Shown here: piece by piece, positions 1 to 64,000 of the stretch
Position numbering within the stretch: position 1 is the first letter of the stretch
Layout of the letters: each line of letters opens with the position of its first letter
From: Flavobacteriales bacterium
Lineage (GTDB): Bacteria > Bacteroidota > Bacteroidia > Flavobacteriales_E > Vicingaceae
Direction: 5' to 3'
DNA length: 64,000 bases
NCBI GenBank assembly: GCA_020853105.1
Contig: JADYZM010000039.1
Span: 1-64,000, forward strand
The notes under the pieces: model-generated
What the model was told of the DNA's origin: nothing
Database searches by the model: none
The model's input: only the letters and a program-made list of their open reading frames with translations
Program-made: the position numbers and the translations under genes

Positions 1-1577
1 GTGATTGTGCCTCCTGACCAGTTTGCTGTTACTCCTGCCGGTAATCCTGTGGGTGCTCCTATTCCAGTTGCTCCTGTTGTGGTGTGAGTTATCGGGGTTA
101 TCGCTGTGTTTACACATACTGTCGGATTTGAACTTGGGGCTGAGGCTGTATTACTATTAATAATTGTAATAGTTCCAGTACCCGTTGCTCCACAAGGCAT
201 TGTGCCGACTAAATACGTTATTGTGTGTGTTCCAACAGGAGCTGTTGCAATATTTACTGCTCCTGTAGTTGTATTTAAAGATGCTCCTAAAGTTGCTGAA
301 GAATAAGTCCCACCAGCTGTTGCATTCAATGTAGGTGATGCTGTACCACCTAATGGTTTACAAGCAGTTGAATATGTCAAACTTGTAAAAGTGTATGGAT
401 TTGTAACCGTTATATTTTTTATAGCAGATCCAGAACAACCCGCAGTATTATTCCATGAATATTGGAAAGAATATGTTCCTGGACCGGCAACAGCTGGATC
501 AAAATACATTAAACCAGCATCATTTGCCCCTACCGAAGCACCAGGGGCACTAGTTGACCAAGCTGCGGTTCCAGCTGGGCTGAATGGTCCATAACGAGTA
601 CATCCGGCTCCATCTGCAGTTGTTCCTGAGGCATAGATTGTTCCTGTACCACCATCATAAACAAAATAATCTACGCTTGTTTCCTGACAAATTTCATAAT
701 AATATTGTGTAGAAGGACTCATATATTCACCATAAAGTGTTAGAATAATACCATCGTTTAAACTCCAATTTCCTAGTAAAGTTCCTGAGCCCAAAGCACC
801 AGAACCTCCACTATAAACTGTCACATAATCATTTGGGTCATTTGTTGGGGTAAATTGAAAATGCAAAGAGGGAGTAATATATCCGCCGGCAGTATTCGAA
901 TCATTTGCTACCAAATAAATCCAGTCGTCTTCGCAAGTCATTGTTGAAGGAAAAGGGTTAATTATGTTGTATGGGGCTGCATTTTGTTCTGCATGAAAAT
1001 CAATAGTTCCACAGCTTGGAGGAAAAACAATATCACAATTCGTAGAACCAGAACCAGATGTTTGTTCAAAAGAAATTTGACCAGGTACATTTGAATAGTT
1101 GGTTAATAACATAATATAAACTTGACCGGTTGTAGCTCCAGTTAATGTAGCAGTTTCGGTTGGCGCCGGATCATAACTACAATCTATAATCTCACCTGAG
1201 CAGTTGTGGTCACCGCTACAACCACCAGGATTGCCTAAATCACCACATTGACCCATTGCGGTAGCCAAATTTGCAAATGGACCATATAAAATAAAGTCCA
1301 CATCAATACCATTTCCTGAATTATCAACCTGAGAAATAGAAATTTCGATATCTCCAGGATTATCTATTTCCATATAGTACCAGGCAGGATTTGGTTGAGT
1401 AGATAGACATCCGTAATCATTACCGCCACCTGTTGATGTTCCTGTACTGTTTGGGAAAGTATAACTATTGATTGTACAAAAGGGGTCAGCAGCAGTACAG
1501 GTTGCGCCTTGACCATTAACTTTTATGGTAAAAATTATGAAGCAAAAAGCTAATACGAAACTGAAAAAATTTCTCAT
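1..1577 (-). CDS. Large secreted/adhesin-like protein, N-terminal part (CUB-like and Ig-like repeat regions; probable T9SS cargo); runs off the left edge
   Basis: Minus-strand frame open from ATG at 1575-1577 (MRNFFSFVLAFCFIIFTIKVNGQGATCTAADPFCTINSYTFPN...) to base 1 without a stop; signal peptide; ends in the motif TTGATGIGAPTGLPAGVTANWSGGTI typical of repeat modules in large Bacteroidota surface proteins. Absent from the ORF track because no stop lies in the window. Confidence 0.85.
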   Translation of the reverse strand, partial: MRNFFSFVLAFCFIIFTIKVNGQGATCTAADPFCTINSYTFPNSTGTSTGGGNDYGCLSTQPNPAWYYMEIDNPGDIEISISQVDNSGNGIDVDFILYGPFANLATAMGQCGDLGNPGGCSGDHNCSGEIIDCSYDPAPTETATLTGATTGQVYIMLLTNYSNVPGQISFEQTSGSGSTNCDIVFPPSCGTIDFHAEQNAAPYNIINPFPSTMTCEDDWIYLVANDSNTAGGYITPSLHFQFTPTNDPNDYVTVYSGGSGALGSGTLLGNWSLNDGIILTLYGEYMSPSTQYYYEICQETSVDYFVYDGGTGTIYASGTTADGAGCTRYGPFSPAGTAAWSTSAPGASVGANDAGLMYFDPAVAGPGTYSFQYSWNNTAGCSGSAIKNITVTNPYTFTSLTYSTACKPLGGTASPTLNATAGGTYSSATLGASLNTTTGAVNIATAPVGTHTITYLVGTMPCGATGTGTITIINSNTASAPSSNPTVCVNTAITPITHTTTGATGIGAPTGLPAGVTANWSGGTI

Positions 1578-1609
1578 ACACTAAAAAATATGAAGTTGAT
1601 GTTAAATTA

Positions 1610-2176
1610 TTATTTATTGATTGTTGACCAATATTCAGGTTTAAACAAACTAAGATTGGCTTTTGACCAGTCTTTCATTGTTTTGATATATTGTTTTCTA
1701 GTTTGAAGATTGATATATTTCGGAAAGCCGGTTGGTATTTCACCGTTAACAGTCATAGCTTTGATGGTTTTGTCAAAATCTAAATAGTGACTTTCAGGTT
1801 TAAACAACTCCGGATGTTCCGCCCCCCATTTCTTCATCACAGCAATATACTCTTTTTTAGTCTGTCCGATTTTATGTTTTGGAAATCCATTAGGAATTTC
1901 GCCGGAAACTGACCGATTTATAATTACTTTATCAAAATTGAGGTATTGTCCTTCACCAATCAACTGATTGCTATGAATACCTGGTTTTCCATGAACCACA
2001 TTTTTAGTTCCGGTTTTTGAAGATGGAGCTGTAGTTGCTGTCCACTTTGGAGATGATTTCTCGATTGGTTTTGTAACTGGCTTTAACTCTGTTTTTTGAG
2101 AATTTTGAGCATTTGCAACAGTTGAACATAAAAAGGCAAATCCTATTAATAGGTTGAAAGATGTATTTTTTCTCAT
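1610..2176 (-). CDS. Secreted hypothetical protein with two tandem ~54-aa repeats
   Basis: ORF 188 aa with signal peptide; repeats YLNFDK...SGEIPNGFPK...FKPE and YLDFDK...NGEIPTGFPK...FKPE. Confidence 0.75.
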   Translation of the reverse strand: MRKNTSFNLLIGFAFLCSTVANAQNSQKTELKPVTKPIEKSSPKWTATTAPSSKTGTKNVVHGKPGIHSNQLIGEGQYLNFDKVIINRSVSGEIPNGFPKHKIGQTKKEYIAVMKKWGAEHPELFKPESHYLDFDKTIKAMTVNGEIPTGFPKYINLQTRKQYIKTMKDWSKANLSLFKPEYWSTINK

Positions 2177-2337
2177 GATTTAAAAATTAATCAAATGTAT
2201 TATTTTTTTACTAATTAGCTTTGTCGAAATAAAAATGGACTATATCCTATCCAACTTTCCCTTTGACGAAAAAACTTCAAGAAAAGTTGCATAAAAATAA
2301 AACAAATTACTTAAATATTAATAAAATATTAACAGAA

Positions 2338-4332
2338 TTATTTTTTTTGACTACAGTCAATTATTTGTGATTGTCTTCCAGTAGATTGGTATAATTTATT
2401 TAGGTGTTGGCATAAAACATTGTCCGATTTATCCAAATAATACGCTTTTTCAAAATATTCAATTGATTTTGTATAATTATCAGTTGCATCAATAGAATAC
2501 AAGTTTGCTAAACCGACAAAAACATTTTTAGGTTTTTGAGTGTAATCTGCTATTCTTTTTAAATCATCAATACCTCTTTCAACTATTTTATTCTTTATTA
2601 CAATTGAATTTAGCAAGTCGTATATTTTTACATAATCCGGATCAATTTCAATGGTTCTGATACAGTAGAAATATGCACTATCGATATTGTTAAGTTGTGA
2701 GTATGAGAAAGCGATGTTGTAGTGAGCCTCTAAATAAACAGGGTTATAAACAATTGCCTTTTTGCAATAGGTGATAGCTAAATTATAATCTCTAACATAA
2801 TTTACATAAACCGACCCAAGATTATTCCAGCTAGATGAGTATGTTGAGTCAATACGTGTTGCTTCTTTAAAATGATAGATCAGACGGTTAATGTCTTTTT
2901 GAATGTTTGGAGATGAAGGGTTATTCTTTATTTCAGTAATTACCATTGGATATAGTGTGTTTGCAATTAATGCATGTGTTTTTGCAGATTCTTGAGTATG
3001 TTCAATGTCTGTGGTATAAAGAGTCATATAGTCGTGCCAATCGTAGTTTCTAGCAATTGTTCTTCCTGAATAAAGAACTAAAATTACAAGAACTGTAATC
3101 AAGAAGTTACCAGATAATTTTGAGTTTGCATTTGCCAATGCAATATCAATTTTAAAAAGCTTAAATAAAATTACAGCAAACACAATACAAAACCCTAAAG
3201 AAAAAGCATAAGAAAAGCGGTCAGCAACAATACCAACTATTGGGAAAAAGACATTTATAACACCTAGCATTATACCAAACCACAATACAATGCCTATTCC
3301 AATTGCATCACGTTTATATAATTTGAACATCCCATATATGCCCATTGGAATAAAAAATAAAATTGCTGCCCAAACTCTCCAATAGGATAAATCAGCCATT
3401 GGAATTTGATTATACCCGTAATAGCAGGACATTTTAATCGGATAAAAGAGCATTTCCAGATAAAACCAAGAGCAATACAGCCCAACTAATATTCTATCTT
3501 TAAAAGTACCTTGAAAAAACAAGGGATTTTCAAAAAACATGAAAGTTCGAGTAGCTTTTCCGGATAATAACCCTCGCTTAATTAAAATTGAAGCAATAAA
3601 AATAACAACCAAAGACAAAAGAACAATTCCAATTTTTTTATAATTGGCTCTTAAATAATATAAGACAGCAGGTGCTACACCTATTATCATAATTGCATTA
3701 CGTTTAGAATATAATGCAAAAAAAACAGCTAATGCACCAAATAATAGATATTTATATTGGTTTGTTTCTGAAAAACGTATGTACCATATTAAAGCTAGGA
3801 TAATTCCTAAAAACACAAACAATTCGTCTCTACTTTTTATATTTGAAACAGCTTCGGTATGAATGGGATGAACAAAAAACAACAAAGTAACGATAAGAGG
3901 CAGTATTAAGCTATTATTTTTAAATAATAAACACAGAAATTTATAAAGAAAAATACATGATACGATATACACAAAGAGATTTATAAAATGACTCACATTG
4001 GCTTGAGTCAATTTGTCTTTTCTTTGTTTTTCTTTAATGGTCTGGCTTGATGGTAATTTTCCGAAAAATTGTTTTTCTATAGCAAAAGATAAAGTAACCA
4101 TTGGTCGGTATTCGTATTCTTGCTTACTGTCTTTTGCATATCTTGATGTGAAAATTTCGGGTATGGCTTTTAGCCCTTTTTCCACAATTTTGTTACCTTC
4201 TACAACGATGTTGTCGTCCAAAGCATATTCGTTATTTAAACTATTACCATAAATAATAAACGACAATAAAACGATGAAGAAATAAATCTTTTTTGGCGTG
4301 AAATTTTTCAAGTCTAGTGTCATTTTATTCAT
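2338..4332 (-). CDS. TMTC-like multi-pass membrane protein with C-terminal TPR repeats (GT-C glycosyltransferase-like)
   Basis: 664 aa; ALDDN near N-terminus, HPIHTEAVSNIKSRDELF motif strongly resembling TMTC family, many TM segments, TPR-like C-terminal third. Confidence 0.8.
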   Translation of the reverse strand: MNKMTLDLKNFTPKKIYFFIVLLSFIIYGNSLNNEYALDDNIVVEGNKIVEKGLKAIPEIFTSRYAKDSKQEYEYRPMVTLSFAIEKQFFGKLPSSQTIKEKQRKDKLTQANVSHFINLFVYIVSCIFLYKFLCLLFKNNSLILPLIVTLLFFVHPIHTEAVSNIKSRDELFVFLGIILALIWYIRFSETNQYKYLLFGALAVFFALYSKRNAIMIIGVAPAVLYYLRANYKKIGIVLLSLVVIFIASILIKRGLLSGKATRTFMFFENPLFFQGTFKDRILVGLYCSWFYLEMLFYPIKMSCYYGYNQIPMADLSYWRVWAAILFFIPMGIYGMFKLYKRDAIGIGIVLWFGIMLGVINVFFPIVGIVADRFSYAFSLGFCIVFAVILFKLFKIDIALANANSKLSGNFLITVLVILVLYSGRTIARNYDWHDYMTLYTTDIEHTQESAKTHALIANTLYPMVITEIKNNPSSPNIQKDINRLIYHFKEATRIDSTYSSSWNNLGSVYVNYVRDYNLAITYCKKAIVYNPVYLEAHYNIAFSYSQLNNIDSAYFYCIRTIEIDPDYVKIYDLLNSIVIKNKIVERGIDDLKRIADYTQKPKNVFVGLANLYSIDATDNYTKSIEYFEKAYYLDKSDNVLCQHLNKLYQSTGRQSQIIDCSQKK

Positions 4333-4449
4333 TGGAATTCAAATCAAAAATAGGCTATTTTTCTTTTCCTAATTATGAAATGAAATTATTCCTTTGTTTT
4401 ATTTTTTTAAAAATTATTTATATTCGTGTTTGAAAATTAAAAATACCAC

Positions 4450-5568
4450 ATGCTTCATAACAAAAGTATAGAAGAAATTGAAAAACTACCCCTATTTTTT
4501 ATTGTGGGATACCCTCGCTCGGGAACTACTCTTTTGCAGCAAATTCTAGATTCAAATCCAGAGGTAATTATTCCGTTAGAAGCTCGATTTATTACTCTTT
4601 TAAAAGTAAAATATTTTAAGAAAAAAAAATGGGAAGAAAAAGATTTATTAGAATTTATTGATGACCTTTATTTAGTTGACAAACAATTTACGCTTTATTG
4701 GAAAGTGGAGAAACAAATTCTTACCTCACAAATCTTATCCATACCAAATGAAAAAATTTCTTTTACCCTATTGTGCAAATTAGTATATCTGAATTATAAA
4801 GGTCCGTATAAAAAGGATGTAATAAAATTTATTGGCGATAAAAATCCACTCAATTCTATTTTAATTCATGAGTTGATAGAGATGTTTCCAGACACCAAGT
4901 TTATTCATTTGATTAGGGATTACCGAGCTAATATCTTATCTAAAAAAAAGTGGTTTATCAGGTCTAACATATTTGAATTATCAATAACCTGGTTAAAGTA
5001 TAACATTATTATAGAAGAAAATAGTAAAAAGTATCCGAATAATTTTTTGCTTCTCAAATATGAAAATTTAGTTGAAAACCCTGAAAAATATGTAAAAGAA
5101 GTTACCGACTTTTTGGGGATAGAATTTTCGAAAAAAATGTTAGATACACATAATGTATTAAATCAGTCTATAAAATCAAATACTGATGAGTTTTTAGAAG
5201 AAAAAAAATTGACTGAATCATTACATTATAATCTATTAAATCCTATCAATACATCTCGTGTCGAGAGCTGGAAAAACGAATTGAGTGAAAGGGAAATCCG
5301 CATTGCAGATTACGTTGCAGGCAATTACGCAACAAAGCATGGATATGTTCCTAAATTCAAAACAAGTTCATTAGAATTCTATTTGAAAAGTAAATTTTTA
5401 CTCGTTTATGTGAGTATTATAATTAGACTGGTTCAGATGTATTATAAATCTCCTTTTTGGATGAGAGCTTTAACAAGAAATATCTCTTTGTTTTTATATC
5501 GAACTTTTGGCTATTCGAATACACTTAATCCTGAAATTCGAGAGACGGTTCGAAAGGATATCAAGTAA
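4450..5568 (+). CDS. Sulfotransferase family protein
   Basis: PAPS-binding 5' loop FIVGYPRSGTTLLQQILDSNPEV and downstream FIHLIRDYRANILS. Confidence 0.85.
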   Translation: MLHNKSIEEIEKLPLFFIVGYPRSGTTLLQQILDSNPEVIIPLEARFITLLKVKYFKKKKWEEKDLLEFIDDLYLVDKQFTLYWKVEKQILTSQILSIPNEKISFTLLCKLVYLNYKGPYKKDVIKFIGDKNPLNSILIHELIEMFPDTKFIHLIRDYRANILSKKKWFIRSNIFELSITWLKYNIIIEENSKKYPNNFLLLKYENLVENPEKYVKEVTDFLGIEFSKKMLDTHNVLNQSIKSNTDEFLEEKKLTESLHYNLLNPINTSRVESWKNELSEREIRIADYVAGNYATKHGYVPKFKTSSLEFYLKSKFLLVYVSIIIRLVQMYYKSPFWMRALTRNISLFLYRTFGYSNTLNPEIRETVRKDIK

Positions 5569-6250
5569 TGGTTCTTTTGTTAATTTTTAATACCTTTTCC
5601 ACCAAATCTTTTTGAAATTCTGGCAGAAATGGGAAAATTCTTTTCAGTTCTTCATCTGGTGTATCATCAAAACTAAAGTTAGAAAGATTCAATAGGCTAA
5701 AATCTCCGGTTTCATTGCCAATAATTTTTCTATATCCTTCCGACTTTTTCAAGTATTTATCTTTTGATAGAGTGAGATAGAAAAAATCTGAGTCTTCAGA
5801 TGTAACTTCATAACCAAGCAACTTGTTAAAATTTAACGCTTTAGTGTTTGATTTAATTACTTTAATTTGGTTTGAGATGAAATCATTGATTAAAAAAGAA
5901 AAGTCAAGCGTAATTATCGAAACCATTACAGGAAGAAGAGTTCCCAAATATTTCTCTTCCCAAATAAAAAACCCGCCTTCTGATGTCTTGGATTTATTAT
6001 CAATATCTTTTCCATTGATTAATCCGATTTTACTTCCCTGAAAATGAATTACAAAATAGAAACTTGTTTTTTCTCCTTTATAAATTGCGTTATTTAATTT
6101 TTCAAACCATATTTTTTGTTGTTCAGGAGTAATAATTTCTTTGTAATTCATTGTGTTTCTGATGTTTTCAGAATTTCTTTTTACACGAACTAATTCAATA
6201 TCATCTTCTTTCAAAGAAATCAATTGAATGCCGTACTTAGAAATTATCAT
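5561..6250 (-). CDS. GNAT family N-acetyl/acyltransferase
   Basis: RimJ/PseH-like layout: IQLISLKEDDIELVRVKRNSENIRN...; ...NTKALNFNKLLGYEV near the acyl-CoA fold end. Confidence 0.65.
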   Translation of the reverse strand: MIISKYGIQLISLKEDDIELVRVKRNSENIRNTMNYKEIITPEQQKIWFEKLNNAIYKGEKTSFYFVIHFQGSKIGLINGKDIDNKSKTSEGGFFIWEEKYLGTLLPVMVSIITLDFSFLINDFISNQIKVIKSNTKALNFNKLLGYEVTSEDSDFFYLTLSKDKYLKKSEGYRKIIGNETGDFSLLNLSNFSFDDTPDEELKRIFPFLPEFQKDLVEKVLKINKRTIT

Positions 6251-6259
6251 CAGTTGAAA

Positions 6260-7168
6260 TTATTTTAATACTTTTTGGATAGAATAAGTAGGTTTTTTGT
6301 TTTGTATTTGATACAATTTATACAAATATTGCCCGATAATTCCAAGGCATAATAATATTAAGCTGGTACTAAATAATATACTAACTATAAGTGAAGTATA
6401 TCCAAGTGGAACGTTATGAATAAGTTTTTTATAAATAAACCTCAACCAAAAAATAAAAGTAATTAATGAAGAAATTAGTCCTCCATAGGTCATAATTCTC
6501 AATGGAAGGGCAGAATAATTAATCAAAATATCAAAATAGAGGTAAATTAATTTCTTATAGGAATAACCTGATTTTCCTGATTTTCTAATTTCATGGTTTA
6601 CTGCAATTGTTTCAATATTATTGGTGTACCAAGTAAAAATAGTATCAAGAAATAAAAAATTACCGTGATGGTTTTTAGTAATTTCATCACAAATAGATTT
6701 TTTAATTAACCTGAAAGATGAACCACCTTTGGGTTGATCGGAAGTAAGTTTTATATAGGTAGTTCCTACATTTCGAATTGCAGAATGTTGTTTAACGTTA
6801 GGAATTCCATAAATAATATCCGCTTGAGTTTGAGTATAGCAATCAATCAGTTTTGCAATTTCTTCGGGAGGAAACTGTAAATCGTCGTCAATAGTTATGA
6901 TTAAATTACCTGATGAATGCGTAATTCCACATAATGTGGCGTTGTGTTGTCCATAATTTTTATTGAGTTTAATACCCCTGAGGTTAAAACTGCATTTTTT
7001 CTTTACCTCTTCGATGGTTTTCCAACTATTATCAGAGCTTCCATCATCAACCAAAATCAATTCAAAAGATTCGTTTCTAGTGTTAAAAAAATTTGCCAAA
7101 CGAGAAGTTAAGCCAACAATTGTTGATGAAGAGTTATAAACCGGTATGATAACTGAATAATTAATCAT
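6260..7168 (-). CDS. Glycosyltransferase family 2 (polyprenyl-phosphate glycosyltransferase type, two C-terminal TM helices)
   Basis: YSVIIPVYNSSSTI, ELILVDDGSSDNSW, ITIDDDLQFPPEEI, two C-terminal hydrophobic helices. Confidence 0.88.
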   Translation of the reverse strand: MINYSVIIPVYNSSSTIVGLTSRLANFFNTRNESFELILVDDGSSDNSWKTIEEVKKKCSFNLRGIKLNKNYGQHNATLCGITHSSGNLIITIDDDLQFPPEEIAKLIDCYTQTQADIIYGIPNVKQHSAIRNVGTTYIKLTSDQPKGGSSFRLIKKSICDEITKNHHGNFLFLDTIFTWYTNNIETIAVNHEIRKSGKSGYSYKKLIYLYFDILINYSALPLRIMTYGGLISSLITFIFWLRFIYKKLIHNVPLGYTSLIVSILFSTSLILLCLGIIGQYLYKLYQIQNKKPTYSIQKVLK

Positions 7169-7175
7169 AAATCTG

Positions 7176-7922
7176 TTAAGCTCCCGCCGTTAGTCCACCA
7201 TCAATTATAATATTTGTGCCTGTAATCCATTTTGATGCGTCAGAAAGAAGAAATACTGCCAAATTTGCAACATCGGTAGTTTCTCCAAACCCTAAAGGAT
7301 AGGATTTTTCGTGTTCATCCATGGCTTCTTTTGAAATTGTTTCCTCTGCTCCGTCTAGTAGGGGCGTTTTAACCATACCAGGATTTATGGTATTTGCTCT
7401 AATTTTTTGATGCGAAAATTCCAAAGCAATTGTTTTACAATATGTGTCTAAAGCGGCTTTGGCTCCGGCATATAACGTTCCTCCTTTAAAAGGAAATTTG
7501 CTAGCTAATGAAGAAATAAAAACGATAGAGGAATTTGGAATTATTTTTTTGTTTTTAAACAATTTATCTAATAGAAAAACAGGGATTGTGTAATTGATAT
7601 CGAATACAGAATCATAGTTTTTCTTATCAATATATTTTATAGGTATGTGTTTGGTTATTCCTGCAGAATAGACAATTCCATTGATTTTTGGACAATTGTT
7701 TATCACATCTTCGAGTTGAGTATATAAATCGGCAACAATTATTTGATGTCCTTCTCCTTCAAGTTTTGCAAACACTTCATTAAGTTTATCTTTATTTCTA
7801 CCACAAACAACAACAACTCCGCCCAATTTGGAAATTGAAATTGCTGTTTGTGCACCAATTCCTGAAGAGGCTCCAGTAACCAAATATGTTTTGCCATTTA
7901 GGCTGAAAGGATTTGAATTCAT
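7176..7922 (-). CDS. Short-chain dehydrogenase/reductase (3-oxoacyl-ACP reductase-like)
   Basis: TGASSGIGAQ nucleotide-binding motif, YAGAK catalytic YxxxK, NPGMVKTP, IIIDGGLTAG C-terminus. Confidence 0.88.
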   Translation of the reverse strand: MNSNPFSLNGKTYLVTGASSGIGAQTAISISKLGGVVVVCGRNKDKLNEVFAKLEGEGHQIIVADLYTQLEDVINNCPKINGIVYSAGITKHIPIKYIDKKNYDSVFDINYTIPVFLLDKLFKNKKIIPNSSIVFISSLASKFPFKGGTLYAGAKAALDTYCKTIALEFSHQKIRANTINPGMVKTPLLDGAEETISKEAMDEHEKSYPLGFGETTDVANLAVFLLSDASKWITGTNIIIDGGLTAGA

Positions 7923-8977
7923 TCTACTTCAATTATTTCAGGACATACAATTTTATCAGTGGAAAAACTAACTACCCCCCAAGACAAACCTACACCAAAA
8001 CCGGCAATTAGAAACTTTACTTTTTCAGTAATTAGTTTATTTCTAAGCTCAGAAACTATAGTTAAAGGAATTGAGGCAGAGCTTGTGTTCCCATATTTTG
8101 CAAGCGTATAAGGAACTTTCTCCTTTTCAAATCCAATTTTTTTACGAATAGTTTCATTCATCAATAGATTGGCTTGATGCATAACAAAATAGTCATACGA
8201 GTTGTTATTTGAATTTGTTTTCTCAAAAAATTCTAGAATGGATTTTGGAACTTCATCTATGGAGAAATTGAAAATTTCAAATCCGTTTAAAGCAGTATTT
8301 AATGGCGACCTAAAGATGCCGGGTAGAAATTCTATTTCGTCAAAAGATTCTTTATTTGCATGATTTCTCAAGCCTCCATGAGGTATTATTATTGAATCAA
8401 ATTTAGACCCATCGGTACCTAAATTATAGTTAAATTTTTCTGCATTTTCATCATATTCTATTGCTGTAACGGTAGCAGCATCTCCAAATAAAGGATAAGT
8501 TGTTTTGTCTTTATAATTACAAGAAACCAAAGAAATGTCACCGACCATCAACAATCCTTTTTTGAATCCGCCAGATGAAATCATACTATTTATAACCGAA
8601 AGTCCATATACATAACCGGAACAACCTAATCCAATATCAAGTGCAACAGCTGATTTTTCTAATCCCAATCTGTCTTGTAAAATACATGCGGTTGAGGGTA
8701 AAAAATAGTCTTTGGACTGAGATACAAAAATTAATATATCAATTTCTTTTTTATCCCATTTTAAATCAGATATAAGCACTTTAGCCGCTTCAAAACACAA
8801 ATCAGAAGTTGCAATATGTTTGGGAGCTCTTCTTTTCTTTTCAACTCCAATTGTTTTAATTAGCATCTTTCTTTCAGATTCAGAAAGGTGTTCGTAGTCC
8901 CAATTTGAGATTTCTTCTTTTGGGACTGCTGCAGCAATTCCTTTAATTGTAGTATGGAGTGTAGAAAAAAAAGCCAT
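7919..8977 (-). CDS. 3-oxoacyl-ACP synthase III family protein (KAS III)
   Basis: Catalytic Cys in DIGLGCSGYVYGLSV, His in YFVMHQANLLMNE, Asn in YGNTSSASIPLT. Confidence 0.9.
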   Translation of the reverse strand: MAFFSTLHTTIKGIAAAVPKEEISNWDYEHLSESERKMLIKTIGVEKKRRAPKHIATSDLCFEAAKVLISDLKWDKKEIDILIFVSQSKDYFLPSTACILQDRLGLEKSAVALDIGLGCSGYVYGLSVINSMISSGGFKKGLLMVGDISLVSCNYKDKTTYPLFGDAATVTAIEYDENAEKFNYNLGTDGSKFDSIIIPHGGLRNHANKESFDEIEFLPGIFRSPLNTALNGFEIFNFSIDEVPKSILEFFEKTNSNNNSYDYFVMHQANLLMNETIRKKIGFEKEKVPYTLAKYGNTSSASIPLTIVSELRNKLITEKVKFLIAGFGVGLSWGVVSFSTDKIVCPEIIEVE

Positions 8978-9216
8978 TATTGTTCTTTTCGACTTTTTAT
9001 TAAATTGTATAGCTCTTGAATGGTGCTCATTTGCCTTAAATCATTTCCGGTTATAGTAACACCAAATTCAGAATCAGCCATAGCAATAATAATAAGCCCA
9101 TGCATTGAACTCCAGTCTTTAATACTACGAAATGAAGTATCTGGAGTAAGAATAAAATCACTTTCAATATCAAATTCGGAAGTTAATATTTTAATAAACT
9201 CTTTTATATCAATCAT
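8977..9216 (-). CDS. Acyl carrier protein-like
   Basis: MIDIKEFIKILTSEFDIESDF...SFRSIKDWSSMHGLIIIAMADSEFGVTITGNDLRQMSTIQELYNLI; start set to ATG at 9214-9216 rather than the track's 9279 non-ATG start. Confidence 0.8.
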   Translation of the reverse strand: MIDIKEFIKILTSEFDIESDFILTPDTSFRSIKDWSSMHGLIIIAMADSEFGVTITGNDLRQMSTIQELYNLIKSRKEQ

Positions 9217-9224
9217 AATTGGTA

Positions 9225-10271
9225 TTAATTTACAGTTATTATAACTCCACCCCAAGAATATCCAATACCAAACCCACATAAGAGAAGTTTTGACTGGGGT
9301 GTTATTTTATTTGTTTCTAACATTTGCTTTAGTGCTATCGGTATTGATGCTGAAACCGTATTTCCAATATTACTAATATTATTAATAAATTTTTGTTCCG
9401 GTATTTTTATACGTTTTCGGATAAATTCAAGCATTTGAGCGTTGGCTTGATGAAGCACAAAATAATCAATTTTCTCAAATTCTGTTTTATTTTTTTCTAA
9501 AATTTGAGTTATCAATCCAGGTACTTTGCGGAGTGCAAATAAAAAAATTTGATGGCTGTTCATATACATCTTTCCTCTTCTTAATCCCCCGGGTATATGT
9601 TCGTATTGTTTGAGCCAATTGATATCGGCAGCATTTTTTGTTGCAGATCTTTCAACAAATAAATTTTTTTCTCCTTTTCCATCGGTTCCGAATACAAACT
9701 TTTCAATATCCCAGTTTAGGTACCCTTGTATTTTATTTTTAGAAATCAAGGTTGCAGCTGCAGCGTCAGAGAAAATTGCTCTTAAATCAATCTCTCCCGG
9801 ATGCACAACTTTGGAAGGTGTGTCAGCAGTAATTAGAAGTATATTTTCATATTCTTCAGCCATAATTAAAGCCTTTGCAACACTTAACCCATAGATATAC
9901 CCCGTACAACCATGAAGAATATCAATTGCTCCGCAATTTTCAGATAACCCTAAATCACTTTGCATAACGCAAGCAGTTGTTGGTCCTTTATAATCAAGAG
10001 CATCTGAAACAAAAATTATATAATCTATTTTTGATTTATCAAATTTCCATTCTTCAAATAATTTTTCAGCTGCTTTATTTCCTATATCCTTTGCAGTTTC
10101 TTCTATTTCAGCAGCAAATCGATTTTGAATACCACATTGTCTTATTATAATGTCACTTGTAATTTCATCAGGATTTGGGTTTTCCGAGTATTTATAATAG
10201 TCGGCAATAATCTCATCGTTTGAAAAAGATTTTTTTGGAAAATAATAACTTATGGCATTGAGGTAAATCAA
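9225..10271 (-). CDS. 3-oxoacyl-ACP synthase III family protein (second KAS III)
   Basis: Catalytic Cys in DILHGCTGYIYGLSV, His in YFVLHQANAQMLE, Asn in IGNTVSASIPIAL; apparent TTG start. Confidence 0.9.
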   Translation of the reverse strand: MIYLNAISYYFPKKSFSNDEIIADYYKYSENPNPDEITSDIIIRQCGIQNRFAAEIEETAKDIGNKAAEKLFEEWKFDKSKIDYIIFVSDALDYKGPTTACVMQSDLGLSENCGAIDILHGCTGYIYGLSVAKALIMAEEYENILLITADTPSKVVHPGEIDLRAIFSDAAAATLISKNKIQGYLNWDIEKFVFGTDGKGEKNLFVERSATKNAADINWLKQYEHIPGGLRRGKMYMNSHQIFLFALRKVPGLITQILEKNKTEFEKIDYFVLHQANAQMLEFIRKRIKIPEQKFINNISNIGNTVSASIPIALKQMLETNKITPQSKLLLCGFGIGYSWGGVIITVN

Positions 10272-10330
10272 AATTCAATTTTTTGTTAAAAATAATTCTT
10301 TGTATTTTATTTTAGTGAAGTTCATAAATA

Positions 10331-10356
10331 AAAAAAGAGGTTTGCACCTCTTTTTT
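10331..10356. terminator. Bidirectional intrinsic terminator hairpin
   Basis: aaaaaagaggt-ttgc-acctctttttt perfect inverted repeat with A/T tracts. Confidence 0.85.
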
Positions 10357-10378
10357 TTTAAATTTGCTTTTAATCGTG

Positions 10379-13300
10379 TTATCTTACAAGTGTTATCGTT
10401 CCTTTTAAATCGTATTGAACATCATCTAAACCTTTTGCTTTTATGATATAATAATAGGTTCCATCAGAAGCGGGAGATCCACCAATTTTTCCATCCCATG
10501 ATTTGTCTGGTGCGGTAATTTCAGCAACTTGTTTTCCCCAACGGTTAAAGATTACACAATTGAATTCTGAAATATGTTGATAGATAAATTCAAAAACATC
10601 ATTTTTATCATCACCATTAGGTGTAAAAATATTAGGGACAGTAAGGAATGAAGTACCGTGAACTTCAATTGTTATTTGAGTTGTAGCTGAACATTGACCG
10701 TTAAATGAAGTTAATGTAACAGTGTATGAACCTTGTGTTTCATATATAATGGTTGCTGTACTGTTTGTGCTAGTATCTCCTAATGATTGTCCATTACCAA
10801 AATTCCAGTAGGAACTATCAGCTACTCCTGTATTTGTAAATGTTACCGTTAATGGCATTTGTCCTGAAGTTGGATTTGCAGATAAAACAACAGAAACAGT
10901 ATATTCGTGAATATACACGCTTGAAGTAGATTGACATCCATTGGGTGAAATAGTTGTTAATGTGTAAGTTCCTCCTGAGTTAATTGTTGGAGTGAGGGTT
11001 GAGTCACCGGATACGATTTTTCCATCACTGGTTGACCAATAATAAATTGTTCCTGATGATGTCGTACCGGTTAAAACTAAACTTTCTCCTGTACATATAG
11101 TGTCTGCAGCTCCTGCATTAGCTCCAGGCTGAGTAAAGTCTGTAGAGACAGTTACCATGTCAGTTGCTACACAATTATTTGAAGTATTGGTTACAGTTAA
11201 AGTATAGGTTCCTGCACCATTTACTAGAGGAGAATTTGTATTAGAACCACTTACAATAGAACCTCCTGTCCAATTGTATGTAATTGTTGTACCAAAGGAA
11301 GAGGCTGTACCATCTAAATTAACCGTAGGTTGATTACAATTCAAAACCATATCATTCCCGGCATCAGCTGTAGGTTTTAATGTATCAACTGTTACAACAA
11401 CAATATCCGAACTTACACAATTATTATTTGGATTTGTAACTGTAAGCGTATAGGTTCCTGATGAATTAACAAAAGCAGTGTTTGAAGTAGCTCCATTTAC
11501 AATATTTCCATCATTTGTGCTCCACTGATAATTCATAGAAGGTGTTGAACCTGTACCATTTAAAGGAACTCCAGTCGTAATAGTTGTACAATTTAAAGAT
11601 GTATCTGCGCCAGCTGCTGCATTTGGTAGAATGGTATCAATTGTAATTGTAATAAAGTCAGAATTCATACAACCGTTTAGACTATCATAAACTGTAAGTG
11701 TATAAACTCCGGGTACTGTAACAATACCTATAATGCTATCTGCAATTACATTTCCAAGAGAATCAGTCCATTGGTAAGAATATTGCACTCCTGATGAAGA
11801 TCCAGTGCCATTTAACGTTATTGTATCAACAGTACAATTAATGGTTGCATTATTACCCGCATAAGCGATTGGTAAATTTCTATTGTCAGCAACTGTTATT
11901 GAATGAGCAGCCTGACATTGGTTAACTGTATCTTTTGCTATAAGCGTATATGTTCCAGGTGCATAAACAACAGGTGTTAAAGTTGAATCACCTGACACAA
12001 AAGAAGGTCCTGTCCAATAATAAAACAAGTTTGTACCGGAAACGAATCCACTCAATTGAATTGTATCTACTAAGCAAGTTAATGCTGTATCAGAGCCGGC
12101 GTTTGAAATTGGTAAGGAACTATCTTGGAAAATTTCAACAGTATCTGTACTAGAGCAGTTATTGCTGGTTACCGTAAGGATATATAATCCAGCCTGATTA
12201 ACTTGTGGTGTCAGTGTTGTTTGTCCAGAAACAATATTTCCACCAATTGTTGACCAACTGTAAGTTCCGGATAAAGAACTACTTCCGTTTAAGGTGACAA
12301 TTAAATTTTGACATGTGATAGTATCATTTAATCCAGCATTAACTACTGGATATACTATATCAAAGTTTATACAATTGGGTATAGCGTAATTTCCACACAA
12401 ATCTTTTACACTGCTACTGTCATTTGTTAAACAAAAAGTATATGTTCCTGCATCAGAAATTGGAGGATTAACATCAATAGAAAAATATCTGTCTTGAGAA
12501 GCTCCATTTGCACAATTCACTCCTTGAACTGCAGTAACAGTATGAGAGCCGCTTGGACCTGTAAGAGTAAAATCAGAAGCCAACATTCCTGCACAAAGAA
12601 CATTTTCTGTAAAAATAAAATCAATAGATGTTGTTCCACAATTAACAGCTCCGTTAACTGTTTGTATTGCCGGGGGGACATTATCGAAAATAGTAGCTGT
12701 TGAAGCTCCAAAATTTATGGTATATCCATTTAAAGATGTTGAATATTGACTAACATTAACTACATAAGTTTGACCTGCCTGAACAGCGATACAAGGATTA
12801 TTCTGACCTCCTGAGAGTCCATTTGGACCGGTATTTCCAGACAATCCCGAATAGTTGCAACTAACTTCCAAAGCACTGTTGTTATAAATATCAGCGCATG
12901 AATTGCTGGTTAAATTATAAACAGCCCAGTCGTAGTCATCACTAGCTTGATTTGGAACTATTGTGAAACACACATTTCCTGCTGTTTGTGTTGTGAATGT
13001 GTACCAAACATCATTTTTTTCTCCTGATTTTAAACACGATGGAGTAGCATTTATTTCATTTAAAATATTTCCTGTTCCTTGATAAGCATTTGTTTCTGAG
13101 TATGTGTTTTGACAAACCGGAATTGCTCCTAAACAATCTTGAACAGTTGGTGGTGGTGCTGCTACAGGTGCTGTAATGTTTAAGTTATATGAAAAGCAGG
13201 TTGGGGAAAGCCATTTATCTACTACTAAATAATAAGTAACGCCAGAGGTTACGAAAATATTTGTTAATGATTGGTTTCCTGTAGAAGAAGTTGAATTTGC

Positions 13301-13627
13301 AACACAAGTACCCCCTGTAGGACAACCTTGATATAAAAAGATTCCTACCCAACTAGATGAAGATGTAAGGGTTATTGTTATCAATCCTGAAGAAGTTGGT
13401 GTAAAGGCGTAAACAGTATTTTCGCCATCAAGATAGATTCCGTTACCACAAACTATAGTATTATTACCTGTATAAGTATTTCCCATACCGCAAGTTGACT
13501 GATTTGATGCAGAAAATGGTAATGTTATTGGCGAAGCTGCTGCTCCTGCACATGTTCCTGAACCTTGTGAATACGTTTTTGCTACTAAAATTCCAATACC
13601 AATAAATAGGGCAATTAACTTTTTCAT
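10379..13627 (-). CDS. Gliding motility-associated C-terminal domain protein (T9SS type B cargo) with tandem Ig/PKD-like modules
   Basis: Signal peptide; ~7 repeats of NAGSD..L.C....L.G......Y.W...G.I.SG...L.P.V...G.YTLTV; PKD-like segment; C-terminus NIFTPNGDDKNDVFEF...FNRWGKQV...WDGKIGGSPASDGTYYYIIKAKG...KGTITLVR. Confidence 0.92.
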   Translation of the reverse strand: MKKLIALFIGIGILVAKTYSQGSGTCAGAAASPITLPFSASNQSTCGMGNTYTGNNTIVCGNGIYLDGENTVYAFTPTSSGLITITLTSSSSWVGIFLYQGCPTGGTCVANSTSSTGNQSLTNIFVTSGVTYYLVVDKWLSPTCFSYNLNITAPVAAPPPTVQDCLGAIPVCQNTYSETNAYQGTGNILNEINATPSCLKSGEKNDVWYTFTTQTAGNVCFTIVPNQASDDYDWAVYNLTSNSCADIYNNSALEVSCNYSGLSGNTGPNGLSGGQNNPCIAVQAGQTYVVNVSQYSTSLNGYTINFGASTATIFDNVPPAIQTVNGAVNCGTTSIDFIFTENVLCAGMLASDFTLTGPSGSHTVTAVQGVNCANGASQDRYFSIDVNPPISDAGTYTFCLTNDSSSVKDLCGNYAIPNCINFDIVYPVVNAGLNDTITCQNLIVTLNGSSSLSGTYSWSTIGGNIVSGQTTLTPQVNQAGLYILTVTSNNCSSTDTVEIFQDSSLPISNAGSDTALTCLVDTIQLSGFVSGTNLFYYWTGPSFVSGDSTLTPVVYAPGTYTLIAKDTVNQCQAAHSITVADNRNLPIAYAGNNATINCTVDTITLNGTGSSSGVQYSYQWTDSLGNVIADSIIGIVTVPGVYTLTVYDSLNGCMNSDFITITIDTILPNAAAGADTSLNCTTITTGVPLNGTGSTPSMNYQWSTNDGNIVNGATSNTAFVNSSGTYTLTVTNPNNNCVSSDIVVVTVDTLKPTADAGNDMVLNCNQPTVNLDGTASSFGTTITYNWTGGSIVSGSNTNSPLVNGAGTYTLTVTNTSNNCVATDMVTVSTDFTQPGANAGAADTICTGESLVLTGTTSSGTIYYWSTSDGKIVSGDSTLTPTINSGGTYTLTTISPNGCQSTSSVYIHEYTVSVVLSANPTSGQMPLTVTFTNTGVADSSYWNFGNGQSLGDTSTNSTATIIYETQGSYTVTLTSFNGQCSATTQITIEVHGTSFLTVPNIFTPNGDDKNDVFEFIYQHISEFNCVIFNRWGKQVAEITAPDKSWDGKIGGSPASDGTYYYIIKAKGLDDVQYDLKGTITLVR

Positions 13628-13633
13628 TCTTGA

Positions 13634-13960
13634 TTAATTTTTAAACGATTTTTGTTCTAATTCAACTTTAATTTCAGCAAGTTTCTTTATTATAATTTCC
13701 GCTGAAACATTTTTAGAAGTTATAATGTAAGCGTTAGTTCTATCTGGATAAAACAACTCAACGTCTTTTATTCCGTCAACTTTTCGTAAGGTAGAAATAA
13801 TTAGCTCTGCAGTGTTTACAGATTCAATTTGTGTAAAAATTACTTCAATTCTATTTAACCCATTTGGCATTTTTTCAACACTACTAAACTCTTGAGCTTG
13901 AGATGTGTAGAAAATTCCTACAAAACAAACTAACATTATCAACTTTAGAAACTCATTCAT
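13634..13960 (-). CDS. Small secreted protein with HMA/ferredoxin-like fold (no CxxC)
   Basis: Signal peptide plus IEVIFTQIESVNTAELIISTLRKVDGIKDVELFYPDRTNAYIITSKNVSAEIIIKKLAE, betaalphabeta spacing like heavy-metal-associated domains. Confidence 0.55.
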   Translation of the reverse strand: MNEFLKLIMLVCFVGIFYTSQAQEFSSVEKMPNGLNRIEVIFTQIESVNTAELIISTLRKVDGIKDVELFYPDRTNAYIITSKNVSAEIIIKKLAEIKVELEQKSFKN

Positions 13961-14109
13961 TTTTTATAACTATTTAATTTTTAATGCTTTAATTGAAAAA
14001 TCGTTGCAAATTTAAGAAAAGACTCATTTATATACCTATAAGTTGCATAGCTATTTGTTAATTTATAAACAATTAATAAGCAAATATTGTATTCTCGTAA
14101 TTTTGATTC

Positions 14110-16425
14110 ATGGAATATTTGAATCAATTGAATCAATCGCAACGCATGGCGGTTGAAGCTACTGAGGGTCCTGTGATGGTAATTGCAGGAGCAGGCTCAG
14201 GCAAAACTAAAGTACTCACAAACAGAATTGCCCATATAATCAATAAAGGAGTTGACCCATTTAACATTTTAGCTCTTACATTTACCAACAAAGCTGCTAA
14301 AGAAATGAAGGGAAGGATTGAAAAAATAATAAACTCTACCGAATCTCGGAATATTTGGATGGGAACATTCCACTCGGTTTTTGCTAAAATTTTACGTTCC
14401 GAAGCTGAAAAAATAGGCTATCCTAATAATTTTACAATTTATGACACACAAGATGCCAAAAACTTAATTAAAGCAATACTCAAGGAACAAGGTTTGGACG
14501 ATAAAATATATAAACCGAGTCTTGTTTTAAACAGAATCTCAGCAGCAAAAAACAATTTGATTTCTCCGTTGGCATATTTAAACGACACAACAGTACAAAA
14601 TGAAGATACTCAATCGGCAAAACCTAAGTTGGGATTAATTTATCAAATTTATTGTGACCGTTGTTTTAAAGCTGGTGCTATGGATTTTGATGATTTGTTG
14701 TATAAAACCAATGTTTTACTGAGAGATTATCCGAAGGTTTTAGAGAAATACCAAAATCAGTTTAAATATATTTTGGTTGATGAGTATCAAGACACAAATT
14801 TCTCTCAATATTTAATTATTAGAAAATTGGGAGCTGCAAACCTAAATATTTGTGTTGTTGGTGATGATTCTCAAAGTATCTATGCTTTTAGAGGAGCGAA
14901 TATTCAAAATATTTTCAATTTTAAAAATGACTATTCAAATGTCAAAACATTTAAATTAGAACAAAACTATCGATCTACTCAAAACATTGTAAACGCGGCA
15001 AACAGTCTTATCAAGCATAACAAAGAGAAGATAGATAAAACTGTTTTCACTAATAATGAAATTGGTAATAAAATAAAAATATACAGAGCAGGGTCGGATA
15101 ATGATGAAGGAAATACGATTGCCAACTTAATTTTTGATACCCAGTTAACAAATCAAGCAAAAAACCATGAATTTGCAATTCTATATAGAACAAATGCTCA
15201 ATCTAGAGCTATGGAAGAAGCTCTAAGAAAGAAAAATATTCCTTATAAAATTCACGGTGGATTATCCTTTTATCAACGCAAAGAAGTAAAAGATTTATTG
15301 GCTTATTTTAGATTGGTTATAAACCCTAAAGACGATGAAGCTTTGCTAAGAATTATTAATTATCCCGCCAGGGGAATTGGAGATACTACACTAGAAAAAA
15401 TAGTTAGTGTAGCCAACAACCACAATCTTTCAAACTGGGAAATTATTTCAAATTTAAACAAATACAATGTAGGCTTAAACAGTGGAACTCAATCTAAGAT
15501 TGGAGATTTTGTTTTACTTATTTCTGGATTTTCAAATTTACTCCAAACCAAAAATGCTTATGATTTAGCTCACGAAATTGCAGCAACATCAGGATTATTA
15601 AAAGATTTATACAGCGATAGAACTCCGGAAGGCATAAGCAGATACGAAAACATACAAGAACTTTTGAACGGAATTAAAGAATTTACTGAAGAAGAAAACG
15701 AGTTGGAAGAAGACATCACCCCACACGGATTGCCTGAATTTTTACAGAACGTTGCATTGCTAACCGACGCTGACAATGAAAAAGAAGAAGACCATAATAA
15801 AGTATCTCTGATGACAATACATGCATCTAAAGGGCTTGAGTTTCCGTATGTTTACATAGTAGGTTTGGAAGAAAATTTATTTCCTTCACAGCTATCAATA
15901 ACAAATAGAAAAGATCTCGAAGAAGAACGTCGATTATTTTACGTTGCAATTACCAGAGCAGAAAAAGAATTAGTATTTTCATTTGCATCAAGCAGATACA
16001 AATGGGGAAATGTTACCTTTTGTGAACCCAGTCGATTTATTGATGAAGTTGATAAGGACTTTTTAGAATTTATGTACAGCAATAGCACAGAAAAGCAGAC
16101 AAATAACGAATTTGAATTTTCAAGAAATAAATACTTTTCTAAATCTAAAGAAATAAATTTTTCAAATTCTAAACAAATAAAAGAGCAAACCCCACTTCAA
16201 ACTCCTCAACAAATATTGCCAAAGAATTTAAAAAAAATAGCTCCTTCTGCCGGAATTTCACTTCCAATGACAACAGAATTAGTAAGCGGAATGCGAATTT
16301 CTCACGAAAAATTTGGAAACGGTGTGATTGAAGAGCTGGAAGATGGAAAAGCTACCATAAATTTTGATGCAGCAGGAAAAAAAGTTTTACTGCTAAAATT
16401 TGCCAAGCTAACCATTTTAAATTAA
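14110..16425 (+). CDS. pcrA: ATP-dependent DNA helicase, UvrD/PcrA family
   Basis: AGAGSGKTKVLTNRIAH Walker A, LVDEYQDTN, GDDSQSIYAFRGA, LEQNYRST, VSLMTIHASKGLEFPYV, EEERRLFYVAITRA. Confidence 0.95.
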   Translation: MEYLNQLNQSQRMAVEATEGPVMVIAGAGSGKTKVLTNRIAHIINKGVDPFNILALTFTNKAAKEMKGRIEKIINSTESRNIWMGTFHSVFAKILRSEAEKIGYPNNFTIYDTQDAKNLIKAILKEQGLDDKIYKPSLVLNRISAAKNNLISPLAYLNDTTVQNEDTQSAKPKLGLIYQIYCDRCFKAGAMDFDDLLYKTNVLLRDYPKVLEKYQNQFKYILVDEYQDTNFSQYLIIRKLGAANLNICVVGDDSQSIYAFRGANIQNIFNFKNDYSNVKTFKLEQNYRSTQNIVNAANSLIKHNKEKIDKTVFTNNEIGNKIKIYRAGSDNDEGNTIANLIFDTQLTNQAKNHEFAILYRTNAQSRAMEEALRKKNIPYKIHGGLSFYQRKEVKDLLAYFRLVINPKDDEALLRIINYPARGIGDTTLEKIVSVANNHNLSNWEIISNLNKYNVGLNSGTQSKIGDFVLLISGFSNLLQTKNAYDLAHEIAATSGLLKDLYSDRTPEGISRYENIQELLNGIKEFTEEENELEEDITPHGLPEFLQNVALLTDADNEKEEDHNKVSLMTIHASKGLEFPYVYIVGLEENLFPSQLSITNRKDLEEERRLFYVAITRAEKELVFSFASSRYKWGNVTFCEPSRFIDEVDKDFLEFMYSNSTEKQTNNEFEFSRNKYFSKSKEINFSNSKQIKEQTPLQTPQQILPKNLKKIAPSAGISLPMTTELVSGMRISHEKFGNGVIEELEDGKATINFDAAGKKVLLLKFAKLTILN

Positions 16426-16478
16426 TAATTACATTTGACACAACCTTACAAAACAAAGTCTATTTAAAATTGACAGTT

Positions 16479-17129
16479 ATGAATGACAAAAGTAAAGACT
16501 ACAACACCAGCCGACCAAAAATGATTATTCCGGAATATGGAAGAAACATTCAAAAAATGGTTGAACACGCAATTAGTGTAGAAGATAGGGCAGAAAGAAA
16601 CAAAGTGGCTCAAACCATTATCACTGTAATGGGGCAACTAAACCCACACCTGAGAGATATTGTAGATTTTAAACATAAACTTTGGGATCATTTGTTTATT
16701 ATCTCTGATTTTAAATTAGATGTTGACTCACCCTATCCAATTCCTGATAAAGATATTATTTTTAAAAAACCAGAACCTCTAAATTACCCTCAAAGCAATA
16801 TTAGATTCAAACACTACGGAAAAAATGTAGAAGAATTTATAAAGGAAGCTATCAAAATGAATGATGGTGATGAGAAGAAAACACTCGTTAGATATATTGC
16901 CAACTTAATGAAAAAATCATACCTCACTTGGAACAGAGAGTCTGTTGACGATGATCTTATAATGTCTGATTTAAAATTATTATCCAAAGGGCAGTTGAGA
17001 ATTGATGATTCATTCAAACTAGAGCAAACAAATGATATATTAGCAATGAATACCAAAAAGAAAAACAACAATCACAAAAATAAAAACCACAAAAACAATA
17101 AGAATTTTCAAAAAAAACGTAGATTCTAA
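16479..17129 (+). CDS. DUF4290 domain-containing protein
   Basis: MIIPEYGRNIQKMVEHAI...LNPHLRDIVDFKHKLWDHLFIISDF; ATG at 16479 preferred over the track's TTG start; Lys/Asn-rich tail; immediately upstream of murA. Confidence 0.85.
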   Translation: MNDKSKDYNTSRPKMIIPEYGRNIQKMVEHAISVEDRAERNKVAQTIITVMGQLNPHLRDIVDFKHKLWDHLFIISDFKLDVDSPYPIPDKDIIFKKPEPLNYPQSNIRFKHYGKNVEEFIKEAIKMNDGDEKKTLVRYIANLMKKSYLTWNRESVDDDLIMSDLKLLSKGQLRIDDSFKLEQTNDILAMNTKKKNNNHKNKNHKNNKNFQKKRRF

Positions 17130-18436
17130 TGGGTACCTTCAAAATCAAAGGCGGAAATCGCTTAAACGGTGAACTAACACCTCAAGGAGCAAAAAACGAA
17201 GCTTTACAAGTAGTTTGTGCCGTTCTTCTAACACCGGAAAAAGTTACATTGCACAATCTTCCAGACATCAGAGATGTTAATTTTCTTATTGATTTGTTGG
17301 AAGAATTAGGCGTCAAAATTGATCGCAAAAAGAATGGAACAGTTCATTTTACATCAGATAATATCAACCTAGAATATTTACTCAGCGAACAATTCAAAAA
17401 AAGAGCAGCCTCTTTGCGAGGTTCTATAATGATAATGGGTCCACTATTAGCCCGTTTCAAGAAAGCATACATGCCTAAACCGGGTGGCGATAAAATTGGA
17501 GCCAGACCATTGGACACACACTTTTTGGGGTTTGAAAAACTTGGAGCGACATACAGTTATGACTCGAAAGATGGTTTTTATACACTAAAAGCAGATAACC
17601 TAACTGGAAAATATATATTACTTGATGAACCTTCCGTTACAGGAACTGCAAATATTGTCATGACGGCAGTAATGGCTAAAGGTAAAACCACTATTTACAA
17701 TGCAGCATGTGAGCCTTATCTCCAACAGTTATGTAATATGTTGAATAGCATGGGAGCGAAAATTACAGGAATTGGGTCAAACCTACTTCAAATTGAAGGA
17801 GTTAGTGAGATGAATGGATGTAGCCACACCCTTCTTCCCGATTTCATTGAAGTTGGTTCATTTATTGGTTTAGCTGCAATGACACAATCAAACATTGTAA
17901 TTAAAAATTGCCGTGTGGATATGTTGGGAAGAATACCTGAAACTTTTATGCGACTAGGAATTGATTTATCTATTAAAGGTGATGATATTCATATTCCCTC
18001 ACAAAAACATTACGAAATCCAGCGAATGATTGATGGTTCAATACCAACAATATACGACGCTCCGTGGCCAGGCTTTACACCAGACCTATTAAGTATAGTG
18101 TTGGTTACATCAATTCAAGCCAGCGGGACAGTTTTAATCCACCAAAAAATGTTTGACAGCCGATTGTTTTTTATAGACCGGTTGAAAGATATGGGGGCAC
18201 AAATAATATTATGTGACCCACATAGAGCGACAGTCATCGGACTGAATAGAAGTACAAGTTTAAAAGCTACAAAAATGTCATCTCCCGATATCAGAGCTGG
18301 AGTTGCACTTTTAATAGCAGCTCTTTCAGCAGAAGGAACAAGCACTATTTCTAACATTGAACAAATTGACAGAGGCTATCAAAACATTGATACTCGACTA
18401 AACTCAATTGGTGCAGATATTCAACGAATTGATTAA
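17129..18436 (+). CDS. murA: UDP-N-acetylglucosamine 1-carboxyvinyltransferase
   Basis: GGNRLNGELTPQGAKNEALQ, LLDEPSVTGTANIVM, PDIRAGVALLIAALSAEGTSTI. Confidence 0.95.
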   Translation: MGTFKIKGGNRLNGELTPQGAKNEALQVVCAVLLTPEKVTLHNLPDIRDVNFLIDLLEELGVKIDRKKNGTVHFTSDNINLEYLLSEQFKKRAASLRGSIMIMGPLLARFKKAYMPKPGGDKIGARPLDTHFLGFEKLGATYSYDSKDGFYTLKADNLTGKYILLDEPSVTGTANIVMTAVMAKGKTTIYNAACEPYLQQLCNMLNSMGAKITGIGSNLLQIEGVSEMNGCSHTLLPDFIEVGSFIGLAAMTQSNIVIKNCRVDMLGRIPETFMRLGIDLSIKGDDIHIPSQKHYEIQRMIDGSIPTIYDAPWPGFTPDLLSIVLVTSIQASGTVLIHQKMFDSRLFFIDRLKDMGAQIILCDPHRATVIGLNRSTSLKATKMSSPDIRAGVALLIAALSAEGTSTISNIEQIDRGYQNIDTRLNSIGADIQRID

Positions 18437-18480
18437 ACTTTATGGCACAATTTTAGATAAAAAAAACAAAAAAATAAACT

Positions 18481-19014
18481 ATGAAAACCCTTAAAAAATT
18501 TAAAGCAACATTAATTATCTCAGCAATAGTTCTGATTTCTGCCGGATTTATTTATAACAAACAAGCTGGTCCTGAAATAGGAGTTAAAGCCGCTGAATTG
18601 GCATATAAAAATCCTGATGGAAAAGTAATTGCGCTATCTTCATTAAAAGGAAAATTGGTTTTAATTGACTTTTGGGCATCTTGGTGTGGGCCATGCAGAA
18701 GAGAAAACCCGACTGTTGTGGCTGCATATCACAAGTACAAAGACAAAGCATTTACAAATGGAAAAGGATTTACTATTTACAGTTATTCTTTAGACCAAGA
18801 TATAAATCGTTGGAAAGCAGCTATTACACAAGATAAATTAGATTGGCCTTATCATGTTAGCGATTTGAAAGGCTGGCAAGCCGAAGGTGCAGCAAAATAT
18901 GGGGTCAATTCTATTCCAATGAATTATTTAGTTGATGGAAAAGGTAACATCATTGCAAAAAATTTGAGAGGTGCTACTTTAGAGGCTGCACTTGAAAAGT
19001 ATTTGAAAAAATAA
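18481..19014 (+). CDS. TlpA/thioredoxin-like disulfide oxidoreductase
   Basis: LKGKLVLIDFWASWCGPCRRENPTVV; N-terminal TM/signal anchor; IPMNYLVDGKGNIIAKNLRG. Confidence 0.9.
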   Translation: MKTLKKFKATLIISAIVLISAGFIYNKQAGPEIGVKAAELAYKNPDGKVIALSSLKGKLVLIDFWASWCGPCRRENPTVVAAYHKYKDKAFTNGKGFTIYSYSLDQDINRWKAAITQDKLDWPYHVSDLKGWQAEGAAKYGVNSIPMNYLVDGKGNIIAKNLRGATLEAALEKYLKK

Positions 19015-19032
19015 CTTTATTGTCTTTTCACT

Positions 19033-19069
19033 AAAAAACGGTAGAAAATGAATTTTTCTGCCGTTTTTT
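19033..19069. terminator. Intrinsic terminator hairpin
   Basis: aaaaaacggtagaaaa ... ttttctgccgtttttt with one mismatch. Confidence 0.8.
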
Positions 19070-19131
19070 CATTTTATCTCAATTTAAATTGAATTTTTAT
19101 GACAATGTGGCTCTGTTTAAATCAATGGTAG

Positions 19132-19139
19132 TATCTTTG
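19132..19139 (+). promoter_or_regulatory. Bacteroidota-type -7 element (TAnnTTTG) for grpE
   Basis: TATCTTTG 25 nt upstream of the ATG at 19164; no clear -33 TTTG. Confidence 0.5.
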
Positions 19140-19163
19140 CAACCTTTAGAAAAAAAATCAGAC

Positions 19164-19721
19164 ATGGAAAAGCACGAACAATTTGAAAAAGAAGAAAATA
19201 AAAATTTTCATGAAGAAGTGAATACAAAAAACGAAATTGATTCAGAAGAAAACGAGCAAAAAGAAGAAAAACCTACCCCTTCAGAAGATGAAAAAAAACA
19301 GGAGGAAAGCGACCGCTATTTCAGATTATACTCTGAATTTGAAAACTTTAGAAAACGAACACAAAAAGAGAAATTAGATTTATATAAAACCGCCGGAGAA
19401 GAAATTTTATCAGCATTATTGCCTATTGTAGATGATTTTGAACGAGCTATAAAAGCAAATCAAACCATTGAAGATATAAATTCAATAAAAGAAGGCTTCA
19501 GTTTAATTCATGAAAAATTATTTAAAACCTTAAAACAAAAAGGACTGGAAGCAATTCAAAATTCAGTAGGAGAAAAATTAAATATCGAATTGCACGAAGC
19601 AATAACACAAATTCCGGCACCAACAGAAGAACAAAAGGGGCTAATTATTGATGAATTAGAAAAAGGATATTTGCTTAACGGAAAAGTAATACGATTTACA
19701 AAAGTTGTTGTAGGATTTTAA
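19164..19721 (+). CDS. grpE: Nucleotide exchange factor GrpE
   Basis: YFRLYSEFENFRKRTQKEKLDLYKTAGEEILSALLPIVDDFERAIK; ATG at 19164 preferred to the track's TTG at 19089. Confidence 0.92.
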   Translation: MEKHEQFEKEENKNFHEEVNTKNEIDSEENEQKEEKPTPSEDEKKQEESDRYFRLYSEFENFRKRTQKEKLDLYKTAGEEILSALLPIVDDFERAIKANQTIEDINSIKEGFSLIHEKLFKTLKQKGLEAIQNSVGEKLNIELHEAITQIPAPTEEQKGLIIDELEKGYLLNGKVIRFTKVVVGF

Positions 19722-19733
19722 TCATCAAAAAAA

Positions 19734-20846
19734 ATGAGCAAAAGAGATTATTACGAAGTATTAGGTGTTTCAAAAAACGCTTCAGAGGCTGAAATTAAAA
19801 AAGCCTACAGACAATTGGCTATAAAATATCATCCGGATAAAAATCCAGACGATAAAACTGCAGAAGACAAGTTTAAAGAAGCTGCCGAAGCGTATGAGGT
19901 ATTAAGTAATCCAGAAAAAAAACAACGATACGACCAATTTGGACACTCCGGCATGGGTAATAGCGGTGGTTTTGGTGGTGGTGGTATGAATATGGAAGAT
20001 ATTTTCTCACAGTTTGGAGATATTTTTGGAGGAGCTTTCGGTGGCGGATTTGGAGGCTCTAGAGGTGGTGGGAGACGTGTACGCAAAGGAACTAACCTTA
20101 GAATAAAGGTAAAACTTACATTAGAAGATATCATTAATGGAGTTCAAAAAAACATCAAGGTCAACAAACTAGTAAATGCAGAAGGAGTTACATTAAAAAC
20201 CTGTACGTCATGCAAAGGAAGTGGGCAAGTTACACGTATAGCCAATACTATTTTAGGACAAATGCAAACATCATCGCCATGCAGTGCTTGTGGTGGAGAT
20301 GGAAAAATGATTGATAAAAAACCGGCAAATTCAGATAATGACGGGTTAATAAGAAAAGAAGAGTTAATAACCATTGATGTGCCAGCGGGTGTAGAAGATG
20401 GTATGCAACTTTCCGTAACAGGTAAAGGAAACGCAGGTCCAAAAGATGGTATTCCTGGAGATTTAATTGTTCTGATAGAAGAAGTTGAACACGACAAAAT
20501 TAAAAGAGACGGGACAAATCTTTTATACGAACACTATTTAAGTTTTTGCGATGCTGCCTTAGGTACTTCTGCAGAAATCCCAGTTGTAAACGGAAAAGTA
20601 AAAATTACCATTGATCCAGGTACCCAAAGCGGGAAAATTTTAAGATTAAAAGGAAAGGGGGTACCAAATATTCATGGCTACGGAACAGGCGATTTTTTAA
20701 TTTACCTCAACGTTTGGACTCCACAAAAAATGTCTAAAGAAGAAAAAGAACTAATAGAAAAACTTAAATCATCAGAAAACTTTAAACCAAACCCAACAAA
20801 CAAAGACAAAAGTTTTCTGGACAGAATGAAAGATTATTTCAATTAA
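19734..20846 (+). CDS. dnaJ: Chaperone protein DnaJ (reduced zinc-finger region)
   Basis: J domain [38 protein letters not shown] region, only two CxxCxGxG motifs ([16 protein letters not shown]), C-terminal DnaJ domain. Confidence 0.94.
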
Positions 20847-20889
20847 ACCAAATTAATAGTAATCTCTAAGATTGGTGTATCTTTAACAC

Positions 20890-22704
20890 ATGATTTACAA
20901 AAGCATATCCGAATGTGTTTCAGATTTAGAAAAACATGGGCATTTAATACGAATCAAAGAAGAAGTTGACCCTGATTTAGAAATGGCTGCCATTCATCTT
21001 CGTGTTTTTGAAAAAAAAGGACCAGCTATTCTTTTTGAAAATATCAAAGGCTGTAAATTTCAGGCAGTTTCTAACCTATTTGGAACTTTAGAACGGAGCA
21101 AATTTATTTTTCGACATACTTTTGATAAAGTCCAAAAACTAATTGACCTTAAAAATAACCCAATCAAAGGAATTAAGTCGCCCTATAAAAATTTTTCAAC
21201 CGGATTATTAGCGTTAAAATCAATACCTAAAAAAGTAAATTATGGTCCAATTTTATTTGAAGAAACAACCATTAACCAATTGCCTCTAATTAAGTGTTGG
21301 GAAAAAGATGGTGGAGCTTTTATTACCCTGCCACAGGTTTTTTCACTTGATCCAGCCAACACTTCAATTTTTAGCTCAAATTTAGGAATGTATCGTGTCC
21401 AGTTAACCGGAAACGATTATGAAATCAATAAGGAAATTGGAATCCATTATCAAATTCACAGAGGAATTGGAATCCATCAAAACAAGGCGAATCAACTGGG
21501 CAAACCCCTCAAAGTTAGTATATTTATAGGAGGCTCACCGGCTCATATTCTCTCTGCAGTAATGCCCTTGCCTGAAGGTTTGTCAGAATTGACTTTTGCA
21601 GGAGCGTTAGCCGGTCGTCGTTTTCGCTATATAGAAAAAGATGGGTATATTCTTTCAGCAGATGCTGATTTTGTAATTACAGGAGAAATTTTTCCGAACG
21701 AAACAAAACCCGAAGGACCCTTTGGCGACCACTTGGGCTATTATAGCCTTACCCATGAATTTCCAGTAATGAAAGTAAACAAAGTTTATCACCGAAAAAA
21801 TGCCATTTGGTCATTTACAGTTGTTGGTCGTCCACCTCAAGAAGATTCACAATTTGGTGCTCTTATTCATGAATTAAGTGGAAGTTCTATTCCTAAAGAA
21901 ATTCCGGGATTACATGAAGTAAATGCAGTTGACGCAGCAGGAGTTCATCCTCTCCTTTTAGCAATTGGAAGCGAAAGATACTCACCATACCAACAACTTA
22001 AACAGCCTCAGGAATTATTAACCATAGCTAATCATATATTAGGCTTTGGGCAGTTGAGCCTTGCTAAATATTTATTTATTGCAAACAAAGAAGACAACCC
22101 ACAACTCAGCACAAATAAAATAGAGGAATTTTTTATCCATATCTTAGAGCGAGTGGATTGGAAAAGAGATCTCCATTTTTATACAAATACAACTATTGAT
22201 ACGCTCGATTACAGTGGCAACTCAATCAATCAAGGCTCAAAAGTTGTTATTGCTGCTATTGGTGAGAAAAAAAGAGAATTAATTACTCATTCTCCAATTG
22301 AAAACGGGAAGTTAATAATACCAGGTGTAATAGCTCTAGATTTTGAATCTTTCACCACACACGAAAATGCAGCACAGGAACTCGAAACCCTCAACTCTCA
22401 TCTCTCAACTCTCAACTTAGAAGGTTTGCTACTCATCATATTAGTTGAAAATGCTAACTTAATAAGCCAAACATTAAACAACTTTTTATGGGTAACTTTT
22501 ACCAGAAGTAATCCGGCAAACGATATTTATGGAATAAACAGTTTTACTAAAAATAAACATTGGGGATGTGAAGGTCCACTAATTATTGATGCTAGAATAA
22601 AACCACACCACGCTCCACCACTCGTTAAAAATCCTGAAATTGAAAAACGAGTTGATAAGCTGGGAGAGAAAGGCAGTTCGCTTATGGTATTATCTAATAC
22701 TTAA
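20890..22704 (+). CDS. UbiD family decarboxylase
   Basis: HLRVFEKKGPAILFENIKGCKFQAVSNLFGT, GEIFPNETKPEGPFGDHLGYYSL, FTVVGRPPQEDSQFG, EIPGLHEVNAVDAAGVHPL. Confidence 0.9.
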   Translation: MIYKSISECVSDLEKHGHLIRIKEEVDPDLEMAAIHLRVFEKKGPAILFENIKGCKFQAVSNLFGTLERSKFIFRHTFDKVQKLIDLKNNPIKGIKSPYKNFSTGLLALKSIPKKVNYGPILFEETTINQLPLIKCWEKDGGAFITLPQVFSLDPANTSIFSSNLGMYRVQLTGNDYEINKEIGIHYQIHRGIGIHQNKANQLGKPLKVSIFIGGSPAHILSAVMPLPEGLSELTFAGALAGRRFRYIEKDGYILSADADFVITGEIFPNETKPEGPFGDHLGYYSLTHEFPVMKVNKVYHRKNAIWSFTVVGRPPQEDSQFGALIHELSGSSIPKEIPGLHEVNAVDAAGVHPLLLAIGSERYSPYQQLKQPQELLTIANHILGFGQLSLAKYLFIANKEDNPQLSTNKIEEFFIHILERVDWKRDLHFYTNTTIDTLDYSGNSINQGSKVVIAAIGEKKRELITHSPIENGKLIIPGVIALDFESFTTHENAAQELETLNSHLSTLNLEGLLLIILVENANLISQTLNNFLWVTFTRSNPANDIYGINSFTKNKHWGCEGPLIIDARIKPHHAPPLVKNPEIEKRVDKLGEKGSSLMVLSNT

Positions 22705-22774
22705 TTATTTTCTTTACTAGCGTATTTTTCTCTGTTGTCAAGTGTAAAATATAAACTCCATTACTCTCTCTCAT
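22694..22774 (-). pseudogene. Relic C-terminal fragment of a T9SS type A sorting domain
   Basis: Minus-strand translation MRESNGVYILHLTTEKNTLVKKIIKY*, matching the terminal (N)GVYil.l.t......KKiik pattern of type A CTDs; in-frame stop immediately upstream; not in the ORF track. Confidence 0.6.
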
Positions 22775-22836
22775 TTAATTAACGGCTGCTAAAGTTTATC
22801 TATGTTAACTAAATTCGCTTATTTGATTTTTTTTTC

Positions 22837-22844
22837 TACCTTTG
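22837..22844 (+). promoter_or_regulatory. Possible -7 element (TACCTTTG)
   Basis: TACCTTTG 35 nt upstream of the ATG at 22879. Confidence 0.4.
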
Positions 22845-22878
22845 CACTCTAATTTTTTATAAACCAATATTTTATATT

Positions 22879-24624
22879 ATGAAGAAAATTTTACTTTTAA
22901 ATTTATTGATGTTTGCCGCTATTCTCACATCAAAATCTCAAACAGTTATAATTGCTGATAGTTTTGACACCTACAACAGTGGTGATTTTATCGCTCAAGT
23001 TGGAACTCCAAATTGGACTACTTGGAGCAATACTCCCGGTGGCGCAGAAGATGCTAAAATAACAAACACACAATCAAGCAGTCCCTCAAATTCATTATTT
23101 TTAGATAATGCAAATGACGATATTATCCTAAAATTAGGGAACAAAACAAGTGGTGCATTTAGTATTGAATTTAAATATTTTATACCTACAGGATTTGGAG
23201 GATATTTTAATATTCAACATTACCAAAACCCAGGTATCCAATGGGCAAATGAAGTTTATTTTGGTAACAACGGTGCCGGTCAATTAAAAGCAAATGGAGC
23301 TACAATCAATTTTTCTCATGCAAACAATGCTTGGGTAGATTTAAAAACCATAGTAGATATTGATAACGACACTACAGCATTTTATGTAAACGGCACACAC
23401 ATTCATACATGGCCATTTGCAACTCAAGCTAGCGGAGGCGCTGGACAAGCTCAATTAGGAAGTGTTAACTTCTATTGCGGGTCTATTTCAGGTCAAACTC
23501 CAAAATATTATGTAGATGATGTTACATTCACAGAATTAGTTCAACCTTTAGCTCCACCAACAATCAATGTAAATGTAACTGATATTTACACCAACGGTTT
23601 AGCACCTGAAACATTTAATATTACAAACAATGGTGACCAAGACTTAACGTATTATGCATACCCAACCTACCCTTTTGATGCAAATAATGTGTCAATTGCT
23701 CCAGTAATTTCTCAATTGACTTACGACCAAGGTTCAACAGCTAGTGGTGTGGGATATGCTTCTGATGTTACAGTTAAAGCAGCATCAAAATTTATTCCTA
23801 CAAAATTAGCAGACGCTATTGGACAATCGATAAATTCTGTTGATGTAACTATTTGGGATACAGCTTCTAATTACTCATTATTGGTATATGATAGAGGTTC
23901 TTTCATTACACCAGGACCTGGAACATTATTGTACACAATACCATTCACAGTTTCTACAACATTTGAAACAGTTAATGTTGTAATACCAACTCCAATATAT
24001 GTAGATGGAAAAGATTTGTGGATTGGTTACGTATGCGATGCTTTAGCAAACACCTATCCATTAGGCGTTGATGGGGGGCCAAGAATTGCTGATGTTAATT
24101 GGGTATCTACAGGTCCAGGATGGACTGGTTATGATGTTTCAATTGATGCTAACTTACAGATTTATGGAAATCTACAAGGAAACCCAATTGAAAAATGGTT
24201 AACAGTATCTCCTTCAACAGGAACAGTAACTCCATCACAATCACAACAAATTACTTTAACTTTTGATACAACTGGATTAGTTCCAGGAAACTATCTATCA
24301 GTTGTTGAGATTGGTTCAAACGACCCAACAAATGAATACACTCAAGTGAATGTTCATTTAACAGTTTCAACCAGCATTGATAAAGTAAATGAAAAAATTT
24401 CAGTGATGACCTATCCAAACCCAACTACAAGCAACATTAATGTTAAATCAGACAACACAATTGATTTTGTTTCTATCTATGGTTTAAATGGTCAAATCGT
24501 AAAAACAATTCAAGTTAATTCTACTTCAGCTGTAGTTGAAGTAAATCAATTAGCAAAAGGAACCTATGTAATGGAAATTAAAACAGGAAATAACATTACT
24601 AAAAGAAATGTTGTTATACAATAA
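22879..24624 (+). CDS. T9SS type A sorting domain-containing secreted protein
   Basis: Signal peptide; BACON/Ig-like segment (WLTVSPSTGTVTPSQSQQITLTFDTTGLVPGNY); C-term VMTYPNPTTSNINVKSD...GLNGQIVKTI...LAKGTYVMEIKTGNNITKRNVVIQ. Confidence 0.93.
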   Translation: MKKILLLNLLMFAAILTSKSQTVIIADSFDTYNSGDFIAQVGTPNWTTWSNTPGGAEDAKITNTQSSSPSNSLFLDNANDDIILKLGNKTSGAFSIEFKYFIPTGFGGYFNIQHYQNPGIQWANEVYFGNNGAGQLKANGATINFSHANNAWVDLKTIVDIDNDTTAFYVNGTHIHTWPFATQASGGAGQAQLGSVNFYCGSISGQTPKYYVDDVTFTELVQPLAPPTINVNVTDIYTNGLAPETFNITNNGDQDLTYYAYPTYPFDANNVSIAPVISQLTYDQGSTASGVGYASDVTVKAASKFIPTKLADAIGQSINSVDVTIWDTASNYSLLVYDRGSFITPGPGTLLYTIPFTVSTTFETVNVVIPTPIYVDGKDLWIGYVCDALANTYPLGVDGGPRIADVNWVSTGPGWTGYDVSIDANLQIYGNLQGNPIEKWLTVSPSTGTVTPSQSQQITLTFDTTGLVPGNYLSVVEIGSNDPTNEYTQVNVHLTVSTSIDKVNEKISVMTYPNPTTSNINVKSDNTIDFVSIYGLNGQIVKTIQVNSTSAVVEVNQLAKGTYVMEIKTGNNITKRNVVIQ

Positions 24625-24640
24625 TCTTTCTTTAATTACA

Positions 24641-24671
24641 AAAAAAGGCGAGTCGATGACTCGCCTTTTTT
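24641..24671. terminator. Intrinsic terminator hairpin
   Basis: aaaaaaggcgagtc-gat-gactcgcctttttt perfect inverted repeat followed by T run. Confidence 0.9.
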
Positions 24672-24744
24672 TTGTTAAAAACAATTTAGAAAACGATTAA
24701 AACAAGCAATCAAATACAATTATATTTGTTGTTGGAGTTTAGAT

Positions 24745-25860
24745 ATGGAAAATTTTGTTGTATCAGCCAGAAAGTATAGACCAGCAACCTTTGATTCGGT
24801 AGTTGGTCAACATTCTATTACTTCTACTCTCAAAAATGCAATAAAAACAAATCATTTAGCTCAAGCATTTTTATTTTGTGGACCAAGGGGAGTTGGAAAA
24901 ACCACATGTGCACGTATTCTTGCAAAATCTATCAATTGTTTTAACATAACAAATACTATTGAAGCTTGTAACGAATGTGATTCATGCAAATCTTTTAATG
25001 AGGGACAATCACTAAACATCTATGAATTAGATGCTGCGTCAAACAATTCAGTTGACGATATTCGAAATTTAGTTGACCAAGTTCGATTTGCACCTCAACT
25101 TGGAACCCATAAAGTTTATATCATTGACGAGGTTCACATGTTGTCTAATCAAGCATTTAATGCATTTTTAAAGACTTTAGAAGAACCACCAAAACACGCA
25201 ATTTTCATTTTAGCAACCACTGAGAAACACAAAATTATTCCAACCATCCTTTCTCGCTGCCAAATTTTTGATTTTAACAGAATTCAAATCGAAGACATAT
25301 CAGCACATTTAGCATCTATAGCTCAAAAAGAAGGTATCATTGCTGAGCCTGATGCTTTACATATTATTGCTCAAAAGGCTGACGGAGCTCTAAGAGATGC
25401 ACTTTCTATTTTCGACCAAATTGTTAGCTTCTCTGGAAATAATATTACCTATCAACATGTTATTGAAAACCTTAATATACTTGACTACGACTATTATTTC
25501 AAAATTACAGATGAAATTTTGGAACACCATATTCATAATGCCCTGATTATTTATAACGAAATTTTACAAAAAGGGTTTGATGGACACAATTTTATTTACG
25601 GATTGTCAGAACACTTCAGAAATTTACTGGTTTGTCAAGACGCAATAACACTTTCATTACTGGAACACGGTGAGAACATAAAAGAAAAATATAAACAACA
25701 AGCATCGAAAAGTTCAACCCCTCAACTTGTTGACTTTCTTTCTATCATTTCTAAAGCAGATTCAACTTTTAAAAACAGTAAAAATCAACGATTAGTTGTA
25801 GAAATTATGCTAATGCAGTTGTGTTCAAAATCGAATGAACAGGAAAAAAAAAAGCCCTAA
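24745..25860 (+). CDS. dnaX: DNA polymerase III subunit gamma/tau, 0-frame (short, gamma-like) product
   Basis: YRPATFDSVVGQHSITSTLKNAI, FCGPRGVGKTTCARILAK, CNECDSCKSF zinc module, IIDEVHMLSNQAFNAFLKTLEEPP; stop TAA two codons after the A10 run. Confidence 0.93.
   Translation: MENFVVSARKYRPATFDSVVGQHSITSTLKNAIKTNHLAQAFLFCGPRGVGKTTCARILAKSINCFNITNTIEACNECDSCKSFNEGQSLNIYELDAASNNSVDDIRNLVDQVRFAPQLGTHKVYIIDEVHMLSNQAFNAFLKTLEEPPKHAIFILATTEKHKIIPTILSRCQIFDFNRIQIEDISAHLASIAQKEGIIAEPDALHIIAQKADGALRDALSIFDQIVSFSGNNITYQHVIENLNILDYDYYFKITDEILEHHIHNALIIYNEILQKGFDGHNFIYGLSEHFRNLLVCQDAITLSLLEHGENIKEKYKQQASKSSTPQLVDFLSIISKADSTFKNSKNQRLVVEIMLMQLCSKSNEQEKKKP
25844..25854 (+). promoter_or_regulatory. Candidate slippery site (A10 then G, containing A_AAA_AAG in the 0 frame) for frameshifting or transcriptional slippage in dnaX
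   Basis: GAA AAA AAA AAG CCC TAA in the 0 frame; the -1 frame is continuously open from the run to 26489. Confidence 0.6.
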
Positions 25861-26489
25861 TTTTTCTGCCCATTAACAATTCTAAAAAGAAACCCATTTC
25901 TAACAGCAACCAACAGTTAAATAACCAAAACACTGTATCCCCACAAAAGAACTTTGAGGAAAACAAACCAACGTCAATTGAAAAACCAGTCTTACTATCA
26001 CCTAAAGTAGGTACTCCGTCACGAATTAAAGATAGTATTTCCATAACTGATTTAGTATCACAAAAGGATAAAAATCAAAATTCTAATGAGGGAATCTCTG
26101 AGAACTTACCCAATGAAGATTTTTCTAAAGAACAATTTGAAATCAAGTGGAAAATATACAAAGACAAATTAAACGAAGAAGGAAAAACCAACATGGCATT
26201 TGCTTTTCAAAAATTTCCTGAAATAGAAGGTTCAACACTAATCATGAGCATTGAAAATAAAACATTAGAAAAGGAAGTGTTAGAATCCAAACAACAAATA
26301 CTTGATTTTTTAAGAAGAGAATTAAAAAATTATTCCCTCAATCTCATCACCAAAATCAATACCTCAACAGACTCAAAAAAAGCCTATACCCCTAGTGAAA
26401 AATTCATAAAAATGAGCGAAAAAAATCCCAATTTAAAACTATTGGCAGAAACATTTCAAATGGATATTGGCTATCCAAAACAGCAGTAA
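25851..26489 (+). CDS. dnaX: DnaX tau-like C-terminal extension, reached by -1 frame relative to the upstream ORF
   Basis: Continuous -1 frame translation KALIFLPINNSKKKPISNSNQQ...FSKEQFEIKWKIYKDKLNEEGKTNMAFAFQKFPEIEGSTLIMSIENKTLEKEVLESKQQILDFLRRELKNYSLNLITKIN...; the ORF track lists only the last 98 aa (26193-26489). Confidence 0.7.
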   Translation, partial: KALIFLPINNSKKKPISNSNQQLNNQNTVSPQKNFEENKPTSIEKPVLLSPKVGTPSRIKDSISITDLVSQKDKNQNSNEGISENLPNEDFSKEQFEIKWKIYKDKLNEEGKTNMAFAFQKFPEIEGSTLIMSIENKTLEKEVLESKQQILDFLRRELKNYSLNLITKINTSTDSKKAYTPSEKFIKMSEKNPNLKLLAETFQMDIGYPKQQ

Positions 26490-26531
26490 TTAACTCAAAA
26501 AAAGAATTAATTTCGCAAAAAATCACCACTA

Positions 26532-27962
26532 ATGAAAAGAATAAAAATTATTGATTTAATAGCAAAACCAACAATCGGAAGTGAAGTAACAATTAAAGGT
26601 TGGGTTAGAACATTTAGAAGTAATCGGTTTATTGCAATTAATGACGGATCAACCATCAACAACATTCAAGCAGTTGTTGATTACGAGAAAATTGAAGAAT
26701 CGCTTTTAAAAAGAATTACCACAGGATCATCAATTTCAGTATTCGGAAAAGTAATAGAGTCTCAAGGGAAAGGTCAATCTATCGAAATTGAAGTAAAATC
26801 ATTTGAAATATTAGGAGATGCAAACCCCGAAGAATTTCCTTTACAACCGAAAAAACATTCGTTGGAATTTTTAAGAGAAATTGCCCATTTACGATTTAGA
26901 ACAAACACTTTTGGAGCTATTTCCAGAGTTCGTCATTCAATGATTTTTGCTATACATAAATTTTTTAATGATAAAGGATTCTTCAATATTCATACACCCA
27001 TAATAACAGGTTCAGATGCTGAGGGTGCTGGAGAAATGTTTAGAGTTACAACGCTAAACCTTAACAAGTTACCAAAAACTGATACAGGAAATATTGATTT
27101 TAAAGAAGATTTTTTTGGAAAAGAAACCAATCTTACCGTTTCTGGTCAACTTGAGGCTGAACTTGCAGCTTTAGCCTTAGGACAAGTTTATACTTTTGGA
27201 CCAACTTTTAGAGCTGAAAATTCAAATACAACAAGGCACTTGGCAGAATTTTGGATGATTGAGCCAGAAGTAGCATTTAACGACCTTAATGACAATATGG
27301 ATTTAGCAGAAGAAATGCTAAAATATTGTGTAAAATATGCCTTAGATAACTGTACAGAAGATATAAATTTCTTGGCAGCTCGCCTTGAAGATGAAGATAA
27401 ATCAAAACCGAAAGAGCAACGTTCACTTCCACTAATTGAAAAACTCAGATTTGTTGTAGAAAACGATTTTGTTAGACTCACATATACTGAAGCAATTGAA
27501 ATATTAAAACGCTCAAAACCAAATCAAAACGGACAATTTAAATATCAAATTAAAGATTGGGGTGCAGATTTACAATCTGAACACGAAAGGTTTTTAGTAG
27601 AAAAAGAATTCAAAAAACCGGTAATTCTTACCGATTATCCATCTGAGATTAAAGCATTTTATATGCGTCAAAATGACGATAACAAAACGGTTAGAGCAAT
27701 GGACATACTCTTTCCGGGTATTGGAGAAATTGTTGGAGGCTCTCAACGTGAGGAAAGAATGGAAATTTTAAAACAAAAAATTAAAAAATTCAATATCCCT
27801 GAAGAAAGTGTTTGGTGGTATTTAGAAACCAGAAAATTCGGTACGGTTCCTCATGCAGGTTTTGGGCTAGGATTTGAACGACTTATGCTTTTTGTAACCG
27901 GAATGACTAATATTCGAGATGTTATTCCTTTTCCTAGAACACCAAAAAACGCTGAATTTTAG
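26532..27962 (+). CDS. asnS: Asparaginyl-tRNA synthetase
   Basis: [82 protein letters not shown]. Confidence 0.95.
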
Positions 27963-27973
27963 AAGAATAATTT

Positions 27974-28705
27974 TTAAACTTTTCTTTTTAGTTCGAAATT
28001 TTTGCCCAAATAAACTTTTCTAACTTGTTCATCATTGGCTAAATCTTCAGCTGTTCCGGATTTAAGGATACTTCCTTCAAATAACAGATAAGCTCTATCA
28101 GTTATACTCAATGTTTCCTGAACGTTGTGGTCGGTAATTAAGATTCCTATATTTTTATCTTTGAGTTTAGCCACAATTCCTTGAATATCTTCAACGGCAA
28201 TTGGGTCAACCCCTGCAAATGGTTCGTCAAGTAGTATAAAACTAGGGTTTGATGCCAAAGCTCTAGCAATTTCAGTTCTTCTTTTTTCTCCACCGGATAA
28301 GTTGTGTCCTAAATTTTTCCTAACGTGGTTTAAACTGAATTCATTTATTAATTCTTCGAGCCTAGACGCCTGCTCTTCTTTACTCATTGGCATCATTTCC
28401 AATATAGCTGAAATATTGTCTTCGACACTCAGTTTTCTAAAAACAGATACCTCTTGTGGAAGATAACCGATACCCATTTGTGCTCTTTTAAACATAGGGT
28501 AATCCGTAATTTCAGTTTCATCAAGAAAAACTTTTCCTGTGTTAGGTTTAATTAACCCAACAATCATATAAAAACTTGTTGTTTTCCCTGCCCCATTTGG
28601 ACCAAGTAATCCAACTATTTCACCTTGTTTCACATCAAATGAAACTCCTTTAACAACTTCACGTTTACCGTATTGTTTTCTTATGTTTTCAGCTCTTAGA
28701 ATCAT
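27974..28705 (-). CDS. lptB: LPS export ABC transporter ATP-binding protein
   Basis: [61 protein letters not shown]. Confidence 0.93.
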
Positions 28706-29517
28706 TTATTGTTGTTTTCTTTTGCAATTCGTTGTGACACTAAAATACTAAATTCATATAAAATAATAAGCGGAAGCGACATTAAAATCTGACTCATTAC
28801 GTCTGGAGGCGTTAATATTGCCGCGACAACTAATATAACAACAACAGCATGTTTTCTATATTTTCTCATAAATTCCGGGGTTACTAGCCCTACTTTTGAA
28901 AGGAAGTACACAACAAGAGGAAGTTGAAATACTAAGCCACAAGATAATGTTACTGTTGTTACTGTTGATATAAATGAGCCTAACATAACTTGATTTCGAA
29001 CCAATTCGCTTACTTGGTATGTTCCCAAAAATTGTACTGAAAATGGTGAAATTAGAAAGTATCCAAAAAGAATACCTAATAAAAATAGGAATGATCCAAC
29101 AAAAATCAACCTTCTTGCATATTTTCTTTCTTTTTCAGCTAATGCAGGGCTAACAAACCTCCACACCTCAAATAGAATATAGGGAAAAGCAACAATTAAT
29201 CCACCAATCAATGATACCATAATATGCATGTTAAATTGTCCGCTCATGGTAATATTAATCAAATCAAAATCAATATCTCCCATACAAAACATTTCTCCCT
29301 TTCCTAATTGGTGAGATAAATCACACAACATTCTGTATGTCCAAAAGTTTGAATCCTTTTGTGCTAAAATGATTTCATCAAAAACGAAGTTTGGAAAAAG
29401 AAAAATTACAATTGCAAAAATCAGAACAGCAACTGCCGACCTAACCAAGTGCCATCTCAGCACATCTAAGTGCTGCAAAAACGACATTTCAGATTTATTT
29501 TTTCTTGAATCGGTCAT
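28702..29517 (-). CDS. tatC: Sec-independent protein translocase subunit TatC
   Basis: [63 protein letters not shown]. Confidence 0.93.
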
Positions 29518-29595
29518 ATATAGGGCATAAAAGTACTCTAAAAAAATACTTTTTTCTTATTTAACCCTTAAACTCAATTATATTCTAATTTGGAA

Positions 29596-30687
29596 CTAAT
29601 AGTAACTTTCGTCTTTTATTAGTTTAATATCGTTTACGAATTGCTTTATTATTTGCTCGTCTTGTTTTTTACACACCATTAATACTTTGTCTGTTTCCAC
29701 AACAATGTAATCTTTTAATCCTTGCAGTACAACCAATTTATCATTTGAAACATTTACTATGTTTCCAGAGGAGTCGTACATGAGAACAGAATGTCCGACA
29801 ATTGCATTTTTATTTTCATCATGTGGCAAATGAGTATAGATAGAGCCCCATGTACCTAAATCTGACCAGCCTATGTCTGCACTAATTACAAACACATTGC
29901 TAGATTTTTCCATAATTCCATAATCGATAGAAATATTTTTGGAAACAGAATACACTTTTTTAATAAAATTAGCTTCCTCAGTGGTATCCATCAGTTTTTT
30001 TCCTTCTTTAAAAAGCGAATTAACTTCGGGTAGAAGTTTATCAAATGCTTTTTCAATACTTTTTAAACTCCAAACAAACATTCCGGAGTTCCAGCAAAAC
30101 TCACCGCTGGCAATAAATTGTTCAGCAAGTTCCAAATTCGGCTTCTCGGTGAATGTTTTTACCTTTTTAATTTTTTCGTCAGGTGTCGAAAATGCATTGT
30201 CAAACTGGATATATCCATAGCCGGTATCGGGTCTGCTTGGTGTAATTCCAAGTGTAACTAAGCAATCGTTGGTTTCTGTATAACTCAACGCTAAATTTAT
30301 TACTCGAATAAATTCGTCTTCTTTTAAAATCAAATGGTCGGCTGGTGCAACAATAATATTGGCGTTTGGATTTTTTAAAGCAATTTTCTGATTTGCGTAT
30401 GCAATGCAAGGAGCTGTATTTTTTCGGGAAGGCTCACATAAAATTTGCTCAGGATACAATCCGGGCAATTGTTTATTTACTAAATCCTTGTATGATTCAT
30501 TTGTAACAATAAGTATGTTTTGCGGAGGACAAATTTTTTTAAATCTATTAAATGTTTGCTGTAGCAGTGTTTCTCCTGTGCCGAGAATATCAAGGAATTG
30601 TTTTGGGTATGAAGTCCTACTCATAGGCCAAAAGCGACTACCTATGCCTCCAGCCATAATCACACAATAGTAATTGGGATTTAACAT
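29596..30687 (-). CDS. Mannose-1-phosphate guanylyltransferase
   Basis: VIMAGGIGSRFWPMSRTSYPKQFLDILG, VAPADHLI, FCWNSGMFVW, IGWSDLGTWGS. Confidence 0.92.
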   Translation of the reverse strand: MLNPNYYCVIMAGGIGSRFWPMSRTSYPKQFLDILGTGETLLQQTFNRFKKICPPQNILIVTNESYKDLVNKQLPGLYPEQILCEPSRKNTAPCIAYANQKIALKNPNANIIVAPADHLILKEDEFIRVINLALSYTETNDCLVTLGITPSRPDTGYGYIQFDNAFSTPDEKIKKVKTFTEKPNLELAEQFIASGEFCWNSGMFVWSLKSIEKAFDKLLPEVNSLFKEGKKLMDTTEEANFIKKVYSVSKNISIDYGIMEKSSNVFVISADIGWSDLGTWGSIYTHLPHDENKNAIVGHSVLMYDSSGNIVNVSNDKLVVLQGLKDYIVVETDKVLMVCKKQDEQIIKQFVNDIKLIKDESYY

Positions 30688-30688
30688 G

Positions 30689-31978
30689 TTATTTTAATTT
30701 TATTAATGCTGATTTAAGTTGAGCAAACAAAGCATCTATTTCAGACAATACTGAAGTTCCTACTGAAATTCTATACCATGTAGAGTCTTTTGAAGCCCCA
30801 AATGCATTGAATGGAACTATTGCAATTTTAGCCTCGTCTAACAAATATGCAGTAACATCAGCTGTTGTTGCTAATATTTTTCCCTCTGAAGTGGTTTTTC
30901 CAATGAGGTTAAAACTTACAGTTAAATATATTGCGGCTTCAGGTGCAATTACGTCAACCTGAAAACCCTGATTTTTTATTTCTTTTAATCCATTATAAAA
31001 GGCTACCAATCGTTGATTTACCTCATTTTTAAATGCGGTTAAATATGTATCAACAGCGCTTTCATTCATTAAATATTTTGCTGTAGCAACTTGCTCTGCC
31101 TTTGGAGACCACGCACCAACATGACTTAAAATGGATTTCATTTTGTCAATAATTCGTTGAGGACCAAAAGCCCAACCTACTCGCACTCCTGTAGCTGCAA
31201 ATGATTTTGAAATTCCATCGATAAATATTGTGTAGTCTTTCATTTCAGGACAAAGCGAAACCGGATCAACATGGACTGTATTCCCGAATGTTAATGTCCA
31301 ATATATTTGATCATACAACAAATACAGCGGTTTTTTTGATGCTCCCCTTCTTTTGTTTTCCTCTAATACCATCTCGCAAATTTCTCTAAGCCCTTCAGAA
31401 GTAAATGTTGTCCCTGTAGGGTTTAAAGGAGAACAAACTGCCAATAAGGTAGCTTCGCTTATATATGGTTTTAACTCAGCTGCTGTGGGCATAAATTTAT
31501 TTTCAGGCGTTGTTTCAACAAAAATTTGTTGACCTCTTGATAGATGTGTATAGTGATTATTATTCCATGAAGGAACAGGAAATAAAACTTTGTCTTGTGG
31601 ATCTATTATGGTTTGATAAACAGCATAAATTAAAGGTCTTGCTCCACCTGAAATTAAAATTTGATTTGCTGAATAATCAAGCCCTGCTCTATTTTTTAAA
31701 AATTTTGATACAGCGTCTCTGAGTTCTTGGATTCCATTTGCTGGTGGATAATTTGTTTCTCCATTTTGATAGGCATTAATAATTTCATTTTTTAACTCAT
31801 TCGGTATTAGAAAAATTTTAGGATTAAAATCACCAATGGTTAAATTATAAATTTTCTCACCTTGATCCATTTTAGCCTTTACTTCACCAGCAAGTTTAAT
31901 TATTTCAGAACCAATTAGGTTTTCAGCCATTTCTGAAACTTTATTATTAACTGAGGTTGTTTGAAATGATGTGCTCAT
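30689..31978 (-). CDS. Pyridoxal-phosphate-dependent aminotransferase, class I/II (aspartate aminotransferase-like)
   Basis: YPPANGIQELRDAVSKFL, SPLNPTGTTFT, DGISKSFAATGVRVGWAFGP. Confidence 0.9.
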   Translation of the reverse strand: MSTSFQTTSVNNKVSEMAENLIGSEIIKLAGEVKAKMDQGEKIYNLTIGDFNPKIFLIPNELKNEIINAYQNGETNYPPANGIQELRDAVSKFLKNRAGLDYSANQILISGGARPLIYAVYQTIIDPQDKVLFPVPSWNNNHYTHLSRGQQIFVETTPENKFMPTAAELKPYISEATLLAVCSPLNPTGTTFTSEGLREICEMVLEENKRRGASKKPLYLLYDQIYWTLTFGNTVHVDPVSLCPEMKDYTIFIDGISKSFAATGVRVGWAFGPQRIIDKMKSILSHVGAWSPKAEQVATAKYLMNESAVDTYLTAFKNEVNQRLVAFYNGLKEIKNQGFQVDVIAPEAAIYLTVSFNLIGKTTSEGKILATTADVTAYLLDEAKIAIVPFNAFGASKDSTWYRISVGTSVLSEIDALFAQLKSALIKLK

Positions 31979-32146
31979 AGTTGTATTTTTAACAATTACG
32001 CGAAATTAATAAAACTGATTTGCAGATTTAGATTTTTTATAAAAATTCCTTTTGGAGAAAAGTAGAATTTGCAATTAATAATTTTATAAACATTGCAAAT
32101 ATTCAACATTTAAGTTAAAATAAGGAAACCAAACGAAATAAAATTG

Positions 32147-32359
32147 TTAAAAATCTTTAGTTTTCTTATAATGCCTATAAACTATATAGCCGACAGAAAC
32201 CAGTAATGCGTACGGAATAATCATAAGATATACAATGCCATCATTGATTCCATTAGCTAATGACGAATCATTTTCAATGACAGCCTTACACATTGCACAT
32301 TGTGAAACAGCTGATTTGAAAAACAGACTACATGTGAATAGAAATAGGTATTTTTTCAT
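32147..32359 (-). CDS. Small membrane protein with signal peptide, CxxC and one TM helix, at the end of the cytochrome oxidase operon
   Basis: MKKYLFLFTCSLFFKSAVSQCAMCKAVIENDSSLANGINDGIVYLMIIPYALLVSVGYIVYRHYKKTKDF. Confidence 0.75.
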   Translation of the reverse strand: MKKYLFLFTCSLFFKSAVSQCAMCKAVIENDSSLANGINDGIVYLMIIPYALLVSVGYIVYRHYKKTKDF

Positions 32360-32371
32360 CTCAACCCGTTA

Positions 32372-33085
32372 TTAGATTTGTTTTTTTTGTTCTATAACTG
32401 CTTGTTTTTTTCCTTTTAAAGGTACAACATCTTCTTTGTACAATATATCAATTGCATCAATCAACTGTTCTTTTACAACTTTATGAGTTGTTCCATCAAA
32501 ATATCCTCTGATGTGAGCATTTTTATCAATTAAAATAAGCATATTGGAATGTAGAAAGCCTCCCGGTGCTATTGAATCTTTTTGAACACTTACAAAAAAA
32601 CCTGAAAAAGCTACATTATAAATTGAATCTTTATTTCCAGTAACAAAGTGCCAAGATTTTGTGTCTGCATGAACCTTTTTAGCATAATCTGCCAATACAG
32701 ATACTGAATCAGCTTCTGGGTTAACGGTTATGGAAAGAAAACGTAGGTTTTTGTTATCCTTAAATTTACTTTGAAGATAACCCATATTAGTTGTCATTTT
32801 AGGGCAAATAGAAGGACAGGAAACAAAGAAGAAATCTACCACATAAACATGACCTAAAAGATTATCGCGAGTAATTTTATTTCCATCTTGATTTATAAAT
32901 TCAAAATAGGGAATTTGGTGGTATATAGTATCATATCCTCCTTTTTCATTACTAATTGTAGTTCTTGGACCAATAAATTCTAACCTATTAAAGTTATGTT
33001 TACTCGAATATAAAAAAAGATAAACTATAGAAGGCAGCAGAAGTATAGCAATTAGTATAGCTGCTTTTTTAATTTTTTTGCTCAT
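32372..33085 (-). CDS. SCO1/SenC family cytochrome oxidase copper assembly protein
   Basis: VYVVDFFFVSCPSICPKMTTNMGYLQ (CxxxC), C-terminal His in FLHSNMLILIDK; start ATG at 33083-33085 (MSKKIKK). Confidence 0.9.
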   Translation of the reverse strand: MSKKIKKAAILIAILLLPSIVYLFLYSSKHNFNRLEFIGPRTTISNEKGGYDTIYHQIPYFEFINQDGNKITRDNLLGHVYVVDFFFVSCPSICPKMTTNMGYLQSKFKDNKNLRFLSITVNPEADSVSVLADYAKKVHADTKSWHFVTGNKDSIYNVAFSGFFVSVQKDSIAPGGFLHSNMLILIDKNAHIRGYFDGTTHKVVKEQLIDAIDILYKEDVVPLKGKKQAVIEQKKQI

Positions 33086-33155
33086 AAATGGGTAGATAAA
33101 TAAAAAGACCACAAAGTTATTGTGATCTTTTTAAATTCAATATCAAACTTTCAAT

Positions 33156-33545
33156 TTAATACAACCAATTTGCAATCATATCGGAATATACGCCCTCGGT
33201 TAATACATGGTATGCTAAATATAAGGCATACACCACAAATGGTACAATTATTACATTTTTTAAAAATGTTACTTCATGTTTTAAATGCATATACTCGGAA
33301 ACAATATAAAACGCTTTAAGTACAGTTAAAACAATAAATGTCATTTTTATAAAGCCCCAAGCTAATCCCATTTCTTTCCAGAAAATTCCTAAAAGCACTT
33401 CTACTGTAGTAATGAATAGCAGTACCCAAAAAATTAACCAAATTCTTTTTCTTACTTTTTTTCCTTCTTCTTCAGAATGGTGAACAGCATATTCATATAC
33501 TTCTTGGTGATGATTATCGTGTGATGTGTGTTCTGAATGTCCCAT
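33156..33545 (-). CDS. Cytochrome c oxidase subunit IV family protein
   Basis: His-rich N-terminus, KRIWLIFWVLLFITTVEVLLGIF, three TM helices; operon context. Confidence 0.8.
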   Translation of the reverse strand: MGHSEHTSHDNHHQEVYEYAVHHSEEEGKKVRKRIWLIFWVLLFITTVEVLLGIFWKEMGLAWGFIKMTFIVLTVLKAFYIVSEYMHLKHEVTFLKNVIIVPFVVYALYLAYHVLTEGVYSDMIANWLY

Positions 33546-33567
33546 AAATTTTTATTTTATAATTTTT

Positions 33568-34428
33568 TTAAATCAAGTAGAAGAATGTAAATACAAAAAC
33601 CCAAACTAAATCAACAAAATGCCAATAAAGACCAACTTTTTCAACCATTTCATAATGACCTCTTTTTTGGTATGTTCCCATGATTACATTAAAAAATATT
33701 ATGATATTTAAAACAACACCACTCAATACGTGTGTACCATGAAATCCTGTGATAAAGAAAAAGAAATCAGCAAATAATGGATGTCCGTATTCATTTCTTG
33801 TAAGATTTGCACCAAAAACTTCTTTTCCGTTCGCTAACAATTCTTTCATATTATCTCCGGTAACAGATATGTATTGTCCGGCATCTTTCCATGGTAATAA
33901 TAATGTTTGCTTAGAATCATCAGCCCATCTGGCAATAACGCCCTTTGTCATTTCAACTGAGCCATCAGGCATTGTAAACGTTCCTTTTCCAAGCTCTATT
34001 GCACCTAACTCTGACCCGTGTATAAAATGACTCCACTCCCAAGCTTGTGAGCTTAAAAATATTGCACCGCCGACAATGGTTAACAGCATCCATATTGTAA
34101 CTCCTTTCTTGTCCATTCGATGACCAGCCTCAACAGCCAAAACCATTGTAACAGAACTCATAATTAAAATAAAAGTCATTAATGCTACAAAGAGTAAAGG
34201 ATGATTTCCATGCATAAATGGAAAATGTGTGAAAACATTTTCGGCAGTTGGCCACATCGAACCATAATAATGTCGATAGAAACCGTATGAGGCTAAAAAG
34301 CCTGTAAATGTTAATGCATCGGATACTAAGAAAAACCACATCATAAGCTTTCCATATCCTGCATTAAAAGGAGATTTGTTATTTCCCTCCCATGCTGAAT
34401 TTTTATCTAATGAAACTGAACTTGACAT
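33568..34428 (-). CDS. Cytochrome c oxidase subunit III
   Basis: KLMMWFFLVSDALTFTGFLASYGFYR, FFFITGFHGTHVLSGVVLNI, YWHFVDLVWVFVFTFFYL. Confidence 0.92.
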   Translation of the reverse strand: MSSSVSLDKNSAWEGNNKSPFNAGYGKLMMWFFLVSDALTFTGFLASYGFYRHYYGSMWPTAENVFTHFPFMHGNHPLLFVALMTFILIMSSVTMVLAVEAGHRMDKKGVTIWMLLTIVGGAIFLSSQAWEWSHFIHGSELGAIELGKGTFTMPDGSVEMTKGVIARWADDSKQTLLLPWKDAGQYISVTGDNMKELLANGKEVFGANLTRNEYGHPLFADFFFFITGFHGTHVLSGVVLNIIIFFNVIMGTYQKRGHYEMVEKVGLYWHFVDLVWVFVFTFFYLI

Positions 34429-34441
34429 ATTTAATTAATTT

Positions 34442-35038
34442 TTAAGCAACGTATTTTAGAAACAAAAACAGATATATCCACAATCCACCAAGAAAATGCC
34501 AATATATTATACTTAACTCAACACCTAATGTATTTTCTTGATTGTATTTTTCTTTTAGTGATTTTATAGCAACAACAAGTACAGAAATTATTCCGGCTAG
34601 TAAATGCAAAACATGAAAGACTGTAACTAAATAGATAAAAGAACTTGCACTCGTGCTTTTAGAACCTGTTGCAAAAATTCCATTTGAATATAAATCTTTC
34701 CACCCGTAATATTGGCTTACAATAAACATTACACCCAGCACTAAGGTAATTATTGAAGCTAATTTTAACACATTAGAGTTTCCTTTACGAATAGAAAATA
34801 ATCCATAATGAAAAATTAAACTACTTGCCACAATTATTAAAGTGCTTATAGTGAATGCAAAAGGCAAATCAAAACTAAACCATCTTGGCGAAGAACCTTT
34901 GCTTACAATTACAGCACTGGTCCACCCACCAAAAAGCATTACAATACTGACAATTGCAATCCAAAGAAGAGGTTTTGCTGTTTTCTTTTTAATATCTTCA
35001 GCAGTATCAAATTGGTTATTTATGGAAACTGAGGTCAT
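34442..35038 (-). CDS. Heme-copper oxidase subunit III (second copy, short)
   Basis: LVTVFHVLHLLAGIISVLVVA, SIIYWHFLGGLWIYLFLFLKYVA. Confidence 0.88.
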   Translation of the reverse strand: MTSVSINNQFDTAEDIKKKTAKPLLWIAIVSIVMLFGGWTSAVIVSKGSSPRWFSFDLPFAFTISTLIIVASSLIFHYGLFSIRKGNSNVLKLASIITLVLGVMFIVSQYYGWKDLYSNGIFATGSKSTSASSFIYLVTVFHVLHLLAGIISVLVVAIKSLKEKYNQENTLGVELSIIYWHFLGGLWIYLFLFLKYVA

Positions 35039-35042
35039 TTAA

Positions 35043-36821
35043 TTAATGTTTTTCGTTTTTTTCGTTTTGAAACAATGGAGTAGTTTGAGGAATAAAATCA
35101 TTTCCGCCAACAAATTCACCACTTTCATCAACTTTACTGTAATCATAAGGCCATCTGTGAACTTCAGGTATTTCTCCCGGCCAGTTTCCATGAATATGTT
35201 CAACTGGAGTTGTCCACTCAAGCGAGTTGCTGTCCCAAGGATTTTGTGGAGCTTTTGGACCTCTAAGTGCACTATATAAAAAGTTGTATAAGAACAACAA
35301 TTGTCCGAATGCAATTACAATTGCGAATGTACTTATCACAACATTAATATCAATCAAATTTTCAAATAGTGGAAATTCTGAATTTGTATAATATCTTCTT
35401 GGAACGCCTGCCAATCCGAGAAAATGCATTGGAAAAAACACGCCATAAGAACACACAATTGTTATCCAAAAATGAATGCTTCCAATCTTATTGTCCATCA
35501 TTCTTCCAAATAATTTAGGGAACCAATGATATACGCCAGCAAACATTCCAAAAACAGCTGATAGTCCCATCACAATATGGAAGTGACCAACTACAAAATA
35601 GGTATCATGAACATTTATATCCAAAGCAGAATCTCCTAGAATCAAACCGGTTAATCCACCTGAAATAAATGTAGAAACTAAACCAATACTAAATAATGTA
35701 GCAGGTGAAAATTTAATATTCCCTTTCCAAAGCGTTGTTAGATAATTGAATACTTTAACAGCTGAAGGTATCGCAATTAATAGTGTTGTAAAGGTAAAAA
35801 CTGCACCTAAAAAAGGATTCATTCCGGTTACAAACATGTGATGCCCCCAAACTATCGTTGATAAAAATGCAATTGCAAGCATCGAACCTATCATGGCTCT
35901 ATAGCCAAATATTGGTTTTCTGGACATTGTAGAAATTATCTCAGAGGTTATTCCTAATGAAGGCAGTAACACAATGTAAACTTCAGGGTGTCCTAAAAAC
36001 CAGAATAAGTGTTCAAATAATATAGGGCTACCGCCTGAATATTCTAATACTTGACCGCCAATAAAAATGTCTGACAAATAGAAACTTGTGCCAAAACTTC
36101 TATCAAATATCAAAAGAATTGCAGCAGAAAGTAACACAGGGAAGGATACTATACCAATTAATGCAGTAAACAAAAATGCCCAAACTGTTAAAGGCATTCT
36201 AGTCATTGTCATTCCCTTGGTTCTTAGATTTAAAATTGTTACAACATAATTTAAACTTCCTAGTAATGAAGAAATAATAAAGATTGCCATTGAAATTAAC
36301 CACAATGTCATTCCTAATCCTGACCCAGGAATTGCTTGTGGCAAAGCACTCAATGGTGGATAAATTGTCCATCCTGCTGATGCTGCACCACCTTCAACAC
36401 CAAGAGAAATTAACATAATAACACTTGATACAAAGAAAAACCAATACGAAAGCATATTTAAAAATCCGGAAGCCATATCTCTGGCTCCAATTTGAAGTGG
36501 AATTAATAAATTACTAAAAGTACCGCTCAATCCGGCAGTTAGTAAGAAAAATACCATAATCGTTCCATGCATTGTAACTAAAGCAAGGTATTTATCAGGA
36601 GCCATTACGCCGTTCTCTGCCCAAGAACCTAATAACTTATCAACTATCCAAAAACTCTCACCTGGCCAACCAAGTTGCAATCGAAAAAGTGTGGACATTA
36701 TCATACCAATAAATCCCATAATAAATCCAGTTATTAAAAACTGTTTTGATATCATTTTATGGTCAGTACTGAAAATGTACTTAAATAAAAAATCTTGTTC
36801 GTGGTGATGATGTGTGCTCAT
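35043..36821 (-). CDS. Cytochrome c oxidase subunit I
   Basis: STDHKMISKQFLITGF, HGTIMVFF, FWFLGHPEVYIVLLPSLGITSEI, WGHHMFVTGMNP, HDTYFVVGHFHIVMG. Confidence 0.97.
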   Translation of the reverse strand: MSTHHHHEQDFLFKYIFSTDHKMISKQFLITGFIMGFIGMIMSTLFRLQLGWPGESFWIVDKLLGSWAENGVMAPDKYLALVTMHGTIMVFFLLTAGLSGTFSNLLIPLQIGARDMASGFLNMLSYWFFFVSSVIMLISLGVEGGAASAGWTIYPPLSALPQAIPGSGLGMTLWLISMAIFIISSLLGSLNYVVTILNLRTKGMTMTRMPLTVWAFLFTALIGIVSFPVLLSAAILLIFDRSFGTSFYLSDIFIGGQVLEYSGGSPILFEHLFWFLGHPEVYIVLLPSLGITSEIISTMSRKPIFGYRAMIGSMLAIAFLSTIVWGHHMFVTGMNPFLGAVFTFTTLLIAIPSAVKVFNYLTTLWKGNIKFSPATLFSIGLVSTFISGGLTGLILGDSALDINVHDTYFVVGHFHIVMGLSAVFGMFAGVYHWFPKLFGRMMDNKIGSIHFWITIVCSYGVFFPMHFLGLAGVPRRYYTNSEFPLFENLIDINVVISTFAIVIAFGQLLFLYNFLYSALRGPKAPQNPWDSNSLEWTTPVEHIHGNWPGEIPEVHRWPYDYSKVDESGEFVGGNDFIPQTTPLFQNEKNEKH

Positions 36822-36850
36822 TATATTGTTTTATTAAACTTAAATATCAA

Positions 36851-37828
36851 TTAATTATTTTGAGAGAACTGTTTTTGAGATGACAACCATTTTTGATAAT
36901 CTTCTTTTGTGTCAACTATAATATTCATTTGCATATTATAGTGAGCTGCTCCGCAAATTTTATTACACAATAATAAATAATCAAATTTGTCATTTTTTGT
37001 AATTTTTTTCATTTCTGCAGTTGTGATTATCGGCACAAAATTAAAATGTGTTTTAATTCCAGGTACACAATTCATTTGAGCTCTAAAATGAGGCATATAT
37101 GCACTATGGATTACATCATTGGATCGAAAAATAAATTGCACAGGTACATTTACCGGAACATGGAATTCTCCTTTTACAATTATGTCATCGTTAGCGTTTT
37201 TATCGGTTGAATCTACACCCATAAAATTAGCTCCTTCAATAAAATTAACATTTGCCCTCCCTAATTTTCCATCAGCGCCTGCATATCTGGCTCCCCAAGA
37301 AAATTGCTGACCTACAACTTCTATTAAAACATGTTCCTTCTCAGGATTTACAGGTGTCATAATTTTATTCCAATTATTCAAACCATATAAAATCAATACA
37401 GTTAAAGCTAATGATGGCAAAAGAGTCCAAATCAACTCTAATTTATTGCTGTGTGCAAAAAATATTGCTTTTCTATTTTTATTAAAAGAGTATTTAAAAG
37501 CAAACCAAAAAAGTAAAATGTGAGTGATAATAAATACTGGTATAATCAAAGCCCATGTAACATTCATGAGATTGTCAATACCTACACCATGTTCTGAAGC
37601 CGAAATAGGCAACATATATTTTCCCCATTTCAAATATTGCCACGCAAAAAATGAAAAATAAAACACCAAAAATACAAGCATCAAAATTGCCTGCAATTTA
37701 TTTTCCTTTTCACTAATATGATATACCTTTTCTCCTCTTGAAACTGCACTTAATTCGGCAATCTTTAAAATTTGTGCAACTGAAATTACAATTAACAATA
37801 CAGTTACGCTAACTAAAATTATCATCAT
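36851..37828 (-). CDS. Cytochrome c oxidase subunit II (CuA type, no fused cytochrome c domain)
   Basis: QFSWGARYAGADG, DVIHSAYMPHFRAQMNCVPG, CuA ligands CNKICGAAHYNM; no CxxCH. Confidence 0.92.
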   Translation of the reverse strand: MMIILVSVTVLLIVISVAQILKIAELSAVSRGEKVYHISEKENKLQAILMLVFLVFYFSFFAWQYLKWGKYMLPISASEHGVGIDNLMNVTWALIIPVFIITHILLFWFAFKYSFNKNRKAIFFAHSNKLELIWTLLPSLALTVLILYGLNNWNKIMTPVNPEKEHVLIEVVGQQFSWGARYAGADGKLGRANVNFIEGANFMGVDSTDKNANDDIIVKGEFHVPVNVPVQFIFRSNDVIHSAYMPHFRAQMNCVPGIKTHFNFVPIITTAEMKKITKNDKFDYLLLCNKICGAAHYNMQMNIIVDTKEDYQKWLSSQKQFSQNN

Positions 37829-37945
37829 ACAATTAAACTACTTATTGAGTTGTGTTTTTATGTTGTTAAACATATAATAAAAATCGAAGGTAAAGATTTT
37901 TTTAGAGATACCAAATTTTTACTCGAAAATTTTATGTTGAATAAC

Positions 37946-38641
37946 TTATTCTATCATTTGTTCCAAAACCGAAAAATTCAGAATTTGTATTTTTCGAAGT
38001 TTGGTTTTAACGATATTATATTTGTTGAAAAATGATAAAATTCGAATCACATTTGCTGTGTTCATGCTTGATAAAGAAGCTAATTCTTTTCTTTTCAAAT
38101 CTATAGCTAATGTTTTACCATCTGGCTCATAGCCGTAAAAATTTACAAGATCGATTAACGTATAAGCCAATCTTGATTCCATTTTTGTTTGAGTAAGAAT
38201 GAGCATTCGTTCGTTTTGTTCAATTAGTCTTTTTGAAAAATAACTGATTATCTTATGTCCTAATTCAGGGACTTTGGAAATAACCTTGAATAGATTTTCT
38301 TTTTTTATAACACAAATTGAAACATCTTCTAAGGCAATCGCAGTGTTTGAATAGGGTGAAGTTGACATTAAGTTATCAAATCCAAGAAAATCAACAGGTT
38401 TATGAAGCCCGACGATAAATTCTTCTTCAATTTTTCCTCTTTTAACTAATTTTACTTTTCCTTGATTCAGGCAGTATAACCCTTTTGGTAGGGCTCCTTC
38501 TTTAAAAATAATATCTCCTTTATTGAAATATAATTTATTTCTGCCTTTATTTAATAATTCTAATTCTTTTTCTGATAAATCAGAAAATAATGAATAATTT
38601 ACTTTTAAGCATCCGACACAATTACCCAAACATTTCTCCAT
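37946..38641 (-). CDS. Crp/Fnr family transcriptional regulator
   Basis: cNMP-binding fold (GDIIFKEGALPKGLYCLNQGKVKLVK), C-terminal wHTH (LKRKELASLSSMNTANVIRILSFF); N-terminal MEKCLGNCVGCLK. Confidence 0.9.
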   Translation of the reverse strand: MEKCLGNCVGCLKVNYSLFSDLSEKELELLNKGRNKLYFNKGDIIFKEGALPKGLYCLNQGKVKLVKRGKIEEEFIVGLHKPVDFLGFDNLMSTSPYSNTAIALEDVSICVIKKENLFKVISKVPELGHKIISYFSKRLIEQNERMLILTQTKMESRLAYTLIDLVNFYGYEPDGKTLAIDLKRKELASLSSMNTANVIRILSFFNKYNIVKTKLRKIQILNFSVLEQMIE

Positions 38642-38650
38642 AATCTATTT

Positions 38651-38680
38651 AAAAAAAAAGCCCATAATTTCTATGGGCTT
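38651..38680 (-). terminator. Intrinsic terminator between ActF-type gene and the Crp/Fnr gene
   Basis: On the minus strand AGCCCATA-gaaat-TATGGGCT followed by T9. Confidence 0.85.
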
Positions 38681-38702
38681 CAAAATTATAAAAATATTTT
38701 AA

Positions 38703-39911
38703 TTAGGTGTGTAAATGTTTACTTTCATCAAACATAGGGTGATTTTTAGGCATTAAAGGAGCTTTGGACAATGATTTAAGAGTAAATAAAATAAATAATC
38801 CTAAGAAAATTAAAAACATTCCAACTTCAATTGCTCCAAGACCTCCATCAGCATGCATGGTTCCTGGTAATACCATAATAAGAACATCTATCCAGTGACA
38901 AATAAAAAGTATGATTGCAACAGGCAATAAGAAAACAACATTTTTCTTAGAATCTCTAGACATTAACACAAAGAAAGGAAGTAAGAAATTAACTAAGAAT
39001 GTACCGATATATAAAACTTTGTAGTCATTAAAACGATCGATATAATAAGTAACCTCTTCCGGTATATTTGAATACCATATCAACATAAATTGAGAAAACC
39101 ACAAATATGCCCATAACATACTAATTGCAAAAACCCATTTCCCTAGGTCATGCAAATGGCTGTCATTAACTTCTTTCAACAATCCAAGAGATTTCAAATA
39201 AATTACCAAAAGTAGAACCACAAGTACTGATGAAATCCACATACCTGAAAATGCATACCAACCAAAAAGTGTACTAAACCAATGTACATCAATTGACATA
39301 ATCCAATCCCAAGCAGAGGATGAAGAAGTGTAAGCAAAAAATGCTATAAACAATACTCCCATAATTATGCTTCTTTTATATACGGGATTACTTTCGCCAT
39401 GATTAACAGATAATTTATCTTCTTCTAATGATTTTTTTCTGAACCAATTTGCAAAATACATCCACACAGCAAGGTATGCAATTGTTCTTCCCCAAAAGAA
39501 AGGTTGATTTAAATAAGCGGATTTGCCAGCAATTATTGCATCATAATGTTCACTCTGAGGATCCATAACTCCATCAGCCATCCAGTGATAAATATGATTC
39601 CAATGCATAGTTCCTCCAACAAAAACTAACAGTAAAGCCAAAGCTGAAATAGGCATAAAACTCATAGTAGCTTGAAAAAGACGTTGGGTTGTAACTCCCC
39701 ATGCCATTTCTGAAACAAACTGTAATGCAACAAAAAATAAAGAAGCTATTGATATGGTAAAAAAGAAATAACCATTAACCAACAGATTTGCCCAGAGACG
39801 TTGGCTTGTATGACCATGTGAGGTTAGTAAACCAATTACAAATGAAGCGATACCAATTACAATTAGTAGTATGGTTACGATATTTGCCTTTTTAGATACT
39901 TGATATTCCAT
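38703..39911 (-). CDS. Alternative Complex III quinol:cytochrome c oxidoreductase membrane subunit (ActF-like)
   Basis: ~10 TM; NPFF/MHWNHIYHWM, SSSSAWDWIMSIDVHWFSTLFGWYAFSGM. Confidence 0.88.
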   Translation of the reverse strand: MEYQVSKKANIVTILLIVIGIASFVIGLLTSHGHTSQRLWANLLVNGYFFFTISIASLFFVALQFVSEMAWGVTTQRLFQATMSFMPISALALLLVFVGGTMHWNHIYHWMADGVMDPQSEHYDAIIAGKSAYLNQPFFWGRTIAYLAVWMYFANWFRKKSLEEDKLSVNHGESNPVYKRSIIMGVLFIAFFAYTSSSSAWDWIMSIDVHWFSTLFGWYAFSGMWISSVLVVLLLVIYLKSLGLLKEVNDSHLHDLGKWVFAISMLWAYLWFSQFMLIWYSNIPEEVTYYIDRFNDYKVLYIGTFLVNFLLPFFVLMSRDSKKNVVFLLPVAIILFICHWIDVLIMVLPGTMHADGGLGAIEVGMFLIFLGLFILFTLKSLSKAPLMPKNHPMFDESKHLHT

Positions 39912-39937
39912 TTTAATATTTTTTAAATCGTCAAAAA

Positions 39938-40583
39938 TTATTGTTGAGTAGCAACTTGAGCCGTTTGAACAGAATCAGTCGGAACCACAGATTTTATTTC
40001 ATTCATGAATTTTGTTCTGATGTAGCTGATTATTAACCATCTTTCATGTTGATTTAATTGTGATGAATGTGACCCCATCAGCCCCTTTCCATAAGTAATG
40101 CTATGGAACATTTTTCCTTCGGCAATATCTAAACCTGGATTGAATTTAACCGGTAGTGGAGGAAATTTTTCTCTTTCTACTAAAATACCATCACCTTGTC
40201 CAGTTTTCCCGTGACACTGAATACAAAACATTCCATACAATTCTTCTCCTGCTTTTACGTCATTTTCATTTGATGCTAAAGGGTTTTTTAAAGTTTCTCC
40301 AGCTTTGATATATCCTTCTGGTGTATTTTCAAAAGAATATGGAACAAAACCACGAGGTATTGTGCCTTTAACAGGTGTTCTGGCAGACATTTTATCTGAA
40401 AATTCAGTATGAATCTTATCTTTTACTTCACCATAATCTACGTAAGCTTCAATAGATGGTGAACGATACATGTCTGGCATGTATTCAGGAGCTAGTCCAT
40501 TTTTTTCTCTACAAGAAAAAAGTGTTATTACAACAAATGCTAAACCAAGTTTTGTAATATTCTTTTGATAATTATTTTTCATA
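39938..40583 (-). CDS. Monoheme cytochrome c lipoprotein (ActE-like)
   Basis: Lipobox VVITLFSC, heme motif CIQCH, distal Met region GLMGSH; start ATG at 40581-40583 (MKNNYQKN). Confidence 0.88.
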
Positions 40584-40598
40584 AACAAATTACTATAA

Positions 40599-41129
40599 TT
40601 ATGCATTTTTCACATCAATCTCTAAAACACATGTTTCGTTGATTAATGCTTTTATATCTTCTTCTTTAACTGAATTATCAGAGGTGTGAATTTCCATTAC
40701 AAATCTGTCATCTGTAGTTCTTGGATAAGGATTTCTCCCTTTAAATCCAGGTAATGTCCAGTTTCTGAGTAAATATGTAATAGCCATACCATGGGCTGCA
40801 CATAATACTCCGAACTCAAATGTAATTGGAATAAATGCCGGTAAATTATCTATCAGTGTGAAATTAGGCTTTCCACCAATATTCAAAGGCCAATCCTGAA
40901 TCATAAAATACCACATTCCTAACAAAGCCATTGCGACACCAAACATTCCATAAATGAAAGCTGCTATAGCTATTCTTGTTCTCTTTAATCCAATAACTGG
41001 ATCTAATCCGTGAATTGGAAATGGAGAAAACACATCTCTAATATGAATTCCTTTTGCCACTAAATGTTTTGCACTTTCTAAGAGTACATAGTCATCGTCG
41101 TAAATTGCGTATATTTTTTTGTCTGACAT
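40599..41129 (-). CDS. DUF3341 domain protein (ActD-like)
   Basis: IYAIYDDDYVLLESAKHL, VFSPFPIHGLDPVIGLKRTRI, two TM. Confidence 0.9.
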   Translation of the reverse strand: MSDKKIYAIYDDDYVLLESAKHLVAKGIHIRDVFSPFPIHGLDPVIGLKRTRIAIAAFIYGMFGVAMALLGMWYFMIQDWPLNIGGKPNFTLIDNLPAFIPITFEFGVLCAAHGMAITYLLRNWTLPGFKGRNPYPRTTDDRFVMEIHTSDNSVKEEDIKALINETCVLEIDVKNA

Positions 41130-41173
41130 GGTTTATTAATTAAATAAACAATTACTAAATAATTTTAACTTCT

Positions 41174-42586
41174 TTATTTTCTTTTAACCGGATGTAACTT
41201 ATGAAATTCTTCATCCGACATATTTTTATATTTTTCACCTGATGATTTTAAAATTGTTTTCACCTCGTTGAAAGCAAGTACAGGGAAATATTTTAAGAAT
41301 AACAAATAGAAAACAGAGAAAATACCAATTGTTCCAACATAAACACCTATGTCAACCCATGTTGGGTAGAACATAGACCAACTTGATGGGAGATAGTCTC
41401 TATGAACAGAAGTTACTATAATAACGAATCTCTCAAACCACATACCTATGTTTACTATTATAGACATAAAGAACGTGAATGCTAAGTTGGTTCTTAATTT
41501 TTTAGACCAGAATAAGTGTGGAGACACAACATTACATGTCATCATTGACCAATATGCCCAAGCATAAGGTCCAGAAAAACGATTTATAAATGCGTATGAT
41601 TCGTATTCTACACCAGAATAATAAGAGATAAATAATTCTGTAAGGTATGCTACACCAACAATAGACCCGGTAACAATAATTACAAGATTCATGTATTCTA
41701 TGTGCTTCACAGTTACATAATGTTCAAGTCGCATAGCTTTTCTAACTATTAACATCAACGTTTGAACCATTGCAAATCCTGAAAAAACAGCTCCAGCTAC
41801 GAAATATGGAGGAAAAATGGTTGTATGCCAACCGGGAATTACAGAAGTAGCAAAGTCCATAGATACAATAGAGTGAACCGAGAATACAAGTGGTGTTGCT
41901 AAACCAGCTAAAACAAGAGATACTTCTTCAAATCTTTGCCAAGCTTTTGCGTTTCCAGTCCACCCAAAACTTAACAATGCATACATCAACTTTGGAACAG
42001 GTTTTTTAGCTCTATCTCGTATTGTTGCAAAGTCAGGAATAAGTCCAATATACCAAAAAACTAAAGAAACAGACATATATGTACTGATTGCAAATACGTC
42101 CCATAAAAGTGGTGAGTTAAAGTTAACCCACAAAGAACCAAATTCGTTTGGTAATGGTAATACCCAATATGCCATCCAAATTCTTCCCATGTGAATCATC
42201 GGAAAAGTAGCGGCCATAAAAACTGCGAAAATTGTCATCGCTTCGGCTGGTCGATTAATAGCCATTCTCCATTTTTGTCTAAATAGTAAGAGAACAGCAG
42301 AAATTAAAGTACCGGCATGACCAATACCTACCCACCAAACGAAGTTTGTAATATCCCAAGCCCAACCAACCGTATTGTTTAGACCCCAAGTTCCTATACC
42401 AACGCCAAGTAAGTATAAAATAGAACCCACTCCCCACAATGCTATGATTGTAGCTATGGTCATTAATATTTTCCACATTTTTGTAGGAGCATTCTCTATA
42501 GGATGCAACACGTCGTTAGTTATTTTACTATATGTAACGTCGTTACCTAAAATTAATGGTTCTCTTATTGCTGCTTCTTTATGCAT
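41174..42586 (-). CDS. NrfD/PsrC family polysulfide-reductase-like membrane subunit (ActC-like)
   Basis: NFVWWVGIGHAGTLISAVLLLFRQKWR, IVSMDFATSVIPGWHTTIFPPYFVAGAVFSGFAMVQTLM. Confidence 0.92.
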   Translation of the reverse strand: MHKEAAIREPLILGNDVTYSKITNDVLHPIENAPTKMWKILMTIATIIALWGVGSILYLLGVGIGTWGLNNTVGWAWDITNFVWWVGIGHAGTLISAVLLLFRQKWRMAINRPAEAMTIFAVFMAATFPMIHMGRIWMAYWVLPLPNEFGSLWVNFNSPLLWDVFAISTYMSVSLVFWYIGLIPDFATIRDRAKKPVPKLMYALLSFGWTGNAKAWQRFEEVSLVLAGLATPLVFSVHSIVSMDFATSVIPGWHTTIFPPYFVAGAVFSGFAMVQTLMLIVRKAMRLEHYVTVKHIEYMNLVIIVTGSIVGVAYLTELFISYYSGVEYESYAFINRFSGPYAWAYWSMMTCNVVSPHLFWSKKLRTNLAFTFFMSIIVNIGMWFERFVIIVTSVHRDYLPSSWSMFYPTWVDIGVYVGTIGIFSVFYLLFLKYFPVLAFNEVKTILKSSGEKYKNMSDEEFHKLHPVKRK

Positions 42587-42610
42587 TATTCTTAAATTTT
42601 AAAACAACTA

Positions 42611-45600
42611 TTAAGCTTCGCTATTTTCGATATTTCTAACTTTTGTTTGATAATAGATATTCGGTTGTTGGCCAACTTCTTCTATAACTCGATATGATCT
42701 GTTATGGTTCATTCCTTCGGCAGCCTTACTTGTTTTATCATTCAAATCACCGAATGTGATAGCTTTTGTTGGACACGCAATTGAACATGCTGTTTGTATT
42801 GAGCCATCTACAACTTTATCGCCTGCTTTTTTTGCTTCCAATTTTCCTTCTTGGATACGTTGAACACACAAGCTACATTTTTCCATAACTCCTCTAGACC
42901 GTACTACTACATCTGGATTTAAAACCATACGTCCTAAATCGTCTTGGGCTGGATTGAACTCTGTAAATTTACTGTATGCTTTATAGTTATACCAGTTAAA
43001 TCTTCTCACTTTGTAAGCACAGTTATTTGCACAATAACGTGTTCCTATACAACGGTTATAAGCCATCATATTTAATCCTTCATTACTGTGGGTAGTTGCA
43101 GCAACAGGACAAACTGTTTCACATCCGGCATGGTTACAATGTTGGCACATCATAGGTTGATGAACTACTAATGGATTGTCAGATGCTTGTTCCATCAAAG
43201 TATAAGCTGAAATTCCACCAACATTTTCTGCTAATTTTGTTTTCTCGTGGGTTTCTCCTATTTTACCAACTTCCTGATAATCACTAGCATAATACCTATC
43301 AATTCTCATCCAGTGCATTATTCTACCTCTTCTAACCTCATCTTTTCCGATAACCGCAATGTTATTTTCAGCTACGCATGAAGTTACACAAGCACTACAA
43401 CCAATACATGTATTCAAATCAATTGATAATCCCCATCTGTGCCCAATATTTTCTACCGGCTGTGCTTCCCACAAATCAATCTCTTTTATATTTTTTTGAA
43501 TCGATTTACCCTCTTCGTGAACAAGAAGCGTATGTGCAGGATTGTAATCGTCTTTATTTCCTTTTTTGTAAATATCAAGAACTGTTTCCCTTACAATTGA
43601 ATCTCTTCCCATTATGGTTTGTTGGGTTTGAGTTGCAGCAATGTGATATCTATTTGATGTATCGGCAATTGTTGCAATTCCAAAATAACTTAATCCATTT
43701 TCTGTTAAAGAAACCAATGGATAAGCATTTTTACCAATAGGGTCTTTTAAATTTCCTACTTTTTTACCATATCCAAGGTATATACCAATTGTTCCTTTTG
43801 CTTGACCGGGTTGTGCAACTACTGGTAAATTTTCTAATGTTTTTCCATTCACTGTAACATTTACAACATTAGCTAACTCTTCTTGCCCTAATTTAGTGTT
43901 ATACCCTCTAGAAATCATTTCAGCAGGATTCATAGCAACATAGTTGTCCCATGTTACTTTTGAAATTGGGTCTGGCATTTCTTGTAGCCAAGGATTATCA
44001 GCTCCTGAACCATCTCCAACAGCCATACTTTGAGTCAATTCAATTTCCAAATCACCACCTTTTATTGTTTTAACAGCATTATAAATACTATTTAAATCTC
44101 CAGTAAAAGTTAAAGTTTGAGATGAAACAAAAGGTATCTCTACGATTCCATCGTGCAGAGTTTTGTTCCAAAAATCAGAAAAAATAAGTTGAGCTGTTTG
44201 CAGTGTAAATATGTTTGCCTCCCAATAAGACTTCAAATAGTCATAATAAGAAGTTGAATTTCCTTTCCAAGTTAAAAAGCTTTCTTGAGCTTGTCTGGTG
44301 TTAAATAATTTTGTAATTGTAGGTTGTCCTAATGAATATTGACCTTCAATAGGATTTGCATCATTCCATGATTCTAATGCATGATTATCAGGACAAACAT
44401 ATTTACAAGCAGCAGCAGTATCGTTTAATTTTGTAGCAAATGAAACGGTTGTTTTAACTTTAGCTAAAGCAGCTTTAAAATCATCTCCTAAAGTAGAAAC
44501 TGGATCAACACCATAGATGAACAATGCATCTACTTCTCCAGCTTTCATTTCTTTTATTAATTTCAATAATTCAGCATCATCACCAGCTTTAGTATTAGAA
44601 TGGCGTACTAAATCTATTGTTTTTCCGTAGTTTCCAAGTAAATTGTTGATACCATTAACTAAAATTTGTACATTTTTATCGTTAGAACCACAAATTACAA
44701 TTGATTCGCCAGCAGTTGCTTTTAAATCTTTAACAACAGCATCAACGTATGTATCATATTTTGTTGCTGCAGCAGAAATACCACCACCTAATTTATTTAA
44801 AATTTGAGCAACAACAGCTCCATATTCAGATGGCTTAACTGGAACTCTAACATCTGCGTTTGTTCCAGACAATGACATGTTTGCTTCAAACTGATAATGT
44901 TTAGACATCCAATCATTATCTGGTTTTCTTGTTTGAGCATAATCGTTAACATACATTAAAGCATCTAACCAGTTACCCATAAAGTCAGCACCAATACTTA
45001 CTATTGTTTTAGCTTTCTTAAAATCATATGTAGGTATAGCAGCTTTTCCGAATGTATCTTTGTTTGCATTAATAATTCCTGAATAAGAAATTGGATTGTA
45101 TGCTACAATTAAATCCTCACCTAATCTTCCTTTAACATTTCCTGCTTCATCCTTTACTTCTTTCCCTCCGAATTCTAACAACACACTTAATGTAGAAGGA
45201 CTTATTATTGAATTTGTAAGAACTCTAACATTTTTAGCTGACGCTAATTCATTTTTGATTGCAGTATCAACAGTTTTCCAGTCTGAATCTTTACCATTAG
45301 CTAATGGATTCTTTAATCTGTTGTTATCATATAATGATAAAACTGATGAATTAATTCTTGCGTTAACTGCACCTTTGGTTAACGAAGACATTTCGTTTCC
45401 ACTAATAAAAATCGGGCGTCCTTCACGAGTTTTTACAAGAATGGGAGCATAATCATTACCGTCAAAATAGGTAGATGCGTAATAATTTGCTAACCCGGGT
45501 GTAACTTCTTCTGGTTTATTTAAATAAGGAATTGCTTTGGTTATAGGGGTTTCACAAGCTGCTAATGAAGCTGCAGCAACTCCAAATCCTAAATATTTCA

Positions 45601-45763
45601 AAAAATCTCTTCTTGTTGTAGATGAGCTATCTAAAGTATCCTTATCAGCCAAAAATTCATCCACAGGGATATGTTCAGGAAACTCATTCCTTGCTGACTC
45701 TAAAAATTTAGCATCGTCATTGAGTTGTTCTAATCCTTTCCAGTATTTTTTTGTATTAGCCAT
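42611..45763 (-). CDS. TAT-variant-translocated molybdopterin oxidoreductase/4Fe-4S fusion (ActB-like)
   Basis: TTRRDFLKYLGFGVAAASLAACETP; four Fe-S cysteine groups (CIGCSACVTSC, CQHCNHAGCETVCP, CIGTRYCANNC, CSLCVQR...CSIACP). Confidence 0.93.
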   Translation of the reverse strand: MANTKKYWKGLEQLNDDAKFLESARNEFPEHIPVDEFLADKDTLDSSSTTRRDFLKYLGFGVAAASLAACETPITKAIPYLNKPEEVTPGLANYYASTYFDGNDYAPILVKTREGRPIFISGNEMSSLTKGAVNARINSSVLSLYDNNRLKNPLANGKDSDWKTVDTAIKNELASAKNVRVLTNSIISPSTLSVLLEFGGKEVKDEAGNVKGRLGEDLIVAYNPISYSGIINANKDTFGKAAIPTYDFKKAKTIVSIGADFMGNWLDALMYVNDYAQTRKPDNDWMSKHYQFEANMSLSGTNADVRVPVKPSEYGAVVAQILNKLGGGISAAATKYDTYVDAVVKDLKATAGESIVICGSNDKNVQILVNGINNLLGNYGKTIDLVRHSNTKAGDDAELLKLIKEMKAGEVDALFIYGVDPVSTLGDDFKAALAKVKTTVSFATKLNDTAAACKYVCPDNHALESWNDANPIEGQYSLGQPTITKLFNTRQAQESFLTWKGNSTSYYDYLKSYWEANIFTLQTAQLIFSDFWNKTLHDGIVEIPFVSSQTLTFTGDLNSIYNAVKTIKGGDLEIELTQSMAVGDGSGADNPWLQEMPDPISKVTWDNYVAMNPAEMISRGYNTKLGQEELANVVNVTVNGKTLENLPVVAQPGQAKGTIGIYLGYGKKVGNLKDPIGKNAYPLVSLTENGLSYFGIATIADTSNRYHIAATQTQQTIMGRDSIVRETVLDIYKKGNKDDYNPAHTLLVHEEGKSIQKNIKEIDLWEAQPVENIGHRWGLSIDLNTCIGCSACVTSCVAENNIAVIGKDEVRRGRIMHWMRIDRYYASDYQEVGKIGETHEKTKLAENVGGISAYTLMEQASDNPLVVHQPMMCQHCNHAGCETVCPVAATTHSNEGLNMMAYNRCIGTRYCANNCAYKVRRFNWYNYKAYSKFTEFNPAQDDLGRMVLNPDVVVRSRGVMEKCSLCVQRIQEGKLEAKKAGDKVVDGSIQTACSIACPTKAITFGDLNDKTSKAAEGMNHNRSYRVIEEVGQQPNIYYQTKVRNIENSEA

Positions 45764-45793
45764 TGTGTTTAAGCTTAAAAATTCGTGATTATA

Positions 45794-47413
45794 TTAATAA
45801 TGACATTTTGCACATTCCCAACCACCTATTTCCTCAACGGTTAGTTTTCCATCACCCAACCATTTTTCTTTGTATTTATCAGTCATTCTGGCGTGCATTT
45901 CTTCATAATATCCGTTTCCATCTTTCATAACACCTGTTGTTTTATGACATTCAATACACCATTTCATGGTTAACGGAGAATATTGTTCAACAACATCCAT
46001 TTCTTCAACAGGTCCATGACAAGTTTGGCATTTTTGACCTCCAACGGTAACGTGTTGTTGATGACTATAAAATACGTGATCCGGTAAATTATGAACTTTA
46101 ATCCATTTTACAGGCTGAGGATTATCGCCAAATTTTTGTGATGATGGATCATAATCCAAAGCTGAATATATTTTTTTGATTTCATCAACCATAGAATATT
46201 CTTGTCCATTATATGTAAATGTTTTGCCACTTGAACCGTCAACATATTTATGACAATTCATACAAACGTTTAACGAAGGTATTCCAGAAATTTTGCTGTG
46301 TCTAGCACTTGAGTGACAATAATTGCAATCAATTTTATTATCTCCAGCGTGAACTTTGTGTGAAAACTTAATTGGCTGTTCTGGTTTATAACCGGTGTGA
46401 ACTCCAATTGTATTAGCGTTATTCATTACTTTTACCAATCCTCCAAAAAACAACACAATAACTACCAATGCTACCAAACCGCTATTTTTTGAAATTGTAT
46501 ATTTACAAGCATCAGCAAAAGATACTGGTCCTGAATATGCAACACCTTCTTTATCTGCAGCTGCTTTTGCAATTGATACTCTAGCTTTGTTTAACAATAA
46601 TACTAATCCGGCAAGTATAACAATTATTACTCCCAATGTTATCATTACTGATTTAGAGTCAGTAGAAGAAGTTTCTGAAACAGCTACTTCCTCAGCTGCT
46701 GCTTCTTTTTTATCTGATGGAGGGTTTTGGATGTATGCTAAAATTGCTTTAATATCAGCCTCAGAAACTGGTTGTGGAGGCATAGGAGATTTATTGAATT
46801 CTTCAAAAATTGCTTTTGCATCAGCATCTCCACTAGCAATTAATTCTGGTGAATTTTGAATCCATTTTACTAACCATTCAAATTTTCTTTTGTCATTAAT
46901 TCCTTTTAAGCCAGGTCCAACTATTTTGTTATCACCAATGCTATGACAAGCAGCACAATTTGCTTTAAAAACTTTTTCTCCCAACAAAACCTCTTCACTA
47001 ACACCTTCAGTTTTTGTTGCTGTTTCAGTTTTTACGGCAGTTTCAGCATTTGGATTTGCTAAATAGTCAAAAATTTGATTTAATTGTTCGTCTGATAATG
47101 CTTGGGCAGGCATCGGAATTTTACTAAATTCTTCAAAAATTGCAACAGCATCTTTATCACCTGATGCAATAAGCTCTGCAGAATTCTTTGTCCATTTTAA
47201 CAGCCATTCCCTACTTCTTTTTTCGTTTATTCCTTCCATGCCTGGACCTACTAATTTATTTGACCCAATGCTATGGCAGGCTGCACAATTGGTTTTAAAT
47301 AAGTCTTTTCCACCTTGAGCAAATAAAGACGTTTGTACGAAAACTGATAAAACAAATACCAACGACAATTTTATCGTGGTTATCAATTTCGCAAGATTTA
47401 TTATCTTATTCAT
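45794..47413 (-). CDS. Multiheme cytochrome (ActA-like) with two N-terminal cytochrome c domains and pentaheme c3-type domain
   Basis: Seven CxxCH motifs: CAACH x2, CNYCH, CMNCH, CQTCH, CIECH, CAKCH; two TM segments between. Confidence 0.92.
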   Translation of the reverse strand: MNKIINLAKLITTIKLSLVFVLSVFVQTSLFAQGGKDLFKTNCAACHSIGSNKLVGPGMEGINEKRSREWLLKWTKNSAELIASGDKDAVAIFEEFSKIPMPAQALSDEQLNQIFDYLANPNAETAVKTETATKTEGVSEEVLLGEKVFKANCAACHSIGDNKIVGPGLKGINDKRKFEWLVKWIQNSPELIASGDADAKAIFEEFNKSPMPPQPVSEADIKAILAYIQNPPSDKKEAAAEEVAVSETSSTDSKSVMITLGVIIVILAGLVLLLNKARVSIAKAAADKEGVAYSGPVSFADACKYTISKNSGLVALVVIVLFFGGLVKVMNNANTIGVHTGYKPEQPIKFSHKVHAGDNKIDCNYCHSSARHSKISGIPSLNVCMNCHKYVDGSSGKTFTYNGQEYSMVDEIKKIYSALDYDPSSQKFGDNPQPVKWIKVHNLPDHVFYSHQQHVTVGGQKCQTCHGPVEEMDVVEQYSPLTMKWCIECHKTTGVMKDGNGYYEEMHARMTDKYKEKWLGDGKLTVEEIGGWECAKCHY

Positions 47414-47573
47414 ACTAAAATAGTTACGATATTTTATAAGAAAAATGTTAATTCAACGGCGACAAATTTATAAGAAACCTTGTTTTTTTGCTATGATTTT
47501 TAGAAAATTGTTCATTATTTCTGTAATTTAGAATCGTTCTAAATAACTTCTTGAAAAAGTTTTTGTTTTGGAA

Positions 47574-47606
47574 ATTGTGGCATAGATTTTTATTGTTATA
47601 AATTTG
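47574..47606 (+). promoter_or_regulatory. Candidate Bacteroidota promoter (-33 ATTG, -7 TAAATTTG)
   Basis: ATTG 47574-47577, 21-nt spacer, TAAATTTG 47599-47606; 22 nt upstream of ATG 47629. Confidence 0.5.
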
Positions 47607-47628
47607 TCATGAATTGAACTTGGTTTTT

Positions 47629-48054
47629 ATGTCTCTACAAATTCTTACAATTTTATTATCATTTTTATTTTTCAATACTTTGTTTGCCCAAGATACTGAA
47701 CCAATTAAAATTGATTCATCTGAAAAAAAAATTACTATCAAAGTAAACAAAGAAAGTGGAATTAGTGAAATCTTGGAAACAAATCGTTCTTCTTTTACTG
47801 TTCAGGGATATAGAATTCAAATTTTTTCTGACAATAAAAAGCAACCCGCACGGGATGAAAAAGCAAAGTTTTTATCACTATTTAATGGGGTAAAAGCTCA
47901 TGAAATATACCAACAACCCTATTTTAAAATACGTGTTGGTGATTTTAGGACAAAAATTGAAGCTCATAAGTTTTTAAAAGAGGTAAGTATTCATTTTCCA
48001 AATAGTTTTATTGTAAAAGATGATTTGGAAATAGAGCAGTTGTTACCTAAATAA
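47629..48054 (+). CDS. SPOR domain-containing secreted protein
   Basis: Signal peptide; VQGYRIQIFSDNKKQPARDEKAKFLSLFNGVKAHEIYQQPYFKIRVGDFRTKIEAHKFLKEV; ATG at 47629 preferred to the track's TTG. Confidence 0.85.
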   Translation: MSLQILTILLSFLFFNTLFAQDTEPIKIDSSEKKITIKVNKESGISEILETNRSSFTVQGYRIQIFSDNKKQPARDEKAKFLSLFNGVKAHEIYQQPYFKIRVGDFRTKIEAHKFLKEVSIHFPNSFIVKDDLEIEQLLPK

Positions 48055-48080
48055 AAAAGCCTGCATTTAGCAGGCTTTTT
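48053..48080. terminator. Bidirectional terminator between convergent genes
   Basis: aaaaaagcctgc-attta-gcaggctttttt. Confidence 0.88.
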
Positions 48081-48085
48081 TATTT

Positions 48086-48901
48086 TTAAGCTTCATCTTC
48101 GTCTGAAACTTTAACTCTTGCAATTCTCTTTTTTGGTTTTTCTTCCTCTGTAATTTCTTTAAAGTTAGGATCAAAAGCAGAATCCACCAATATTCTACCA
48201 CAATGCTCACAAACTAAAACTTTTTTATGCATTTTTATATCTAATTGTCTTTGTGGTGGAATTGAGTTGAAACATCCTCCGCATGAATCTCTTTGGATAG
48301 TAACTACTGCAAGACCATTGCGTGCATTTGAACGAATTCTCTTATATGCGGTAAGCAATCTATCCTCAATTACTTTAGCTGCAGAATCAGATTTTTTTAT
48401 TAACGATTGTTCTTCGGCACTGGTTTCTTCAGTAATTTCCTCTAGTTCTTTTTTCTTATTTGCCAAGTCTATTTTTCTACCATCAAGGTATTCAACAGCT
48501 TCATTTATTTTTTCTTGTTTTGAAGCTAAATTAAAACCACCTTCTTTGATTTTCTTCTCTGCCAATTCAATTTCTAATTTTTGAAATTCAATTTCTTTTG
48601 AAATTGCATCATACTCTCTGTTGTTACGAACTTTATCTTGTTGTTCGGTATATTTTTTAATCAGATTATTAGAGTCGGTTATAGAATTCTTTTTGTTTGA
48701 CAACTCAACCTTCAAGTCTTCAATTTCCGTATTTAAATTTTCTAATCTTCTTTGCAATCCTTCAACCTCATCTTCTAAATCCTGAACCTCAAGAGGAAGT
48801 TCACCTCTGATTATTCTAATTTTATCTATTGTAGAATCTATTACTTGCAAGTCGTATAGAGCTTTAAGCTTTTCTTCTATTGTTGCTTCTTTTTTAGCCA
48901 T
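48086..48901 (-). CDS. Coiled-coil protein with C-terminal C4 zinc ribbon
   Basis: Long heptad coiled coil; CGGCFNSIPPQRQLDIK...VLVCEHCGRILV. Confidence 0.88.
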   Translation of the reverse strand: MAKKEATIEEKLKALYDLQVIDSTIDKIRIIRGELPLEVQDLEDEVEGLQRRLENLNTEIEDLKVELSNKKNSITDSNNLIKKYTEQQDKVRNNREYDAISKEIEFQKLEIELAEKKIKEGGFNLASKQEKINEAVEYLDGRKIDLANKKKELEEITEETSAEEQSLIKKSDSAAKVIEDRLLTAYKRIRSNARNGLAVVTIQRDSCGGCFNSIPPQRQLDIKMHKKVLVCEHCGRILVDSAFDPNFKEITEEEKPKKRIARVKVSDEDEA

Positions 48902-48904
48902 ATA

Positions 48905-49999
48905 TTATAGGTAATTTATTGGGTTTGTATTTATTTCTGACAAATGAACGGCGAAATTAATAATTTTTTTTGTAAGTAATTCATAAAAAATTTCTTTAGT
49001 AAATTGTTCCGATTCATAATGTCCAATATCCGCGATAAGAATTTTATTATTTGCATCAAAAAATTGGTGGTATTTGAAATCTGATGATATAAATACATCG
49101 GCATTACACTGTATGGCATTTTCTATTAAAAAACTACCCGACCCTCCACAAACGGCAACCTTTTTAACTTTTTTATTTAAAATATTTGTGTACCTGATTC
49201 CATTTGAATGAAAAATATTTTTCAACTGAGTTAAAAATTGCAGTTCATCAACTTCATTTTTAAGTTCACCTACTAACCCTGACCCAACTGTTGTAGAATT
49301 TTTTAATTCAAAAATATCATAAGCAACTTCTTCATAAGGATGTGTTATTTTCATTGCGTGAATAACCTTTTGGGTAAGGTGTTTTGGAACAACTACTTCA
49401 ATCTTTAATTCATTTTCTATATGAAGTTCATCTGTTTTTCCAACAAAAGGGTTTGCTAAGCTATTCGGTTTGAATGTACCTTGTCCTTGACTATTGAAGC
49501 TGCAATCTGAGTAATTGCCTATAGACCCTGCTCCTGATTCAAACATTGAGTTTCTAACAACTTCAGCAGCAGATATAGGACAATACACAACCAACTTGTC
49601 TAATATATTTGATTTTTCAGAGAGAATTCTATTATTTATTAATCCAATTTTTTGAGCTATTTTATAATTAACTCCGTTATAAACATTATCTACATTAGTA
49701 TGTGCCGCATATATGGAAATATCGTTTTTAATCGCTGAAATAATTGTTTTTCCAACATACGTTTTTTTAGTAATTTTTTTAATCCCTCCAAACAAAATTG
49801 GATGATGAGCTATGATCAAGTTGCATTTTTTTTGAACCGCTTCGTTTACAACGTCTTCAGTAACATCTATACTAATTAATACTCCAGTTACAATATTATT
49901 ATTATCTCCTATAATTAATCCGCAATTATCATAATCTTCCTGATATGAAAGAGGAGCAAACTCTTCAATTAAATCTGTAATATCTTTAATCCGATGCAT
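48905..49999 (-). CDS. Nif3-like dinuclear metal center hexameric protein
   Basis: YQEDYDNCGLIIGD, NLIIAHHPILFGGIKKI, YAAHTNVD, CGGSGSFLI, DIGHYESEQFT. Confidence 0.92.
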   Translation of the reverse strand: MHRIKDITDLIEEFAPLSYQEDYDNCGLIIGDNNNIVTGVLISIDVTEDVVNEAVQKKCNLIIAHHPILFGGIKKITKKTYVGKTIISAIKNDISIYAAHTNVDNVYNGVNYKIAQKIGLINNRILSEKSNILDKLVVYCPISAAEVVRNSMFESGAGSIGNYSDCSFNSQGQGTFKPNSLANPFVGKTDELHIENELKIEVVVPKHLTQKVIHAMKITHPYEEVAYDIFELKNSTTVGSGLVGELKNEVDELQFLTQLKNIFHSNGIRYTNILNKKVKKVAVCGGSGSFLIENAIQCNADVFISSDFKYHQFFDANNKILIADIGHYESEQFTKEIFYELLTKKIINFAVHLSEINTNPINYL

Positions 50000-50064
50000 C
50001 TTGAATGTTTTTTTTAAACAAAATGGTCAAATAAATTATTAATCACAACTTAACTTTAATAAAA

Positions 50065-52332
50065 TTAATGTGCTTGTAGTTTTATCAGATTCAATGCTGA
50101 ACCGGCGATAAACCACTCTATTTGCTGTTCATTGTATGTGTGATTTAATTTGATTGTATCTTTTGTCCCATCAACACGTACCAACTCAAGTGTAAGTTGT
50201 TTTCCGGGAGAAAAACTTTCCAAGTCAATAAAATTCAACGTGTCGTCTTCTTTAATTTTATCATAATCAGCTTCATTAGCAAATGTTAACCCTAACATTC
50301 CTTGTTTTTTCAAGTTTGTTTCATGAATTCGTGCAAACGATTTAACAATTACTGCACAAACACCTAAATGACGAGGTTCCATGGCTGCATGTTCTCTTGA
50401 TGAGCCTTCGCCATAATTATGATCTCCAACAACAACAGAAGGTATCCCTGCAGTTTTATAAGCTCTTGCAGTAGCAGGTACTTCATTGTATTCTCCAGAC
50501 AATTGATTTTTAACAGAATTGGTTTTACTATTAAATGCATTTACAGCACCAATCAACATGTTATTCGAGATATTATCTAAATGTCCTCTGTATTTCAACC
50601 AAGGACCGGCCATCGAAATGTGATCGGTTGTGCATTTTCCTTTTGCTTTCAAAAGTAATTTAGCCCCAATGATATTTTTTTTATTCCAAGCAGGGAATGA
50701 ATCTAATAATTGCAATCTGTCAGAGGTGGGACTAACAATTACTTCAACTTTACTTCCATCTTCAGCAGGAGCTTGATAACCATTATCTTCAACTGCGAAT
50801 CCTTTTGTTGGAAGTTCAAATCCTTTGGGCTCTGCTAATTTTACTTTTTCTCCCTTTTCATTTGTAATAAAATCAGTTATTGGGTTAAAATCCAATCTTC
50901 CCGTTATAGCAATTGCTGCAACCATTTCCGGTGAAGCAACAAACGCATGTGTATTTGGGTTGCCATCTGCTCTTTTTGCAAAATTTCTATTGAATGAATG
51001 TACTATTGAATTTTTTTCTTGTTTATCAGCTCCAGGTCTATCCCATTGTCCAATACAGGGTCCGCAAGCATTGGTAAATATTTTTGCCGATTCAAATTTG
51101 TTAAATGTAGCAATCAAACCATCACGTTCAGCAGTATATCTCACTTGCTCAGAACCTGGATTAATTCCTAAAATTGCTTTTGGTTTAACACCCTTACTAA
51201 CAGCATCTTCAACAATAAAAGCAGCTCTGCTTAAATCCTCGTAAGAAGAATTGGTGCAAGAGCCAATTAAAGCCCACTCTACATCTAAAGGCCAGCCGTT
51301 TGCAAAGGCTTTTGTTTTCATCTCAGCAACTGGAGTTGCTAAATCCGGGGTAAAAGGTCCGTTTAAATGTGGCGATAGTGTTGACAAATCGATTTCTATC
51401 ACTTTGTCAAAATACTTTTCAGGATTTGCATAAACCTCGGCGTCTCCTGTTAAATGTTCTGCAACAGTATCTGCTAAGTTAACCACATCTTCTCTTCCTG
51501 TTGCTTTTAAGTATCTTCTCATGGAGTCGTCATAACCAAAAGTAGAAGTAGTAGCTCCAATTTCAGCTCCCATGTTACAAATGGTTCCTTTTCCTGTACA
51601 TGAAAGTGATTTAGCCCCTTCACCAAAATATTCTACAATTGCACCAGTACCCCCTTCAACAGTTAAAATTCCAGCCACTTTAAGTATAACATCTTTAGGT
51701 GATGCCCATCCGTTTAATTTACCGGTAAGTTTTATACCTATTAATTTAGGAAATTTTAATTCCCAAGCCATGCCAGCCATAACATCAACAGCATCGGCAC
51801 CTCCAACACCAACAGCAACCATACCTAAACCGCCAGCATTTACTGTGTGCGAATCGGTACCTATCATCATTCCACCAGGGAAGGCATAATTTTCTAAAAC
51901 AACCTGGTGAATAATTCCTGCTCCTGGTTTCCAGAAACCAATACCATATTTATTACAGATAGAACTTAAGAAATTAAAAACTTCATTATTTTTGTTAATT
52001 CCATCTTGTAAATCTTTGTCCGCACCTAATTTTGCTTGGATTAAGTGGTCTGCATGTGCAGTAGAAGGAACTGCAACTTTTTTCTTTCCGGCTTGCATAA
52101 ACTGAAGTAGTGCCATTTGAGCTGTTGCATCTTGCATAGCAACTCTGTCAGGAGCAAAATCCACATAAGAATCTCCTCTTTTGTATGCCTCTGTTGCTTC
52201 CCCTTCCCACAGGTGAGTATAGAGTATTTTTTCTGATAGGGTAAGTGGATGACCCACAACTTTACGAGCTGCTGCAACCCTCGAAGGAAATTTTGCATAA
52301 ACAGCTTTAATCATTTCAATATCAAATGCCAT
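50065..52332 (-). CDS. Aconitate hydratase
   Basis: [73 protein letters not shown]. Confidence 0.95.
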
Positions 52333-52371
52333 AATGTATTATTTTTTAACAAATATTTAGATACTTCATTA

Positions 52372-52394
52372 AACAAGAAGCTTTCGCTTTTGTT
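52372..52394 (-). other. Predicted RNA hairpin with GAAA tetraloop in the aconitase 5' leader
   Basis: Minus strand AACAA-AAGC-GAAA-GCTT-c-TTGTT: 9 bp with a single bulged C. Confidence 0.5.
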
Positions 52395-52468
52395 ATTACA
52401 GTAAGGATAAATGCTCTTGCCAACGCCCTCAAAATCCAAGTGGATATCCAACAAACTGTTTTGTGGTG

Positions 52469-52500
52469 CAAATTTAATACTTTATTTAAATTTTTACAAA
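52469..52500 (-). promoter_or_regulatory. Bacteroidota-type promoter for aconitase (-33 TTTG, -7 TAAATTTG)
   Basis: Minus strand TTTG (52500-52497), 20-nt spacer, TAAATTTG (52476-52469). Confidence 0.65.
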
Positions 52501-52586
52501 ACATTACACCAACATTTTTGAAAGAAAAATACCTCTAAAAACAGTTAAGCTTTTTTGTTACCTTTGCCGCTCAAAAATCAAAAAAA

Positions 52587-54320
52587 ATGCTCAGAACACA
52601 CACCAACGGAGAATTAAGAATTAATAACGTAAATCAAGAAGTAACCCTTTGTGGATGGGTTCAAAAAAAACGAGATTTAGGTGCAATGACATTTGTGGAT
52701 TTACGAGATCGTTATGGTATTACTCAATTGGTATTTTCTGAGAGTCAAAGTGAACTAACAATGAATTTGGGTAGAGAATTTGTAATTCAGGCTACCGGAA
52801 AAGTTGCTGAAAGACAGAGTAAAAACACTAATATACCTACAGGAGACATAGAAATTATCGTAACCTCACTCGTTGTATTAAATAAAAGCAAAACCCCTCC
52901 ATTTACCATAGAAGATAACTCTGACGGTGGTGAAGAATTACGCATGCAGTACCGATATTTGGATTTGAGAAGAAATCCATTAAGAAAAAATTTGGAGCTT
53001 CGTCATCGTTTATCTATTGAAGTTAGGAAATATTTAGATTCATTAAATTTCCTAGAAATCGAAACTCCTTATTTAATAAAATCGACACCCGAAGGTGCAA
53101 GAGATTTTGTTGTGCCAAGCCGGATGAATGCCGGGCAATTTTACGCTTTACCACAATCGCCACAAACATTTAAACAATTGTTGATGGTAAGTGGTTATGA
53201 TAGATATTATCAAATTGTACGTTGTTTTAGGGATGAGGATTTACGTGCCGACCGTCAGCCTGAGTTTACACAAATTGACTGCGAAATGGCTTTTGTTACT
53301 CAAGAAGATATTATCCAAACTTTTGAATCACTAATGGTTCATTTGTTTCAAACAACCAAAGGAATTGATTTTGATTCATTTCCAAGAATGTGTTATGCAG
53401 ATGCTATGCTGAATTATGGTTGCGACAAACCAGATATCCGATTTGGAATGACTTTTAATTACATCACAGAGTTAGTAAAAGGAAAAGGATTTGCCATTTT
53501 TGATGATGCTGAAAGTGTAATTGCTATAAATGCTGATAATTGTGCTTCATTTACCAGAAAGCAATTAGATGAATTGACTGACTTTGTTAAACGACCTCAA
53601 GTTGGTGCAAAAGGATTAATTTATTTGCGTTGCAACGAAGATGGAACATACAAATCATCAGTTGATAAATTTTACAGTGAAGAGGAATTAAAAAAATGGG
53701 CAAAGCAATGTAATGCAAAAGCCGGGGATTTAATCTTTGTACTTTCGGGTGATTTAGCAGCTGCACAAAAACAAATGAACGATTTACGTTTACATTTAGG
53801 AAACCAATTGGGATTAAGAAACCCTGATATTTATGCTCCGCTTTGGGTATATGATTTCCCGTTGTTAGAATGGAATGAAGAAAGTGGTCGTTACCATGCT
53901 ATGCATCATCCTTTTACTTCCCCAAAAACTGAGGATTTGCATTTGTTAGAAACCGAACCTGGAAAAGTTAGAGCAAATGCCTACGATTTAGTACTAAACG
54001 GAACTGAAATCGGCGGTGGTTCCATACGTATTCACGATAGAGCGGTACAATCGAGAATGTTTGATTTGTTAGGATTTACCAAAGAAGAAGCTCAAGCACA
54101 ATTCGGGTTTTTACTCAATGCTTTTGAATACGGTGCTCCTCCTCATGGTGGTATTGCTTTAGGCTTTGATAGATTATGTGCTTTATTTGGTGGACAAGAA
54201 ACCATTCGTGATTTTATTGCTTTCCCAAAAAACAACAGCGGACGAGATGTAATGATTGATGCTCCTGCAACAATTGACAAGAAACAATTGGACGAGTTAA
54301 ATATAAAAGTAACATTATAA
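52587..54320 (+). CDS. aspS: Aspartyl-tRNA synthetase
   Basis: [102 protein letters not shown]. Confidence 0.96.
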
Positions 54321-54347
54321 AAAAAGCCGCTTAACGCGGCTTTTTTT
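54319..54347. terminator. Bidirectional terminator between convergent genes
   Basis: aaaaaaagccgc-ttaac-gcggcttttttt. Confidence 0.88.
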
Positions 54348-55662
54348 ATTCTTTAATCAATTTCTCAGTATAAAGTTGATTACCCTCTTTATCTTTTATT
54401 ATCAAAAAGTATAAACCACTTTGATAGTTACCAATATTAATTCGATTGGTAAAATCTTGTAAAAGTAATTTTCCATCAATTGAATAAACTTCAATAAATT
54501 GTTGTTGATTTCCAACACTTACTATTCCTGATGTAGGGTTTGGATAAACAATATAAGTATGAGAAATTATATCTTGTACAGAAGACGCAAGACAATAAGT
54601 GATTGTAGGATCAACCGAACCATAATTGTAGTCTATTTTAATCGGTGAAACAGGTGGTGTTTGATCACAAAAATCAAATGAACCAGTCATATTCCCAGCA
54701 TTTACAGACGAATCTTGAACTGTAAAACTTCCGGTGTTAGAACCGGTTACTAAGTTGAAATTATAATAACTATCACCTATTGTTACAATTCCATCATTTG
54801 TAAATGTTGCTGTATTATTAATACTATCAGCATTTAAGAAGCTATTGCTCAGGTTGATAATACCCATACTTTGATTATTAAAAACCTCATTATTCCACAT
54901 ATCATTTGTTCCAGTTATCATCCCTGTGTTTGTGAAGATGCCTGCATTTGTCATATCTATAAAGGTGAAAGAACTATTATTAGTAAAATTTCCATTAATA
55001 AAATTTGTAAACTGAGCATACTCAATAGTTCCGTTATTGGTAAAAACACCATTATTTGTTGCACTATCCGCTTTTAAAATAGCTCCAGAATAATTCTGGA
55101 ACGTTCCTAAATTATACATACTATCCACTACAGTTGTTAAACCTTCTATAGTTCCATAGTTGTGCCAGATATTTTGGTTGAAGAAGGTTTTCATCTTCAT
55201 CGTACCATTATTTGTCAAATTACCGGTTTTGTTGTACAAACTGTCTATGCCTTGCATTGTGCCAGTATTACTCAAATTAACACTGTTTTGAAGTGCTTTA
55301 ACATTCAAAGTCCCGGTATTTGTGAATGTGCCAAAATCAAGTAACATATACCTCATCGTGGTTGTACCATGATTTGTAAAAGTAGCATTTACACCATTTA
55401 ACCAGAGGTCTCTTCCGGCTCCATTGTGTATCAAACTACCAGAACTATTGACTGTTATAGAGCCTGTTGAGTAAACAAAAGATGTGTCCATAACTACAGC
55501 ATGGTTAATAATTACAATGTCACCAGGAATAGGCACTCCAAAAGGAGTCCAAGTCATAAAGTTCATCCAATTACCGTTTGTAGCTGATGTATAAGTTGTT
55601 GAAAAAATTTCGGAGCTAAACAGAACCGAAATTAATAAAGTAAGAAAGTATTTTTTATTCAT
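54346..55662 (-). CDS. T9SS type A sorting domain protein with beta-helix-like (F)TNNGT repeats
   Basis: Signal peptide; repeated NTGT/FTNNGT every ~20 aa; C-term YIVYPNPTSGIVSVGNQQQFIEVYSIDGKLLLQ...YQSGLYFLIIKDKEGNQLYTEKLIKE. Confidence 0.9.
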   Translation of the reverse strand: MNKKYFLTLLISVLFSSEIFSTTYTSATNGNWMNFMTWTPFGVPIPGDIVIINHAVVMDTSFVYSTGSITVNSSGSLIHNGAGRDLWLNGVNATFTNHGTTTMRYMLLDFGTFTNTGTLNVKALQNSVNLSNTGTMQGIDSLYNKTGNLTNNGTMKMKTFFNQNIWHNYGTIEGLTTVVDSMYNLGTFQNYSGAILKADSATNNGVFTNNGTIEYAQFTNFINGNFTNNSSFTFIDMTNAGIFTNTGMITGTNDMWNNEVFNNQSMGIINLSNSFLNADSINNTATFTNDGIVTIGDSYYNFNLVTGSNTGSFTVQDSSVNAGNMTGSFDFCDQTPPVSPIKIDYNYGSVDPTITYCLASSVQDIISHTYIVYPNPTSGIVSVGNQQQFIEVYSIDGKLLLQDFTNRINIGNYQSGLYFLIIKDKEGNQLYTEKLIKE

Positions 55663-55847
55663 GTTTTATAAGTTTAAAAAGTTTTTTAAAAAACTAAAGT
55701 ACATAATTTTTTTTATAAAAACATGATTCCAATCATACCTCGTTTTTGTAATAAATCAAAAAAAACAGAACTTAAAACATCTTTATTGAAATAAAATCAA
55801 AAATTAACAAATTCAGTACTTTTGCTACCGAAAACAGACTAAAACTA

Positions 55848-57080
55848 ATGGACAGTAAAATTGAAATCATGGCACCTGCCGGCTCTTTTGAGTCGTTGAT
55901 GGCAGCAATTCAAGGCAGAGCAGACTCAATCTACTTTGGAATTGAACAATTAAATATGCGTGCAAAAGCAGCTAACAATTTTACGTTTGACGATTTAGAA
56001 CAAATTGCACACTTGTGTAGCTCAAACGGAGTAAGGTCATACCTAACATTGAATACAATTATTTATGACCATGATTTATCAGTAATGAAACGTATTGTTG
56101 ATAAAGCAAAAACAGTAGGAATATCTGCAGTAATAGCCTCCGACCAAGCTGTAATAAATTATGCATCATCAATTGGATTTGAGGTACACATCTCTACTCA
56201 AACAAATGTAACAAACCTTGAAACAATTAAATTTTTTGCTCACTTTGCTGATGTAATGGTACTTGCAAGGGAGCTTAGTTTGAAACAAGTTAAAGACATT
56301 ACCGATGGAATTATAAAAGACAATGTAAAAGGTCCTTCAGGAAATTTAGTTGAGATTGAAATTTTTGCTCATGGAGCTTTATGTATGGCTGTTTCTGGAA
56401 AGTGTTATTTGAGCCTTCATACAAATAACTCATCAGCAAATAGAGGGGCTTGTGTTCAAAATTGCCGAAGAACATACGAAGTAAAAGACGAAGAAGGAAA
56501 CGAAATGATAATTGACAATGAATATATCATGTCATCAAAAGATTTATGTACAATAGGTTTTATTGATGAAATTATAAATTCAGGAGTAAAAGTGTTGAAG
56601 ATTGAAGGTAGAGGAAGATCTCCGGAATATGTCAAAACAGTTACAGAATGTTATAAAGATGCGGTAGAGTCATATGCTGAAGGCAGTTATACCAAAGAAA
56701 AAATTGCAAATTGGGAAAAGAAACTTGCCACAGTTTATAATCGTGGGTTTTGGGACGGCTATTATTTAGGTCAAAAATTGGGTGAATGGTCAGATGGATA
56801 CGGCTCACAAGCTACAACTAGAAAAAAATATTTAGGGAATGGAATTAAATATTTTCCAAAAATTAACGTCGCTGAATTTCAAATGGAAACACATTCCCTT
56901 AGCGTTGGAGACAAAATATTAATCATAGGACCAACCACAGGAGTTATTGAAACAACCATCAAAGAACTCAGGATTGGCAATGAAAATGTACTAAAAGTTG
57001 AAAAAGGCGATAATTTTTCAACACCAATTAATGAAATAGTCCGTCCATCTGACAAACTCTATAAGTTGATTGAATCATAA
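55848..57080 (+). CDS. Peptidase U32 family protein (tRNA hydroxylation TrhP-type)
   Basis: IEIMAPAGSFESLMAAIQGRADSIYFG, EIFAHGALCMAVSGKCYLS, SANRGACVQNCRRTYEV, DLCTIGFIDEII, KIEGRGRSPEYV. Confidence 0.92.
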   Translation: MDSKIEIMAPAGSFESLMAAIQGRADSIYFGIEQLNMRAKAANNFTFDDLEQIAHLCSSNGVRSYLTLNTIIYDHDLSVMKRIVDKAKTVGISAVIASDQAVINYASSIGFEVHISTQTNVTNLETIKFFAHFADVMVLARELSLKQVKDITDGIIKDNVKGPSGNLVEIEIFAHGALCMAVSGKCYLSLHTNNSSANRGACVQNCRRTYEVKDEEGNEMIIDNEYIMSSKDLCTIGFIDEIINSGVKVLKIEGRGRSPEYVKTVTECYKDAVESYAEGSYTKEKIANWEKKLATVYNRGFWDGYYLGQKLGEWSDGYGSQATTRKKYLGNGIKYFPKINVAEFQMETHSLSVGDKILIIGPTTGVIETTIKELRIGNENVLKVEKGDNFSTPINEIVRPSDKLYKLIES

Positions 57081-57084
57081 AATT

Positions 57085-57315
57085 ATGATTAGAATTACTC
57101 ACCAACGAGAAAAATGTATCGGTTGTAATTACTGTGTAGAAATTGCTTATGACAGGTGGAGAATGTCTAAGAAAGACGGAAAATGTACACTAATAGAAGG
57201 GAGTAATAACAAAGGTTTTTATACGGCTATTGTGGGTGATGATGAATTTGAAGCAAACACAAATGCTGCAAAAGCATGTCCGGTAAAAATTATAAAAGTT
57301 GAAAAAATCAAATAA
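57085..57315 (+). CDS. 4Fe-4S ferredoxin
   Basis: CIGCNYCVEIAYDRW...AAKACPVKIIKVEKI; ATG at 57085 preferred to the track's TTG at 57070. Confidence 0.85.
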   Translation: MIRITHQREKCIGCNYCVEIAYDRWRMSKKDGKCTLIEGSNNKGFYTAIVGDDEFEANTNAAKACPVKIIKVEKIK

Positions 57316-57421
57316 CTGAAATTAATCTAAAAATATAAGCATTTCAGCTAAAATATTTAACAAAAAGCAAGGTATTCTTTAAAGAATATATACTTTTAAC
57401 AAAAATCAAATAACATCCTTT

Positions 57422-58378
57422 ATGAATCATTCGATTTTAGTAGTTGGATCTTCAGGTCAAATAGGCACAGAACTTGTTGAAGAATTACGAAAAATATATG
57501 GTAATTCAAAAGTTATTGCATCTGACATTAGTAAACCATCGAATTCGAATTTAGAATTCTTTGAAGAGTTAGATATACTCAACAAAGAACAACTATTAAA
57601 TGTAGTAAAAAAGCACAATGTAAAAGAAGTTTATTTACTAGCAGCATTACTATCAGCTACAGCTGAGAAAAATCCAAAATTTGCTTGGGAATTAAATATG
57701 AACAGCTTATTTAATGTACTTGATTTAGCTAAAGATAAAATAATAAATAAAGTATTTTGGCCCAGTTCAATTGCAGTTTTTGGACCAACAACACCTAAAA
57801 TTGAAACTCCGCAGTTAACCATAATGGAACCAAGCACTGTATATGGAATCAGTAAACAAGTTGGGGAAAGATGGTGCGAATATTATTTCAATAAGTATAA
57901 CGTAGATGTTAGAAGTTTAAGATATCCCGGATTAATTGGCTATAAATCTTCACCAGGAGGAGGAACTACTGACTATGCGGTTGATATTTTTCATCATGCA
58001 ATTAAAAGAGGTGCTTACGAATGTTTTTTACAAAAAAATACAGCTTTGCCGATGATGTATATGCCAGATGCTATTCGAGCAACTATAGAGTTGATGAATA
58101 CCCCATCTGAAAACGTAAAAATTCGTTCGAGTTATAACTTGTCCGGAATAAGTTTCACACCTGAAGAAATAGCCGAAGAAATAAAAAAAATAATTCCTAG
58201 TTTTTCAATCAGTTACAAACCTGATTTCAGACAACAAATTGCAGATAGTTGGCCTCAAAGTATTAATGATAGTGAAGCAAATAGAGATTGGAACTGGCAA
58301 GCAAAATACAATTTGAAAACAATGACTGAAGACATGATAAAAAATTTAGTTCCAGTTTTGAAACAAAATAAAAACTGA
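57422..58378 (+). CDS. NAD-dependent epimerase/dehydratase family protein (short-chain L-threonine dehydrogenase-like)
   Basis: ILVVGSSGQIGTELVEELRKIYG, AALLSATAEKNPKFAWELNMNSL, WPSSIAVFGPTTPK, YGISKQVGERWCEYY, RSLRYPGLIGYKSSPGGGTTDYAVDIF. Confidence 0.88.
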   Translation: MNHSILVVGSSGQIGTELVEELRKIYGNSKVIASDISKPSNSNLEFFEELDILNKEQLLNVVKKHNVKEVYLLAALLSATAEKNPKFAWELNMNSLFNVLDLAKDKIINKVFWPSSIAVFGPTTPKIETPQLTIMEPSTVYGISKQVGERWCEYYFNKYNVDVRSLRYPGLIGYKSSPGGGTTDYAVDIFHHAIKRGAYECFLQKNTALPMMYMPDAIRATIELMNTPSENVKIRSSYNLSGISFTPEEIAEEIKKIIPSFSISYKPDFRQQIADSWPQSINDSEANRDWNWQAKYNLKTMTEDMIKNLVPVLKQNKN

Positions 58379-58497
58379 TAACGTAAAGGAAATGTTTTTT
58401 AATTTTATCGATAAAAAAATAATATTCGGCTAAATTTTAAAAAAGTATTGAAAAGAGTTTTGTATTTTTATTTTTGCGATAAATTCACTCGAGTTAT

Positions 58498-59382
58498 ATG
58501 AGAAAATTAGTATATATAATAATTCCTATTTTCATTTGTAGCATTAGCCCTGCTCAATCCTATGTTATCAACAATGGAGACACTATTAATCGAATTGACG
58601 AAAATAATCTTAAACAAGGTTTTTGGAGAATTTTTGGAAGCATGAAAAAACTTCCTGAATACCAACCCGATCAAGTTGTTGAGGAAGGAAATTATGAAAG
58701 TAGCAGAAAACAAGGTCTTTGGAAAAGTTTTTTTCCAAACGGCAAAACAAAAAGTGAGATTGCTTATGTAAACAGCAGACCAAATGGTGTTTACAGAACC
58801 TATTTTGAAAATGGACAAATAGAAGAAGAAGGCAGCTGGGAAAATAATAGGAACACGGGGGGCTTTAAAAGATACTACGAAAATGGTCAAAAATCTCAAG
58901 ACTTTGTGTTTAATGAAACCGGAAAAAGAGATGGAAAACAAACTTATTTTTATGAAAATGGGCAAGTAATGATTGAAGCTGATCTTGCTGGAGGTAAAGA
59001 AAAATTTGTTAAAGAATTTTACGAAGACGGATCTGTTAAAGCTGAAAAATACTTTAATGAAGGAGAAATTGATGTTACAAAAACTAAAGTTTACGAGCCT
59101 AAAACACCAGTTAAAGACAGAGAAAAAGAAGAATTAGCTAAGGCACCTGTTAAAGTTGTTAAGGTTGACCAAAATGATGAAGTTAATTCTGGAAGTTTCA
59201 ATGGAAATGGACAACACACCATGTACAACAAAGACAAGCAGCTTTCAAAAGTAGGTTTCTTCCAAAACTACAGATTAATGGACGGATTGTGGTATAAATA
59301 TGATACAAATGGAATTTTAATTGTAATAGAAAAATATAAATCTGGAAGATATATTGGAGATGCTCCACTTCCTAAAGAATAG
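58498..59382 (+). CDS. MORN-repeat/YwqK-like secreted protein
   Basis: Signal peptide; repeats such as GLWKSFFPNGKTKSEIAYVNSRPNGVYRTYFENGQIEEEGSWENNRNTGGFKRYYENGQ. Confidence 0.85.
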   Translation: MRKLVYIIIPIFICSISPAQSYVINNGDTINRIDENNLKQGFWRIFGSMKKLPEYQPDQVVEEGNYESSRKQGLWKSFFPNGKTKSEIAYVNSRPNGVYRTYFENGQIEEEGSWENNRNTGGFKRYYENGQKSQDFVFNETGKRDGKQTYFYENGQVMIEADLAGGKEKFVKEFYEDGSVKAEKYFNEGEIDVTKTKVYEPKTPVKDREKEELAKAPVKVVKVDQNDEVNSGSFNGNGQHTMYNKDKQLSKVGFFQNYRLMDGLWYKYDTNGILIVIEKYKSGRYIGDAPLPKE

Positions 59383-59398
59383 AAATAAATCACCACAC

Positions 59399-59428
59399 AA
59401 AAACCCGATACCTGTTTATCGGGTTTTT
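59399..59428 (+). terminator. Intrinsic terminator
   Basis: aaaaacccgata-cctgtt-tatcgggttttt then T run. Confidence 0.85.
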
Positions 59429-59476
59429 TATTGTCCAAATCGTTTAAAAAATTTTACTTTTACCGAAAAATATTAA

Positions 59477-60949
59477 ATGAACATACCCTCTTTATATATA
59501 TACAATAGCCTTTCTCGCAAAAAAGAGTTGTTTGTCCCCATAAATGCCCCTTTTGTGAGCATGTATGTTTGTGGTCCAACAGTTTATAATGAAGCTCATT
59601 TAGGAAACATAAGAACATTTTTAACATTCGACATTGTTTTTAGGTATTTAACCCATCTGAAATACAAGGTTAGATATGTGAGGAACATTACAGATGTTGG
59701 ACATTTAGTAGATGATGTTGATTTTGGAGAAGATAAAATTGAAAAAAGAGCAAAACTTGAAAAAGTAGAGCCTATGGAAATTGTTCAGAAATACACTAAC
59801 AACTTCCATACAACTACCCAACTTTTTAATCTATTAAACCCAAGCATAGAACCTACAGCAACAGGACATATCGTTGAGCAGATTGACTATATTAAAAAAA
59901 TAATTGAAAACGGATATGCCTATGAAACCAATGGTTCTGTTTATTTTGATGTAAAAAAATATGCAGAAAAGTTTAATTATGGTGAATTATCAGGAAGAAA
60001 AATTGATGAATTATTAGAACAAACTAGAGAAAACTTAGAAGGAGGTAATGAAAAACGTTTTTTTGCAGATTTTGCAATTTGGAAAAAAGCTTCACCAGAA
60101 ACAATAATGAAATGGAATTCTCCTTGGGGAGAAGGTGTACCCGGGTGGCATTTAGAATGTTCAGTAATGAGTACAAAATATTTGGGGCAACAATTTGATA
60201 TACATGGAGGTGGAATGGATCTAAAATTTCCTCATCACGAGTGTGAAATAGCCCAGTCTGTTGGTTCAGGCGGACCTCAACCGGTAAAAATATGGATGCA
60301 CAGCAACATGCTTACTGTAAACGGAACAAAAATGAGTAAATCACTTGGAAACTCCTTTTTACCGATTGAATTAATTACAGGAAGCCACCCATTGTTAGAA
60401 AAAGGCTATTCACCAATGACTGTACGATTCTTCTTCTTACAAGCACAATATAGAAGTACTGTTGACTTTTCTAATGAAGCGTTACAAGCCTCAGAAAAAG
60501 GTCTTAATCGGTTACTTTCTAGTTTTTCTACATTAGAAAAAATAAACCCATCAGCTGAAAGTACGTTCAATATTCAAGCTCTGTTTGAAAAATGTGAAGA
60601 TAGCATGAGAGATGATTTTAATACTCCGGTGACTATTGCTAATTTATTTGAAATTACAAAATACATTAACTTACTGAAGGAAGGTAAACATACTATTTCT
60701 AAAGTAGATTTAGATTTCTTAAAAGATCAATACTCATTATTTATTTATAACATTCTTGGGTTAAAAGAAGAAAATGAGTCATCAAACTCAGAATTAACCA
60801 ATAATTTGATACAAATTTTAATTCAGTTAAGGAATCAATCCAAACAAAATAAGGATTACTCAACATCAGATTTAATCAGAAATGAATTAAATAAACTAAA
60901 TATCTCTTTAAAAGACTCAAAAGATGAAACAACGTGGGAGTTTAATTAA
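59477..60949 (+). CDS. cysS: Cysteinyl-tRNA synthetase
   Basis: MYVCGPTVYNEAHLGNIRTFLTFDIVFRYL, GWHLECSVMSTKYLGQQFDIHGGGMDLKFPHHECEIAQS, KMSKSLGN. Confidence 0.96.
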   Translation: MNIPSLYIYNSLSRKKELFVPINAPFVSMYVCGPTVYNEAHLGNIRTFLTFDIVFRYLTHLKYKVRYVRNITDVGHLVDDVDFGEDKIEKRAKLEKVEPMEIVQKYTNNFHTTTQLFNLLNPSIEPTATGHIVEQIDYIKKIIENGYAYETNGSVYFDVKKYAEKFNYGELSGRKIDELLEQTRENLEGGNEKRFFADFAIWKKASPETIMKWNSPWGEGVPGWHLECSVMSTKYLGQQFDIHGGGMDLKFPHHECEIAQSVGSGGPQPVKIWMHSNMLTVNGTKMSKSLGNSFLPIELITGSHPLLEKGYSPMTVRFFFLQAQYRSTVDFSNEALQASEKGLNRLLSSFSTLEKINPSAESTFNIQALFEKCEDSMRDDFNTPVTIANLFEITKYINLLKEGKHTISKVDLDFLKDQYSLFIYNILGLKEENESSNSELTNNLIQILIQLRNQSKQNKDYSTSDLIRNELNKLNISLKDSKDETTWEFN

Positions 60950-61937
60950 TTCAATATATTTATTACTAATAAGTATTGTTATTTTATCTTGTGGTGATGA
61001 TAAACCTATAAATAAACAGAGTATTAAAAATGAAAGCTCAACAGTAAAAGCAACAATACACAGGCCAGATTTTAATTCAGATTCTGCCTATTTTTTCATC
61101 CAACAACAAGTTGATTTCGGCCCAAGGTTTCCAAACAATAAAGCTCATACAGATTGTGCAGAATATCTTAAAAACAAATTACAATCCTATGGATTTGAAA
61201 CTCAAATACAAAAAGGAAAAGCAAAAACTTTTAATAATAAAGAAATCACAATAAAGAATATTATCGGTGAATTCAAACCAGAAATAGAGAAACGAATCTT
61301 ACTTTTTGCTCACTGGGACACTCGCCCTTTTGCAGATCAAGACAAAGAAAAACTAACCGAACCAATATTGGGTGCAAATGATGGAGGGAGCGGTGTTGGT
61401 GTACTCATAGAAGTTGCCAGACAAATAAGTATTTTAAACCCTAAAGTTGGTGTTGACATCATTTTTTTTGATGCAGAAGATTACGGACAACCATCATCAG
61501 CAATGTCGCTTATGAATTCTGATAGTTGGTGTTTGGGCTCTCAGTTTTGGGCAAAAAATCCACACAAACCTAATTATAAAGCTCAATATGGTATTTTATT
61601 AGACATGGTTGGAACAGAGAATGCCATCTTTACTAAAGAAAGTATTTCTATGCAGTATGCACCAGATGTTGTAAATAAAGTATGGAATATTGCTTCCTCA
61701 TTAGGTTACAGCAAATATTTCACGAATGAACTCACTTATTTTGTTGGTGTTGATGATCACAAATATGTTAATACAATTGCAAATATTCCTAGTATCGATA
61801 TAATTAATTACGACAGAAATACAGGGAATTTTCATCACAGTTGGCATACTCATAAAGACGATATGAAAATAATTAATAAAGCAACACTATCAGTTGTTGG
61901 AGAGGTTTTATTAACACTACTATATTCCGAAAATTAA
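60924..61937 (+). CDS. M28 family peptidase/glutaminyl cyclase-like lipoprotein
   Basis: Lipobox VILSC; FAHWDTRPFADQD, LGANDGGSGVGVLIEVAR, DAEDYG, FHHSWHTHKDDM; overlaps cysS by 26 nt. Confidence 0.9.
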   Translation: MKQRGSLINSIYLLLISIVILSCGDDKPINKQSIKNESSTVKATIHRPDFNSDSAYFFIQQQVDFGPRFPNNKAHTDCAEYLKNKLQSYGFETQIQKGKAKTFNNKEITIKNIIGEFKPEIEKRILLFAHWDTRPFADQDKEKLTEPILGANDGGSGVGVLIEVARQISILNPKVGVDIIFFDAEDYGQPSSAMSLMNSDSWCLGSQFWAKNPHKPNYKAQYGILLDMVGTENAIFTKESISMQYAPDVVNKVWNIASSLGYSKYFTNELTYFVGVDDHKYVNTIANIPSIDIINYDRNTGNFHHSWHTHKDDMKIINKATLSVVGEVLLTLLYSEN

Positions 61938-61955
61938 CACCTGTTAATATAATTT

Positions 61956-61986
61956 TTTGATAATTAACAATTTATATTTAAATTTG
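61956..61986 (+). promoter_or_regulatory. Bacteroidota-type promoter (TTTG-N19-TAAATTTG)
   Basis: TTTG 61956-61959, 19-nt spacer, TAAATTTG 61979-61986; 41 nt upstream of ATG 62028. Confidence 0.7.
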
Positions 61987-62027
61987 CGACAACTAAATTA
62001 TTAACCAATAACTAAATTTTAATCAAA

Positions 62028-62249
62028 ATGAAAAAGTATCTTTCAATGATTGTGATTGCGTCTATGCTAGGATTAGTTTCTTGCGGACCATCAGAAGAAG
62101 AAAAAGCTGCTGCTCAAGCTGAGGCTGAAGCTGCTGTTAATGAATTAATGAATACTGTAGAAACAGCTACTGAAGAAGCTACTGCTGAAACTACTACAGA
62201 TTCAGCTGCTACTGAAGAAGCTCCTGCTACTGAAGAAGCTGCAAAATAA
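62028..62249 (+). CDS. Small Ala/Glu/Thr-rich lipoprotein
   Basis: MKKYLSMIVIASMLGLVSCGPSEEEKAAAQAEAEAAV...; lipobox LVSC; good promoter and following terminator. Confidence 0.75.
   Translation: MKKYLSMIVIASMLGLVSCGPSEEEKAAAQAEAEAAVNELMNTVETATEEATAETTTDSAATEEAPATEEAAK
62166..62240 (+). repeat. Three exact 15-bp in-frame direct repeats GCTACTGAAGAAGCT
   Basis: Copies at 62166-62180, 62208-62222, 62226-62240. Confidence 0.9.
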
Positions 62250-62268
62250 TTTTTTTTGCAAAACTGTT

Positions 62269-62298
62269 AAAGGAGAAATAATTTCTTATTTCTCCTTT
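62269..62298. terminator. Terminator hairpin between convergent genes
   Basis: aaaggagaaataa-tttc-ttatttctccttt; overlaps the folC stop codon. Confidence 0.8.
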
Positions 62299-63533
62299 TT
62301 CTTTTTATAATATAGCTCAAGAGCCTCTGCTACAACAAATGTACTACCTCCAATAAATACTAAATCTTCCTTTTTTGCCACTTTTTTTGCAGCCATTAAT
62401 GCTGATTCAACAGAACTAAATTTATTTCCTTTTAAACCGAACAAGCCTGACTGTTCGTAGAGAATATTTACATCTAAAGCTCTTGGAATTTTTGCTTGAC
62501 AAAAATAATAATTTGCACTCTTGGGCAACATTGCCAAAACAGCATCAATATCTTTATCATTAACCGCTCCAAAAACAAAATGTAATTTTTTATACTTGGT
62601 TTGTTCAATTTGCTTTAACACCTCATTAATTCCAGATTCATTATGTCCAGTATCGCATATAGTTAATGGATTTTCTTGAAGTTTCTGCCATCTACCCATT
62701 AATCCGGTATTTTTAATAACTCTTGATAGCCCATTTTGAATACATTTCTCATCTACTGAAAATCCATTTTCCTTTATTTTGTTGATTGTTTCAATTACTG
62801 TTTTCTTATTTTTTTCTTGATAAATTCCTATTAAATCGGATTTATATGAAACTTTCACAACTTGATCCGCAAAAGAAATTGGGGAATTTTTCTTTTTGGC
62901 AGTTTCAATAAAAACAAATTTAGTTTCTGGTTGTGTTTCTCCTATTACAACTGGAATTTGCGACTTGATAATGCCTGCTTTTTCAACTGCAATTTTTTCT
63001 AATGTATCACCTAGAAATTGAGTGTGATCTTTGCTTATATTGGTAATAACAGACACTATTGGTGAAATAATATTTGTAGAATCCAATCTTCCGCCTAACC
63101 CGGTTTCAATAACCGCTATATCAACTTTATTTTTAGAAAAATAATTGAATGCCAAACCAACAGTCCACTCAAAAAACGACAGTTGAATTTTTTCAAATTC
63201 TGATTTATATTGTTGAGTAAAATTAATAACCTCTCTCTTCCCAATCATTTTACCGTTAATTTTTATCCTTTCTCTAAAATCAATTAAATGTGGTGATGTA
63301 TATAATCCAACCTTATAGCCAGCTTCTTGTAAAATAGAAGCCAACATGTGAGAAGTTGAACCTTTTCCGTTAGTTCCGGCGATATGAATTGATTTGAATG
63401 TTTGTTGAGGGTTATCCAGTAAATTACATAACTCCGCTGTGTTTGATAAGTCTGCCTTGTATGCTGGAGCTCCAACACGTTGAAAAACAGGCAGTTGTTT
63501 GTATAAATAATTTATCGTGCTTAAATAATCCAT
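62286..63533 (-). CDS. folC: Bifunctional folylpolyglutamate synthase/dihydrofolate synthase
   Basis: HIAGTNGKGSTSHMLASILQEAGYKVGLYTSPHLIDFRERIKING, IETGLGGRLDSTN, SKDHTQFLGDTLEKIAVEKAGI, DTGHNESG. Confidence 0.94.
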   Translation of the reverse strand: MDYLSTINYLYKQLPVFQRVGAPAYKADLSNTAELCNLLDNPQQTFKSIHIAGTNGKGSTSHMLASILQEAGYKVGLYTSPHLIDFRERIKINGKMIGKREVINFTQQYKSEFEKIQLSFFEWTVGLAFNYFSKNKVDIAVIETGLGGRLDSTNIISPIVSVITNISKDHTQFLGDTLEKIAVEKAGIIKSQIPVVIGETQPETKFVFIETAKKKNSPISFADQVVKVSYKSDLIGIYQEKNKKTVIETINKIKENGFSVDEKCIQNGLSRVIKNTGLMGRWQKLQENPLTICDTGHNESGINEVLKQIEQTKYKKLHFVFGAVNDKDIDAVLAMLPKSANYYFCQAKIPRALDVNILYEQSGLFGLKGNKFSSVESALMAAKKVAKKEDLVFIGGSTFVVAEALELYYKKKKEK

Positions 63534-63537
63534 TCCT

Positions 63538-64000
63538 TTAGTTCAAAAGGAATGTAAATTTCATAGTTCCCTTTTGGTCTGTGTTTAGCTCAGGTTTTGC
63601 ATTAAACTTGGCTTTAAAAGCAGCTTTAATGGCTTTATCAATAAGAGTTTCGTTCAAAATTGTTGTTCCCCTACCATTTGTTGCACGAATTACTTTACCG
63701 TATTTATCTACAACAATATCAACAAAAACAAATCCTTTTTCCTGTGAATTATCATCAATTTTTGGTAAGCTAAGAGGAACTCTTCCTGAAAGTGAATATT
63801 CAACTCCGTTTCTATTGCCACCTCCCACATAGTTTTTACTATTTGGGTCTCCATTAGGATCGCCCTGATTACCTGGATTACCAGTAATACCATCGCTATT
63901 TGAGTTTGAACCGGACTGATTAAAAGCGTTCAATGCTTCGGAGAGATTTTTACTGGTTGTTTGTTTTTTTTCTTCTATTGGTTGTTCGTTATTTTTAGGT
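63538..64000 (-). CDS. TonB family protein (energy transducer TonB C-terminal), runs off the right edge
   Basis: RVPLSLPKIDDNSQEKGFVFVDIVVDKYGKVIRATNGRGTTILNETLIDKAIKAAFKAKFN; the frame stays open upstream of the track's TTG start to base 64000 (PKNNEQPIEEKKQTTSKNLSEALNAFNQSGS...). Confidence 0.85.
   Translation of the reverse strand, partial: PKNNEQPIEEKKQTTSKNLSEALNAFNQSGSNSNSDGITGNPGNQGDPNGDPNSKNYVGGGNRNGVEYSLSGRVPLSLPKIDDNSQEKGFVFVDIVVDKYGKVIRATNGRGTTILNETLIDKAIKAAFKAKFNAKPELNTDQKGTMKFTFLLN

Follow-up and report, generated by a model that had tools for sequence, protein, structure and literature searches.

What would a bacterium make with two condensing enzymes, an ACP, a reductase, a glycosyltransferase and an acyltransferase that are all encoded side by side? 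The question is raised by an operon in the window, the 64,000-nucleotide stretch of a Flavobacteriales genome analysed here. We propose that its six genes probably constitute a self-contained module for making an acylated amino-sugar donor, from which a GT-C transferase then moves the sugar to a surface acceptor.

Organisation and distribution of the block

The operon occupies the minus strand from 10271 to 5561. It begins with KAS III-A (9225..10271), the proposed chain-extending condensing enzyme, a protein of 348 amino acids with a TTG start. A dedicated ACP (8977..9216) is followed by KAS III-B (7919..8977), the proposed first condensing enzyme, which is retained in a four-gene variant of the block. 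Then come an SDR, which is a FabG-like 3-oxoacyl reductase (7176..7922), a GT2 resembling ArnC/GtrB polyprenyl-phosphate glycosyltransferases (6260..7168), and a GNAT akin to PseH/FdhC (5561..6250), whose C-terminus carries an additional helical tail. The ACP reading frame spans 8977-9279, and translation probably begins at the ATG at 9216 ('MIDIKEF'), 8 nt past the KAS III-A stop, since homologues begin at a MIDIKEF-like Met. The ACP and KAS III-B genes have base 8977 in common, a 4-nt overlap (ATGA) joins those of KAS III-B and the SDR, and the remaining intergenic gaps are 7 to 9 nt. The reading frame coordinates thus bear out the preliminary description of six minus-strand genes with gaps below 10 nt. 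A terminator-like symmetric hairpin (10330..10357) lies between the operon and an upstream T9SS-type gene. At the other end, a sulfotransferase gene (Sulfotransfer_3; 4450..5568, plus strand), which is a recurrent neighbour, is convergent with the GNAT gene. One gene away from the block lies a gene that the preliminary description did not mention, encoding a TMTC-like GT-C transferase with C-terminal TPR (2338..4332, minus strand).

Among Bacteroidota genomes, the complete block is found at 36 loci, and its gene order is identical in 35 of them, a recurrence indicating that the grouping is more than chance. These loci are spread over many families and have unrelated flanks; the block looks like a conserved, movable and self-contained module. 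One carrier is Aequorivita viscosa (locus L004), an environmental species available in culture. The four-gene variant (ACP, KAS III-B, GT2 and GNAT) occurs at 16 further loci, and its retention of GT2 and GNAT with ACP and KAS III-B ties acyl synthesis to both. Indeed, an ArnC-like polyprenyl-phosphate sugar transferase accompanies the block nearly always. On the earlier question of whether the acyl genes co-occur with GNAT and amino-sugar genes, the GNAT is present at all 36 six-gene and 16 four-gene loci; no sugar-nucleotide or amino-sugar gene lies inside the six-gene block. In a Flavobacteriaceae-centred search, KAS III-B was found in only 4 of 400 genomes. A defence role was also checked for and not found.

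Predicted enzymes of acyl synthesis and transfer

Family comparisons of each gene product agree with the preliminary assignments: two KAS III enzymes (PF08541/PF08545), an ACP whose match is weak but clear, a FabG-like SDR, a GT2 and a GNAT. The catalytic residues previously read from the sequence are likewise in place. The Cys-His-Asn triad (Cys122-His274-Asn304 in KAS III-A) is invariant in 41/41 aligned KAS III-A and 65/65 aligned KAS III-B proteins, and the TGxxxGIG and YxxxK motifs of the SDR read TGASSGIG and Y151xxxK155. Both W32 and R249 of E. coli FabH are absent from the 41 KAS III-A and 59 KAS III-B proteins examined; the window genome's own FabH retains them. Loss of the CoA-stacking Trp32 and of Arg249 makes the primer uncertain. 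The position of the FabH-F87 gate holds a small residue in 37 of 41 KAS III-A proteins, and none of the KAS III residues tested fixes chain length. Two condensations by the KAS III pair are possible. In the ACP, the phosphopantetheine-site Ser is invariant (63/63), and in 57 of the 63 the preceding Asp has given way to S, N, G or T. The motif in the window is accordingly WSSM rather than x-D-S-L, a feature the preliminary description did not record. One PPTase gene was found in the window genome.

The GNAT looks like a nucleotide-sugar N-acyltransferase. It matches the PseH model at E 1e-14, under the equivalog cut-off, and its best sequence match in the PDB is FdhC (E 2e-7). Its fold likewise resembles FdhC and PseH: Foldseek returns 5kta and 4ri1 with probability 1.0, and spermidine acetyltransferases score similarly. 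The FdhC structure 5ktc contains CoA together with the product 3-[(R)-3-hydroxybutanoylamino]-3,6-dideoxy-galactose. Only one GNAT of this PseH/FdhC-like kind occurs in the window genome. The preliminary description envisaged a short hydroxyacyl group made by a dedicated type II mini-pathway, with which the GNAT would acylate an amino sugar. This idea gains support from the FdhC match (5ktc) and from the gene order of wfpC-D-E-F. The fold likeness to spermidine acetyltransferases and the ACP without the usual Asp before its Ser both speak against it. Residues 4-301 of the GT2 match ArnC (9hwj) end to end, including the C-terminal membrane part (E 4.5e-38); the protein falls under the ArnC equivalog cut-off, and an ArnC-like assignment does not fix sugar specificity.

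A proposed pathway and its alternatives

The protein encoded at 2338-4332 is the sole PF08409 match in the window genome, scoring 28.2 bits when the genome was searched (cut-off 27) and 24.0 bits in the protein scan. Its family conserves motifs described for GT-C TMTCs (PMC7801869), namely DD in EL1, YRP, R in EL2, K in EL3 and (D/E)RxxY in EL5. The metal Glu of EL3 is variable (Arg in the window protein), and the EL4 DW is present in some members only. Profile searches of the PDB gave no matches for the membrane part and, with the TPR part included, matches to TPR proteins only. The AlphaFold model was poor (mean pLDDT 60) and was left out of the fold search. A TMTC/ArnT-like GT-C gene lies within ~10 kb in 23 of the 36 full loci, the window included, and none is nearby in 13 of the 36 full and 13 of the 16 four-gene loci. 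Among the best 30 TMTC relatives in 395 genomes, 19 are within 15 kb of KAS III-B.

The sequences themselves show gene content, linkage, conservation, catalytic residues, and matches by family and fold; for the substrates, the order of steps, the acyl structure and sugar of the product, and the acceptor, we infer the following scheme. Working on the dedicated ACP, KAS III-B would join malonate to a short primer, either two-carbon or another, and the SDR would reduce the condensation product. KAS III-A might add an optional second unit, yielding 3-hydroxyacyl- or 3,5-dihydroxyacyl-ACP. With this group the GNAT would acylate the amine of a nucleotide-linked amino sugar produced elsewhere in the cell, and the ArnC-like GT2 would attach the resulting sugar to undecaprenyl phosphate. 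Once flipped, the sugar would be transferred by a TMTC/ArnT-like GT-C, such as that at 2338-4332, to a surface acceptor: a protein, LPS or another glycolipid. The pairing of an ArnC-like GT2 with a frequent TMTC-like GT-C points to undecaprenyl phosphate as the carrier of a donor monosaccharide, and not of an O-antigen repeat unit. More tentatively, we speculate that this might be a previously undescribed Bacteroidota system, in which an ACP-made hydroxyacyl amino sugar, borne singly on undecaprenyl phosphate, is moved by a bacterial TMTC-type GT-C to exported (e.g. type IX secreted) proteins.

The preliminary description placed the block in an O-antigen setting. The acyl group would then become a side chain as in F. 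psychrophilum: the O-polysaccharide genes of contig 87 would use the GNAT product for assembly in the cytoplasm, and the GT2 would serve a separate step. PglD is missing from that contig (PglD_N occurs in the genome only inside the PglF-like protein), whereas a PglF-like dehydratase, a PglC-like initiating transferase and a PseC/PglE-like aminotransferase are all encoded there, a pattern that would fit an acyl step provided from another locus; the KAS-ACP-KAS-KR order is also shared with wfpC-F (PMC6519341). However, no O-antigen genes are linked to the block in the window genome or in the six-gene loci; it stands alone, with the ArnC-like GT2 and often the TMTC-like GT-C as partners. Relatives of O-antigen type (L091, L092, L097, L099, L101 and L102) have a canonical WDSL ACP and, as judged by clustering, PglD-like or DegT-like genes nearby, and lack the GT2 and GNAT. 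At a threshold of E<=1e-40, no counterpart of the contig 87 PglF-like dehydratase was found in three carriers, G399 and the near-complete G252 and G340, in a search whose non-carriers were G062, G083 and G085. UDP-Qui2NAc4N is thus not the general acceptor, and a bacillosamine-type sugar was rejected in that role. DegT aminotransferases occur in 28/28 genomes searched, nearly all carriers (G072 being a non-carrier), a weak test as most genomes have DegT. The O-antigen reading is, on this evidence, unlikely.

We consider it rather improbable that the final target of the acyl chain or the sugar is a membrane lipid, either lipid A or an amino-lipid, in the way that ArnC/ArnT deliver aminoarabinose. 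The GT2 is ArnC-like, and OlsC/LpxO-like acyl hydroxylases recur near 22 loci and MBOAT genes near 8. Yet the conserved block has no lipid-specific gene, TPR-bearing TMTC relatives act on proteins in animals, and T9SS-type surface-protein genes recur too, at 17 loci. A small polyketide or long-chain lipid (dialkylresorcinol, flexirubin or aryl polyene type) with no sugar involved would account for the KAS III pair, ACP and SDR, but is highly improbable. Matches to the DarB model are weak, at 24-42 bits where the cut-off is 550, and the block lacks genes for an aromatase, cyclase, dehydratase or KAS II and is linked to a GT2 and a sugar-type GNAT. With partner genes missing and model scores weak, we rejected a flexirubin, a resorcinol or a long-chain lipid as the product.

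Significance and comparison with known systems

If true, the acyl-amino-sugar donor pathway would join short-chain acyl synthesis on an ACP, polyprenyl-phosphate monosaccharide donors and TMTC-like transferases, so far seen apart. A review of Bacteroidota protein O-glycosylation describes the transferase, ligase and core machinery as undiscovered and suggests seeking homologues of eukaryotic O-mannosylation (PMC12871550). A conserved, movable block with a candidate donor and transferase makes this question directly testable; we do not claim that the block makes the known O-glycan of that review.

In F. psychrophilum, wfpC-wfpG are the R-group genes of the O-polysaccharide locus, predicted to provide 3,5-dihydroxyhexanoyl for a 4-amino sugar, and prediction and glycan NMR place this group on the polysaccharide (PMC6519341). 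The block shares two ketoacyl synthases, an ACP and a ketoreductase in the same order, the wfp order being inferred from gene letters and the proteins compared by description only. Unlike the block with its GNAT, wfp uses a PglD homologue (hexapeptide) acyltransferase and belongs to an O-antigen cluster that also contains pglE and pglF; the block lies outside such a cluster and has an ArnC-like GT2, undescribed for wfp. The Flavobacteriaceae-centred search of 400 genomes yielded no identifiable wfp locus. The viosamine island vioS/acp/vioR/vioB of P. syringae and orfB-E of P. aeruginosa PAK similarly combine a KAS III, ACP, reductase and acyltransferase, and yield an amino sugar N-acylated with 3-hydroxybutyryl that is used to glycosylate protein; deletion of vioR in P. 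syringae removes modified viosamine (PMC3927599). They differ in having only one KAS III, an aminotransferase (vioA) inside the island, and VioT, which takes the dTDP sugar directly.

FdhC of Acinetobacter nosocomialis (PDB 5kta/5ktc) shares the GNAT fold and transfers 3-hydroxybutanoyl to an amino sugar, although its crystal contains CoA, identity is ~24% and it is without the extra C-terminal tail. In the aminoarabinose pathway (ArnC/ArnT), an ArnC-type GT2 likewise joins an N-acyl (formyl) amino sugar to undecaprenyl phosphate before a GT-C moves it. The block would use an ACP-borne acyl group in place of formyl; it has no deformylase, and its GT-C neighbour is TMTC-like with TPR. The TMTC1-4 O-mannosyltransferases share with that neighbour a GT-C membrane part with DD and YRP and a TPR tail, whereas the window protein is bacterial and linked to an acyl-sugar block, and the likeness leaves its donor sugar unfixed. 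The chemistry envisaged in the preliminary description thus has published precedents in wfpC-G and vioS/acp/vioR/vioB.

Organisation and distribution of the block

The preliminary description had placed six ORFs on the minus strand; ORF calling bore out their positions, and family scans concurred with the families proposed. Read in the direction of transcription from 10271, they encode KAS III-A, an ACP, KAS III-B, an SDR, a GT2 protein and a GNAT. The ORF caller begins the ACP at 9279, homologues point to a Met at 9216, and with the latter start all junctions are overlaps of 1 or 4 nt or gaps of 7 to 9 nt. A symmetric, terminator-like hairpin (10330-10357) separates the operon from an upstream T9SS-type gene. 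The region is flanked on both sides by T9SS-type surface proteins of the CHU_C and PKD kind, or by proteins related to these, at 10379-13627 on the minus strand and in a frame that runs open into the contig's left end.

KAS III-B was present (E<=1e-60) in 69 of 395 class-level genomes, sampled at one per species and partly MAGs, and in 55/339 of the high-quality ones. In the Aequorivita family it occurred in only 4/400 genomes. We examined 60 neighbourhoods and eight loci from named contigs, dropping duplicates. All six genes were found in 36 deduplicated loci, the window included, in identical order in 35 of these, and their junctions had medians between -4 and 12 nt; 16 further loci carried only the ACP, KAS III-B, GT2 and GNAT. 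Flanking genes encode ATP synthase (L004), electron-transport-type proteins (L005 and L006) or ribosomal proteins (L051, L057, L065 and L068). Constant gene order with differing flanks is what a movable, stand-alone unit would show.

Clustering of genes within ~10 kb of KAS III-B revealed recurrent neighbours: OlsC/LpxO-like hydroxylases (PF05118; 22 loci), sulfotransferases (20), T9SS CHU_C/PKD proteins (17) and MBOAT proteins (8). The PF05118 Fe/2-oxoglutarate hydroxylases adjoin the six-gene form in up to three copies (L052:6363-7097, L066:4843-7114 and 20 other loci), and none was seen beside the block in the window. A Sulfotransfer_3-type sulfotransferase is encoded at 4450-5568 (+) in the window and in 19 other loci, and other sulfotransferase types also occur beside the block. 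A protein of ~290 aa (L071:4566-5501 and 15 other loci), often directly past the GNAT in four-gene loci, had no Pfam or NCBIfam match and, judged by eye, is possibly a glycosyltransferase.

Two synthases and a dedicated carrier

With tree tips labelled beforehand by profile score, KAS III-A and KAS III-B formed separate groups (support 0.98 and 0.84). Given also their identity of 32%, they are an old pair rather than a recent duplication. Their catalytic triads are invariant among the aligned homologues. Both lack equivalents of FabH Trp32 and Arg249, which contact CoA and ACP in the E. coli enzyme, and primer handling therefore probably differs from that of FabH; the genome's own FabH retains both residues. 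Numbering follows an E. coli FabH sequence checked solely by length and the expected residues at positions 32, 87, 112, 151, 244 and 274. The gate residue corresponding to FabH Phe87 is Gly, Thr or Ala in 37/41 KAS III-A sequences and Leu, Ile or Val in 58/59 KAS III-B sequences; position 81 of KAS III-B is Gln in 59/59. From these residues we infer that KAS III-B would take a small primer and KAS III-A a larger, already reduced chain. The absence of KAS III-A and SDR from the four-gene form is consistent with an optional second round.

The ACP serine is invariant across 63 sequences, and in 57 of these it is preceded by S, N, G or T instead of the usual Asp. WDSL is retained only by six O-antigen-type relatives. 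In 57 loci (8977-9216 in the window), the ACPs of the stand-alone blocks have thus lost an Asp next to the phosphopantetheine-bearing serine, with motifs such as WSSM, WNSM and WGSM. The genome yielded one phosphopantetheinyl transferase gene.

Proposed acyl transfer and sugar supply

The GNAT, the genome's sole copy of the PseH/FdhC kind, has FdhC as its best match among solved structures, with PseH also retrieved. Its AlphaFold model (pLDDT 88) resembles both folds, and spermidine acetyltransferases score about equally. One matched FdhC entry contains a 3-hydroxybutanoylamino-3,6-dideoxygalactose product. Nucleotide amino-sugar genes lie on contigs other than that of the block: C87 carries PglF-, PglC- and PseC/PglE-like genes and no PglD, and C4 a DegT aminotransferase adjoining nucleotide-sugar dehydrogenase-like genes. 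Also on C87 (locus L119, 12945-14391), a DegT aminotransferase stands beside a small protein that by eye resembles a sugar 3,4-ketoisomerase. This pair could yield a 3-amino sugar like the one FdhC acylates. Bacillosamine-type sugars were rejected as the general acceptor, since PglF was absent from three block carriers at the threshold used.

A TMTC-like neighbour and a proposed route

The genome's sole PF08409 match, a TMTC-like GT-C protein with TPR (2338-4332, minus strand), lies beside the block. Within ~10 kb of KAS III-B, such proteins occurred in 28 loci by clustering and, under a bit-score cut, in 23/36 full and 3/16 four-gene loci. Among the best 30 relatives from outside this genome (same 395 genomes), 19 lay <15 kb from KAS III-B, against ~0.3 expected by chance if each genome of 3 to 4 Mb holds a single block. 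Members of this TMTC subfamily accompany the block; because the query is itself a block neighbour, the claim is confined to that subfamily and does not extend to TMTC proteins at large. The link is statistical. These neighbours keep the GT-C motifs DD, YRP, R, K and (D/E)RxxY, matching the set given in PMC7801869, which names ArnT as the closest known structure.

With the functions of all block and neighbour genes assigned through homology, we propose that a hydroxyacyl-ACP would be synthesised, the GNAT would use it to acylate an NDP amino sugar, the GT2, which aligns to ArnC across its full length, would load this sugar onto undecaprenyl phosphate, and the GT-C would transfer it outside, onto an acceptor. 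The acyl part has precedents in the wfp genes of Flavobacterium psychrophilum (PMC6519341), a likeness drawn from the published description, and in vioS/acp/vioR/vioB of Pseudomonas syringae (PMC3927599). Its combination with ArnC-like and TMTC-like enzymes had no match in the literature searched. The proposed route may be likened to that of aminoarabinose, with the difference that the group carried there is formyl, whereas here it would be an ACP-made acyl group.
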